Part shown: positions 1-48,124 of the stretch, one piece after another
Position numbering within the stretch: the first letter of the stretch is position 1
How the letters are laid out: each line of letters opens with the position of its first letter
Source of the DNA: Planctomycetota bacterium
GTDB taxonomy: Bacteria > Planctomycetota > Planctomycetia > Pirellulales > Pirellulaceae
DNA: 48,124 nt
Assembly (NCBI GenBank): GCA_026692905.1
Contig: JAPLNL010000010.1
Span: forward strand, 1 to 48,124
Direction: 5' to 3'
Position numbers and translations under genes: made by a program
The notes under the pieces: model-generated
What the model was told of the DNA's origin: nothing
The model's input: the letters and a program-made list of their open reading frames with translations, nothing else
Databases searched by the model: none

Positions 1-80
1 TTGATGCGTAAATGGCTCGGCAGGAGCCTCGCCCTCCCAATTTCCCCCAAAGCGTTTTTTTGGGCTCAAAGTGAGACGGC
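1..80. repeat. Right-hand part of element B (GAGGCTCC/GAGACGGC repeat family)
   Basis: The stretch carries the core GGCAGGAGCCTCGCCCTCCC (about 19-38), then a CCCCCAAAGCG segment, and ends in AAAGTGAGACGGC (about 68-80). The same order is seen at 42425-42550, inside the complete copy of this repeat. Only the right part lies in the window, and its last three terminal bases differ from the complete copy. It is non-coding; the short reading frame across it is repeat-derived. Confidence 0.7.
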
Positions 81-109
81 AGCTGAGACCCATTGTGGGT
101 CTCATCTGC
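79..109 (-). terminator. Hairpin downstream of the ABC ATPase gene
   Basis: TGAGACCCA (84-92) and TGGGTCTCA (96-104) form a perfect 9-bp stem with a TTG loop. It extends outward by four pairs (79-82 with 106-109) after one mismatch. It lies 17-47 bases beyond the stop of the minus-strand ABC gene, so it could help to end that transcript. No clear T-run follows on the minus strand, so a role as intrinsic terminator is uncertain. Confidence 0.35.
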
Positions 110-125
110 CGAGAGTGACTTTGCA

Positions 126-1094
126 CTACTCACGAAGCTCTTTGCCTGTTAGATGCAGAAACACATGGTGCAAGTTGGGCTGATGTACTTCCAAATCGCT
201 GACCGTACCGCCGACTCTTTGGATTCGCTCTAAGATCAAAGGCAATTCTTCGACCACGTTGTCTACGAAGCACACGAAACGATTGCGAGCCGGATCCCAC
301 TCCATTCCGGGTGGAGCCGCGACCAAGATCCCTTGCGTTTCGATGGCAACCTCGCGCCGCGCGCCGATGGTGTTCTCAATCAATTCTTCGATGGGACCAT
401 CTGCAACCACCTTGCCGTGGTCGACGATGACGATTCGATCGCTCCGCATCTCAGCCTCATCGAGATGGTGAGTCGTGAGGACGATGCTCGTACCTTGCAG
501 GCTCAGTTCGTCCAGCATGTCAAAGATGCGCTGTCGGCTTTGCGGATCAACACCAACCGTCGGTTCATCCAAAAGTAGAATACTCGGGCGATGCAAGACT
601 CCACATGCGATATTGACGCGTCGCTTCATGCCGCCGGAGAACTGACTTGTTAAATCGTTGGCACGATCCTCAAGCCCAATCCACTTGAGAGCCCACGCAA
701 CCCTTTCTCGCAATCGACGCGACCTCAAACCGTGAAGTTGACCAAAGCATTCCAGATTTTGCTTCGCGGTAAGATCTAAATAAATTGCCAGGTCCTGTGG
801 AATAACCCCGAGTTGCTGTAGGACCTCCGGCTCACATATGGATTTGCCGAACAAGAGCACTTGGCCTTTATCGGGACGAACGCGACCGCACATCGAGCGG
901 ATCAAAGTTGTTTTGCCTGCTCCGTTTGGGCCAAGCAGAGCCAGTCGTTCGCCCGGCGCCACCGAAAACGAAGTACCGCTAAGCGCCTGATGCGAACCAT
1001 ACTTTTTCCAGAGGTTAACAACTTCCAGAGCTGGAGTTGGGCTTTGACTCATAGACGGAGTTTGTTGAGCGAGCAAAGTGGTTGGACTAGTCAC
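126..1094 (-). CDS. ABC transporter ATP-binding protein
   Basis: This is the cytoplasmic ATPase subunit of an ABC transporter, probably an exporter of the CcmA/NatA/DrrA type; the substrate is unknown. Walker [10 protein letters not shown] lies at about residues 55-63, the signature FSGGMKRR at 152-159, Walker B ILLLDEP at 172-178, and the H-loop TTHHLDEAE at about 207-215. At 322 residues it has one nucleotide-binding domain plus a roughly 80-residue C-terminal extension, as in many DrrA-like proteins. No permease gene is visible; it would have to lie beyond the left edge of the window or elsewhere. An alternative start at Met15 (1052) would remove an unconserved leader. The family assignment is solid and the transported compound cannot be inferred. 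Confidence 0.93.
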
Positions 1095-1129
1095 GTTCTA
1101 CGAATCTCGTGGGTACAGTTTGCTCGACT

Positions 1130-1209
1130 CGTAGCTGGATTCGAAAGAATTCAGCTGGTTCTGAATTCCTACAAATTAAGCTACTGTAGTTTTCATTCCG
1201 CCGCTAGCC
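1130..1209. repeat. Element C copy (CGTAGCTGGATTC palindrome), degenerate
   Basis: It begins CGTAGCTGGATTCG, has a central GAATTCAG...CTGAATTC inverted repeat (about 1148-1167), then a decayed right arm and a tail GTAGTTTTC...CCGCTAGCC. The same series of blocks occurs at 34239-34318 and 44196-44283, and in shortened form at 38605-38668. The left terminal part is not recognisable, so the copy is probably old. It lies between the divergent ABC and GH13 genes. Confidence 0.6.
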
Positions 1210-1432
1210 AAAATACGGACCAGCGGACGACACGACGGAGCGTGCCTGCTACTTTTGTCGGAAGTGCCATTATAGAGACCTGACCGCGAGAAAGAAAATG
1301 CAGATGTGCGAGATACAATGAAATTTGAATGCTAGCATTTTCGAGGTGTTGAAAATCTCCGACTATACTGCTGAATTCCATGATCGCGACGGCGATCGAC
1401 GCATCTATCCTCTTGTTTCGACGAGCTCGAAC

Positions 1433-2902
1433 ATGGCATGCCGGCCCACGCTATACCAAGTGAACATCCGAGTGACGTTGACCGCGTTGTCGAAGCAGAT
1501 AGGACGAAAGGCTAGGTTGGATGATATTTCGGACGAAATTCTCGACGATTGGGCTTCGAAGGGGTTCGACTGGATCTGGTTGTTGAGCATTTGGCAGTTA
1601 GGGGACGCTGGTGTTGCAATATCCAGGTCCTCGAGTGTTTGGCGCGAGGAATTTCAGAAAACGCTCCCGGACTTGGTCGAGGAAGACATCGGTGGCTCCG
1701 GATTCGCCATCCAAGCCTTCGTGGTGAGTCGCGACTTAGGTGGCGATCCAGCCTTGGCAAGGCTCAGGGAACGGATGAAGGCAAAAGGATTAAAGCTGAT
1801 GCTCGACTTCGTGCCAAACCATATCGCACCGGATCACGCATGGGTCAGGGAGCATCCTGAATATTTCGTCCAGGGCACAGAAAAACAGTTGCAGAGCCAG
1901 CCCCAAAACTATCGACCTGTCACCACGGCTAGCAGTGAGCGGGTTATGGCATTTGGACGAGATCCCTATTTTCCAGGATGGTCCGATACCTTGCAGCTGA
2001 ACTACGGAAATGCCGAGCTACAAACCGCAATGCAGCAAGAGCTAATCCGCATCGCGACAGCATGCGATGGAGTCCGCTGCGACATGGCTATGCTCATTTT
2101 GCCAGAAATCTTTCATCGGACCTGGGGAATTGCAATCGAGCCCTTTTGGCCAACTGCGATTCGACGTGTGCACGAGCTCAATCCCGAATTCGTTTTCATG
2201 GCCGAAGTTTATTGGGACCTTGAGTGGGAATTGCAACAACAGGGCTTTGATTTCTGTTACGACAAACGCCTTTACGATCGCTTATGTGACGGACATGCTG
2301 GTCCGGTTCGAGAACATTTGAGAGCAGGTCTCGATTTCCAAAATCGGCTAGCTCGCTTTCTTGAGAATCATGATGAACCCCGAGTGGCTCACGAATTTGC
2401 ATTTGCCAAACATCGGGCCGCCGCCCTTTTGACCTACCTGACACCGGGCTTAAAACTATTTCATCAAGGGCAACTGGAAGGGAAACACAAACGAATCTCT
2501 CCGCATCTTGTACGCGGGCCAGAGGAAGCGATCGATCCTAAGATTCAATCGTTTTACGAAAAGATTCTTAGCTTAGTTCGACTGCCAGTTGTCAAGGAGG
2601 GAGAGTGGCAACTCCTGCATGCTAAGCCAAATCGAGTTGACAACCCCTCAAACGAAAACATCCTAGCGATGAGTTGGAAGCATTCCGACGGTTCCTTTTT
2701 TGTTGTCGTTGTGAATATGTCCGAATCCCAAAGTCAAGCCTGTGTTGAACTGGAATGGGACGCGCCGGAGCGAACTATTGTTCGTTTCGTCGATCTGCTC
2801 GATGATGCCGTTTACGAACGAGAGGCCAAGCAGCTTTTCGACAAAGGCCTCTTCGTGGATTTGCCAGAATGGGGTGCGCACGCAATGCTTTGCACGGGTT
2901 AG
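1433..2902 (+). CDS. Alpha-amylase family glycoside hydrolase (GH13)
   Basis: This is a GH13 retaining alpha-glucan-active enzyme, likely cytoplasmic since no signal peptide is visible. All four GH13 regions are present: I, DFVPNH; II, GVRCDMAM with the nucleophile Asp; III, FMAEVYWD with the acid/base Glu; IV, FLENHDEPR with the transition-state Asp. The C-terminal ~90 residues look like the usual beta-sandwich. The frame is open from 1325, but homologues normally begin close to a PxxYQVNxRV-like segment, so the ATG at 1433 (490 residues) is preferred; the preceding 36 codons look non-conserved. No strong ribosome-binding site helps the choice. The precise activity (hydrolase, trehalose synthase-like or transglycosylase) cannot be told. 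Confidence 0.9.
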   Translation: MACRPTLYQVNIRVTLTALSKQIGRKARLDDISDEILDDWASKGFDWIWLLSIWQLGDAGVAISRSSSVWREEFQKTLPDLVEEDIGGSGFAIQAFVVSRDLGGDPALARLRERMKAKGLKLMLDFVPNHIAPDHAWVREHPEYFVQGTEKQLQSQPQNYRPVTTASSERVMAFGRDPYFPGWSDTLQLNYGNAELQTAMQQELIRIATACDGVRCDMAMLILPEIFHRTWGIAIEPFWPTAIRRVHELNPEFVFMAEVYWDLEWELQQQGFDFCYDKRLYDRLCDGHAGPVREHLRAGLDFQNRLARFLENHDEPRVAHEFAFAKHRAAALLTYLTPGLKLFHQGQLEGKHKRISPHLVRGPEEAIDPKIQSFYEKILSLVRLPVVKEGEWQLLHAKPNRVDNPSNENILAMSWKHSDGSFFVVVVNMSESQSQACVELEWDAPERTIVRFVDLLDDAVYEREAKQLFDKGLFVDLPEWGAHAMLCTG

Positions 2903-2966
2903 CCGCTGGGCGCTAGCCTTGTTATTCACCCACAACTTTTTGACTTTGAACCCCTCGCCCCTTTTA

Positions 2967-3294
2967 GGCAACGTTGTGAAGCATTTCAAACAATGAAAAC
3001 ATTTGCTACGTTTCAATAGTCGCGTCGGAGAGGTGCAAATTTTGGCAATTCACTTGTGCCGACATTGACTTTTGATATTTGTCACTTAGTCCGGCTCGGG
3101 CTCGTCCCGACCGGACGCCGCTTTGGTGTCCTAATGGGCCGCGTGCTGAAAATGACAACTCCGGATTCGTCGCACCGCCTCTGGCGGTGCGACGAATCCG
3201 GAGGCACGCGGTCGGGCGGCGTGAATCTAGAACTCCAAAGCTGCGGACGGAGGGGCAAGCCCCCAGCCGTCCTGAAATGCTTCATAGCGTTGCC
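2967..3294. mobile_element. Element A copy 1: 328-bp MITE-like insertion with terminal inverted repeats and 5-bp target duplication
   Basis: The left end (2967-2988) and right end (3273-3294) are inverted repeats: GGCAACG at the left is matched by CGTTGCC at the right, and TGAAGCATTTCA by TGAAATGCTTCA. Over 22 positions there are two mismatches. TTTTA flanks both sides (2962-2966 and 3295-3299). Removing the element and one TTTTA restores CCCCTCGCCCC-TTTTA-GGGGAGAGGGG, which exists uninterrupted at 36937-36963. The interior holds a perfect 21-bp inverted repeat (3159-3179 with 3183-3203, loop TCT). No transposase is encoded, so it is non-autonomous. It fills most of the gap 2903-3429. Confidence 0.8.
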
Positions 3295-3429
3295 TTTTAG
3301 GGGAGAGGGGAGGAAATCGCACTGGTTTCGTCATTTCCCATATCGCTTTGACTTCCGTATCGGCTGTGTCGACGCAATGGGATGAAGTAGAATAAGATGA
3401 GTATGCCGAAGCCAATGGAAAGGAAAATC

Positions 3430-3993
3430 ATGAGCATATCAAGCAAAATCACCGGTACTGAATTCGACTCGATGGTCGATCGAGGTGCGTTTGACGGTCT
3501 TGGTCCACGCAAGATAGAACTGATTCGAGGGGAGTTGTGTTTTATGAATCCAGCTGGACCGGTTCACGATGACTACATTGACTATTTGACTCGCTGGTCG
3601 ACGGACAACACTGCGTCGAGCATTGCGAATATTCGCGTTCAATGCGGCTTTGTCTGCGATGACAATCGACCTGAACCAGATATCTTGTGGTTAAAGCCGC
3701 GTCGTTACGGCCGTACGCGTCCCACTGCCGCCGATGTGATGTTGTTGATTGAAGTTTCAGATAGCAGCTTGGCAAATGATCTGCGTGAGAAAGCCGATGT
3801 CTACGCCGAAAGTGGCGTCTCCGAGTATTGGGTGATTGACGTTCCTGCATCGCGAATCCATGTGATGACCAATAGCGATGGCAAGCACTACCGCAACATC
3901 GAAATCGTCGTACCACCGAATCCACTCTCTCCCAAGTGTCGCCCAGAAGCCATCCTCAATACGGCTGAGCTGTTTGAAGTGCGCGAAGAATAA
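3430..3993 (+). CDS. Uma2 family (DUF820) PD-(D/E)XK nuclease-fold protein
   Basis: This is a Uma2-family protein, abundant in Cyanobacteria and Planctomycetes; the fold resembles restriction nucleases but the function is unknown. Family landmarks are ELIRGE near the N terminus, PEPDILW (metal-binding Asp), LLIEVSDSSL (Glu), then a Lys in DLREKADVYAESGV and EYWVIDV. The start at 3430 is chosen because AAAGGA lies about eight bases upstream. An in-frame ATG at 3397 would add 11 residues. The stop is four bases before the next gene, suggesting co-transcription, although that gene encodes a secreted enzyme. Confidence 0.88.
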   Translation: MSISSKITGTEFDSMVDRGAFDGLGPRKIELIRGELCFMNPAGPVHDDYIDYLTRWSTDNTASSIANIRVQCGFVCDDNRPEPDILWLKPRRYGRTRPTAADVMLLIEVSDSSLANDLREKADVYAESGVSEYWVIDVPASRIHVMTNSDGKHYRNIEIVVPPNPLSPKCRPEAILNTAELFEVREE

Positions 3994-3997
3994 CCCA

Positions 3998-6229
3998 ATG
4001 AAACATCTGTTCCTAATAGCATTTGCTCTTTTTATTCCATTCGCAGGCTCTGCGGCAGCTAGCGAGGTCGCTCGAAAAGCCGCAGCCCTTCCGAAACTCC
4101 CCGACGCCGTTAGCGGAGATTGGCTGATCAAACGAGTATCGAGACCCGCCGGGGTTTTTTCGACCGATCGCCCAGGTGAAATCGCGATCGACAACGGCCT
4201 GCTTCGTCGTTCGTTTTTGGTTTCGCCCAACTTGGCCTGCGTCGAGCTAATGCACTTGCAAACGAACGAGTCGATGCTCCGAAGTGTTCGGCCGGAATGC
4301 CGCGTTACGCTCGATGGCCAAGAGTTCGATGTTGGCGGCCTCAAAGGACAGCCTGTCGACAACTTTCTGCGCCCCGAGTGGCATGCTTCGCTAACGAACG
4401 ACCCTGCCGCCTTTCAGCTTGCGGACTTCACCTCCGCCCCCATTCAAGCTCGATTCGCTTGGAAACCGCGACCGGAGTGGATGTCGACGAGCGCCAGTTG
4501 GCCACCCAAAGGAACCGAAGTTCAATTTCATTTCCAAGCTCCAAAGTCGCAAAGCGACGCCAAGCCATCTGCGGCAAATGGTGTTCGTATCGTGGTCCAC
4601 TACGAAATCTACGAGGGACTTCCGCTCCTTTGCAAATGGTTCACACTCGACAACGAATCAGGGCGATCGATCCGATTGAATCGTTTTACCAGTGAAATTC
4701 TCGCTTGTGTCGAAGCGTCGAGCCAAGTCGAAGATCTTGCCGACCCCTTTCATCCTAACCTTCACATTGAGACCAACTACACCACTTGCTCGATGCATGG
4801 AGCCAGCGCACAAGTCGATTCGGTCCATTGGATGGAGGATCCAACATACAAGACTCAAGTCAACTATCTGCTCAAGACACAATGCTTGCTCGAATGCCGA
4901 CCGCCTCAAGGCCCCGATGTCGACGTATCTAGCGGTACGACCTTCGAATCGTTTCGCACTTGGATTTTGGCCCGCGAGGATCGCGATGAAACTCGCAACA
5001 CGTTGGCTTTGGGGCGAATGTACCGTACGATTGCGCCATGGGTCACTGAAAACCCATTGATCCACCACGTTCGCAGCGCAGATCCGCCTGCTGTTCGCTT
5101 GGCCATCGATCAAGCCGCCGAGGTTGGGTTCGAATTGGTCATCATGACCTTCGGGAGCGGCTTCAATATGGAAAACGATTCTCCCGAATACTTAAAACGA
5201 ATTCGAGAGTTGGCTGACTACGCTCATTCCAAAGGGATCGCTTTGGGAGGCTACTCGCTCCTTGCAAGTCGATCGATCAACGCAAAGGATGACGTTGTCA
5301 ATCGAGAAACAGGCAAGCCAGGTGGCTTTGCAAGATTTGGGAACAGCCCATGCTTGGAGAGCGAATGGGGCCAAACTTACTTTGCGAAATTGGATCGGTT
5401 CTTCGAAGCGACAGGCTGCGATGTATTGGAACACGACGGTTCTTATCCCGGTGACACGTGCGCTTCGACGAACCACCCTGGACACCATGGCTACGAAGAC
5501 TCCCGCTGGCGGCAATGGGAACGGATCAACCGCTTCTACCAATCCTGTCGCAGCCAAGGAATCTATTTGAATGTTCCCGATTGGTATTTTTTGAATGGCT
5601 CCAACAAGATTGCAATGGGGTACCGCGAAACAAATTGGTCATTGCCTCGCGAGTCCCAGGAGATCATCGAACGCCAAAACATTTATGATGGCATCCGTTA
5701 CAAACTGCCCACGATGGGCTGGATGTTTGTACCCTTGACGGAGTATCAAGGAGGCGGCGCCGCAGCGACGATCGAACCTCTCAGTGAACATCTAGATCAC
5801 TACGAACATAGACTGCAGAACCTGTTGGGCGCGGGCGTGCAGGCTTGCTTTCGAGGTCCTCGGCTTTACGATACCGATGCAACAAAGACGATGGTAAAAC
5901 GCTGGGTCGATTTCTATAAGAGCCATCGCGCGATCCTCGATAGTAGCTTGTTGCCACTTCGCCGCGCCGACGGTCGCGACTGGGACGGTTGGATGCACGT
6001 CAATCCCGAGCTTGACACTCCTGCAATGGCCATGATCTACAATCCGCTGGACCATCCGATCACTCGTGAGATCACGTTTCCGCTCGTCTTCAGTGGCCTC
6101 ACGGAGAAAGCACACTGCAAAATCGAAGGGGCGAATCCCATTCCAATTCAACTCGATAGAAACGAAAAAGCCAAGGTCAAGCTAACGGTACCAGCCAAGG
6201 GCGCAACCTGGATTCAGTTTGCGAACTAG
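3998..6229 (+). CDS. Secreted alpha-galactosidase-like (clan GH-D type) glycoside hydrolase, tentative
   Basis: The 743-residue protein has a clear Sec signal peptide (MKHLFLIAFALFIPF...AAAS). The frame is open from 3878, but those 40 codons overlap the Uma2 gene and precede the signal peptide, so the ATG at 3998 is preferred. The first ~350 residues look like a beta-sandwich N-domain of the GH36/GH31-like kind, the middle like a TIM barrel (segments VGFELVIMTFGSGF, SKGIALGGYS, CDVLEHDGSYPGD), and the end like a small beta domain. CDVLEHDGS is a candidate catalytic strand. It probably acts on exported or environmental galactosides. Clan-level assignment is moderate; the catalytic residues and substrate are inference. 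Confidence 0.7.
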   Translation: MKHLFLIAFALFIPFAGSAAASEVARKAAALPKLPDAVSGDWLIKRVSRPAGVFSTDRPGEIAIDNGLLRRSFLVSPNLACVELMHLQTNESMLRSVRPECRVTLDGQEFDVGGLKGQPVDNFLRPEWHASLTNDPAAFQLADFTSAPIQARFAWKPRPEWMSTSASWPPKGTEVQFHFQAPKSQSDAKPSAANGVRIVVHYEIYEGLPLLCKWFTLDNESGRSIRLNRFTSEILACVEASSQVEDLADPFHPNLHIETNYTTCSMHGASAQVDSVHWMEDPTYKTQVNYLLKTQCLLECRPPQGPDVDVSSGTTFESFRTWILAREDRDETRNTLALGRMYRTIAPWVTENPLIHHVRSADPPAVRLAIDQAAEVGFELVIMTFGSGFNMENDSPEYLKRIRELADYAHSKGIALGGYSLLASRSINAKDDVVNRETGKPGGFARFGNSPCLESEWGQTYFAKLDRFFEATGCDVLEHDGSYPGDTCASTNHPGHHGYEDSRWRQWERINRFYQSCRSQGIYLNVPDWYFLNGSNKIAMGYRETNWSLPRESQEIIERQNIYDGIRYKLPTMGWMFVPLTEYQGGGAAATIEPLSEHLDHYEHRLQNLLGAGVQACFRGPRLYDTDATKTMVKRWVDFYKSHRAILDSSLLPLRRADGRDWDGWMHVNPELDTPAMAMIYNPLDHPITREITFPLVFSGLTEKAHCKIEGANPIPIQLDRNEKAKVKLTVPAKGATWIQFAN

Positions 6230-6559
6230 CCGATCTGGTTGCCGCGAGCTAGGTGACCATGAAACACACCAAACACACGAAAAGAAAACAGGATGATAAG
6301 TAGAGGAGAACAAAACGTACATTGTTCCCACTTGGTGGTATTCAAGTCACCGTATGATCTTATGGATATTGTCTTTCGTGTGGTTCGTGTCTTTCGTGGT
6401 TAACGCAGCCTCGCTTGATGGACGCGGACGTGCGGAGGATCGCGGAGTTTATCGCGAGTTTTTATAAATCCGTTCAAGCTCAATGAACTTGATCCAATAT
6501 ACTTTTGGCACCTGATGTTCTGCCAAGTTTGTTCCTGTTTTCATTTCGATCGTTTCATC
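6230..6559. other. Intergenic region with a degenerate short repeat
   Basis: This 330-bp gap contains no convincing gene. At 6371-6402 there is an internally repetitive string (GTCTTTCGTG then GTGTCTTTCGTGG) of a type often scattered in bacterial intergenic DNA. A related AAACACACCAAACACACGA string is at about 6259-6279 on the other strand sense. The remainder is probably the leader and promoter of the exported nuclease-like gene; no clear promoter boxes were found. Confidence 0.4.
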
Positions 6560-7513
6560 ATGAGAGTACTTGCAAGCCGTTCCGCTCTTTTCAAACTGTT
6601 GATTCTGACGGTAATACTTCAATTGGCTGCAAGTTCTGCAAACGCACAAGAAGCCCAAACTAAAAAAGCGAGCGGCCAAAAATCGCGAGAGGAGGAGGTC
6701 CGCTTAGGCTCGCAAACGGCCAAAGGGGGCTTTCAAAACGAAGACGAGATTCGGGATAAGTTCAACGATTGGCAAAAGGACTCCGACGCTCGCAAATGGT
6801 TAGAGGCAATGAACTACCGCCTCAACGAGATTGAGCAGGTCAAGGCGGCTAAGCCACATGGCGAGAAAGCCGATGTGGAGGTTCGAGTCAAAACGAAGTC
6901 CGGCGAAAAAGTTCATGGCATATCCATCAAACTAGTCAGCAACCCGCAAGGGTTTAATCAAATTGATAAGCGATGGCTCAAGACTTATGCAGATATGTGG
7001 AAGATGCCAGACGACGTCCACTCGGCATTGAAGCTGTTTGTGGGAGAGACTGCACCGATCAATCCAGGGCGAGACACACGTCGCATGTTTTTGAACGAGT
7101 TGCCTGAGTCGCAGCAGCAGGCGGTCGTCCGCTTTTTCAGCTCTCATCGCGGGCAGATCGTTTCGGATTTGTTTGCGGGCGATGGCGAGCACGCGGCTGG
7201 CTGGATCATGGTAACGCTCAAGACGACTGATAATGCGGCCGAAGGCAAGAAATCTCTTGCCGCCGACAAGAAAAGGTTGAGCACGCCCTCCATGAATTCA
7301 ACTCAGGCCGCGGAAAAGCCGCAATGGATGCTATGTACGACAGTAGATGCAGTTGCGTTTTTTGGCGATGGCGAAGTTGAGATCACGCCCGCCGGGAGCT
7401 TGAAGATTGGCCGAATCACCATGCAGCGCAAAGGGGGCGACAATGGCCGCGAGTCAGCCAATATGCTGCAATTCAAAATCAACCCAACCGAACTTTTCGA
7501 GTTGCGCAAGTGA
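6560..7513 (+). CDS. Exported homologue of type II restriction endonuclease HinP1I
   Basis: The first 29 residues form a classical Sec signal peptide: basic start, hydrophobic core LLILTVILQLAAS, cleavage motif ANA-QE. From about residue 48 the protein follows HinP1I (cleaves G^CGC) almost to its end, as I recall that sequence: LGSxTAKxGFxNE, a Leu-rich NEIxxVKA segment, LVSNxxGFNQIDKxW, RRMFxxE, and QRKGGDNGRExANMLQFK, ending NPTELFEL. The HinP1I catalytic set is D62, Q81 and K83. Here Asp105 and Lys124 align with D62 and K83, but Ser122 replaces Q81. There is a ~27-residue insertion at about 224-252. Length is 317 against 247 for HinP1I, the excess being leader, linker and insertion. No methyltransferase is nearby. 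An upstream ATG (6515) would only lengthen the leader. Homology is confident; activity and location are inferred. Confidence 0.85.
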   Translation: MRVLASRSALFKLLILTVILQLAASSANAQEAQTKKASGQKSREEEVRLGSQTAKGGFQNEDEIRDKFNDWQKDSDARKWLEAMNYRLNEIEQVKAAKPHGEKADVEVRVKTKSGEKVHGISIKLVSNPQGFNQIDKRWLKTYADMWKMPDDVHSALKLFVGETAPINPGRDTRRMFLNELPESQQQAVVRFFSSHRGQIVSDLFAGDGEHAAGWIMVTLKTTDNAAEGKKSLAADKKRLSTPSMNSTQAAEKPQWMLCTTVDAVAFFGDGEVEITPAGSLKIGRITMQRKGGDNGRESANMLQFKINPTELFELRK

Positions 7514-7585
7514 GCTGTTTTGGTCAGCGTAGCAGTGTAAAACGATTGTCCTCAATCGTTCCCGAATCGCAGATTTGCAGACGCC

Positions 7586-8722
7586 TTAACGCAGTACTTC
7601 GTCAAGCCACTCATAGGCAAGCATGCGTTCAAGTTTTGGGAAATCGTGCTTCGAGGATGGGGTCATTAGCATCAATCGTTTTTGATGCCTGTTTGGAGAT
7701 GGTTCAAATAGAGAGTAAACTTGCTGAGCTTTTTCAAACACCTTTCGAACCCCGGCAACTTCGAAATTGCTGTCGTGGATTGGGGAGTTGGAATAGAAGC
7801 CGCGCGGCGCTAGAGCGGCGATGATCTCGTAAAAGTCGAACGGAACTTTGTTAGGGTCGTTGTCGTAGACATCGCGAATGCGAGGCATGTAGCGATCGCT
7901 GGTCCAGCCCTTCAAGTTGCCTTGATAGTAATCATGGAACGGAGTGAATCCGCAGCTTGAAACGACCGCTTTGATTCGATCTTCAAAGACGGCCGTGAAA
8001 AGACTATTGTGCCCTCCTAGAGAATGGCCGATGGTACCGATTCGATTTTTGTCCACCTGCGGTAGCGACTCAAGCACATCCACTGCGCGAATGTTGTTCC
8101 AAATCGCTTTCATGGAACCGCTCTCATACACCGCACCGGCGGTCTTGAAATCGTATTTGTATTCTCCAAAGGATGGATAGTCAGGCACGATGCAAATGTA
8201 GCCGCGTTCGGCCAGCTCATGCGCATAGTGCAACGATTCGCTGCCTCCTAAACCAACAGGTTCATCTTTGCCAATTGGAATGGTTTGGTGCAAGCACAGC
8301 ATCGCAGGCGTCGAGCCATCCGCGAGGGCATCATGAGGGATCAAAAGCCAAGCAGGGACTCGATCGCTGGCGTCAGGAGAAAACAGAATTGCTTGCCGAT
8401 CATATTTACCGACGCTTTCACGTGAGAGCACCGTGATACGTAGCGGCGCTTTTTTGGAAACGTCAGGCAGCGGCCCCATGACGCGTTGCATATTGGCTTT
8501 GATGTGCAAAACACGCAAAGCCCAGTCTTCTTTGGTCTTCACTGTCCGCTGGCCCCCAGCTGCATCGCGCACGATGAGCAACTGCGAATGGTCGGAATAA
8601 GCCAACTCCGTCGGTACTTCCGAAGCCAGATTTTGGTCCAGTTTCTGGCCAAGCGCGTGTCCGCCAGCAATGACGAAGGTCGACCAGAAACAAAAGAGCG
8701 TCTCAATCAATCGAAATTGCAT
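7586..8722 (-). CDS. Secreted alpha/beta hydrolase (dienelactone hydrolase / acetyl-xylan-esterase-like)
   Basis: This 378-residue protein has an N-terminal signal peptide (LIETLFCFWSTFVIAGGHALG). The alpha/beta hydrolase nucleophile elbow GHSLGGH lies at about residues 232-238. A candidate acid is the Asp in SNSPIHDSNF and the catalytic His is probably in SSKHDFP near the C terminus. A preceding strand PAMLCLHQT and the tyrosine-rich ERGYICIVPDYPSFGEY match the fold. It is probably a periplasmic or extracellular esterase; large planctomycete families of this type often accompany sulfatases. The sulfatase gene lies upstream on the same strand with a 78-bp gap, so one transcript is plausible. 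Substrate unknown. Confidence 0.88.
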   Translation of the reverse strand: MQFRLIETLFCFWSTFVIAGGHALGQKLDQNLASEVPTELAYSDHSQLLIVRDAAGGQRTVKTKEDWALRVLHIKANMQRVMGPLPDVSKKAPLRITVLSRESVGKYDRQAILFSPDASDRVPAWLLIPHDALADGSTPAMLCLHQTIPIGKDEPVGLGGSESLHYAHELAERGYICIVPDYPSFGEYKYDFKTAGAVYESGSMKAIWNNIRAVDVLESLPQVDKNRIGTIGHSLGGHNSLFTAVFEDRIKAVVSSCGFTPFHDYYQGNLKGWTSDRYMPRIRDVYDNDPNKVPFDFYEIIAALAPRGFYSNSPIHDSNFEVAGVRKVFEKAQQVYSLFEPSPNRHQKRLMLMTPSSKHDFPKLERMLAYEWLDEVLR

Positions 8723-8733
8723 ATCAATTTTCT

Positions 8734-8800
8734 TCAGTTATCAGTTATCAGTTATCAGTGGTCAGTGGTGACTTTGGCGATCCACCTTAAGCCTTAAGCC
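8734..8800. repeat. Short direct repeats between hydrolase and sulfatase genes
   Basis: TCAGTTA/TCAGTTATCAG units are repeated three times (8734-8759), followed by GTGGTCAGTGGTGAC. Then TTAAGCC is repeated at about 8787-8800. The tract is low-complexity and non-coding. It forms almost the whole 78-bp spacer between two same-strand genes. Confidence 0.6.
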
Positions 8801-10249
8801 TTACTCCTTACTAACTGCATGTGGCCGAATGCTGTTTCCTTTGCGGTCTGCAAGCTTGTCGCCTAATTCTGTGCGCCATGCTTCCGCCGCCTTTTGGAGT
8901 CTCGCGACCACTTCGGGATTGTCTTGGGCGACGTTTTTGGTTTCGCTCCGATCGTCCTTCATATTGTAGAGTTCTAGGCCGGCTTTTCTTGTCTCGTATT
9001 TGGCTGGGATGCCGCCTGTGCCACCTGATCTGCTGGCCAACGTTCGATACTGGTGTGGCAAGACCAATTTCCAGATGGGATCGCGAATCGCTTGAAGTTC
9101 GTCGTTGGCATAGTAGCATGGCATCGTCTCGTGTGGAGACACCGCTCCGGCTTGGCTAGTCATCAGTGGCAAGATATCGTGCCCATCGATCTTGTGTTTC
9201 GGCAACTCAGCTCCAAGAATCGAAGCGACCGTTGGCACGATGTCGACGGTACATGCAAGTTCGTCGCAGGTTGTGCCAGCTGGAATCTTCGAAGGCCATC
9301 GCATGAGGGTTGGAACTCGAATGCCACCCTCCCAAGCGGTTCCCTTTCCTTCACGGTGCAGGCCTGCTGAGCCAGCGTGATCGCCATACGATAGCCAGGG
9401 GCCGTTGTCGGAAGTGAATATAACGAGCGTCTTTTCGTCGACACCGACTTCTTTCAGCGTGTCTAAGATTTGGCCGACGGACCAATCGACTTCCATAACC
9501 ACATCGCCGAAGAGCCCTGCTCCGCTCTTACCCGCGAACTTGGCGGAGACGTAGAGAGGAACGTGGACCATGGAGTGGGGCAAGTAGACGAGGAACGGTT
9601 GTTCGCGATTTTTTCGAATGAAATCTACTGCTCGTTCGGTGTAGTTGGTGGTCAATTGCGTTTGGTCTTCGCCCGTGACATCTGCGTCGATGATGGTTGT
9701 GTTTTCAATGAGAGGGAGTGGCGGATAGCCCGACTTTGCCTCTGGGTTCGCTGATCGCCTTGCGAGTTCCTCGGGATGATTGGGCCACATATCATTGGAA
9801 TAAGGAAGGCCGTAGTAGGAATCGAATCCGTGATTGGTGGGCAGGAATTTTGGATGGTGTCCCAAGTGCCATTTGCCGATGCAGGTTGTGGCGTAATTCT
9901 TTTGTTTGCAAACTTCTGCCAGAGTCATTTCGGAATGGGAAAGTCCGATGTTGGCGTTTGGTCCAAGAGCCCCTGAGATTCCAACTCGTTCGTGATAGCA
10001 GCCAGTAAGCAACGCGGCTCGCGACGCAGAGCAAACCGCAGAGGACACGTGAAAGTCGGTAAATCTTCGCCCTTCACGAGCCATGCGATCCAAGTTAGGT
10101 GTCGGATAGGACTTGGCACCAAACGGACCGATGTCTGCATATCCCATGTCATCAATGAAGATCACAACAATGTTAGGGAGTTCAGCCGAGATCGCAACGC
10201 GGCAAGGCAAAATGCATAGAAGCAAAAGCAGGCAAAAGGATTTGACCAA
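8801..10249 (-). CDS. Secreted type I (formylglycine) sulfatase
   Basis: This 482-residue arylsulfatase-family enzyme has a signal peptide (MVKSFCLLLLLCILPCRV...SAE). The formylglycine signature CSASRAALLTG (C-x-A-x-R) is at about residues 72-82, so the Cys should be converted by a formylglycine-generating enzyme. Metal-site residues are in IDDMGYADIG near the N terminus and in SDNGPW, and the substrate-binding Lys is in IGKWHLGH. It removes sulfate esters, probably from algal or animal sulfated polysaccharides, in the periplasm or outside the cell. Sulfatases are strongly expanded in marine Planctomycetes. It is divergent from the following serine hydrolase gene with a 140-bp shared upstream region. 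Confidence 0.95.
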   Translation of the reverse strand: MVKSFCLLLLLCILPCRVAISAELPNIVVIFIDDMGYADIGPFGAKSYPTPNLDRMAREGRRFTDFHVSSAVCSASRAALLTGCYHERVGISGALGPNANIGLSHSEMTLAEVCKQKNYATTCIGKWHLGHHPKFLPTNHGFDSYYGLPYSNDMWPNHPEELARRSANPEAKSGYPPLPLIENTTIIDADVTGEDQTQLTTNYTERAVDFIRKNREQPFLVYLPHSMVHVPLYVSAKFAGKSGAGLFGDVVMEVDWSVGQILDTLKEVGVDEKTLVIFTSDNGPWLSYGDHAGSAGLHREGKGTAWEGGIRVPTLMRWPSKIPAGTTCDELACTVDIVPTVASILGAELPKHKIDGHDILPLMTSQAGAVSPHETMPCYYANDELQAIRDPIWKLVLPHQYRTLASRSGGTGGIPAKYETRKAGLELYNMKDDRSETKNVAQDNPEVVARLQKAAEAWRTELGDKLADRKGNSIRPHAVSKE

Positions 10250-10389
10250 GATGGCGTTCCTGTTTTATTCGGTGGAGGAAGGGGGGCTCACTCAATTGAG
10301 AACGGGTGAGCACGACGCGAATTTCGGCTTGTAGTATACTTTAGTCTGGCGAGCGGCTGTTCATTTCAAGTTCCTTTATCGATTTGTCA

Positions 10390-11490
10390 ATGAAATACAC
10401 AATGAAACGCCGAGCCTTTTTAGGATGTGCGATAGGTACTCTTGCGACAAGGCCCTTGTTTGCGATGTTGGACGATCCGTGGAATGAAGCAGGCACCGTT
10501 CTATCGGGAGCGGTGACAAGCGGGCAAATGCGTGCGGCGGTCATCTATGTTCGAGATGGAAATCATTTTTACCAACGGGCGTTTGGTGATGCTACGACGG
10601 TAGATGCGTCGTTTCTTTTGGGCTCGATCACCAAACCGATCGCCGTCGCAGCTGTAATGACTCTGTTCGATCAAGAGAAGTTTGGTCTCGACGATTTCGT
10701 CACGAAGTATGTCCCTGAATTCAAGGGGGATGGAAAAGATCGCGTAACCATCCGGCATCTGCTGACTCATGTTTCGGGCCTGCCCGATCAACTGCCAGAA
10801 AACGCGGACTTGCGAAGGGGCCACGCGCCGCTGGCGGATTTCGTGAAAGGGATTATGCGAGTACCATTGCATTTTAAGCCGGGTGCCCAATATGAGTACT
10901 CGAGCATGGCTATTTTGCTGGCTACCGAGATCGCGCAACGGCTCTCTGGTGTCGAGTTCAAGGAGTTCGTAGACAAGGTTGTTTTACAACCGCTTGGAAT
11001 GCAGCACACGGCATTCGGGATGGGGCGATTGAAGCCAGAGGATACGATGCCGTGTCAGGTTGAATTTGGAGCGATCGAATCGGGAGGAGGCTCGCCGGAC
11101 TCGAAAGGTTGGGATTGGAACAGTCCTTATTGGCGCAATCTCGGAGCCCCGTGGGGTGGCGCTCAAGCATCAGCGTCAGACGTGGGGCGCTTTCTCGAAG
11201 AGTTCTTGCATCCAACGGGTAGGATCTTCCGGCCTGAAGTTGCTCAGCTCATGATTCGGAATCACAACCAGGAGGGACTCGCGTCGCGAGGTTTAGGGCT
11301 AGATGTCGGAATGAACGATGTTGTTACCCATAGTTCGAGTAAGACCTTTGGCCATACAGGCTCAACAGGCACGATCGCTTGGGCGGATCCAGAGCGTGAT
11401 CGGGTTTGTGTTGTTCTGACCACATTGCCTGCGGGCGCGAACAAGGACCATCCTCGCCAACTCGCCTCGGAAAAAGTCTCCCGACCATGA
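10390..11490 (+). CDS. Beta-lactamase-fold serine hydrolase (class C / esterase type), exported
   Basis: This is a penicillin-binding-protein-like serine hydrolase. The nucleophile motif SITK (SxxK) lies near residue 80, Tyr-Ser-Ser (YEYSSMA) replaces the usual YxN, and the third motif is HTGSTG. The start MKRRAFLGCAIGTLATRPLFA suggests an export signal, possibly Tat-like (RR) and with a possible Met at 10402. ATG 10390 is used; TTG 10384 is also possible. Such proteins are esterases, D-amino peptidases or transesterases; real beta-lactamase activity is not implied. The last ~15 residues (after TTLPAG) look unlike the usual C-terminal helix and run into a broken gene, so the end may be altered. 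Confidence 0.88.
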   Translation: MKYTMKRRAFLGCAIGTLATRPLFAMLDDPWNEAGTVLSGAVTSGQMRAAVIYVRDGNHFYQRAFGDATTVDASFLLGSITKPIAVAAVMTLFDQEKFGLDDFVTKYVPEFKGDGKDRVTIRHLLTHVSGLPDQLPENADLRRGHAPLADFVKGIMRVPLHFKPGAQYEYSSMAILLATEIAQRLSGVEFKEFVDKVVLQPLGMQHTAFGMGRLKPEDTMPCQVEFGAIESGGGSPDSKGWDWNSPYWRNLGAPWGGAQASASDVGRFLEEFLHPTGRIFRPEVAQLMIRNHNQEGLASRGLGLDVGMNDVVTHSSSKTFGHTGSTGTIAWADPERDRVCVVLTTLPAGANKDHPRQLASEKVSRP

Positions 11491-11604
11491 ACAACACGAT
11501 GGAATGTTGGATTGGAGGGGAAGTTCGATCCAGAGCGGTTTGATTCCAAAAGGGCATCCAAAAAGATGCAACGTGAAATGGCTAAAGGCAAAGAGGCTGA
11601 TTAG
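11487..11604 (+). pseudogene. Remnant of a pRiA4b ORF-3-like gene (C-terminal end), frameshifted
   Basis: Starting inside the stop codon of the previous gene, one frame reads ...MECWIGG and, after a +1 shift at a G-run (about 11515-11521), the next frame reads KFDPERFD...MAKGKEAD and stops at 11604. The pattern [LW]xGG-x-FDPExFD is typical of the C terminus of plasmid pRiA4b ORF-3-like proteins (PF07929). Only this end is visible, and the shift breaks it, so it is interpreted as a decayed fragment. The identification rests on a short motif. Confidence 0.4.
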
Positions 11605-11731
11605 CCATCAACAAAAATACAAATCCATTCCCGAGTTCGATTGGGCGGCTAAACATGGCTGACGTGCATTTCAGTGTGCTAGAGATCGAAGAAGGGTTTA
11701 CTGTTTTGTGCTTTAGGAAGCCTCCAGCTTT

Positions 11732-11971
11732 TTGATCCACGACAAGCACCCAATTGAAGTCGCTGCTTTGTTGTCCAAAAGGGAAGTCGTCATGGTCGTC
11801 TCCAAGTCACTCAAGCGAGGCTTTGTCATTACCTACGAAGACTTTCTTACCCTATTGCCCGCATCGATGGTCGCAGCAGTCGAGGCAGGTTTTCAGAAGT
11901 TCAAAATGGAGGAAGATTCAGGGTATCATGTCGTCCCACTCACTCCTGATTTCGAAATCGAGATGGAGTGA
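11732..11971 (+). CDS. Small hypothetical protein, possibly the 3' part of a frameshifted gene
   Basis: The frame is open for 79 codons from a TTG. A better start may be ATG 11792 (59 residues), which has AAGGGA six bases upstream. A different frame just before it (11655-11734, starting MADVHFSVLEIEE) ends at exactly the point where this frame begins, so the two may once have been one gene of about 105 residues. The sequence (VVSKSLKRGFVITYEDFLT...GYHVVPLTPDFEIEME) looks protein-like, with acidic residues at the end, but I do not recognise a family. Confidence 0.4.
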   Translation: MIHDKHPIEVAALLSKREVVMVVSKSLKRGFVITYEDFLTLLPASMVAAVEAGFQKFKMEEDSGYHVVPLTPDFEIEME

Positions 11972-12178
11972 TGGGGGGTGAGTTGGTGGGACATCGAAGG
12001 CACTTTAGAACTCCGTCATGAAAATCTTCATCACCAACATCAAATTTTCGCAGCAGGGCTTACGTGCAGATCATGACGCTTCTGATGCCAACATTACAGC
12101 TCTAATTGCTGAAAACCGCAGATGGCAACGACAACTCCCCGATTCCGTAGGCGATTCGGTCGATGATTTCGTAGGTGG

Positions 12179-13465
12179 CTATTGGATCGAAAAATCTCTC
12201 CAAAGTGTGGGACGAGTTGGCTCCGCATCCGAAATCGAGATAGCTTGTTCGACCAATTGCAAGGCCGTTTGCACTTTGGCTTGATCGTCGCAAAGGACGT
12301 CGAGGATGGGCTGTCCTTCGGATAACGCATCGCCGATTTTGCAGTGCATACGAAGACCGACTGAAAAATCGATGGCTTGACCGGCGACCATTCGACCGCC
12401 TCCCATTGCGATGATTGCTTGTCCGAGCAATTGGCCATCGATGGCATTTAAATATCCAGTTGTTTTGGCTAGAAAGGTCTGGCTGCGGCCGAGATGTCGA
12501 GCCGTTGCAAGCGAGCCACCTTGGGATTGCACCATGCGTTCGAATCGGTCCATGGCTGCGCCGTTGTCCAGCAGTTTGCCAAGTCTGTTTCGAGCGTCAT
12601 CGAGGTTTTGTTCACGGTGGGTGCAGATAAGCAATCGGGCTGCGAGTTCGATGGTAAGTTCACGGACATCGACTGGTCCGCCACCTTGGAGGATCGCGAT
12701 CGACTCTTCAACTTCGCAGGCATTGCCGACCATATCGCCGAGAGGTTGTGTCATGTCGGTAATCAAAGCTGTTGTATTGACTCCTGCGAGTTTGCCAATG
12801 CGTATCAGCGAAGCGGCCAGTTCTTCGGCAAGTTTTTCGGTACCCAAAAAGGCACCGCTCCCGAACTTGACATCCAATACCAAAGCATCGAGCGACTCTG
12901 CGATCTTCTTCGACATGATGCTGGCGGTGATCAAGGGGATCGAGGGGACGGTTGCAGTGACGTCGCGGAGTCCATAGAGTTTTTTGTCTGCCGGAACTAA
13001 GGTATCTGTCGCGCCGGTAATCACACATCCAACTTGTTCCAGTTGGCGATGAATTTCGGTTTCGGACAGATTGGTACGGAAGCCATGGATCGCTTCGAGT
13101 TTGTCCAAGGTTCCGCCCGTGATGCCCAAGCCGCGGCCGCTGATCATGGGGACGTGCAATTCGCAGCAAGCCAATAGCGGCGCCAGGATCAGCGAGGTCT
13201 TGTCCCCCAGTCCGCCGGTGGAGTGTTTGTCGACGCGTGGTGAGTCTCCGGCTTGCTGCAATTTCGATCCGCTGGCGATCATGGCATCGGTGAGGTCCGA
13301 AATTTCTCGGTCGCCCATTCCATTCAGATAGATGGCCATCGCGAGAGCGGACATTTGGTAGTCGGGGATGGACCCGCGGGCAAACCCATCGATCATGAAA
13401 TTGATTTCGTCGGTCGAGAGTGGGCGACGATCTCGTTTGTTTGCAATGACAACGGCGGGAATCAT
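12179..13465 (-). CDS. deoA: Thymidine phosphorylase / pyrimidine-nucleoside phosphorylase
   Basis: The enzyme cleaves (deoxy)thymidine or uridine with phosphate, giving free base and (deoxy)ribose-1-phosphate, in cytoplasmic nucleoside salvage. Recognisable are KRDRRPLSTDEINFMI at the N terminus, the phosphate and substrate loop DKHSTGGLGDKTSL, and the family signature SGRGLGITGGTLDKLE. The start at 13465 (MIPAVVIANK) gives 428 residues, the usual family length. The frame extends 22 codons further upstream with no family similarity. It is divergent from the HtrA-like gene, 145 bp apart. Whether it prefers thymidine (DeoA) or any pyrimidine (Pdp) cannot be told from sequence alone. Confidence 0.95.
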   Translation of the reverse strand: MIPAVVIANKRDRRPLSTDEINFMIDGFARGSIPDYQMSALAMAIYLNGMGDREISDLTDAMIASGSKLQQAGDSPRVDKHSTGGLGDKTSLILAPLLACCELHVPMISGRGLGITGGTLDKLEAIHGFRTNLSETEIHRQLEQVGCVITGATDTLVPADKKLYGLRDVTATVPSIPLITASIMSKKIAESLDALVLDVKFGSGAFLGTEKLAEELAASLIRIGKLAGVNTTALITDMTQPLGDMVGNACEVEESIAILQGGGPVDVRELTIELAARLLICTHREQNLDDARNRLGKLLDNGAAMDRFERMVQSQGGSLATARHLGRSQTFLAKTTGYLNAIDGQLLGQAIIAMGGGRMVAGQAIDFSVGLRMHCKIGDALSEGQPILDVLCDDQAKVQTALQLVEQAISISDAEPTRPTLWRDFSIQ

Positions 13466-13610
13466 GTTTGCGTCAACCAAAGCTGCGTGAATGGAGTAAA
13501 ATGACTGGTTCCAATGGGTGGCGACCCACAAATGGTATGATAACCGATTGGTCGCAGCTACCCTTGGTATTGGGGTGACAAATTCGGTGTTAGGAATAGG
13601 TAATCAAATA

Positions 13611-14699
13611 ATGTTTTTTTGCATAAGTCATCGATTGGTCTTTCGCATCGTTGCATGCATTTTCGCTTTTCCGTTTGGATATGGCATTCTATTGGCTCAA
13701 GAGGTTTCCGATGCGGCGAGATTGGGCACGGCAAAGGATCAGGCTCGTGGCTTGGCGTATGCATTCCAATCTGCTTCCGCCAAAATGATGCCGAGCGTCG
13801 TCACTGTGCTCGCAAAGCGTGGGGATGTGGATGAGACACTCGATGAATTGGATTTACTGGAGGAAGATTCTTCGGCCTTCAATATAGGTTCTGGAGTGAT
13901 CATTTCTGCCGATGGTCTGTGCGTCACGAACCACCATGTGATCAAGGGTTCCAAGGGGATACGGGTCAAGCTTGCGGATGGCCGGGAGATGATTGGAAAG
14001 GATGTGTTGTCCGATCCATCGAGCGACATTGCCGTCTTTCGCATTGCGAGCAAGGAGCCGCTGGTAGCTGCGGCGATTGGAGATTCGGATGCGTTAGTGA
14101 TTGGAGACTGGGTGATGACCATAGGCAGCCCATTTGCTTTGGACCAAACAGTTAGCGTGGGTATTATCAGCAGCAAGGGCAGAACGATTCGCGGTTTGCT
14201 GGAGGGGCAACTTTTGCAAACCGATGCGACGATCAATCCGGGCAATTCGGGGGGAGCGTTACTTGACTTGGACGGTGCTCTCGTGGGGATCAACACAGCT
14301 ATTCCAACGACGAGCGGTCAATTTCAAGGAATCGGTTTCGCGATTCCGATGCGAAGGGTTCAGTGGATCTCCAAGGAACTAATTGAATTCGGAAAGGTTC
14401 GACGGGCTAGGCTAGGTCTGACAGTCGAGGTCATTCCACAGTACATCGCTGAGGAGCTCAAGATTCCGGTTCGCGGCGGTGTGCAGCTTACCAAGATGGT
14501 CGCGGACTCGCCTGCGACCAAAGCGGGAATGGAGATCGGGGACGTCATTCTCGAATTGGCGGGGCAGAAAGTGTTTACGCCTGCAGATTTTAAGAGCTTG
14601 GTTGAGCAACTTCCAGCGGACAGGGCTTATCCCATTCGCTTCTTAAGAGACGGAAAACCCTTGACGGTTGAAATCCAGCCCGTTGCGCGCGAAAAATAA
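13611..14699 (+). CDS. HtrA/DegP-like serine protease with one PDZ domain
   Basis: This is an envelope-quality-control type S1C protease. After an N-terminal hydrophobic segment (LVFRIVACIFAFPFGYGILLA, a signal peptide or anchor), the trypsin-like domain shows the catalytic His in CVTNHHVI, Asp in SSDIAVFR and Ser in NPGNSGGAL. One PDZ domain follows (VRRARLGLTVE ... VQLTKMVADSPATKAGMEIGDVI). At 362 residues from this start it matches the DegS-like single-PDZ layout. ATG 13611 is chosen because TAGGAATAGG lies 11 bases upstream and the signal segment follows it; the frame is open from 13518. The DELDLLEEDSS insertion before the catalytic domain is acidic. Confidence 0.92.
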   Translation: MFFCISHRLVFRIVACIFAFPFGYGILLAQEVSDAARLGTAKDQARGLAYAFQSASAKMMPSVVTVLAKRGDVDETLDELDLLEEDSSAFNIGSGVIISADGLCVTNHHVIKGSKGIRVKLADGREMIGKDVLSDPSSDIAVFRIASKEPLVAAAIGDSDALVIGDWVMTIGSPFALDQTVSVGIISSKGRTIRGLLEGQLLQTDATINPGNSGGALLDLDGALVGINTAIPTTSGQFQGIGFAIPMRRVQWISKELIEFGKVRRARLGLTVEVIPQYIAEELKIPVRGGVQLTKMVADSPATKAGMEIGDVILELAGQKVFTPADFKSLVEQLPADRAYPIRFLRDGKPLTVEIQPVAREK

Positions 14700-15090
14700 G
14701 TAGCTGTTATATGACGTTTGCTTTGATTATTTGACCTCATAGATAACGTCGTCTATGTGGGGACTACGTATCTATCGATGTGGCATATACCTCCTCACTG
14801 AACTAATCTGTCTGGGGGAGCTGGTTCGTTTAGGAAAAATAGGAAAATCAGAGAAAATATCCCTGACGATCTTCCCTAATGGCTTCACTTGGCTAAACTC
14901 GTGGTCACAAGAAGCGGTTTGGGAGCGAATGAATTTCTCCCGTTGATGGTTGCTACCACCCATCCAACATCCCTTCTTGCTTAGATCAGCAACAGTGAAT
15001 TACATCCCTCCCCATCTTGTTTGTGGCGGGTTAAGTAAGTGATGTTTTACCTGGCCGTGTGGCCAATTTTTTTTCGTCGAGGAGACTACA
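14700..15090. other. Upstream region of the YTV cell-wall protein gene
   Basis: This 391-bp region has no convincing gene; a 63-codon frame at 14755-14946 has no protein-like pattern. A TTGACC at about 14733 is followed 17 bases later by TATGTG (a weak sigma-70-like pair). GACGTT and AACGTC flank this segment as an inverted repeat. The 3' end holds the terminator-like hairpin and a strong ribosome-binding site described separately. Confidence 0.4.
15052..15074 (+). promoter_or_regulatory. Terminator-like hairpin in the leader of the YTV gene, followed by a strong ribosome-binding site
   Basis: TGGCC (15052-15056), loop GTGT and GGCCA (15061-15065) form a short stem directly followed by eight T residues (15067-15074). 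GAGGAG (15080-15085) then sits about five bases before the ATG at 15091, a good Shine-Dalgarno sequence. A stem plus T-run between promoter and gene could attenuate transcription, or could be a leftover end signal. With only 5 bp the stem is weak. Confidence 0.35.
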
Positions 15091-16977
15091 ATGAAGTTTC
15101 GCCCAGGATTTGCCCTAGGGCTGGCCACAATGTTGTTTGGGGCCGGTAATGTTTTTGCAGGTGATTGCGGTTGCAGCGCGGCTCCAGCCGTAGCTGCCAG
15201 TGCAGACGCTGGCTGTGGTTGTGCAGCCCCACAAGTTAGCTACGTTGAAAAGACCATCATGGTCCCAACGCAAGTTACCGAGATGCGAACTGTCAACAAG
15301 ACAGCGACCAAGATGGAAGCTCGCACTCGTACTTACACCGTTACCAAACAAGTTCCACGTACCGAGACCAAGACCAGCACGACAACCGTGATGGTTCCCA
15401 AGCAAGAAACCAAACAAGTCACTTACACAGTGAACAAGTCGGTTTCGAGTCAAGTCGAAGAGTCGTACCAAGTCAATGTTGCCAAGACGGTAACGGAAGA
15501 AGTTCCCTACACTGTCAACGAAACAATCTACACCGACAAGGTCGAGACGTACAAAGTTCAAGTCCCATCCACCGTTACAGAGCAACAAACCTATCAAGTT
15601 TCGGTTTGCAAGACTGTTCCTGAAGTGCAGACCTACACGGTTCAAGTTCCAACGACTGTCAATGAAACCGTTGACTACACCGTTCAAGTTCCACACTACG
15701 TCGATGTCGTTCAGACCTACAACGTAACTGTGCCTGTAACAACACAAGAACAAGTAGCTTACACGGTTCAAGTTCCTGTTTACACAGACGAACAAGTTCC
15801 TTACACCGTTCAAGTTCCTGTTTACACAGACGAAGTCGTTTCGACCACTGTCAAAGTGCCTTACACCGAACAACGAACCGGCAGCCGCAAGGTTTGCCGT
15901 TCGTTCCCAGTACAAAGCACACGGACCGTAACCAAGGATCTCGGCTCCTACCAAACAGTGACTGAAGAAGTTGCAGTTGCAAGCGGATGTGGCGTTGCTG
16001 CTTCCTCCGGTTGCGGTTGTGCAGCTCCTGCAGCATCGTCCGGTTGTGGATGTGCAGCACCTGCTGCTCCTGCATGCGGTTGTGCAGCCCCAGCCGCTGG
16101 TTGCGGTTGTGCTACTGCTCCAGCTCCTGCGACACGAACGGTTTGCAAGAAGGTTTGGGTTCCAAACGTTGTGACAGAAGAAGTGCCAGTAACAACCATG
16201 CAAAGCCAAATGGTTGACGAGCCTTACACCTACACCGTTTCGCTATGCCGTGACGAAGTTCGTCAAAGCACGGTCAAGAAGGTTGGCTACACGACTGAGA
16301 CCAAGATGCGAACGGTCAAGAAGTGCAGCATGACTACCGAGACCAAGACACGAACCGTGAACAAGGTCAACTACGTTACCGAAGCTCGGACACGAACGGT
16401 TAAGCAGTGCCAAATGAAAGCAGAAACTCGCCAACGAACCGTTAGCAAGACTGTTATGAACACGGAAACTCGCACGCGAACTGTCAATAAGACAGTAAGC
16501 GAAATGGAAACACGAACACGACCCGTTTCCAAGACGGTTATGAACACCGAAGAACGAACACGAACTGTTAAGGTTCCCAGCGTTGTTCAGAAGCAAATGA
16601 CTCGTACCGTGAGCAAAACTGTCTGCACACCAGAAACACGCACACGTATGAAGACTGTCGTCACAAGCGTTCCAGAAACGATGACCAAGGACGTTGTCAC
16701 AACGGTTATGGTTCCAGAACAAAAGACCAGCACGTACAACGTGACTGTCTACGACACTGTTAAAGAAGAGAAGACAGACACCTACAACGTCTGCGTTCCT
16801 TACACAGTTACCGAAGAAGTTGCTGTTACCGTCTGCAAAATGGTTCCACAAACCGTTACCGTTCCTGTTTCGGGTTCGGCAGCTTCCGTTAGCGGCGGAT
16901 GTGCAGCTGCAGCTGCTTCGTCCGGTTGTGGTTGTGCAGCTCCTGCACCAGCCGCTTCAGCCTGCGGATGCAAGTAA
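15091..16977 (+). CDS. YTV-repeat cysteine-rich cell-wall protein
   Basis: This 628-residue exported protein (signal peptide MKFRPGFALGLATMLFGAG.. with cleavage near VFA-GD) consists of many YTV-type repeats. The first half has patterns such as YTVQVPVYTDEQ and YTVNKSV; the second half has TRTVSKTVMNTE-like repeats. The YTV domain (PF07639) is known from Rhodopirellula baltica cell-wall proteins. Cys-Gly-Cys clusters separated by AAPA spacers occur at residues ~26-48, ~300-345 and at the C terminus, and probably form disulfide cross-links. Thr, Val and Lys/Arg are abundant. The gene has its own strong terminator and strong ribosome-binding site, as expected for an abundant structural protein. 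Neighbouring repeats at 15759-15836 are nearly identical at DNA level, showing recent duplication. Confidence 0.93.
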   Translation: MKFRPGFALGLATMLFGAGNVFAGDCGCSAAPAVAASADAGCGCAAPQVSYVEKTIMVPTQVTEMRTVNKTATKMEARTRTYTVTKQVPRTETKTSTTTVMVPKQETKQVTYTVNKSVSSQVEESYQVNVAKTVTEEVPYTVNETIYTDKVETYKVQVPSTVTEQQTYQVSVCKTVPEVQTYTVQVPTTVNETVDYTVQVPHYVDVVQTYNVTVPVTTQEQVAYTVQVPVYTDEQVPYTVQVPVYTDEVVSTTVKVPYTEQRTGSRKVCRSFPVQSTRTVTKDLGSYQTVTEEVAVASGCGVAASSGCGCAAPAASSGCGCAAPAAPACGCAAPAAGCGCATAPAPATRTVCKKVWVPNVVTEEVPVTTMQSQMVDEPYTYTVSLCRDEVRQSTVKKVGYTTETKMRTVKKCSMTTETKTRTVNKVNYVTEARTRTVKQCQMKAETRQRTVSKTVMNTETRTRTVNKTVSEMETRTRPVSKTVMNTEERTRTVKVPSVVQKQMTRTVSKTVCTPETRTRMKTVVTSVPETMTKDVVTTVMVPEQKTSTYNVTVYDTVKEEKTDTYNVCVPYTVTEEVAVTVCKMVPQTVTVPVSGSAASVSGGCAAAAASSGCGCAAPAPAASACGCK

Positions 16978-17045
16978 TTGGTTCGGGCCTGCTAGGCATC
17001 GGACCCTGTCCGTGACCAAAATAGGCCAAGAACTTCGATAAATCT

Positions 17046-17084
17046 AAAACGGCCCGTGCGAGGTAACTTGTACGGGCCGTTTTT
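17046..17084 (+). terminator. Strong intrinsic terminator after the YTV gene
   Basis: AAAACGGCCCGT (17046-17057) pairs perfectly with ACGGGCCGTTTT (17072-17083). The inner bases extend the stem by five more pairs, two of them G-T wobbles, to a GTAA tetraloop (17063-17066). A T-rich tract TTTTTCTTTT follows. It separates the YTV gene from acnA. Confidence 0.92.
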
Positions 17085-17152
17085 CTTTTGACTGACCAAG
17101 CTACAATAGCCTACCGAAATCACCTTCCCCTCACTTTCCTCCAGTGCCTGCT

Positions 17153-19870
17153 ATGACAACTCCAAAGAGACTGACCGACCCGTTTGGCTCACGCGACACC
17201 TTTCGTGCCCCCCAAGGCCAGCTTGGAATCTACCGACTCGCCAAACTCGAAAAAGACGGAATTGCTCCAGTCTCAAAGTTGCCCTTCTCCATTCGTGTAC
17301 TCCTAGAAGCCGTTTTGAGAAACTGCGATGGCTACCAAGTGGCCGAAGCGGATGTGGTGAATTTGGCAAAGTGGAACGCAGTCAAGCCAGCTGAGCTCGA
17401 GGTTCCTTTCAAAGCAGCCCGCGTAGTCCTCCAGGACTTCACAGGCGTACCTGCAGTGGTCGACCTTGCAGCCATGCGCGACGGCATGAAAACGCTCGGC
17501 GGCGACCCGAAGAAGATCAATCCCTTGATTCCAGTCGATCTCGTCATCGATCACTCCGTACAAGTCGATTATTTTGGTGCCGCCGACTCGCTTTCCAAGA
17601 ACGTTGAAGTGGAGTTTGAGCGAAACAAGGAGCGCTACGAATTCCTGCGGTGGGGTCAGCAAGCTTTCAATAACTTCCGCGTCGTTCCGCCGAACACAGG
17701 TATCGTCCACCAAGTCAACTTGGAGTATCTCGCAAAAGTGGTCTTTACGGGCAAGGACCATGCGGGCGCAGTCGCTTACCCGGACACGTTGGTTGGAACC
17801 GATTCTCACACCACCATGATCAATGGTCTAGGTGTACTTGGTTGGGGCGTTGGCGGCATCGAAGCAGAAGCGACGATGCTTGGACAACCGCTTTACATGC
17901 TGATGCCGGAAGTCGTAGGTATGAAATTGCTAGGTAAGTTGTCAGCGGGTGCGACCGCAACGGATCTCGTCCTTCGTGTGACCGAGATCTTGCGAAAGGA
18001 AGGGGTTGTGAACAAGTTCGTCGAGTTCTTTGGCGAAGGTGTTTCACGAATGTCGCTCGCCGATAGAGCAACCATTGCCAACATGGCTCCAGAATATGGC
18101 GCGACCATGGGCTTCTTCCCGGTTGATGATGAGACACTCGTCTACATGCGACGTACGGGGCGCACTGCCGACGAGGTCGAGCTTGTAGAACGATACTGCA
18201 AAGAGCAAGGTCTTTTCAGAACAGACGGCAGTCCAGACCTCAACTACACGAAGGTTTTGACTCTGGATCTCAGCAGTGTCGAGCCCTCTCTGGCAGGTCC
18301 AAAACGACCTCAGGATCGCGTTGCTCTGAAGTCGCTCAAGTCCTCCTTTTCGAAAGCCCTCTCAGCCCCAATCGCGGAACGGGGTTTCGGGCTATCCAAC
18401 GAGCAATTGTCATCTTCTGCGACCGTTCACGACGGTCAGAGCGCAAAGATTTCGCATGGTTCGGTCGTGATCGCTGCGATCACATCCTGCACCAACACGA
18501 GCAATCCGTCGGTCATGCTCGGAGCTGGCCTATTGGCTAAGAAGGCTGTTGCACGCGGGCTTACGGTGAAGTCCTTTGTCAAAACGAGCTTGGCTCCCGG
18601 CTCTCGCGTTGTGACCGATTATTTGGACAAGGCAGGTGTTTTGAGTCCCTTGCAGAAACTTGGCTTCCATGTTGTCGGATATGGATGCACCACTTGCATT
18701 GGCAATAGTGGTCCGTTGCCCGAACCTGTTTCCGACGCGATCAACGAAGGTAATTTGGTTGCGGCAGCCGTGCTGAGCGGCAACCGTAATTTCGAGGGAC
18801 GGGTCAATCCTCACACCCGAGCGAATTACCTAGCAAGTCCTGCATTGGTCGTCGCCTATGCGATTGCTGGAACAGTAGATATTGATTTCGAAACAGAGCC
18901 CATCGGGCACGACGAGAATGGTAAGCCAGTTTTCTTTCAAGAGATTTGGCCAACCCAAGAAGAGATCGAAAAGACGATTCAGGAAAGTGTCCAGCCTGAG
19001 ATGTTTGTGAATTTGTATTCGAGCGCGTTCACTTCGAATGAAACGTGGAATGCAATTCCAATCACTCCAGGCGAACTCTACAAGTGGGATGAAAAGAGCA
19101 CCTATATCCAGCTTCCACCGTTTTTGGAGGGGATCACCACCAAGGAGGGAACCATTACGCCGATTCAAGGGGCAAGCGTCCTGGCCGTGCTTGGCGACTC
19201 AGTGACCACAGACCATATTTCACCAGCCGGGTCGATCGCCAAAGATGGGCCAGCGGGACGTTTCTTGGTTGCGAACGGTGTCCATGCTCGGGACTTTAAT
19301 AGCTACGGTGCCCGACGTGGCAACGACCGAGTCATGGTGCGAGGAACGTTTGCCAATATCCGCATTCGCAATGCAATGACTCCTGGCGTCGAGGGTGGCA
19401 TCACCAAGTATTTGCCGACTGGCGAACAAATGAGTATCTACGACGCTTCGATCAAATATCAAGCGAGTGGAACGCCGCTCGTGATTCTGGCTGGTGCGGA
19501 GTATGGAACTGGTTCCTCGCGTGATTGGGCAGCAAAGGGAACACTGCTGCTCGGTATTCGGGCCGTGATTGCGACATCCTATGAACGAATTCACCGAAGC
19601 AATCTTGTCGGTATGGGAGTACTACCATTGCAATTCCTCGATGGTCAATCCATTCAAAGCCTTGGTCTAACCGGTGAAGAAACGATCGATATTCCATCAT
19701 TGAGCGATGCTCTCCAACCTCGTAGTCTAGTCTCTGTCGTCGCAACACGTCCCGATGGCACGAAGCAAGCCTTTGATGCATTGGTTCGTATCGATACGCC
19801 AGTCGAAATCGATTACTATCGCAATGGTGGTATCCTCCCAACGGTACTTCGCAAACTAGCTGAAGCTTAG
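17153..19870 (+). CDS. acnA: Aconitate hydratase A
   Basis: The enzyme isomerises citrate to isocitrate through cis-aconitate in the TCA cycle, using a [4Fe-4S] cluster in the cytoplasm. The three cluster cysteines are visible: Cys446 in [10 protein letters not shown] and Cys512/Cys515 in [47 protein letters not shown] and the C-terminal swivel domain with [13 protein letters not shown] and [12 protein letters not shown] are typical of AcnA/IRP1-type aconitases. Length, about 906 residues, is normal. The ATG at 17153 is used; a GTG at 17144 would add three residues. The gene is followed five bases later by a small membrane protein gene and then cobA-hemD, so a shared transcript is likely. Confidence 0.97.
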
Positions 19871-19875
19871 CACCT

Positions 19876-20529
19876 ATGCGAAAACGAAAGCGCTTCGTCA
19901 TTACGATTACCAAGGTTGCTATCGCACTTGCGGTAGTAACAACCGTGATCGCAATGGCCGCTTCCGGTTCAATTCTCATTTCAGGTGGTCGCAATTTCGA
20001 GGAAGGCGTACATCAGGTAGCATTAGGTTTAATGCTACTGGCCTATCTCTTTTTGATCTCCGTATTGATGAGCGTCAAGAAGCAGCAATGGGTTCCGCTG
20101 AATGTCGTCGATCAAGGAGATTTTTTGTTAGTATCGCCTTGCAATGTGAGAGATGCATTATTTCTTACTCAGCCTGAAGTCGAAGGATTGACGACTAGTT
20201 TGACTAAACTTCCTAGCTCGAGGAAGATAACTATTCGAATCGTCATAGCGAGGCAACTCTCAATCTCAGAGAGTTTTCTGGATGTTTTGAGTCAGTTTCC
20301 AAACGTGACCATGTTGGATATGCAAGACTCAAAAGTAACTTCCGAGTTTTGGAATAACTTAGAGGAATTGCCTAACATCGCCCATGTGTTGGCGACCAAC
20401 GCTGTCCCAACAGACCTGCTTCGTAACATCTCGATTTCGTTGCCTGAGGTTCGATTTTGGTTGGACAAGCATCGACAGCTTGTTATCGGCACGCACCAAG
20501 CCATGAATCCAAGCGGCGCAAAATCATGA
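19876..20529 (+). CDS. Hypothetical membrane protein
   Basis: This 217-residue protein has two predicted membrane helices near the N terminus (VAIALAVVTTVIAMAASGSI and QVALGLMLLAYLFLISVLM) followed by a soluble part. The C-terminal half contains leucine-patterned stretches (FPNVTMLDMQDSKVT, WNNLEELPNIAHVLATNAV) that look like degenerate leucine-rich repeats of the kind often seen in planctomycete membrane proteins. It starts five bases after acnA and overlaps the next gene by four bases (ATGA), implying translational coupling. I recognise no family and propose no function. Confidence 0.75.
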   Translation: MRKRKRFVITITKVAIALAVVTTVIAMAASGSILISGGRNFEEGVHQVALGLMLLAYLFLISVLMSVKKQQWVPLNVVDQGDFLLVSPCNVRDALFLTQPEVEGLTTSLTKLPSSRKITIRIVIARQLSISESFLDVLSQFPNVTMLDMQDSKVTSEFWNNLEELPNIAHVLATNAVPTDLLRNISISLPEVRFWLDKHRQLVIGTHQAMNPSGAKS

Positions 20530-22034
20530 ATTCTATGCGACTTGGCAAGGTTTATCTGATCGGAGCTGGGCCTGGCGATCCTGGTCTTATTACAGTCCGA
20601 GGGGCTGAGTTGATTGGTCGTGCCGATGCAATATTGCACGATGGACTGGCTAACGAAGCGTTACTTAGATACGCGTCGCCGCAAGCCGAAAAGATCTGTG
20701 TTGGCAAACATGGCCATGGCGGAATGTGGAGCCAATCCCAGATCGATAATGAGGTCATACGACTTGCCAAGATGGGCAAGTCGGTAGCTAGGCTTAAAGG
20801 CGGGGACACTGCAGTTTTTGCGAGAACGGCCGAAGAAGTTGATCGGCTGATCGAGGAGGGGATCCCGTACGAAATTGTTCCAGGCATTACGGCAGCCTTG
20901 GCGGTCAGCGCCTATGCTGGTATCCCACTAACTCATCGGGACTGGTCATCTGCAGTCGCGTTGATCACCGGCCGACTGCAGCCCGCAGACGGAAGCGAAG
21001 ATGCGGAGGAGTCGCTTGATTGGGGTGCGTTGGCGAAATTCCCAGGCACTCTCGTACTGTATATGGGTGTAACAACCGCAGCGCACTGGAGCGGCAAGCT
21101 GATCGAAGCTGGCAAGCCGGCTTCGACTCCGGTCGCTATCGTACGACGCTGCTCATGGGCAAATCAGCAAGTGATTCGATGTGAACTTGGCACGATCGCC
21201 GCTACGATTGCATCGATGCCTGGATTGCGACCACCTATCATCAGTATCGTTGGCGAGGTCATCCAATTAGCGAAAACCATGGATTGGTTTTCTACTCGGC
21301 CCTGGTTTGGAAAGAAAGTTTGGGTGACCAGTCCAGAATACACCGCCAATACGCTCAGTAAGAAGTTTGCTGAACAGGGAGCCGAGGTCCTCCAGTACCC
21401 AGTCATGAGGATCGAACCACCCGTCGAATGGCAAGCGGTAGACGCCACGCTTAGAGAGCTGGATCGTTTTGATTGGATTGTATTCAGCAGTGTCTTTGGA
21501 GTTGACGGTTTTTTTGAAAGACTGCGAACGATCGGAAAAGATGGCCGGAGCCTTTATCGTTCCAAGCTAGCTGCAGTTGGATCGGGGACAGCGGCAGCGA
21601 TTGCGAAGTACTCGCTAAATTGTGACATGGTTCCGCAAGTCGCTGGAGCAGAATCCTTGGCGGAATTGCTCATTCACCAGTGCAACGGCCAACAATTCCT
21701 ATTCGTGAGAAACGCAGATGGTGAAACCTCCGCCATGACGCGACTCGAAGGGGCGGGCGCTGCGATTACGAGCCTGAATATCTACCGTCAAATACCTGTG
21801 GTCTCGCTGCCTTCAAGTGCTCTGAGAGCGATCGAGGCAGGCGAGGTGGACGCGATAACAGCAACGAGCCGAAACATGGCAAGTCATGTCGTTGCTTTGT
21901 TAGGAGAAGTGAGTCGTAAGCAAAAATGGCTAAGTCTTTCCCCTGGGATAACAGCCCGTCTGCATGAACTTGGCTGTGAAAATGTCCTAACCGCCAGCAA
22001 CCCAAGCTTCGACGCTTTAGTCGAATTGGTCTAG
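20526..22034 (+). CDS. cobA-hemD: Fused uroporphyrinogen-III C-methyltransferase / uroporphyrinogen-III synthase (CobA-HemD)
   Basis: Residues 1-250 are a SUMT/CobA domain (VYLIGAGPGDPGLITVRG, ARLKGGDTAVFAR, EIVPGITAALAVSAYAGIPLTHR). It methylates uroporphyrinogen III at C2 and C7 with SAM to make precorrin-2, the entry to siroheme and cobalamin. Residues ~260-502 are a HemD-like uroporphyrinogen-III synthase (VWVTSPEYTANTLSKKF, FDWIVFSSVFGVDGFF, LTASNPSFDALVELV), which closes hydroxymethylbilane. One protein therefore makes and then methylates uro'gen III. Fusions of these enzymes are known in several phyla. The start is the ATG overlapping the previous stop (20526). The stop lies 13 bases from the convergent giant gene. 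Confidence 0.95.
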   Translation: MNSMRLGKVYLIGAGPGDPGLITVRGAELIGRADAILHDGLANEALLRYASPQAEKICVGKHGHGGMWSQSQIDNEVIRLAKMGKSVARLKGGDTAVFARTAEEVDRLIEEGIPYEIVPGITAALAVSAYAGIPLTHRDWSSAVALITGRLQPADGSEDAEESLDWGALAKFPGTLVLYMGVTTAAHWSGKLIEAGKPASTPVAIVRRCSWANQQVIRCELGTIAATIASMPGLRPPIISIVGEVIQLAKTMDWFSTRPWFGKKVWVTSPEYTANTLSKKFAEQGAEVLQYPVMRIEPPVEWQAVDATLRELDRFDWIVFSSVFGVDGFFERLRTIGKDGRSLYRSKLAAVGSGTAAAIAKYSLNCDMVPQVAGAESLAELLIHQCNGQQFLFVRNADGETSAMTRLEGAGAAITSLNIYRQIPVVSLPSSALRAIEAGEVDAITATSRNMASHVVALLGEVSRKQKWLSLSPGITARLHELGCENVLTASNPSFDALVELV

Positions 22035-22047
22035 AATCGTTTGAAAG

Positions 22048-25000
22048 CTAGGTCATGTTGGCAACTTGAACAGCTGTACCACTGCTAACCCCGTTGGAGG
22101 TGATCACTGCAGTCAAGCTGCCGGTGATGGTCGTCTTGGTGGAGAACGTTACCGTGAGTCGTGTTCCGGTAGCCGCGGTGACGGTTCCTATTGCGCCGTT
22201 GTTGAACACGATCGTGTTACTGGAAAGCGTAGTACTAAAACCGAAACCATTGATCACGATTGTGGCAGCGGTACGGGCAAGATTCGTCGTGCTAGCGGTC
22301 ACCATTGGCTTAACCGCAGCAACTTGGATCGCGGTTGGGTTGCTGGCACCGTTGGTTGTTACGATCGCTGTCAGGTTGCCTGCACTTGGACGCGAGGAGA
22401 AGGTCACCGTCAAGGCGGTGGATGTTGCGTTGGTGACGGTACCCACTGCACCATTGTTGAAAACTACGCGATTGTTCAATGCGGTTGTATCGAAGCCTGT
22501 ACCAGCGATGGTAACCGTGCTTGAGTCTGCGGCCAAATTAGACGTGGAAACCGTAACCGTCGGAGCTAGAGTTGCAACTTGAACTGCATCACCGCTGCTC
22601 AAACTATTCGTTGTGACAACGGCGGTCAGGTTTCCTGCTGTTGGCGGAGTCGTAATGGATACGGTCAATTGTGTCGCAGTCGCAGCGGTGACAATTCCGA
22701 CTGCTCCATTGTTAAATACGACCGTATTGTTTCCAGGCGTTGTACTGAATCCGAACCCGCGAATCGTGAGAGTGGTTGTGGACAAAGTCATTGCCGCTGT
22801 GCTTGAGGTCACTGAAGGGATAACGTTTGCAACCTGGACAGCACTGCCGCTCGAAACGGAGTTGGTTGTTACCACGGCGGTTAGGCTTCCGACCGTTGTT
22901 GGTTTCGTATCGATTCGTACGGTAAGCGATGTGGCAGTAGCCGCGGTTACCGTTCCGACGGCACCGTTGTTGAAGACGACAGTATTCCTTGCAAAATTCG
23001 TATCAAACCCAACTCCATTAATCACCACACTGGCGGCACCTGCAGAAAGACTTGCCGTGCTTGATGTAACGATAGGGCTGATTCTAGCCACCTGAACAGC
23101 GGCCCCGCTTGATGCACCGTTGACGGTAACAACCGCAGTTAAGTTGCCAGCCACGACCGGTCTCGTGGAGAACGTCACCGTCAAAGAAGTGGAAGTTGCA
23201 CTTGTAACCGTACCCATACCACTGCTGAACACTACCGTATTACGCGCGAGTGTTGTATCGAAGCCCGAACCCGCGATTGTGACTGTTGTTGCCGTAATCG
23301 TTTGACTTGTGGTACTCAGCGTTACCACTGGAGCGATGGTAGCCACCTGCACCGGCGTTTCCGAACTAATGCCGTTGGTGGTGACTACCGCATTTAGGTT
23401 ACCAGCGGAAGCTCGCGTGGAGAACGTTACCGTCAACGCAGTAGCCGTCGCGGAAGTTACCGTGCCGATTGCACCGTTATTGAAAACAACGGTATTGTTT
23501 GCTGCCGTCGTATCAAATCGCGTTCCGGCAATAACCAACGTGGTTGCGGTCAATGCGAGGCTTGCGGTGCCAGCGGTTACCGTAGGACGAACGCCACCTA
23601 CCTGCACCGGAGATCCGCTACTTACCGAATTCGTCGTCACAACCGCTGTTAGATTTCCCAACGAGGTGGGTCTTGTTGTGAACGAGACCGAAAGCTGAGT
23701 GGCCGTTGCTGCGGTGATACGTCCAACAGCTCCTAGATTGAAGGTGATGGCGTTATTGGCTGCAGTCGCGCTAAAGCCAAAACCGGCGATGGTGATGGCA
23801 TCCTGTGTCGCGGTCACGATCGCTGTGCTGCTGGTGATGGTCGGAACCACGGTGGCAATTTGAATCGCAGAACCATTGCTCACGCTGTTGGTCGCTACTT
23901 GAGCCGTCAAGTTCCCAACAGAGGTCGGCTTGGTGACAAAGGTTACTGTCAGGCTTGTACTTGTCGCAGTGGAAACAGTTCCGGTGGCACCGTTGCTCAA
24001 GGTCACAACGTTTCGAGTGGCAGTTGTGTCAAAACCAAATCCATTGATCGTGATTGAGGACGCGTTGGGCGAAATACTTGTCGTGCTGCTGGTGATAACG
24101 GGTACCACATTCGCAACTTGAACTGCCGCACCATTCGTCACGCTATTGGTCGTAACTTGAGCCGTCAAACTTCCGGCTGCAGGCTTCGTAGTAAACGAAA
24201 CCGAGAGGGAAGTTGCAGTCGCCGAGGTTACCGTGCCGACTGCGCCGCTGCTAAATACTACGGAATTATTTGCAGCGTTCGTGTCGAAGCCATCACCTGC
24301 GATGGTTATGGTCGATACATCACCACCTTGGTTGGATGAACCGCTTGTAACCACAGGCCGAACGGTTGCAACTTGTACTGCTGTACCGCTCGACATTGAA
24401 TTGTTTACAACTGTCGCAGTTAAATTCCCTAGGGAAGTCGGGCTCGTGTCGATTCTCACCGTAAGCGTAGTCGCAGTGGCCGCTGTTACCGTTCCGACAG
24501 CACCGTTGTTAAACGTCACGGTGTTGTTCAAAGCAGTGGTATCGAACGCGAATCCATTGATAGTAATACTCGTTGCATTGCTCGCTAGCGTCGCCGTGTT
24601 GAGAGTCACACTTGGCAGTATGCTAGCGACTTGCACTGGTGAGCCACTCGATTTGGTATTTGTCGTGACCACTGCCGTTATATTTCCGACACTGGTAGGT
24701 TTAGTACCGAGCGTTACGGTAAGAGTCGTCGCCGTTGCAGCAGAAACCGTGCCGGCTGCGCCATTGCTTAACGTGACAGTGTTGTTGCCTGCCGTCGTGT
24801 CGAAGCCGATGCCCGTTATTGTTAGTGTGCTTTCAGAAGCGGACCGGTTTGTTGTGGTGGCGGTCACAACGGGTGTTACCGAAGCGACTTGCACTGCCGT
24901 ACCGCTTAGAGCACCACTTGAAGTGACGATTGCGGTGAGGACTCCAGCCTTTGGTTTTGTTGAGAACGTAACGGTTAGCGAAGTCGCGGTTGCTGCCGTA

Positions 25001-28000
25001 ACAGTTCCGATCGCCCCACTGCTAAACTTAACGAGGTTATTCGCAATCGTGGTACTGAAGTTCGTTCCTGCAATCGTGACGGTCGAGGCATCGGCAGCTT
25101 GAGTCGCGGAAGTGTTTAAAGTAACCGTCGGCGCTGTTACATTAGCTATTAGTTGTGCAACTTGAACGCCAGCTTCGCTTAATCGAGTCTTGGTCGTAAC
25201 GCGTGCGGTCAGACTGCCGACGACTGTTGCCCTCGTGGTTAGATTGAGTGTAAGTGAGGTAGTCGTAGCAGCGGTCACCGCACCGATTGCACCACCGCTG
25301 AGCGCAACGGTGTTTTCGGATAGAACAGTACTGAAACCGAACCCATTGATGACGAGACTTGTTCCATTGAGTGCCAGACCGATAGTACTCGTTGTAACCA
25401 CGGGATTGATGACTGCGACCTGCACTGCAGTTCCGCTGCTGACACCATTCGTGGTCACGACCGCAGTAAGATTACCTGCGGTTGGTTTTGTCGAAATGGA
25501 AACGGTGAGGGCGGTCGAAGTTGCATTGGTTACCGTTCCAATTGCACCATTGCTGAACACGACTGTATTGTTCGCTAGGGTAGTGCTAAAGCCGGTGCCC
25601 GCAATGGTCAGCGAGGTAAGACTTGCTAACAATTCCGTTGTGCCGATCGTTACCGTTGGCTTGAGCGAGGCAACTTGAACAGCGGTTCCACTGCTAACTC
25701 CAGCTCGAGTGACAATCGCCGTGAGATTGCCGGCCGGAAGCACTCCGGAGAAGGTAACGGTCAAGGCAGTTGCTGTTGCAGCGGTTACGGTGCCAGTGAC
25801 ATCATTATTGAACGCTACAGTGTTGTTGCCGGGGGTCGCAGAGTCAAAGCCAAACCCGTTGATGGTCAACGTCGCAGCAGTAAGCGCTAAGTTGGCTGTA
25901 CTACTTGTCACGACAGGAACGACCTTTGCAACCGCCAGTGCGCTGCCGCTGGTCACCGAATTGGTAGTAACAACTGCCGTTAAATTGCCGAGCGAAGTTG
26001 GCCTCGTTGTAAATCGGACCGTGAGCGAAGTTGCGGTCGCACTGGTGACGTTGCCAACTGCACCCAGATTAAATGAAACGGTATTGTTGGCTAAGACCGT
26101 ATCAAAACCGAAACCGTTGATGGTGACATTTTCTGAGTTGAAAGCCAGATTGGAGACGCTGCTGGTCACAACAGGCTTGATGGTTGCTACTTGAACAGCT
26201 GTTCCACTGCTGACTCCTTGGGTGACCACGATGGCGGTTAGGTTGCCTGCCTTTGGACGTGTCGAGAGTGATACAGTTAGCGCTGTGGTTGTTGCGTTTG
26301 TCACAGTTCCAACGGCACCGCTGCTCAAGGTGACTAAGTTATTGCCTGCTGTCGTGTTAAAGCCAAAGCCATTGATGGTTAACGTCGTCTCGTCGCCACC
26401 CCGGTTGGCCGTACTGCTGGTGATCACACCAATCATGTTGGCGACTTGTACGGAAGATGCACTGGCAACCGAGTTTGTGGTCACGGTTGCGGTCAGGCTT
26501 CCTATCGAGGTAGGCTTGGTGCTGAACGCCACGGTAAGCCGAGTTGCCGTGGCATTGGTTACAGCTCCAATGGCGCCATTATTGAATGCGACTACATTCC
26601 GGGAAGCGATAGCGTCGAACCCGATACCATTGATCTCAAGGGTCGACGAATCGATTCCGACATTAGCAGTGCTAGCGGTGACCAATGGAACTGTGGATGC
26701 AACCTGGACCGCGGTGCCGCTGGAAATGGAGTTGGTCGTGACTTGGGCTGTTAAGCTACCCGCTGCTGGCTTCTTGCCGTCAGCAAAGGTTACGGTAAGC
26801 AATGTGGCGGTTGCTGCTGTTACGGTTCCTTCAGCACCACTGTTAAAGACAACGGTGTTATTAGCAAGTATCGTGTCAAATCCAAAACCGGCGATGGTCA
26901 CTGTAGTGGCATTTGCGTTCATACTCGCCGTGCTACTAGTGATGATAGGCTTGACCGTGGCAACTTGAACTGACGAGCCACTGCTCAACGTATTGGTGGC
27001 AACCGATGCCCTGAGGTTGCCCGCAGTTGGCTTGGTGCCAAATGTCACCGTGAGAGAGGTTGTTGAGGCGGCTGTGACGGTGCCAGTACCGCTGCTCAGT
27101 GTCACGACATTGTTTGCGGGGGTGGCGGAATCGAATCCAAAGCCATTGATTGTCATCGTCGTATCGTTGACGCCGGCGTTGGCGGTGCTGCTCGTAATCA
27201 CAGGGATGATCGTTGCGACTTGCAGGCTTGTACCACTCGAAATGGAGTTCGTCGTTACGGATGCTGTCAAACTTCCAACGGATGTTGGTTTGGTCGTATA
27301 GGTTACCGTAAGACGCGTGGCCGTCGCTGTCGTGACGCTTCCTTCTGCTCCATTGTTGAATGTCACGACGTTTCGAGATGCGGTTGTATCAAATCCAAAG
27401 CCATTTATTTCGATGGTGGACGCGCTAATTCCGAGGTTTGCCGTACTACTGGTGACAACGGGGATCACGGATGCGATCTGAATCGCAGTGCCACTGGAGA
27501 CGGTGTTGCTGGTGACGATAGCGGTCAGATTACCAACGCTAGGTTGCTTGGCGTCAGCAAAGGTAACCGTCAGCTGAGTCGTGGTGGCAGCCGTGACGGT
27601 ACCCTCGGCACCGTTGCTGAGCACGACTGTGTTGTTTGCCAAAACCGTGTCGAAGCCGAAGCCGGCAATCGTAACCGTAGCAGCGTTGGCTGCTAAAGTG
27701 GTCGAAGCCGATGTAATCACGGGGGCGACCTTCGCGACTAGAACTGCAGAACCGCTAGCCGCTCCGTTTGTGGTTACGATCGCGGTAAGACCTCCTGCCG
27801 AAGTAGGTTTGGTGTCAAAGGTTACGGTCAAAGCGGTGGGAGTTGCATCGGTAACGGTCCCAACGGCTCCGTTATTGAATTCGACTAGATTGTTAGCCTC
27901 GACTGGATCAAAGCCGGAGCCATTGATCACAAGAGTTGTCGCATTGGCCGAGAGATTGAGCGATGAGTTCGCAACGACGACCGGGACCACGGTGGCAACC

Positions 28001-31000
28001 TGAGGTGTCGTCCCACTCGCTACGCCATTGGTGCGAGTGGTGACGGTCAGGCTACCGCCAGTACGCGGCTTGGTTGTGAAAGCGACAGTCAATGTAGTCG
28101 CGGTTGAGGCAGATACGGTTCCGATTGCGTCGTTGTTAAACTCCACGGTATTGCGGGACGGGGTTAGATCAAAACCGAACCCGTTAATCACGAGGCTTGA
28201 AGCATCCGCTGCAAGATTGGCTGTGTTTACCGTGGCCACCGGAGTGACGGTAGCGACTTGGACTTCTCCACCACTGCTATGACTGCTTGTTGTAACGATA
28301 GCCGTCAAGCTACCAGCCGTTTCTGGCTTTTTGTTAGTAGTGAAAGTCACTGTCAGTTCGGTGGCCGTAGCGGCCGTGACTGTCCCCTCAGCACCGTTGT
28401 TGAATACGACGGTATTATCGCTTGTCGTTGTACTGAAGCCAAATCCAGCGATGATTACGGTGCCTGAGGTTGCCGCCAAACCAGTTGTAATGTTGGTGAC
28501 CGAGGGTTTGACCGTTGCAACCTGAACCGCAGATCCGCTCGCATTTCCACCCGTAGTCACAATGGCTGTTAGGCTACCAACACCAATCGGCTTGGTCGTA
28601 AACGAGACCGTGAGTGAAGTCGCTGTTGCGGAATCAACAGTACCAACAGCTCCGTTGTTGAACACGACTGTGTTGTCCGTTGCCGTAGAGCTGAAGCCGA
28701 AGCCTCGAATAATGATAGAACCGGAACTGGCCCCGAGTGATTCGGTACTCAATGTCACTGCAGGAATCACATCGGCAACTTGAGCGCTTACGCTAGCACG
28801 TGCATTGGTTGTGACAGTTGCATTCAGTGCACCGACCGATGTGGCATTGGTTGTGAAGGTAACAGACAATGTAGTCGCGGTCGAGGAGGTTACGGTGCCA
28901 ACCGCTCCATTGTTGAAGGAAACGATGTTCTCCGAGGCGTTGGTGCTAAATCCAAATCCATTGATGGTTAGCGTCGCTGTGTTCGCAGCCAATGAAGCTG
29001 TACTACTTGTGATTACCGGAATGAGAGTAGCAACTTGAACCGGAGTTCCGCTACTGACTCCATTGGTCGAAACCACCGCAGTGATTGCACCCACGCTAGT
29101 TGGCTGTGTAGAAAGTGTCACCGTCAACGAAGTTGCTGTAGACGCGCTGACTGATCCAACAGCTCCATTGCTAAAGGTAACGCTGTTGTTGCCAGCCGTC
29201 GTATCAAAACCCGATCCCGTTATCGTCAATTCCGTTTCCGTTATGCCAAGATTCGTTGTGACCGCAGCCAGAATCGGTGCAATCTTCGCAACTTGAACCG
29301 CAGCACCACTACCGATACCGTTCGTGGTGACGAACGCGTTCATATTGCCGCCCGCGGTCGGCGCGGTATCAATATCTACTGTCAAACTCGTCCCCGTCGC
29401 GGCAGAGACAGTACCAATCGCTCCGTTCTCAAACAAGACGATGTTGTTTGCTGGCGTCACAGAGTCAAATCCCAATCCGTAAATGGTCAAGGTTGCGGCG
29501 TTGATTCCAAGCGTGTAGCTCGCGTTCGGCAGAATCAATGGGATCACCGATGCAACTTGAACATTGCTGGCAACGCCAGCGATTCCGTTTGACGTCACCG
29601 TCGCGGTCAAGCTTCCAGCGGCTTTGGGTTTTTTAGAGAAGAGTACAGTGATGGACGTTGCGCTGGCACTGGAAACGGTTCCTTCTGCATCATTGTTGAA
29701 AGTGACTGTATTGCCCAGCGAAGTGGATGCGAAACCAAATCCACTTATGGTCACGCTGGTCGCATCGGGAGATAGGTTCGAAATGCGACTGGTGATCACT
29801 GGTGCTACCGTTGCGACTTGAATTGCCGAGTTGCTGCTCACCCCGTTGGATGTCACCAGTGCGGTAAGGATACCTGCCGAAGTTGGTTTTTTATTTGCAA
29901 GGAACGCCACGGTCAACTCCGTGGCTGTAGCTGCTGTTACGACGCCTTCGGCACCGTTATTGAAAACCACCGTGTTGTTCGCTACAGTCGTGCTGAAGCC
30001 ACGACCCTGGATGGTAATGGTATTTGCCGTCGCCGCAAGACTCGCCGTGCTGCTCGAAATCACCGGCCTAACGGTGCCGACACGCACATTTGAGCCATTG
30101 CTGATTCCATTGGTCGTTACCGTGGCATTAAGGTTGCCGGCAGAGGGTTGGGAAGTCAGTGAAACCGTCAAAGTTGTCGCCGTAGCAGCACTCACAGTTC
30201 CCGCCGCCCCAGAGTCGAAAACAATCGCATTGTTCGCAAAGGTCGTATCAAAACCGATTCCCACAACTGTCACCGTCGATGCATCTGCAGCAACACGTGA
30301 GGCGGTGTTGGCTAAGACCACTGGCGCCACGGATGCGACCGTCGCGTTGGAATTGCTGCTCAGTGTGTTGGTGGTAACGGTGGCTTGAAGCAATCCAGCC
30401 TTGGGTGGCTTGGTGGTCAACGTGACCTTTAGTGAGGTCGGTGTCGCTTCGGCTACCGTGCCCACCGCGCCTCCCACCAACGCCACAGAATTGTTCAATA
30501 GAGTCGTATCAAACCCATATCCCGTTATGATGACGAAACTAGCATTGACGGGAACTATGTTTCCAGCGTTGGACGTCACCACCGGCGTAATGGTGGCTAC
30601 CTGTACTGCCGAGCCGCCGCTAATGCTGCTTACTGAAATCGATGCCGTCAAGTCCCCAGCCGTCACTGGTTTCGTCGAATAGGTAACCGTGATCGAAGTC
30701 GGCGTTGCAGCCGTGACTGAGCCAACGGCCGAGTTATCAAAGGTCACTACATTGTTCGCCAGGACCGGACTAAAACCGAAACCATTAATAACAAGAGTGG
30801 ATTGATCCGCACCGCGATTTGTAGTTGAACTGGTAATGAGGGGCGTTATTCGTTTGATCTGAACCGCAGAGCCGCTTCCGATTCCACTACTGGTTACAAC
30901 TGCGGTCAGCGGCCCCGCTGTCGCTGGCCTTGCCGAAAAAGTTACCGTCAGCGATGTATTGTCGCCGCTAGAAACAGTTCCAACAGCTCCATTATTGAAC

Positions 31001-32532
31001 ACGACTGTATTGTTGCCTGGGACCGTAGCAAACCCGAACCCATTGATGACTACGGTGCCCACATTTGCCGCCATATCCACCGTGCTAGCAGTAATCACGG
31101 GCATGACAGTGGCCACCTGAACACTCGAACTCGCTGAACTGTTGGTGGTCACAGTCGCTGTTAGGCTTCCGGCTGCCGTCGGCTTGACGTCAAAGTCGAC
31201 GGTGATCGATGTCGGGCTAGCAGAGACTACGGTTCCGGTCGCATCGTTATTGAAGACAACGGTGTTGTTCAATGCGGTTGAGTCAAATCCAAAGCCATTA
31301 ATAACGACAGAGGTTGCGTTGGCCGCTACATTGATCGTGCGAATCGTTACGACAGGCGTGACCGTACGGACCTGCGCTAGTGCACCGGCAACACCATTGG
31401 TAGTTACGGTCGCGTTCAACACGCCGGCGGATGTTGGTTTCGTCGAGAAAGCAACAGTAAGTCTCGTGGCGGTCGCTAACGTCACTGTACCAACTGCACC
31501 ATTATTGAATGCAACCGTATTGTTTCCAGCAATCGTATCAAAGCCAAAACCGTCAATGGTCATCGTCGATGCGTTGGCCGCTAAATTGGTCGTAGCTACC
31601 GTTGCTACGGGCCTGACCGTCGCAACTTGAACGGCACCAGAACTACTGACACCGTTTGTTCGTACAATCGCAAGTAAATCGCCAGCTACCTTCGGCGGTG
31701 TCGTCAGGCTAACTGTCAGCGACGTTGCTGTCGCATTAGTGACTACGCCAACAGCTTTGCCATCGAAATCGATGATGTTATCGGCTGCAGTCGTGCTGAA
31801 CCCGAAGCCGTTGATGGTCATCGTCGTGGCGTTGGCATCTAAGGTCCCGGAACTAGATGTCACGACTGGGACCACCGTAGCTACTCGAACATTAGCGCCG
31901 CTGCTAACACTATTGGTGACGACTTGTACGGATATAGGACCAGCCGCTGTCGGTGGGGTCGTTATCGACACAGTGAGTCGGGTCGAGGTCGCTGCTGTTG
32001 TCGTTCCAGCGGCCCCATTCGTAAAACTGACGACGTTATTGGCAAACTGCGTGTCAAAACCTGTTCCAAAAATAAAAATCGAAGAAGCATTCGCTGACAA
32101 CGCGTCTGTGCTGGCCGTTACGGTTGGGACGACCGTCGCAACTTGAACCGGCGATCCGCTATCCTCCGTCAAAGTGCTGACGACAGCAGTTAAGACTCCT
32201 GCTTCACTCGGGGGAGTTGTAAATTCGACCGTCAATTCCGAGTCGGTCGCGCTGATAACCGTTCCGACACCGTCATTGAAATCGACGGTATTATTCCCAA
32301 CGATCGGATCGAACCCGGACCCATGGATTACAATGGCCGGCACGTCCTGAAAGACACTTGTGGTGGTCAAATCTACCACCACAGTTAGCAAATCTCGTTC
32401 TTCCAACGATTCAAAGGGGACTCTTCTTGCGACCCGAGTTCGCTTGCGATCCGCCCGACGATGAGTTTCACGATCTGCCCCAAACCACGAAAGCACATTT
32501 AGGCGGGACCAGAAAGATGGGTTCTTAGCCAT
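22048..32532 (-). CDS. Giant 3494-residue repeat protein with about 40 IPT/TIG-like domains
   Basis: After a short basic leader, the motif FESLEERDLLT occurs at residues ~40-50. Such LExLExRxLL motifs recur near the N terminus of very large planctomycete surface or secreted proteins. The remainder is about 40 tandem units of ~86 residues. Each follows the pattern V(V/I)TSSTxNLxxxxxTxTINGFGFDTT..NNTVVFNxGAxGTV..ATxTxLTV.F..KPT.xGxLTAxVTTNxxSSGxxVQVAxVxP. This matches IPT/TIG immunoglobulin-like folds (xIxGxGF, NxVxF). Cys and Trp are nearly absent from the repeats. There is no classical hydrophobic signal peptide and no C-terminal anchor or cell-wall sorting signal. The protein ends at the end of a repeat. 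It is probably a surface stalk or adhesin; export route and partner are unknown. Confidence 0.92.
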   Translation of the reverse strand: MAKNPSFWSRLNVLSWFGADRETHRRADRKRTRVARRVPFESLEERDLLTVVVDLTTTSVFQDVPAIVIHGSGFDPIVGNNTVDFNDGVGTVISATDSELTVEFTTPPSEAGVLTAVVSTLTEDSGSPVQVATVVPTVTASTDALSANASSIFIFGTGFDTQFANNVVSFTNGAAGTTTAATSTRLTVSITTPPTAAGPISVQVVTNSVSSGANVRVATVVPVVTSSSGTLDANATTMTINGFGFSTTAADNIIDFDGKAVGVVTNATATSLTVSLTTPPKVAGDLLAIVRTNGVSSSGAVQVATVRPVATVATTNLAANASTMTIDGFGFDTIAGNNTVAFNNGAVGTVTLATATRLTVAFSTKPTSAGVLNATVTTNGVAGALAQVRTVTPVVTIRTINVAANATSVVINGFGFDSTALNNTVVFNNDATGTVVSASPTSITVDFDVKPTAAGSLTATVTTNSSASSSVQVATVMPVITASTVDMAANVGTVVINGFGFATVPGNNTVVFNNGAVGTVSSGDNTSLTVTFSARPATAGPLTAVVTSSGIGSGSAVQIKRITPLITSSTTNRGADQSTLVINGFGFSPVLANNVVTFDNSAVGSVTAATPTSITVTYSTKPVTAGDLTASISVSSISGGSAVQVATITPVVTSNAGNIVPVNASFVIITGYGFDTTLLNNSVALVGGAVGTVAEATPTSLKVTLTTKPPKAGLLQATVTTNTLSSNSNATVASVAPVVLANTASRVAADASTVTVVGIGFDTTFANNAIVFDSGAAGTVSAATATTLTVSLTSQPSAGNLNATVTTNGISNGSNVRVGTVRPVISSSTASLAATANTITIQGRGFSTTVANNTVVFNNGAEGVVTAATATELTVAFLANKKPTSAGILTALVTSNGVSSNSAIQVATVAPVITSRISNLSPDATSVTISGFGFASTSLGNTVTFNNDAEGTVSSASATSITVLFSKKPKAAGSLTATVTSNGIAGVASNVQVASVIPLILPNASYTLGINAATLTIYGLGFDSVTPANNIVLFENGAIGTVSAATGTSLTVDIDTAPTAGGNMNAFVTTNGIGSGAAVQVAKIAPILAAVTTNLGITETELTITGSGFDTTAGNNSVTFSNGAVGSVSASTATSLTVTLSTQPTSVGAITAVVSTNGVSSGTPVQVATLIPVITSSTASLAANTATLTINGFGFSTNASENIVSFNNGAVGTVTSSTATTLSVTFTTNATSVGALNATVTTNARASVSAQVADVIPAVTLSTESLGASSGSIIIRGFGFSSTATDNTVVFNNGAVGTVDSATATSLTVSFTTKPIGVGSLTAIVTTGGNASGSAVQVATVKPSVTNITTGLAATSGTVIIAGFGFSTTTSDNTVVFNNGAEGTVTAATATELTVTFTTNKKPETAGSLTAIVTTSSHSSGGEVQVATVTPVATVNTANLAADASSLVINGFGFDLTPSRNTVEFNNDAIGTVSASTATTLTVAFTTKPRTGGSLTVTTRTNGVASGTTPQVATVVPVVVANSSLNLSANATTLVINGSGFDPVEANNLVEFNNGAVGTVTDATPTALTVTFDTKPTSAGGLTAIVTTNGAASGSAVLVAKVAPVITSASTTLAANAATVTIAGFGFDTVLANNTVVLSNGAEGTVTAATTTQLTVTFADAKQPSVGNLTAIVTSNTVSSGTAIQIASVIPVVTSSTANLGISASTIEINGFGFDTTASRNVVTFNNGAEGSVTTATATRLTVTYTTKPTSVGSLTASVTTNSISSGTSLQVATIIPVITSSTANAGVNDTTMTINGFGFDSATPANNVVTLSSGTGTVTAASTTSLTVTFGTKPTAGNLRASVATNTLSSGSSVQVATVKPIITSSTASMNANATTVTIAGFGFDTILANNTVVFNSGAEGTVTAATATLLTVTFADGKKPAAGSLTAQVTTNSISSGTAVQVASTVPLVTASTANVGIDSSTLEINGIGFDAIASRNVVAFNNGAIGAVTNATATRLTVAFSTKPTSIGSLTATVTTNSVASASSVQVANMIGVITSSTANRGGDETTLTINGFGFNTTAGNNLVTLSSGAVGTVTNATTTALTVSLSTRPKAGNLTAIVVTQGVSSGTAVQVATIKPVVTSSVSNLAFNSENVTINGFGFDTVLANNTVSFNLGAVGNVTSATATSLTVRFTTRPTSLGNLTAVVTTNSVTSGSALAVAKVVPVVTSSTANLALTAATLTINGFGFDSATPGNNTVAFNNDVTGTVTAATATALTVTFSGVLPAGNLTAIVTRAGVSSGTAVQVASLKPTVTIGTTELLASLTSLTIAGTGFSTTLANNTVVFSNGAIGTVTNATSTALTVSISTKPTAGNLTAVVTTNGVSSGTAVQVAVINPVVTTSTIGLALNGTSLVINGFGFSTVLSENTVALSGGAIGAVTAATTTSLTLNLTTRATVVGSLTARVTTKTRLSEAGVQVAQLIANVTAPTVTLNTSATQAADASTVTIAGTNFSTTIANNLVKFSSGAIGTVTAATATSLTVTFSTKPKAGVLTAIVTSSGALSGTAVQVASVTPVVTATTTNRSASESTLTITGIGFDTTAGNNTVTLSNGAAGTVSAATATTLTVTLGTKPTSVGNITAVVTTNTKSSGSPVQVASILPSVTLNTATLASNATSITINGFAFDTTALNNTVTFNNGAVGTVTAATATTLTVRIDTSPTSLGNLTATVVNNSMSSGTAVQVATVRPVVTSGSSNQGGDVSTITIAGDGFDTNAANNSVVFSSGAVGTVTSATATSLSVSFTTKPAAGSLTAQVTTNSVTNGAAVQVANVVPVITSSTTSISPNASSITINGFGFDTTATRNVVTLSNGATGTVSTATSTSLTVTFVTKPTSVGNLTAQVATNSVSNGSAIQIATVVPTITSSTAIVTATQDAITIAGFGFSATAANNAITFNLGAVGRITAATATQLSVSFTTRPTSLGNLTAVVTTNSVSSGSPVQVGGVRPTVTAGTASLALTATTLVIAGTRFDTTAANNTVVFNNGAIGTVTSATATALTVTFSTRASAGNLNAVVTTNGISSETPVQVATIAPVVTLSTTSQTITATTVTIAGSGFDTTLARNTVVFSSGMGTVTSATSTSLTVTFSTRPVVAGNLTAVVTVNGASSGAAVQVARISPIVTSSTASLSAGAASVVINGVGFDTNFARNTVVFNNGAVGTVTAATATSLTVRIDTKPTTVGSLTAVVTTNSVSSGSAVQVANVIPSVTSSTAAMTLSTTTLTIRGFGFSTTPGNNTVVFNNGAVGIVTAATATQLTVSITTPPTAGNLTAVVTTNSLSSGDAVQVATLAPTVTVSTSNLAADSSTVTIAGTGFDTTALNNRVVFNNGAVGTVTNATSTALTVTFSSRPSAGNLTAIVTTNGASNPTAIQVAAVKPMVTASTTNLARTAATIVINGFGFSTTLSSNTIVFNNGAIGTVTAATGTRLTVTFSTKTTITGSLTAVITSNGVSSGTAVQVANMT
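22051..32380 (-). repeat. About 40 tandem ~258-bp coding repeats
   Basis: Counting the conserved (I/V)xGxGF core gives 40 units with a regular spacing of ~86 codons. The amino-acid pattern is strongly kept, but synonymous positions vary widely between neighbours, so the DNA is not a simple recent tandem array. Several units have the variant VxLSN/VTLS in place of VVFNN. Two carry an extra residue (DSATPANN and similar). Confidence 0.85.
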
Positions 32533-33080
32533 TCGAAATCTCTATCAAAACTGAGAGTAAACAAGGTAACTTTCTCGCCATCGACAGAACTTGAACAAAA
32601 CATTGGCGGAAAATAGAGTGGGACTTGGAACTCCTCAAAAACCAACTTCACTCTCCATACAGGTAGAAAAGTTGGGGACATTCCTCCCACCTAATGGGGT
32701 ATTTAGCAAGCTAACACGGCTAGGCTATTAAACTCGGCGAACGGTCAACCGCCCATTCGCCAGAGACTAGCTTGAATGGATTTGTTTGCATGCATTCTCT
32801 GGAGGTAGAAGCCACCTTTGAACATGTTTTCATTATCAACTTTGCCCAAAGCAATTTGATACTCGGGAGGGTGAGGCTCCTGCCGAACCGTGGTGCCCCC
32901 AGCTCGGCAGGAGCCTCGCTCTCCCTTCTTTGGAACTTGGCCTTACAAAGATGTGTGGAGTAGTGGGTGGGGTGATGCTCACGCTGGATCATTGCGTCCA
33001 GCTCTGCAGGATCCAACAATAGGTGCTACACTCATCGCTTATCACTTTCCCAAACTAAACCCCCAGTTCCGCACATTGCT
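32533..33080. other. Divergent intergenic region between the giant gene and the sialidase-like gene
   Basis: This 548-bp region contains no recognisable gene. The left half (32533-32760) is the presumed promoter and leader of the minus-strand giant gene. The middle contains a palindromic repeat (32865-32925). The sequence just before 33081 is the leader of the plus-strand gene. I see no clear promoter boxes or RNA gene. Confidence 0.4.
32865..32925. repeat. Core palindrome of element B, diverged copy
   Basis: GGGAGGGTGAGGCTCCTGCC at the left pairs with the reversed block GGCAGGAGCCTCGCTCTCCC at the right, around a short GC-rich loop. It is the same core as at 42384-42444 and 46904-46964 but has several substitutions and lacks the flanking arms. 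Confidence 0.7.
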
Positions 33081-34214
33081 ATGTTTCGATTTTTACTTGC
33101 ACTACTTTGCACAATGTTTCTTGGCTCAATTAGCTTCGCCAGACCTGACGAAGCTGTCTTAATCGCAACGGGAGACGCAAGTGGCCCTAAACAACCTCAA
33201 GCGGCGGTTTCCGCCGATGGTACGGTCTATGCCGTATTTGGTTCCGGCGAAGATATTTTCGTTTGCAGTTCAAATGACGGCGGCAAAAGCTTCAGCAAGC
33301 CCACCGTTGCATTCCGAGTCCCCAATCTTTCGCTTGGAAGCAGACGTGGGCCACGGATTACTGCCCATGGCGACACTCTGGTCATCAGTGCCATCGGAGG
33401 CAAACAAGGCAAAGTCCGAGATGGTGATGTGCTCGCCTGGCGATCCAACGATCGAGGCACAACATGGCAAGGCCCTGCCATGGTCAACGACACCGCCGAT
33501 TCCGCTCGTGAAGGTCTTCACGCCATGGCGGTTTCCTCAACCGGCGAAGTCTGGTGCACTTGGCTAGACCTTCGCAATAAGCGAACGGAATTGGTCGCAT
33601 CCAAGTCCACGGATGGCGGAGCAACTTGGTCTGCCAATGAACTTGTCTATCGCTCTTCGGACAAGAACATTTGCGAGTGTTGCCATCCCTCGATCGCGAT
33701 CCATAACAAAACAGTACACATGCTCTTTCGCAACTCGATTTCAGGCAATCGAGATATGTATTTGACGTCCATGACGTTCCTCGGGAACAAGTCCAAAGCA
33801 GATTCGATCCGATTGGGCAACGAGCATTGGAAACTCAACGCTTGTCCAATGGACGGTGGCATGCTGGCAATCGATCAGAAAGGACGGGTCTCTACGATTT
33901 GGCGTCGAGGTCGTGAGATTTTTCTTGCAACCAACGACGGCACCGACGAGCAACTGGTCGGTGTTGGCGAGCAACCTTGGATCGCTTCGACAGCCAATGG
34001 TCCGGTCGCAATCTGGTCGACGCGGAAAGACGGCGAACTCAAGATGAAGATCGCCGATAACACCGAAGCGCAATCGATAACCGCGAACGCTCGCGACGCC
34101 GTCGTCGTCGCGGAACCGACATCAGGCAAAGCGGCTTACGTATTCTGGGAACAAAACGAGAACGGACGATCGAGCGTTTATGCTAAGAAGGTACCTCTCG
34201 TCAACACGCCATAA
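33081..34214 (+). CDS. Secreted BNR-repeat / sialidase-fold protein
   Basis: This 377-residue protein has a signal peptide (MFRFLLALLCTMFLGSISFA). Three clear Asp-boxes (SxDxGxxW type) are present: SNDGGKSF, SNDRGTTW and STDGGATW, indicating a six-bladed beta-propeller of the sialidase/BNR class. Other blades are less regular. A Cys cluster ICECC lies in the middle and may bind metal or form disulfides. The Arg triad needed for real sialidase activity is not obvious, so it may be a binding or structural propeller. It lies at the outer face or in the periplasm. It is convergent with the oxidoreductase gene. Confidence 0.82.
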   Translation: MFRFLLALLCTMFLGSISFARPDEAVLIATGDASGPKQPQAAVSADGTVYAVFGSGEDIFVCSSNDGGKSFSKPTVAFRVPNLSLGSRRGPRITAHGDTLVISAIGGKQGKVRDGDVLAWRSNDRGTTWQGPAMVNDTADSAREGLHAMAVSSTGEVWCTWLDLRNKRTELVASKSTDGGATWSANELVYRSSDKNICECCHPSIAIHNKTVHMLFRNSISGNRDMYLTSMTFLGNKSKADSIRLGNEHWKLNACPMDGGMLAIDQKGRVSTIWRRGREIFLATNDGTDEQLVGVGEQPWIASTANGPVAIWSTRKDGELKMKIADNTEAQSITANARDAVVVAEPTSGKAAYVFWEQNENGRSSVYAKKVPLVNTP

Positions 34215-34215
34215 A

Positions 34216-34318
34216 GCGGGAGGGAAAATACCACGATTCGTAGCTGGATTCACCAGAATTCAGTGCGTTTTGAATTCTGGCGAATCCAGCTACGGTAGTT
34301 TTCCGCCTGCCGCTCGCC
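34216..34318. repeat. Element C copy, nearly complete
   Basis: The core 34239-34294 is an inverted repeat: CGTAGCTGGATTC at the left matches GAATCCAGCTACG at the right, with CCAGAATTCA and TGAATTCTGG inside. The flanks (GCGGGAGGGAAAAT at the left, GTTTTCCGCCTGCCGCTCGC at the right) are the outer inverted ends. The element begins directly after the stop codon of the sialidase-like gene. It lies between convergent genes, where its hairpin could also act as a two-way terminator. Confidence 0.7.
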
Positions 34319-34372
34319 CAAGAAGATAACGTCCATCCTCGAAGGGCACTCTCGGCAGGAGTGACCCACGGA

Positions 34373-36571
34373 CTATTCTGCTAGCGCGAGTTGCTTCGAG
34401 ATCGTCACGAGAATGTTCTTAAACATTGGCGTTCGCGATTGTGGATCAACCGTCCTTGGCACTAGCACGTTCGATTCGGGATAATACATCATCGCGTTGC
34501 CGGAACGAATCTCTTCGAAGGCTCGAGCCAACAGGTTGTGCATTCGCCCCGTGTCGCTGCTCACGGTAACCAACTGATCATGCTCAAGTCCCATTCGTTC
34601 CATGTCGTCGGGGTTGATGAGAATAACGTCACGACGATCCTGGTGGCGATAGAGATCGTAGTCTTCGTAAACCACCGTGTTGAACTGACCTTCGCTCCGA
34701 ACCGTCATCATGCGCAGCTGATTTTCGGCCAACTGCGTTAAATTCGGAAGCGGGTGCGTAAAGAGCTTGGCTCGACCGTCTTGCGTATTGAACTTGGGCG
34801 TATGGTACGTTCGCCCACCAACCTGAAACTCTTTGCCCGTCTTTGCGATAGTGTCGATCTCTTGGTAGCCGGGAACGACTTTGGATATCCAATGACGGAT
34901 CGTATTGGTCTTTTGCATTTGCTCCCAGTCTACGGGTGTCGAATTCCCGAGAACACGTCGTCCGATCTCGGCGATAATGCTTACCTCGCTGCGAGGACCG
35001 GGCAATCTTCTCGGTCCGCCGTCGCTCAATCGCACGTAATTGAACATCGATTCTTGCGTCGATGGTTCGGGCTCTTCATCGCGCGCCAGCACTGGCAAAA
35101 CAATGGTCTGCTTGGCAAGCCCACGCCCATGGCCGGTATTCATGGTTGTATTGAGCATGACCAGCATGTCGAGCTCCTCCAACGCTTGTTCCGCGAACTG
35201 AGCATCGGGATTCGAGCCGTATAAATTCCCACCGAGGCACAAGCCGAACTTCAATTCCCCGCTTTTGGCTGCCTCCATGCAGTCCAATGTATCACGGCCT
35301 TTGGTCGTCGGGAGCTTCACACCAAACTGCTTGGTCAAATTTTCGAAGAGCTCGTCTTTCAGCTTTGGCGTTACCCCAACCGAGCCGATGCCTTGAATAT
35401 TGGAGTGGCCACGAATCGGCATGACTCCGGCACCCTTTCGACCGATCATCCCTCGCAACAGTGCAAGATTCGTGATCGCTTGTACGTTTTCAACGCCATG
35501 CGTGTGGTGCGTGATCCCCATCGTCCAGGAGAACACAGTTCCCTCGCTTTTGGCGTAGACATCCGCAATCTCCCGAATCGTCGGTTCATCAACGCCGCAC
35601 TTCTCAACGATCTCGCTCCAAGGCGTATTGGCTAGTCCAGCCAAATACGAGTCGACGTCGTTGCAATGCTTCTTCAAATACTCGAGATCATGCTTGCCCA
35701 TCTCGACAATGCACTTGGCGACGCCCGTCAGCAACGCTAGATCGCCACCGATATGCGGCTGGATGTAGTGGGTTGCGATTTTTGTGCCGAAGAACAAGCT
35801 CATCGGATCGCTAGGAACTTTGAATTTGACGAGGCCCAGTTCACGCATTGGATTGATGACCACAATGCGACCACCACGGCGGCGCAAATGCATCAACGTC
35901 GTCATCAGCCGCGGATGGTTGCTAGCAGGGTTTCCACCAATAATAAAAATCGTGTCGCAGTCGTCGAGATCCTCTAACACAACGGTGGCAGTTCCGGTCC
36001 CGAGTGTCGTTTGAAGACCAACCCCGCTTGCTTGGTGGCAGTAAAAGCTGCAGTTGTTTACGTTGTTCGTACCGTAGAGCCGTGCCATCAATTGCAACAG
36101 AAAGCCCGCTTCGTTACTGCTTCGTCCGCTGAAGTACCAAAACGTTTCGTCTGCCGAAAGTTGCTTGAGCTTCGCAGCGATCCGATCGAAGGCATCGTTC
36201 CACGTGATGGTGTGGTAGCGATCGCTTCCCTGCTCGTACAGAATCGGTTGGATCAATCGACCGCTGGTTTCAAGTTGTCTCGGGGACCAATTGCGAATTT
36301 GCGAGATCGGGTGCTTGGTCCAAAAATCAGCGGTGATGGCCGGTTGCATATCGGCCGCCATGGCCTGGATCGACTTTTTGCAAACTTCGGGAAAGACCCC
36401 TTTCTCGTTGACCATCCCCCCATGTTGGCCGCCCATTCCCAGCGCACAGGTCTTACAAGCGTTTCGGGATCGCAAGGCTCGATAGAGTTTGAACAAGCCT
36501 CCCGACTCAATGCCTTTTCGAAAGGTGTATCGTATCGCTTGCCAGCCGCCGCCTGCTGATAGTTTTTTCAT
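34373..36571 (-). CDS. YdeP/FdhF-family molybdopterin oxidoreductase
   Basis: This 732-residue protein belongs to the bis-MGD molybdopterin oxidoreductases, closest to the YdeP subgroup. The N terminus has NACKTCALGMGGQHGG and EVCKKS, where classical formate dehydrogenases bind a [4Fe-4S] cluster with four Cys; the pattern here is shortened. Further motifs are WNDAFDRIAAKL, YFSGRSSNEAGF, NNCSFYCHQASGVGL (a Cys in the position of the metal ligand), IFIIGGNPASNHPR, WTMGITHHTHGVENVQ and GVMPIRGHSNIQG. No signal peptide is seen. The acylphosphatase gene lies 68 bp upstream on the same strand. The electron donor is unknown; formate is possible but not shown, and FdhD or an electron-transfer partner is not in the window. 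Confidence 0.93.
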   Translation of the reverse strand: MKKLSAGGGWQAIRYTFRKGIESGGLFKLYRALRSRNACKTCALGMGGQHGGMVNEKGVFPEVCKKSIQAMAADMQPAITADFWTKHPISQIRNWSPRQLETSGRLIQPILYEQGSDRYHTITWNDAFDRIAAKLKQLSADETFWYFSGRSSNEAGFLLQLMARLYGTNNVNNCSFYCHQASGVGLQTTLGTGTATVVLEDLDDCDTIFIIGGNPASNHPRLMTTLMHLRRRGGRIVVINPMRELGLVKFKVPSDPMSLFFGTKIATHYIQPHIGGDLALLTGVAKCIVEMGKHDLEYLKKHCNDVDSYLAGLANTPWSEIVEKCGVDEPTIREIADVYAKSEGTVFSWTMGITHHTHGVENVQAITNLALLRGMIGRKGAGVMPIRGHSNIQGIGSVGVTPKLKDELFENLTKQFGVKLPTTKGRDTLDCMEAAKSGELKFGLCLGGNLYGSNPDAQFAEQALEELDMLVMLNTTMNTGHGRGLAKQTIVLPVLARDEEPEPSTQESMFNYVRLSDGGPRRLPGPRSEVSIIAEIGRRVLGNSTPVDWEQMQKTNTIRHWISKVVPGYQEIDTIAKTGKEFQVGGRTYHTPKFNTQDGRAKLFTHPLPNLTQLAENQLRMMTVRSEGQFNTVVYEDYDLYRHQDRRDVILINPDDMERMGLEHDQLVTVSSDTGRMHNLLARAFEEIRSGNAMMYYPESNVLVPRTVDPQSRTPMFKNILVTISKQLALAE

Positions 36572-36639
36572 GTTGAATGGGATGTCGCAAGGAAATCGTG
36601 AGAGGACTCGGAATTGGGTCTACCCAACAGGATACCTCG

Positions 36640-36921
36640 CTACCGTCTCACTGAGAAGTTCTCGAACTCATGGCTGGGTTCCGATTCAAAGCGATCTATT
36701 TTCTGGATATGGCCCGTCATCGAGACTTGAATTTGCTCCACAAAGCGATCTATCTCTTGGGATTCCGCTTCTACGACGATCTTGACCCTGCCGTCGTCGC
36801 AATTCTCGACGGTGCCCCGAACCGCAAATTTTCTGGCAATTTCTTTGGCGTTATAGCGAAAACCGACCCCTTGCACGCGGCCGACAAAAAACAAAATCGC
36901 TCGTATCATCATTACCCACAT
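36640..36921 (-). CDS. acyP: Acylphosphatase
   Basis: This small cytoplasmic enzyme hydrolyses acyl-phosphates. The signature GRVQGVGFRYN holds the phosphate-binding Arg, and the catalytic Asn is probably in GTVENCDDGRVKIVVEA. At 93 residues it has typical length. Starts at 36912 or 36909 (MIRAILF) are equally plausible and would shorten it by 3-4 residues. It precedes the YdeP-type gene on the same strand; no functional link is established. Confidence 0.92.
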   Translation of the reverse strand: MWVMMIRAILFFVGRVQGVGFRYNAKEIARKFAVRGTVENCDDGRVKIVVEAESQEIDRFVEQIQVSMTGHIQKIDRFESEPSHEFENFSVRR

Positions 36922-36936
36922 CTTCTTGATTTTGCT

Positions 36937-36980
36937 CCCCTCGCCCCTTTTAGGGGAGAGGGGCTGGGGGTGAGGGGGCT
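36937..36980. repeat. Intact CCCCTCGCCCC-TTTTA-GGGGAGAGGGG palindrome
   Basis: The palindrome 36937-36963 is followed by a G-rich tail (CTGGGGGTGAGGGGG). It is the uninterrupted counterpart of the site at 2951-2966 / 3295-3310 that was split by element A. A second G/C-rich string occurs at 37085-37128. Both are intergenic and non-coding. Confidence 0.75.
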
Positions 36981-37128
36981 TACACTGTGTGTTGATTGGG
37001 ATTTTGACTTCGCTTGCAATCTTGTGCAGTGCCTAAAAAGTCCAAACAAACCACTGAACCGGAGACATATTCCTGACAATTCTACCCCTCCCCCCCGGCC
37101 CACTCTCCCCGAAACGGGGCGTGGGGGC

Positions 37129-38502
37129 TTAGTATTTGAGTCCGATCAAGTAGCCGATAATGGCACCAATTAACAAGGCAGGAGGAAGCAAAATGGCAAC
37201 CGTTAGACCAATCACCATACTTTTGTTCACGGGACTCTTGGTCTTGAGCTCAGTGCTTTGGGAGCCCATTAAGGTATCCCCCTCATCTGCCGTTTGTCCC
37301 CTCGATTCCAGGAACAATTGGTTCTCAATTGAATTCCTTTGAGCCAGACTGGAATCGTTCGAATGGATGGAACCATCCTGACCGATGTCTTCCGGATTAG
37401 CTCCCGTCTCCGAATCCAACGAGGGAGGCGGTGGAGAGGACCACGGGCCGCGGGACATCCTCGGCTGAGTGATTTGGGATGAATCGCTAGCCCAAGGCTC
37501 CAATCGTGCGGCAACCTCGGCGCAAGTTTGAATGCGTTTGTTGGGATCTTTGTCCATCATCTCTGCGATGATGTCAACGAATTCCTCGCTTATGTCGTCA
37601 ACGAATCGACGCGGATGAAAAGGTGTCTCTTCGAGATGACGCCGAATTTTGTGCGCTGTATCCCCACCTGGAAATGGTACCTTGCCGCACACCGTGTAAT
37701 AAAGTGTGCATCCGAGCGAATAAATATCGCTGACCGTTCCAACCGCCAACGGTGTGCGAATCTGTTCTGGAGATAAATAGTCGGCGGTACCCACAATTTT
37801 GCCAGCGCGCGGATCATCAACCAAATTTGCCGCAAAGGCTGCGAGTCCCACATCCGAAACTTTGGCCATGCCGTCGGGTGTAACTAGGATATTTCCCGGC
37901 TTGACGTCCCGGTGCACCATGCCTTGTTTGTGCGCATATTCGAGTCCAAAAGCAGCTTGCATGATGATGCTCGCAGCTTGCTCTTGTGGCAACGGTCCTT
38001 TGGCTTTGATCAATCGCCTCAAGTCCATGCCGGGGACATACTCGGTCACCAAATAATGCACGGTACCATCTTTGCCAGCATCGTAGGCTCGCACCAAGTA
38101 GGAGCAATCCAGTTTTGCTTGGAGTCGAATCTCCCGGGTAAAGCCGTCCAGAGTCGCAGGAGTCAGTCGTCCGGCCGGAAGCGTCTTGACGGCAACCTCG
38201 CGACCCATGACTTTGTGGATCGCTTTAAATACGTGGCCCATTCCACCTTGGGCGATAAACTCGGTTATTACGTAAGGCCCCAGCGTGAACTTGGTTTGCC
38301 CAATGCTGAGTTGCTCGGCTTGGTATTCCGTTAACGCTCCCTGTTCAATCAGCAGGGTGCGCAGAAGTCTGTCTTCGACTTCGATGGAAACGGGCTGCGA
38401 TTCGGTGGCGCATCGAAATCGTAGCAATCGCATGCAGTATTCCCATTGGGAGTCTGCAATGAGTCCGCTGGCTAGTGCCGCTCTACGAAATTTCGATTCC
38501 AA
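37129..38502 (-). CDS. Membrane-anchored serine/threonine protein kinase (PknB-like)
   Basis: This 457-residue protein carries a Hanks-type kinase domain at ~75-345. It has the glycine loop AQGGMGHVF, the ATP-binding Lys106 in EVAVKTLP, the catalytic HRDVKPGN (197-204), and GTADYLSPEQ in the activation segment. The metal-binding motif is DVG (217-219) rather than DFG. The first ~70 residues are a helical segment typical of planctomycete kinases. A Pro/Ser-rich linker leads to a C-terminal membrane helix (VIGLTVAILLPPALLIGAII), so the kinase domain faces the cytoplasm and almost nothing lies outside. The substrate is unknown. Confidence 0.93.
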   Translation of the reverse strand: MESKFRRAALASGLIADSQWEYCMRLLRFRCATESQPVSIEVEDRLLRTLLIEQGALTEYQAEQLSIGQTKFTLGPYVITEFIAQGGMGHVFKAIHKVMGREVAVKTLPAGRLTPATLDGFTREIRLQAKLDCSYLVRAYDAGKDGTVHYLVTEYVPGMDLRRLIKAKGPLPQEQAASIIMQAAFGLEYAHKQGMVHRDVKPGNILVTPDGMAKVSDVGLAAFAANLVDDPRAGKIVGTADYLSPEQIRTPLAVGTVSDIYSLGCTLYYTVCGKVPFPGGDTAHKIRRHLEETPFHPRRFVDDISEEFVDIIAEMMDKDPNKRIQTCAEVAARLEPWASDSSQITQPRMSRGPWSSPPPPSLDSETGANPEDIGQDGSIHSNDSSLAQRNSIENQLFLESRGQTADEGDTLMGSQSTELKTKSPVNKSMVIGLTVAILLPPALLIGAIIGYLIGLKY

Positions 38503-38846
38503 TTCAATTTGCCTTCAAAAACTTAAAATACCAGTAGGATAGGATTTAGCACGTAGAGGAAGTTGTAAAACCTCTTGGAGTTCGAGGCACTTCAGGAACT
38601 CTTACGAGAGCCGCAGGCAGAAAACTACCGTAGCTGGATTCGTGGTATGTTCATTCCTGCCGCTCGCTTTAGGAGATTCCACTACTTGCGAACTCAGCGC
38701 CATTCGAGTTCCTCAACCAAGACATGGATTCTAGCAGGTCAAACTCCTTGTCGGCACTTTTGTCGTTAAAGAATAGCGACTGTTTTGGTAAACTGATTTT
38801 GGAGCTTTATCCAAATCGCCTCGTCCCCAAAAGCAGCACGTTGAAA
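38503..38846. other. Divergent intergenic region between kinase and CotH genes
   Basis: This 344-bp region has no convincing gene, apart from an open frame continuing upstream of the CotH start that precedes its lipoprotein signal. It contains a shortened copy of element C (38605-38668). The remainder should hold both promoters, which I could not identify. Confidence 0.4.
38605..38668. repeat. Element C copy with internal deletion
   Basis: The left end GCCGCAGGCAGAAAACTACC plus CGTAGCTGGATTCG (38629-38642) is joined almost directly to the right end TTCATTCCTGCCGCTCGC, so the central palindrome is missing. TTA occurs on both sides (38602-38604 and within 38668-38671), compatible with a TTA target duplication. 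Confidence 0.6.
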
Positions 38847-40565
38847 ATGTTTAAAACTCGAACGCAACGATGGTATTGGAGCTGCTTTCTCTTGATCTGC
38901 TGGAGTATTTCGGCAGGCTGCAAACCGACTGCGGAAGGTAACACCGCCGCGACAAAAGCGGCGACTTCAGTTGCACGATCCAACACCCTCAAAGCGACTC
39001 TCGATCGCGATGCAAGCGACGTGTTTTTTGGGAAGGAATCCATATCCAAAATCGTTCTGCAGCTCACACCAGAACAGGAACGGAAACTCACCGAAAACGC
39101 ACGGCAATACGTTCGATGCACTCTAATCGAAAATGGGGGCGCCGCTCTTGTCGATGTCGGCCTGAAGCTCAAGGGAGCGGCAGGTAGCTTTCAAGAGCTT
39201 TCCGGAAAACCAGCCTTTACCATCAACGTCAACAAGTTCCGAAAACAGCAATCGTTTCATGATCTCGATAAATTTCACTTGAACAACTCGGTGCAAGATG
39301 AACTCTACGTCAACGAATGGCTTTGTTCGTCGATTTGCCGCGATGCTGGTATTCCCGCTCCGCGCGTGACGCATGCTCGAGTATGGCTCAATGATCGCGA
39401 CCTCGGTTTGTATGTCGTTAAAGAAGGTTTTGATACTCGGTTTCTGAAGCGTCACTTCCGCGACCCCACCGGCAATCTCTACGATGGCGGATTCTGCCAA
39501 GATATTGGTGCGGATTTGGAAAAGGACGCCGGAAATGGCCCGAGCGACTTGAGCGATCTCCGAGCACTTCAGGAAGCGTGTGAAGAGCCGGATCTCGAGT
39601 CTCGATGGAAACGCATTGCAGAACAACTAGACCTGGACGCATTCCTTCGTTTCATGGCCTTCGAAAGGATGACTGGGCACTGGGATGGCTATGTCTCCAA
39701 TTGCAATAACTACCGCATCTACTTCCCGCCGGATTCGAACCAAGCATGGTTCTTGCCGCATGGCATGGATCAAACGTTTCAGGACGCGGGCTTTCAAACT
39801 TTTGGGCAGACGAGCGCTATCGTATGCAATTCGATTCGAGAGAATCCTGAATGGGACAATTTGTTTCGGCAACGTGTTAGCGAAATGCTACCTTTGTTTC
39901 AAGGAGATTGCCTTGCATCGCGTGTGCAAACCCTGCAGACAAGACTTCGGCCGGCACTAATGGAATCGAACCCGGATAGCATCGAGGAGTTCGACCAGCA
40001 GATGGAACAGTATCGCGAACGTCTCCGCGAACGTTATCACAACATTGCGCAACAACTAACTGAACCGAACCCACGACCGCCCGAACCTGAAATGGAACAT
40101 GAACCGGTTTGGTTGGAGCTGGAAATAGGCGAAACGGTTGCGATTGCCGACTGGGAGCCCAAACAAGAAACAGAAGCTTCCCAGCTCAACCAAACCGAAC
40201 CAACCGAGGGAGCTGACGAGCCATCCGCAATCGAGTACTCGATTGCAGTGGGGGACTCTGAGGACTGCATTGCTTCGTGGCGAAAAAGAGTACAATTGCC
40301 AGAGGGACGATACGTGTTTCTAGCCCAACTTCGAGTTAGCGATGTCGTGCCCCGCGAAAACGATGATCGAGGAATCGGCGGTGGCCTTCGAATTTCTGGC
40401 ATAAATCGCGACAATGGCTTGGTATCTACCAGCGATTGGCAGGAAGTTCGTTACGATTTCCAATTGCTCGAGGAGCAGCAATCAGTGCAACTTGTTGCGG
40501 AACTCCGAGCCACGAAAGGCTCCATGACGATGAAGAACTTCCAATTGAAACGGCTAGGGCCATGA
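38847..40565 (+). CDS. CotH-kinase-family lipoprotein
   Basis: This 572-residue protein starts with a lipoprotein signal (LLICWSISAGC, lipobox SAGC). The frame is open from 38724, but the signal peptide sets the start at 38847. The CotH domain, a kinase-like fold found in spore coats and in many secreted proteins, is indicated by VGLKLKGAAGSFQ, FHLNNSVQDELYVNEWLC, AGIPAPRVTHARVWLN, GLYVVKEGFD and HGMDQTFQDAGF. The C-terminal ~110 residues follow a Pro/Glu-rich linker and look like a carbohydrate-binding beta-sandwich. It is likely envelope-bound. Overlap of four bases with the following gene suggests coupling. Confidence 0.85.
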   Translation: MFKTRTQRWYWSCFLLICWSISAGCKPTAEGNTAATKAATSVARSNTLKATLDRDASDVFFGKESISKIVLQLTPEQERKLTENARQYVRCTLIENGGAALVDVGLKLKGAAGSFQELSGKPAFTINVNKFRKQQSFHDLDKFHLNNSVQDELYVNEWLCSSICRDAGIPAPRVTHARVWLNDRDLGLYVVKEGFDTRFLKRHFRDPTGNLYDGGFCQDIGADLEKDAGNGPSDLSDLRALQEACEEPDLESRWKRIAEQLDLDAFLRFMAFERMTGHWDGYVSNCNNYRIYFPPDSNQAWFLPHGMDQTFQDAGFQTFGQTSAIVCNSIRENPEWDNLFRQRVSEMLPLFQGDCLASRVQTLQTRLRPALMESNPDSIEEFDQQMEQYRERLRERYHNIAQQLTEPNPRPPEPEMEHEPVWLELEIGETVAIADWEPKQETEASQLNQTEPTEGADEPSAIEYSIAVGDSEDCIASWRKRVQLPEGRYVFLAQLRVSDVVPRENDDRGIGGGLRISGINRDNGLVSTSDWQEVRYDFQLLEEQQSVQLVAELRATKGSMTMKNFQLKRLGP

Positions 40566-41251
40566 AACTATATGAACTGCTAGGAGATCCCGCTTGGCTC
40601 TTTGACTTTGGCTTCCCTATTGAGCAGATGGAAGGTCGCGCACCCAAGCCCGAGCGATTGGAATGGAAACTGAATGAGCAGTGCAGGATTCCCGCATTCA
40701 GCTCCCTCAGCGGCGCAAGAAGATTTGCAGAAGCCTATATCGCATGGAGTCCTGCTGGTATTTTCTTTCAAGTAATCCTCAAGGCATTTGGTCCTGACAT
40801 GGCAGACACAAAAGCCCCCAATATGAACCCCAACGGCTATCGTTGTTCGCTCTATTTGGATACGAGATGGAGCCCTGACGTGCATCGTGCGACCTCGTTT
40901 TGCCATCGCTTTGATTTTATCCTGATTCGCCCGACCAAATCGATGCCGGAACAGCGAGGACATGGCGAGTTGGCACCGATCCAGCGTGCGCGTGCAGCAC
41001 CCGCAGATGTTCATCCCAAAGACATCTCGGTTTCTACTTATCTTATGACGGGTGGCTATGAGATCAAAGCGTTTCTACCCGCGGAAACCTTGACCGGCTA
41101 CTCACCCGAGGAATTTCAAGACGTCGGTGTGTTTTACACGATCAACGATTTGATCTACGGTAATCAGATCATGGCCAGAACCCTGCAGAGTCCCTATTTT
41201 GAGGACCCAAGTGTTTGGTGCCACGGAAAACTTCAGCAAGCATCCAACTAA
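40562..41251 (+). CDS. Hypothetical protein with CBM9/DOMON-like features
   Basis: This 229-residue protein shows no signal peptide. The segment LYLDTRWSPDVHRATSFCHRFDF and the C-terminal ETLTGYSPEEFQDVGVFYTINDL resemble the CBM9-like sugar-binding beta-sandwich found in several planctomycete proteins; this is tentative. Its ATG overlaps the CotH stop by four bases, and fhcC starts four bases after its end, so the three genes are likely co-transcribed. I infer no biochemical role. Confidence 0.75.
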   Translation: MKLYELLGDPAWLFDFGFPIEQMEGRAPKPERLEWKLNEQCRIPAFSSLSGARRFAEAYIAWSPAGIFFQVILKAFGPDMADTKAPNMNPNGYRCSLYLDTRWSPDVHRATSFCHRFDFILIRPTKSMPEQRGHGELAPIQRARAAPADVHPKDISVSTYLMTGGYEIKAFLPAETLTGYSPEEFQDVGVFYTINDLIYGNQIMARTLQSPYFEDPSVWCHGKLQQASN

Positions 41252-41255
41252 ATCC

Positions 41256-42167
41256 ATGATCCTACTTAGACGAACCAGCCAACTGTTTGGCACGATTGAC
41301 GGCCAATGCCTCCGTCCCGACACGCTCTCGGCTCTCTCTCTGGATCAAATCAAAGCGATTCAGCTAGCTACCGACAGCGGTATAGTACCCTTGGGCGAAG
41401 TGTTTGAGGTAACCACGGATCGCATTCCTTTAGAGCCGTTCCTGGTTATCGAGGGGAACTGCGAGGACGTTGATGGTCTCGCAGCTGAAATGCAAAGCGG
41501 CCAGATTTGCGTACTTGGAAATGTGGGTCACAACGCCGGTCGAAGCATGCGTGGTGGAACATTGATTCTTGTTGGCAACGCAGGCAACCAGCTCGCTGCA
41601 GGCATGGCCGATGGATTGATCTACTTGGCAGGGGACTGTCGCGATGGCTTGGCTTCGCCATTGCCTGGAAAAAAGTCAGGCATGCGAGGTGGCGATATTC
41701 TGGTTGCGGGGAGCGTTGGCAACCGCGCTTGCGAGCGAATGCGCCGCGGGACCGTCTTTATTGCGGGCAACGCCGGTGATTATTGTGCCCCTCAAATGGT
41801 AGCCGGCAGTTTGATCGTCATGGGAAGTGTTGGCTGCGACTGGGCGGGAGGCATGCGACGAGGAAGCTTGATTCTTGGCCGAGACACCTCGTCCAAACCA
41901 TTGGCCTCGCTTTCGGAAGCGAGGGATTTTGAGTTGAGCTTTTTGCCACTCATATGGAAACACGTCGAGCATCGTCAGAACGAAGCCTTTGCCGTTCTCA
42001 ATTTGTCGATCTCGTTTGCGCAATCGGCTAGCCAACGCGCTTTGAGAGAAACACCGAGTCCCCTTCGCATCCCTCGAACAAGATGGGTGCAAAGGCAGAT
42101 TGCCGATCTGAATTGCAATGGACGCGGCGAAGTCTTGGTTTTGAAACGTGTCTCTTCGCCAGTTTAA
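41256..42167 (+). CDS. fhcC: FhcC/FwdC-like subunit (formyltransferase/hydrolase complex, subunit C)
   Basis: This 303-residue protein is built around repeated GxGxG-type turns: GNVGHNAGRSMRGG, GNAGNQLAAGMADG, GSVGNRACERMRRG, GNAGDYCAPQMVAG and GSVGCDWAGGMRRG. They form the right-handed beta-helix of formylmethanofuran dehydrogenase subunit C. In Planctomycetes and methylotrophs this protein is part of the Fhc complex, which turns formyl-H4MPT into formate in the tetrahydromethanopterin C1 pathway. FhcA, B and D are not in the window; planctomycete C1 genes are often scattered. A distant GXGXG protein such as a glutamate-synthase C-domain is less likely given the repeat order. The ATG at 41256 is chosen by conservation; the frame is open from 41199. 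Confidence 0.87.
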   Translation: MILLRRTSQLFGTIDGQCLRPDTLSALSLDQIKAIQLATDSGIVPLGEVFEVTTDRIPLEPFLVIEGNCEDVDGLAAEMQSGQICVLGNVGHNAGRSMRGGTLILVGNAGNQLAAGMADGLIYLAGDCRDGLASPLPGKKSGMRGGDILVAGSVGNRACERMRRGTVFIAGNAGDYCAPQMVAGSLIVMGSVGCDWAGGMRRGSLILGRDTSSKPLASLSEARDFELSFLPLIWKHVEHRQNEAFAVLNLSISFAQSASQRALRETPSPLRIPRTRWVQRQIADLNCNGRGEVLVLKRVSSPV

Positions 42168-42281
42168 AGTAGCGAACTGTAACATGAGGATTCCAATCCC
42201 AAAGGTTACCAGTTTAACCAGAAATTCCCTTTGGAATCGATTCCTTTGCGTTTTCGATTCGCTATGCTGAAAACGACTAGG

Positions 42282-42740
42282 TAAGTCACTTTTGCCATCA
42301 GGGACTTTTAATATTTGTCGTTTTTTCCGGATAGGGCTTGGAGGCCGTCTCACTTTCTTTTGGGAATTGCTTGCTATTTCAACGGGAGGGCGAGGCTCCT
42401 GCCGAGCCAACGGTGCAAAGGTTCGGCAGGAGCCTTACCCTCCCGAGCAATGAATGACTTAGGTAAACTCGTTGGAAACATGTTGACAGCGGTGGCCTCG
42501 CCCTCCCAATTCCCCCCAAGCGTTTTGTTGGTTTCAAAAGTGAGACGGCCTCCTTGTCCCGACCGGACATCGCTTTGGTGTTCTAAGGGGACGCATGATG
42601 AAAATGACACCTCCGGATTCGTCGCACCGCCTTTGGCGGTGCGACGAATCCGGAGGCACGCGGTCGGGGAATCTAGGGGAATCTAGAACACCAAAGCTGC
42701 GGACGGAGGGGCAAGCCCCAGCCGTCCTGAAATGCTTCGG
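42282..42740. repeat. Element A copy 2, interrupted by element B
   Basis: The left part (about 42282-42340) matches 3046-3105 of copy 1 (GACTTTT-ATATTTGTC ... GGGCTTG). The right part (42557-42740) matches 3106-3283, including GTCCCGACCGGAC and a perfect 22-bp hairpin (42610-42631 with 42635-42656, loop TTT). The end CCTGAAATGCTTC is shared, but the terminal CGTTGCC of copy 1 is absent. Between the two halves lies element B. The gap 42168-42855 contains no gene. Confidence 0.75.
42341..42552. mobile_element. Element B: 212-bp MITE-like insertion nested in element A
   Basis: The ends GAGGCCGTCTCACTTT (42341-42356) and AAAGTGAGACGGCCTC (42537-42552) are perfect 16-bp inverted repeats. CTTG flanks both sides (42337-42340 and 42553-42556). 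Removing one CTTG and the element leaves a continuous GGGCTTGTCCCGACC, colinear with GGGCTCGTCCCGACC at 3098-3112 in element A copy 1. The interior carries the GAGGCTCCTGCCGA palindrome (42384-42444). It encodes no transposase. Confidence 0.75.
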
Positions 42741-42855
42741 AGCCTCGCCCTCAGGTCCCCTACTCACGTTTCGGGTTATGATTAGTGGCCGTCATGCTTG
42801 TGTTCCCCGTTGCCACGAATCACCACCTCTCTCCAATTCACCGAAGCCACCTCCC

Positions 42856-44172
42856 ATGCGATATTTGAAAAACGCCCGATTCGTCTTGGGCATGCTGATG
42901 GCCGTCTTGCTCACTAAAGATGCGAGATCGGATGCTTTTGCTAAACTTCAGATGAAAAAGCTCGAAGCTGTGCATCGCGCCGTGGAAGCCCTTAAAGAAG
43001 ATTGGCGAGCCCTTCCACGAAGCGGGCCGTTTCAAGAACATCGCGCGAACATTCATGTGCACTCGCTCTGGTCCCACGATAGCCGAGGTCGCATCGACGA
43101 AATCGTTGCAGCAGCCAAGGCAACCGGTACCAGCGTGCTCATGTTCAACGAACACCCAGCCGACCACTACGACTTTTTCACGCAAGGCCATCAAGGCATT
43201 CAAGACGGCGTCTTACTGATTCCAGGCGCTGAGTCGCAGGGCTTCCTGGCATTTCCAACGATGAGTCTGAAGGGCCTCAAGAACGGGACTCCTCAAGAGT
43301 TCTCGGACTTGGTGCGGAGCCGCGGTGGATTGATGTTTGTCTCACACCTCGAGGAAAGAATGGATTGGAACATTCAAGGACTAACGGGTGTGGAGATCTA
43401 CAACACACATGCAGACTTCAAGGACGAGAAGAAGATGATCGAATCGCTGCGAAATCCTCTTTGGATTTTGCGAGCATCAGAAATGGTACGCAAGTATCCA
43501 CAGGAATCCTATTCAGCTCTTCAAGATTACCCCACCGACTACTTGAAACGGTGGGATGAACTCTGCGCGACAGCTCCACACACAGGCGTCGCCGCAAATG
43601 ACGCGCACCAAAATGTAGGAATGATTGCGCGTTGGGTCGAGGGGGACAAAGCGAGAGTGGAAGACCCGCTAGGAAAGGTTTTGGTCGAGCTGCCACTGGC
43701 CACCATTCCCAGCAACGTCCTAAATCGCGAAGGCAAGGCACTTGGCGATGAATTGTTTCGACTCCAGTTCGATCCTTACGAGAATAGCTTGAGGCATGTA
43801 GGCACACATCTACTGCTTACCGAGTTAACGGACAAATCGGTTCGTGAGTCGCTCGAGGCGGGCCGCGTCTTCGTTGCCTTTGATTGGCTGGCCGATTCCA
43901 AGGGCTTTGACTTCGCGGCAAGCGATGGCGACAAACGATTTGAAATGGGAAGCCAACTTGAATTTGCAAAGACACTGGTCCTGAACGCCCAAGCTCCTCT
44001 GCCGGTACACTGGCGTGTGCTCAAAAACGGAAATGTCATTGAGGAGTCTGCAGGGCGGACGCTTGCATTTCCTATCCCCCAAGCAGGCAACTATCGCGTC
44101 GAAGCTTGGTTGGACATTGCAGGCGAACAGATGCTTTGGATCCTTTCAAACCCAATCTATATTGCTCCTTAG
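42856..44172 (+). CDS. Secreted PHP-domain metal-dependent phosphoesterase-like protein
   Basis: This 438-residue protein has a probable signal peptide (FVLGMLMAVLLTKDARS). The PHP domain is marked by NIHVHSLWSHDSRG (metal His pair), MFNEHPADHYDFF, LIPGAESQG, LMFVSHLEER and AANDAHQN. PHP enzymes hydrolyse phosphoesters with two or three metals. The C-terminal ~130 residues look like a beta-sandwich. Open frame upstream to 42595 is only repeat-derived sequence, so the ATG at 42856 is used. The stop TAG straddles the left border of element C. A related order of PHP then ceramidase-like gene downstream hints at one locus for secreted phospho- or sphingolipid handling, which is inference. Confidence 0.86.
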   Translation: MRYLKNARFVLGMLMAVLLTKDARSDAFAKLQMKKLEAVHRAVEALKEDWRALPRSGPFQEHRANIHVHSLWSHDSRGRIDEIVAAAKATGTSVLMFNEHPADHYDFFTQGHQGIQDGVLLIPGAESQGFLAFPTMSLKGLKNGTPQEFSDLVRSRGGLMFVSHLEERMDWNIQGLTGVEIYNTHADFKDEKKMIESLRNPLWILRASEMVRKYPQESYSALQDYPTDYLKRWDELCATAPHTGVAANDAHQNVGMIARWVEGDKARVEDPLGKVLVELPLATIPSNVLNREGKALGDELFRLQFDPYENSLRHVGTHLLLTELTDKSVRESLEAGRVFVAFDWLADSKGFDFAASDGDKRFEMGSQLEFAKTLVLNAQAPLPVHWRVLKNGNVIEESAGRTLAFPIPQAGNYRVEAWLDIAGEQMLWILSNPIYIAP

Positions 44173-44283
44173 GCGAGCAGTGGAATGGAAACGACCGTAG
44201 CTGGATTCGCAAGAATTCAGAACCAGCTGAATTCTTACGAATCCCGCTACGAAAGATGGTGTGCTTTTTTTCTGCCACTCGCC
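44172..44283. mobile_element. Element C, complete 112-bp palindromic MITE-like copy
   Basis: The left end GGCGAGCAGTGG (44172 on) and right end CCACTCGCC (up to 44283) are inverted. The next blocks CGTAGCTGGATTCG and CGAATCCCGCTACG, then AAGAATTCAG and CTGAATTCTT, continue the inverted repeat to the centre. TTA flanks it at 44169-44171 and 44284-44286. The final G of the PHP gene's TAG stop is the element's first base; without the element the codon would be TAA. No coding capacity. Confidence 0.75.
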
Positions 44284-44306
44284 TTAAAAACAAGATCGCG
44301 GTCAAC

Positions 44307-45614
44307 ATGACAATCCTCCGTTCAATCCTTTGTTCGCTTTCGCTGTTTTGCTTGTTTGCGATCCACTGCACTGGCGATGAACCGGTCCTTAAAGCGGGAG
44401 CAGCCAAACGGGACATCACTCCTCAAGAACCAGTGCCGATGTGGGGGTATGGCGATCGGCACGCGGAACTCAGCCGAGGCACGTTGGATCCGCTCGAAGC
44501 CGCCGCCGTTGTCATCCAAGTTGGCAACAGCAAGCTAGCCATCGTGGGTCTCGACCTCGGGCGGTCGCCATCGGAATCTTCACTTCAACGTGTCCGCGAT
44601 CGAATTAAATCCGAAGCGGGAATTGAGCAATCGTTCATCGCTGGTTCGCACACACACCACGGACCGGTGCTTGAGCTGATTGACGAGAAAGGGAAAGGAA
44701 AGAGACGATTCGACGCGGCGATTCGATATTATCAACTGATGGAAGATCGAATCGTGGAAGCTATCATCGAAGCTGACAAAGCTCTCGCACCGGTTACGCT
44801 GGCTTCCGGAGTGAGCGAACTCGATGGTTTCAATCGCAATCGACATACCAAACTACAGCCTCCGCCGGTCGACCGGACTCTCTCTGTGTTACGATTCGAC
44901 AACGCGACCACGGGTGCACCGGTTGCAGTCATCGTGAACTTCGCGGGCCACCCCACCAGCATCTCTGCCAAAACACTTGAATTCTCAGCCGATTATGTTG
45001 GCGCCATGAAGAGAACGGTGGAAAAGGAACTTGGAGGCATCGCGGTGTTCATGCAAGGCGCATCTGGCGACCTTTCTATCAACAAAGGGGAACGAGGCGA
45101 CCATACTGAGTTTGGCGCGACACTCGGTCGTGAAGTCGTCAAGCTTGCCTCATCCCTTGCGCCTGCCGTTCCGAACAAGCCATCGCTTGTCGTCAAAGAA
45201 GAACGATTTCTATTCGAGTCCCGAACGGATTTAAATAATCCGCTCGTTCGCATAGCCTACTCCGCTGCATTCTTTCCTGAATTGATTGCCAATTTTGTTG
45301 ACGAATACGCAGATGGCATTCGCCCACGATTGACTGTCGCACTGCTCAATGGCGACGTTGCGTTAGTTGGTGTTTCGGGCGAGTTTTTTTGTGAACATGC
45401 GATGCGATTGCGAGCGAGGTCACGTACTAACGGCGGCCTGTTTTTCTTTGGTTATTGCAACGGCTATCACCAATACTTTCCAACCATCGAAGCTGCCGCA
45501 GAAGGAGGCTATGGCGCAGACAACCAAGTGGCACCAGCCGAAGTCGGTGCCGGTGAAAGGCTAATGAACACCGCACTGACTTGGCTGTTTCAAATGCAAG
45601 GAAAGCTCAAGTAA
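44307..45614 (+). CDS. Secreted neutral/alkaline ceramidase-like protein
   Basis: This 435-residue protein has a signal peptide (LRSILCSLSLFCLFAIHCTG). It has the neutral/alkaline non-lysosomal ceramidase N-terminal domain, marked by LKAGAAKRDITPQEPVPMWGY, GSHTHHGP (zinc His), NFAGHPTSIS and GASGDLSINKG (region of the catalytic Ser in the family). True ceramidases cleave the N-acyl bond of ceramide. At 435 residues the protein lacks the C-terminal Ig-like domain of long ceramidases, as is usual for the many planctomycete homologues, whose substrates are unknown. The ATG at 44307 begins the signal peptide; the frame is open from 44106 through element C. Confidence 0.88.
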   Translation: MTILRSILCSLSLFCLFAIHCTGDEPVLKAGAAKRDITPQEPVPMWGYGDRHAELSRGTLDPLEAAAVVIQVGNSKLAIVGLDLGRSPSESSLQRVRDRIKSEAGIEQSFIAGSHTHHGPVLELIDEKGKGKRRFDAAIRYYQLMEDRIVEAIIEADKALAPVTLASGVSELDGFNRNRHTKLQPPPVDRTLSVLRFDNATTGAPVAVIVNFAGHPTSISAKTLEFSADYVGAMKRTVEKELGGIAVFMQGASGDLSINKGERGDHTEFGATLGREVVKLASSLAPAVPNKPSLVVKEERFLFESRTDLNNPLVRIAYSAAFFPELIANFVDEYADGIRPRLTVALLNGDVALVGVSGEFFCEHAMRLRARSRTNGGLFFFGYCNGYHQYFPTIEAAAEGGYGADNQVAPAEVGAGERLMNTALTWLFQMQGKLK

Positions 45615-45719
45615 ACAACAATCCGAAAGTATTCTCGCTTGAAACTCTGATTTGGCCTGCCGAATGCACTGTCGTCCATCGAGTGCGATTCAACAGTTCC
45701 AAAGTCGAGAAAGACAAGC

Positions 45720-46604
45720 ATGACATCATCATCAACAAAAACCACCAAGCAAGTCGATAAACCAGTGTGGTTCATTACCGGTTGTTCGACCGGATTTGGT
45801 CGGCAGATTGCCAAGCATGTTTTAGATATGGGTTATCGAGCAGTGGTCACCTCCCGAGACCCGGACGACGTGCGAGACTTGGCCGAGCATGGAGACGCGT
45901 TGGTCCTCAAACTGGATGTAACCGACAGGGCGCAAGCCGAAGCCGCTGTCAAAGCCGCAGAAGAGCATTACGGTGGCATCGATGTGCTGGTCAATAACGC
46001 GGGTATCGGCTACTTCGCCGCGGTCGAAGAAAGCGACGAAACCGAAGTCCGCAAAATGTTCGATGTCAATGTCTTTGGGCTCTGTCGCATGATTCACGTC
46101 GTTCTTCCTGGTATGCGAAAACGCAACAAGGGGTTCATTGTCAATCTTTCCTCGATTGGCGGCCTGCGGTCCTTCCCAGCGTTAGGTTATTACAACGCGA
46201 CCAAGTTCGCCGTTGAGGGTGTGTCGGAAGCCCTTTGGCAAGAAGTAGAACCACTGGGCATTAAGGTAATGCTCGTCGAACCGAGCGGCTTCCGAACAGA
46301 TTGGGCTGGTCGATCCGCGAACGAAACAGAACATCTGATCTCCGACTATGCACAGACGGCGGACAGGAACATCAAACAACTGCGGGCCATGTCCGGCCAC
46401 CAATCCGGCGACCCAATCCGCGCCGCCGAAGCGATTGTGCATGCTGTCGAATCACCCAACCCTCCGCACCGACTGTTGCTAGGCAACGATGCTTATGAGG
46501 GCGCGATCGCTAAACTCGACGAACTGCATGAAGAATTTACCGCATGGGAATCGGTGTCACGAGGAGCAGACTTTCCTAAAGCAACCCCTGCCGTGATAGC
46601 ATGA
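45720..46604 (+). CDS. Short-chain dehydrogenase/reductase (SDR)
   Basis: This 294-residue cytoplasmic NAD(P)-dependent oxidoreductase is of the classical SDR type. It has the cofactor loop TGCSTGFG at residues 20-27, the LDVTD segment, NNAG in DVLVNNAG, the catalytic Ser in NLSSIGGL, and YxxxK as YYNATK. TSRDP after beta-2 hints at NADP preference. The best-related group is the SDR5-like oxidoreductases annotated oxidoreductase or short-chain dehydrogenase, without defined substrate. The frame starts at ATG 45720, and the Thr/Ser/Lys-rich first ~13 residues are probably unstructured. A truncated flavin reductase gene follows after 26 bases. Confidence 0.93.
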   Translation: MTSSSTKTTKQVDKPVWFITGCSTGFGRQIAKHVLDMGYRAVVTSRDPDDVRDLAEHGDALVLKLDVTDRAQAEAAVKAAEEHYGGIDVLVNNAGIGYFAAVEESDETEVRKMFDVNVFGLCRMIHVVLPGMRKRNKGFIVNLSSIGGLRSFPALGYYNATKFAVEGVSEALWQEVEPLGIKVMLVEPSGFRTDWAGRSANETEHLISDYAQTADRNIKQLRAMSGHQSGDPIRAAEAIVHAVESPNPPHRLLLGNDAYEGAIAKLDELHEEFTAWESVSRGADFPKATPAVIA

Positions 46605-46630
46605 TTTCTTTCGCTACGGAAGGAATGTAG

Positions 46631-46862
46631 ATGACAAAAAGGGTAAGCGCCTTATCAAAGGTCTACCAATTGATCGAGCCAAGCCCAGTGGTGTTGGTCT
46701 CGACTTGGAATGGATCAAAATCCAACATCATGACCATGTCATGGCACATGACGATCGATTTTGAGACTAAGTCTACCTTAGCACTTCTCACGTCGAAGGC
46801 AACGGCGAAAGTGGCTCACCGCTTTAGACATCTATGCAATGCCAGATCCCCTAAAAACATTT
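46631..46862 (+). pseudogene. Truncated flavin-reductase-family gene (N-terminal fragment)
   Basis: The start has AAGGAATGTAG just before the ATG. Residues 1-50 (LSKVYQLIEPSPVVLVST, SNIMTMSWHMTIDFE) match the beginning of FMN-binding split-barrel flavin reductases, normally ~170-200 residues. After about residue 55 the similarity stops and the frame runs into element B core sequence at 46863, giving the repeat-type translation GEAPAEP. The remainder of the gene is not found downstream. It is therefore a broken gene, probably once co-transcribed with the SDR. Confidence 0.7.
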
Positions 46863-47027
46863 GGGAGGGCGAGGCTCCTGCCGAGCCAACGGTGCAAAGG
46901 TTCGGGAGGGCGAGGCTCCTGCCGAGCCAACGGTGCAAAGGTTCGGCAGGAGCCTCACCCTCCCGAGCAATGAATGACTTAGGTAAACTCGTTGGAAACA
47001 TGTTTACAGCGGTGGCCTCGCCCTCCC
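46863..47027. repeat. Element B core with 41-bp tandem duplication
   Basis: A 41-bp unit beginning GGGAGGGCGAGGCTCCTGCC occurs twice in tandem (46863-46903 and 46904-46944), then GGCAGGAGCCTCACCCTCCC completes the palindrome. The following 63 bp (46965-47027) match 42445-42507 with one difference. The terminal GAGGCCGTCTCAC repeats of element B are absent on both sides. It lies in the 359-bp non-coding stretch before the next gene. Confidence 0.75.
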
Positions 47028-47046
47028 CCGTAACGAATTGCTGTTG

Positions 47047-47072
47047 CGTTCCCAGGCGTGAGCCTGGGAACG
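47047..47072. repeat. CGTTCCCAGGC palindrome
   Basis: CGTTCCCAGGC (47047-47057) and GCCTGGGAACG (47062-47072) form a perfect 11-bp stem with a GTGA loop. It is a common type of intergenic palindrome. It is followed by GGAAAAAAATTAATT, so a stem-loop with weak terminator character is possible on the minus strand. Confidence 0.6.
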
Positions 47073-47208
47073 AGTGGAAAAAAATTAATTCCAATTCCGT
47101 CAGGACCTGAGGTGTCACGCTGCTGCCGAGAATGTCTATCGTCAAGTGCACCGGCGCTGTCCTCGCCCCACTTGAAGCTACGATTGCACAACTAACGAAA
47201 GCAAAATC

Positions 47209-47517
47209 ATGACCTTAACCGCTACCCCCGTCGAACCAGCAAACAGAAGTATCACCAACCGCATCGCTGCTCTCGTCTCGCGTGTCATGCAACAAAGCGA
47301 TGACCTAGTGATCGTGCTAGAATACTCAGGCAAAGATGGTTCGATCACGCGTCGAGTAGTTAGCCCGATTCGCTTTGTTGGGACCGATCGATTCTTGGCG
47401 CTTTGCTTAACGAGAGAGGAACCTAGGCAGTTCTATCTGTCCAACTGCCGCAATGTCCGCGTCGACTTGGCCGCAAACTACACCATGCCCGTTGAGATGC
47501 TGTCGCTGGTAAACTAG
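47209..47517 (+). CDS. Small hypothetical protein with WYL-like segment
   Basis: This 102-residue protein has no signal peptide. The central part (LVIVLEYSGKDGSITRRVVSPIRFVG) and the following ALCLTREEPRQFYLSNCRNVRV resemble the core of WYL-type domains: a Y-x-G segment, ...RxVxPIRF, then a strand with ...RxFxLxRI. WYL domains bind ligands or nucleic acid in regulators, usually with an HTH domain, which is absent here. A stand-alone WYL-like domain is the best guess, not certain. An AACGAAAGCA sequence before the ATG is only a weak ribosome site. Confidence 0.65.
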   Translation: MTLTATPVEPANRSITNRIAALVSRVMQQSDDLVIVLEYSGKDGSITRRVVSPIRFVGTDRFLALCLTREEPRQFYLSNCRNVRVDLAANYTMPVEMLSLVN

Positions 47518-47634
47518 GCTGTTTGAATCTCGTAAGCGATCGGCTACTGGCATTTGCGACAGGTCATGATTCTGCGCAAAAATTGGGACAGTTGGTGGCT
47601 ATTAACAAGCGGTCACTAGAGCCAACGGAATCAC

Positions 47635-47768
47635 TGAAACGAATCAAGCGCGGAGGCGGAGAGCTGCAGAGGCGCAACGATGGGTTTCTCTGCGTCATCG
47701 CGCCCTTGCATCTCTGCGTTAAATTTTCTTGAAGAAGTAGCGGCACGAAAGGCCAGGGAACAATTGGC
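47635..47768. repeat. Terminal array repeat, copy 1
   Basis: This is the first of three copies of a ~131-134-bp unit starting TGAAACGAATCAAGCGCGG and ending GGCCAGGGAACAATTGGC. The inside contains GCAGAGGCGCAACGATGGG and CTCTGCG blocks that can fold back on themselves. It differs from copies 2 and 3 at a few bases. Reading frames across it are repeat translations, not genes. Confidence 0.85.
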
Positions 47769-47817
47769 AGGCCTAGCGTCACATTAACGCCATTCCCAAA
47801 ACTAACGTGTTGGAAGT

Positions 47818-47950
47818 TGAAACGAATCAAGCGCGGAGGCGGAGAGTTGCAGAGGCGCAACGATGGGTTTCTCTGCGCCATCGCGCCCTTGCATCTCTGC
47901 GTCAAATTTTCTTGAAGAAGTAGCGGCACGAAAGGCCAGGGAACAATTGG
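47818..47950. repeat. Terminal array repeat, copy 2
   Basis: The second copy begins 183 bases after copy 1 and is preceded by a 49-bp unrelated spacer (47769-47817). It is almost identical to copy 3. Confidence 0.85.
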
Positions 47951-48001
47951 GACAATTGTTCGACACTAGACTAAAGCAGTTGCCCTCAACTGCTTGGAAG
48001 T

Positions 48002-48124
48002 TGAAACGAATCAAGCGCGGAGGCGGAGAGTTGCAGAGGCGCAACGATGGGTTTCTCTGCGCCATCGCGCCCTTGCATCTCTGCGTCAAATTTTCTTGAA
48101 GAAGTAGCGGCACGAAAGGCCAGG
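48002..48124. repeat. Terminal array repeat, copy 3 (cut by window end)
   Basis: The third copy begins 184 bases after copy 2, after a 51-bp spacer (47951-48001) that differs from the first spacer. It runs off the end of the window, so the array may continue. Confidence 0.85.

Follow-up and report, generated by a model that had tools for sequence, protein, structure and literature searches.

The textbook example of a toxic enzyme restrained by a partner methyltransferase is the type II restriction enzyme. MspI is a monomeric type II restriction endonuclease whose recognition site, CCGG, differs from that of HinP1I. The window, that is, the whole stretch of 48,124 nucleotides analysed here, encodes a protein of the same family and the same fold as R.HinP1I (PDB 1YNM, 2FKC; PF11463), a type II restriction endonuclease specific for GCGC. 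Its identity to MspI (PDB 1SA3) is 15%. In comparison with R.HinP1I, the window protein has an additional predicted signal peptide, a linker, and an insertion near residues 227-254. It has Ser instead of Gln81 and Asp instead of Arg168, and it has no partner methyltransferase. Secreted bacterial nucleases (NUC, SNc, HNH, and endonuclease types), as presented in the main text of PMC11495043, are similar to the window protein in their proposed workplace and in the lack of a methyltransferase, but their domain names are unrelated and the word "restriction" appears 0 times in that main text. Among the matches listed, no secreted HinP1I-type protein was described in open-access titles and abstract openings, which is weak evidence for novelty.

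The gene and its parts are as follows.

6560..7513, + strand: gene for the putatively exported HinP1I-type endonuclease, 317 aa, stop included (Pfam PF11463, 7.3e-62; PDB 1ynm, 5.3e-65)
6560..6646, + strand: predicted signal peptide, residues 1-29, with predicted cleavage after ANA, followed by Q30 (simple rules)
6647..6697, + strand: polar linker, residues 30-46, preceding the HinP1I match (low model confidence for residues 29-40)
6698..7504, + strand: HinP1I-like endonuclease domain, residues 47-315
6872..6931, + strand: active-site strands with Asp105 (HinP1I Asp62), Glu107 (Asn64), Ser122 (Gln81), and Lys124 (Lys83), by alignment
7238..7321, + strand: insertion of ~28 residues (227-254) relative to HinP1I, seen as an alignment gap (pLDDT <50 for 224-250)
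7427..7450, + strand: conserved RKGGDNGR block, residues 290-297, common to HinP1I, by alignment

The first-pass annotation claimed a homology to HinP1I over nearly the full length of the protein, and the homology was confirmed. The match to the PF11463 profile (7.3e-62) is significant, with a score of 209 bits against the cut-off of 25. In the phmmer comparison with HinP1I (1ynm), residues 47-315 were matched with an E-value of 5.3e-65, with 109 identities over 241 aligned residues. The predicted fold is the HinP1I fold. By the tests run, the window protein is a member of the HinP1I endonuclease family (PF11463). A chance or partial match was rejected from the E-values and from the same layout in relatives. 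The open frame is exactly 6560-7513 (+) with 317 aa, as annotated. A second in-frame ATG is present 45 bp upstream of the start at 6560 (ORF 6515-7513), and the ATG of the relatives L001 and L002 corresponds to position 6560. Because relatives show the same arrangement, we rejected an artefact of the 5' end caused by a frameshift or a fusion. No promoter-like site was found. No NCBIfam family was assigned to the window protein, to L001, or to one cytoplasmic-type relative, and the PADLOC type II restriction model matches the window protein at 5e-80. The search of the phage collection gave no match, nor did the viral contigs with the patterns used. Three plasmid records matched, all from Mollicutes and 36-41% identical. 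The origin as a phage or plasmid gene was rejected after these searches.

Residues 1-29 had been annotated as a signal peptide. Signal peptides were scored here by simple rules (basic start, hydrophobic core, and small-X-small motif), not by SignalP, and by these rules the assignment holds. Two K/R and no D/E are present ahead of the core, the best 12-residue Kyte-Doolittle mean is 2.68, and the predicted cleavage lies between ANA and QE. Among the 29 exported-type rows of the alignment, the 12-residue hydrophobic mean is at least 2.0 in 28, and the remaining row, L204, is truncated at the end of its contig. The small-X-small motif followed by Q was matched in 26 of 29, although this rule is a simple pattern whose placement is doubtful in a few rows (e.g., L199, L203, L205, and L220). 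None of the 66 cytoplasmic-type rows shows a signal-type N-terminus. Their highest hydrophobic mean is 0.61, and nine of them have at least 12 residues ahead of the domain. The signal and linker diverge faster than the domain; the identities are 49% versus 80% between the window protein and L001, and 39% versus 76% between the window protein and L002. L003:7986-8849 and L004:7986-8849 encode three cysteines (CSPC...C) after the signal, unlike other exported members.

In the scan of genome contigs for relatives, 80 of 83 loci were kept. The hydrophobic N-terminal extension was observed in five of the 80: L001 to L003 from planctomycetes, L004 from the planctomycete Kuenenia, and L072 from Acidobacteria. 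Searches of genomes with the window protein gave matches in 4 of 392 genomes of the phylum sample, 4 of 241 of the family, 14 of 397 of the class sample, and 14 of 297 of the Acidobacteria sample; these samples overlap. A survey of planctomycetes for a signal-bearing family, as proposed in the first-pass annotation, did reveal such a family. The gene is present in 18 planctomycete genomes, 16 of the exported type (the window's own genome included), which are part of one branch, and two of the cytoplasmic type (G175 and G182). Of the 14 genomes from Acidobacteria, 13 have the exported type and one has the cytoplasmic type (G1198, L224). The distribution of the gene is patchy, since no other genome of the same genus carries it in the family search (241 genomes).

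In the maximum likelihood tree of 95 domain sequences, the 29 exported rows were separated from the 66 cytoplasmic-type rows (HinP1I included) with the branch support of 100/97, and all 200 bootstrap trees (100%) contained this branch. The input sequences had been stripped of the signal and of most of the linker, and the tree is unrooted and does not give the order of the two states. Within the exported branch, where some forks are weak, members from planctomycetes and Acidobacteria are interleaved, suggesting possible transfer of the exported gene between the two phyla. Six of 72 cytoplasmic-type proteins (at least 400 residues) were left out of the alignment, and 12 loci (partial, broken, or exported) and proteins shorter than 230 residues were left out of the tree. 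Long fused proteins were trimmed to the last 265 residues for the tree. G175 and G182 are not in the tree under those names, but L070, whose gene-start sequence is the same as that of G175, is included. Domain dN/dS values for five pairs were 0.08, 0.10, 0.14, 0.11, and 0.15, with high dS in the first two. The domain in the exported branch is under purifying selection, and the possibility of a pseudogene was rejected on these values. Apparent fusions of C5 methyltransferase and HinP1I in one frame, 484-592 aa in length, were observed at L010, L013, L022, L024, L046, L069, and L074. The records of these fusion proteins are Campylobacterota-type, and the endonuclease part is truncated or disrupted in L069 and L074.

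The lack of a cognate methyltransferase was another claim of the first-pass annotation. Within 4 kb of the 80 relative loci, phmmer detected a C5-type methyltransferase in 43 and an N4-type in 25, 68 in total. HinP1I-type endonucleases are thus paired with two unrelated kinds of methyltransferases, C5 or N4-type PF01555 (e.g., L007, L011, L036, and L042), and four N4-type neighbours were confirmed to be PF01555. At the five exported loci (L001 to L004 and L072), neither a C5 nor an N4-type methyltransferase was found within 4 kb. Seven other loci also have neither type within 4 kb (L006, L062, L064, L068, L075, L078, and L080). In six of the seven, the gene is at a contig edge, fragmented, or beside a sequence gap; L064 adjoins genes that, judged by reading, resemble a type III methyltransferase and a helicase. 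The 61 cognate methyltransferases used as queries are those of the 68 proteins that are shorter than 400 residues, so that fused methyltransferase-HinP1I proteins were avoided. They matched at only one of 28 distinct exported loci (G893), where the flanks ranged from none on one side (contig ends) up to 10 kb, and were ~1.5 kb for Acidobacteria, with L072 longer. The same queries matched 70 of 75 non-exported loci, a figure that contains self-matches because the queries came from those loci.

Neither PF00145 (0 matches) nor PF01555 (0 matches) was found in the window's own genome, which is 96% complete, although the contig may be incomplete. In control genomes, PF00145 and PF01555 were detected in 10 and 11 of 14, respectively. 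Both families are also absent from G459 and G460. Adenine methyltransferases cannot protect GCGC, since this site contains no adenine. The claim therefore stands both beside the gene and elsewhere in the genome, where a GCGC methyltransferase was looked for and no C5 or N4-type match was obtained. By the tests run, the window protein does not belong to a restriction-modification system in its own genome.

Other carriers are more varied. PF00145 is absent from 8 of 16 planctomycete carriers and 5 of 13 Acidobacteria carriers, and the other 16 of the 29 carrier genomes encode at least one PF00145 enzyme, either on another contig or on the same contig at a distance of 0.8 Mb (G1209) or 2.9-3.2 Mb (G307). 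Full-length PF00145 enzymes of carriers are at most 46% identical to cognate C5 enzymes (one 59-residue fragment is 64% identical), while nearest neighbours among the cognate C5 enzymes are at least 51% identical. Judging from the sequences, some of these unlinked enzymes may methylate GCGC. In 10 planctomycete carriers, there is an unlinked N4-type enzyme 60-64% identical to the neighbour of the cytoplasmic-type gene at L058. One example is L178:1429-2616 (G307:C1:7072858-7074045), and the enzyme is absent from the window's own genome. In G893, it is located ~1.4 kb from the exported gene, and this case was counted against self-protection by compartment. At an E-value of 1e-50, 344 of the 397 class-sample genomes have the N4-type enzyme, comprising 9 of 14 carriers and 335 of 383 non-carriers (Fisher p 0.027, in the direction of absence in carriers). 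Its near class-wide occurrence and its tendency to be absent from carriers indicate that, judged by association, it is no partner of the exported gene. In genomes that have it, it might modify GCGC.

A GCGC enzyme active in the cytoplasm without protection should be lethal to the cell. In the window's own genome, 1060 GCGC sites were counted in 360,928 sampled bases, corresponding to ~17,500 per genome. The observed/expected ratio of GCGC is 0.64 in this genome, 0.71 in a non-carrier of the same genus (G467), 0.54 in a carrier (G307), and 0.49 in a non-carrier (G024). GCGC is the lowest or the second-lowest 4-base palindrome in all four sampled genomes (G000, G467, G307, and G024). Avoidance of GCGC as a sign of self-cutting was rejected, as it is not specific to carriers among these four genomes.

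The neighbouring genes in the window include the following.

1325-2902: alpha-amylase-domain protein
3878-6229: 783-aa protein with no Pfam hit
downstream of the HinP1I-type gene, opposite strand: glucuronyl-esterase-like hydrolase and sulfatase

The gene had been described as lying among exported hydrolases. The downstream glucuronyl-esterase-like and sulfatase genes agree with this description of the window, but the description does not extend to the branch, where neighbours vary. Contexts differ between carriers and are shared mostly by close relatives, so the context is uninformative on the role. A conserved partner gene was rejected because no neighbour is common to the branch within the stretches compared. 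A pair of PSCyt/DUF1549-DUF1553 and DUF1501 genes, whose Pfam names were taken from L207 alone, adjoins the gene in G459, G460, and G584 and is ~2.8 kb away in G307. Farther along the window, 22048-32532 (-) is an open frame of 3494 aa with repeated IPT/TIG domains (PF01833), probably encoding a giant surface protein.

It is likely, with a probability of about 0.74, that the window protein is a Sec-exported HinP1I-type nuclease that cuts double-stranded DNA outside the cytoplasm, and that the compartment, not methylation, protects self DNA. We infer its export, activity, and specificity. The HinP1I-type PD-(D/E)XK endonuclease would leave by the Sec route, and signal peptidase would remove the signal. 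The mature enzyme would fold in the periplasm or extracellularly and would cut double-stranded DNA there, the probable site being GCGC or one closely related to it. With the activity confined outside the cytoplasm, the protective methyltransferase kept by cytoplasmic relatives would not be needed.

Asp62, Gln81, and Lys83 presumably have roles in the catalysis of HinP1I. In the exported branch, Gln81 is replaced by Ser in 29 of 29 rows, and the window protein accordingly differs from HinP1I at this residue. Arg168 is found in 58 of 65 cytoplasmic-type rows but in none of the 29 exported rows, 22 of which have Asp instead. As both residues are replaced throughout the branch, the activity or the specificity may have changed. 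These replacements favour a protein that is exported but has lost restriction cleavage, binding DNA in the periplasm or the biofilm matrix or acting on unusual DNA structures. We consider such a loss unlikely, because Asp62 and Lys83 are retained in 29 of 29 exported rows and the domain dN/dS is as low as 0.08-0.15. Gln93 and Lys96 of HinP1I are also retained in 29 of 29, and Gln221, Arg222, Lys223, and Asp226 in all 27 exported rows that reach those positions. Ser at position 81 is also seen in 8 of 65 cytoplasmic-type rows, and thus Gln81 is not strictly defining. A methyltransferase is present within 4 kb at all seven such loci checked (L007, L040, L043, L050, L063, L065, and L070), and Ser81 therefore does not necessarily indicate an inactive enzyme. 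Glu at position 64 as a metal ligand substituting for Gln81 was considered and dropped, since 6 of 29 rows have Val and one has Gln; Val at this position occurs in Acidobacteria members. In AvaII, Gln is described as able to occupy the acidic place of the active-site motif (PMC7337904).

Export itself could be questioned if translation starts inside or after the hydrophobic stretch. Two TTG codons are present within this stretch of the window gene, and in 9 of 29 exported rows at least one in-frame GTG, TTG, or ATG follows the predicted cleavage site. The protein would then be a cytoplasmic restriction enzyme, or one could be protected by unlinked or undetected modification, for which the unlinked C5 or N4-type enzymes of many carriers are candidates. 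A downstream start in all homologues, the case raised in the first-pass annotation against export, was not seen: 20 of the 29 rows, among them the window gene and the contig-cut L204, have no ATG, GTG, or TTG between the predicted site and the domain. The hydrophobic N-terminal pattern is kept in 28 of 29 rows despite the faster divergence of this region than the domain, and no C5 or N4-type match was obtained in the window's own genome, G459, or G460. We regard a cytoplasmic enzyme as quite improbable. An uncleaved hydrophobic segment that anchors the enzyme in the inner membrane appears very improbable. In favour of an anchor, the structure model shows residues 6-37 as a single helix at low confidence, but small-X-small followed by Q is located near the end of the segment in 26 of 29 rows, a few of them doubtfully placed.

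For the Sec-exported nuclease, the fold and the signal point to DNA cutting outside the cytoplasm as the mechanism, while its purpose we infer. The most likely uses are the fragmentation of periplasmic DNA as food (phosphate and nucleosides) and a barrier to incoming DNA, which are not firmly ranked. For feeding, it can be cited that the enlarged periplasm of planctomycetes takes up dextran and GFP (PMC5394234) and that secreted nucleases were found in 61% of activated-sludge genomes (PMC11495043). For the barrier, the window's own genome encodes a ComEC-type competence domain. As noted in PMC3145789, restriction enzymes do not normally act on the single strands that transformation brings into the cytoplasm, and restriction enzymes located outside the cell may restrain transformation. 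In the periplasm, an enzyme would encounter the transforming DNA at a stage when both strands are still paired. On its own, a four-base cutter seems poorly suited to feeding but fairly well suited to a barrier. The more specific proposal of methylation-free restriction, in which a periplasmic site-specific endonuclease of planctomycetes and acidobacteria cuts incoming double-stranded DNA before the inner membrane and the compartment marks self, is tentative and rather doubtful.

These results point to a branch of HinP1I proteins, present in the two phyla of planctomycetes and Acidobacteria, that are exported and have no partner, and also suggest that restriction-type DNA cutting has moved outside the cytoplasm. 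The exported HinP1I genes are likely to be misread, as a defence survey with the PADLOC model could count them as cytoplasmic restriction. The signal-bearing, partnerless branch would show another escape from the dependence on a methyltransferase. It makes testable the idea of sequence-specific restriction outside the cytoplasm, which may act as a transformation barrier or as a feeding enzyme.
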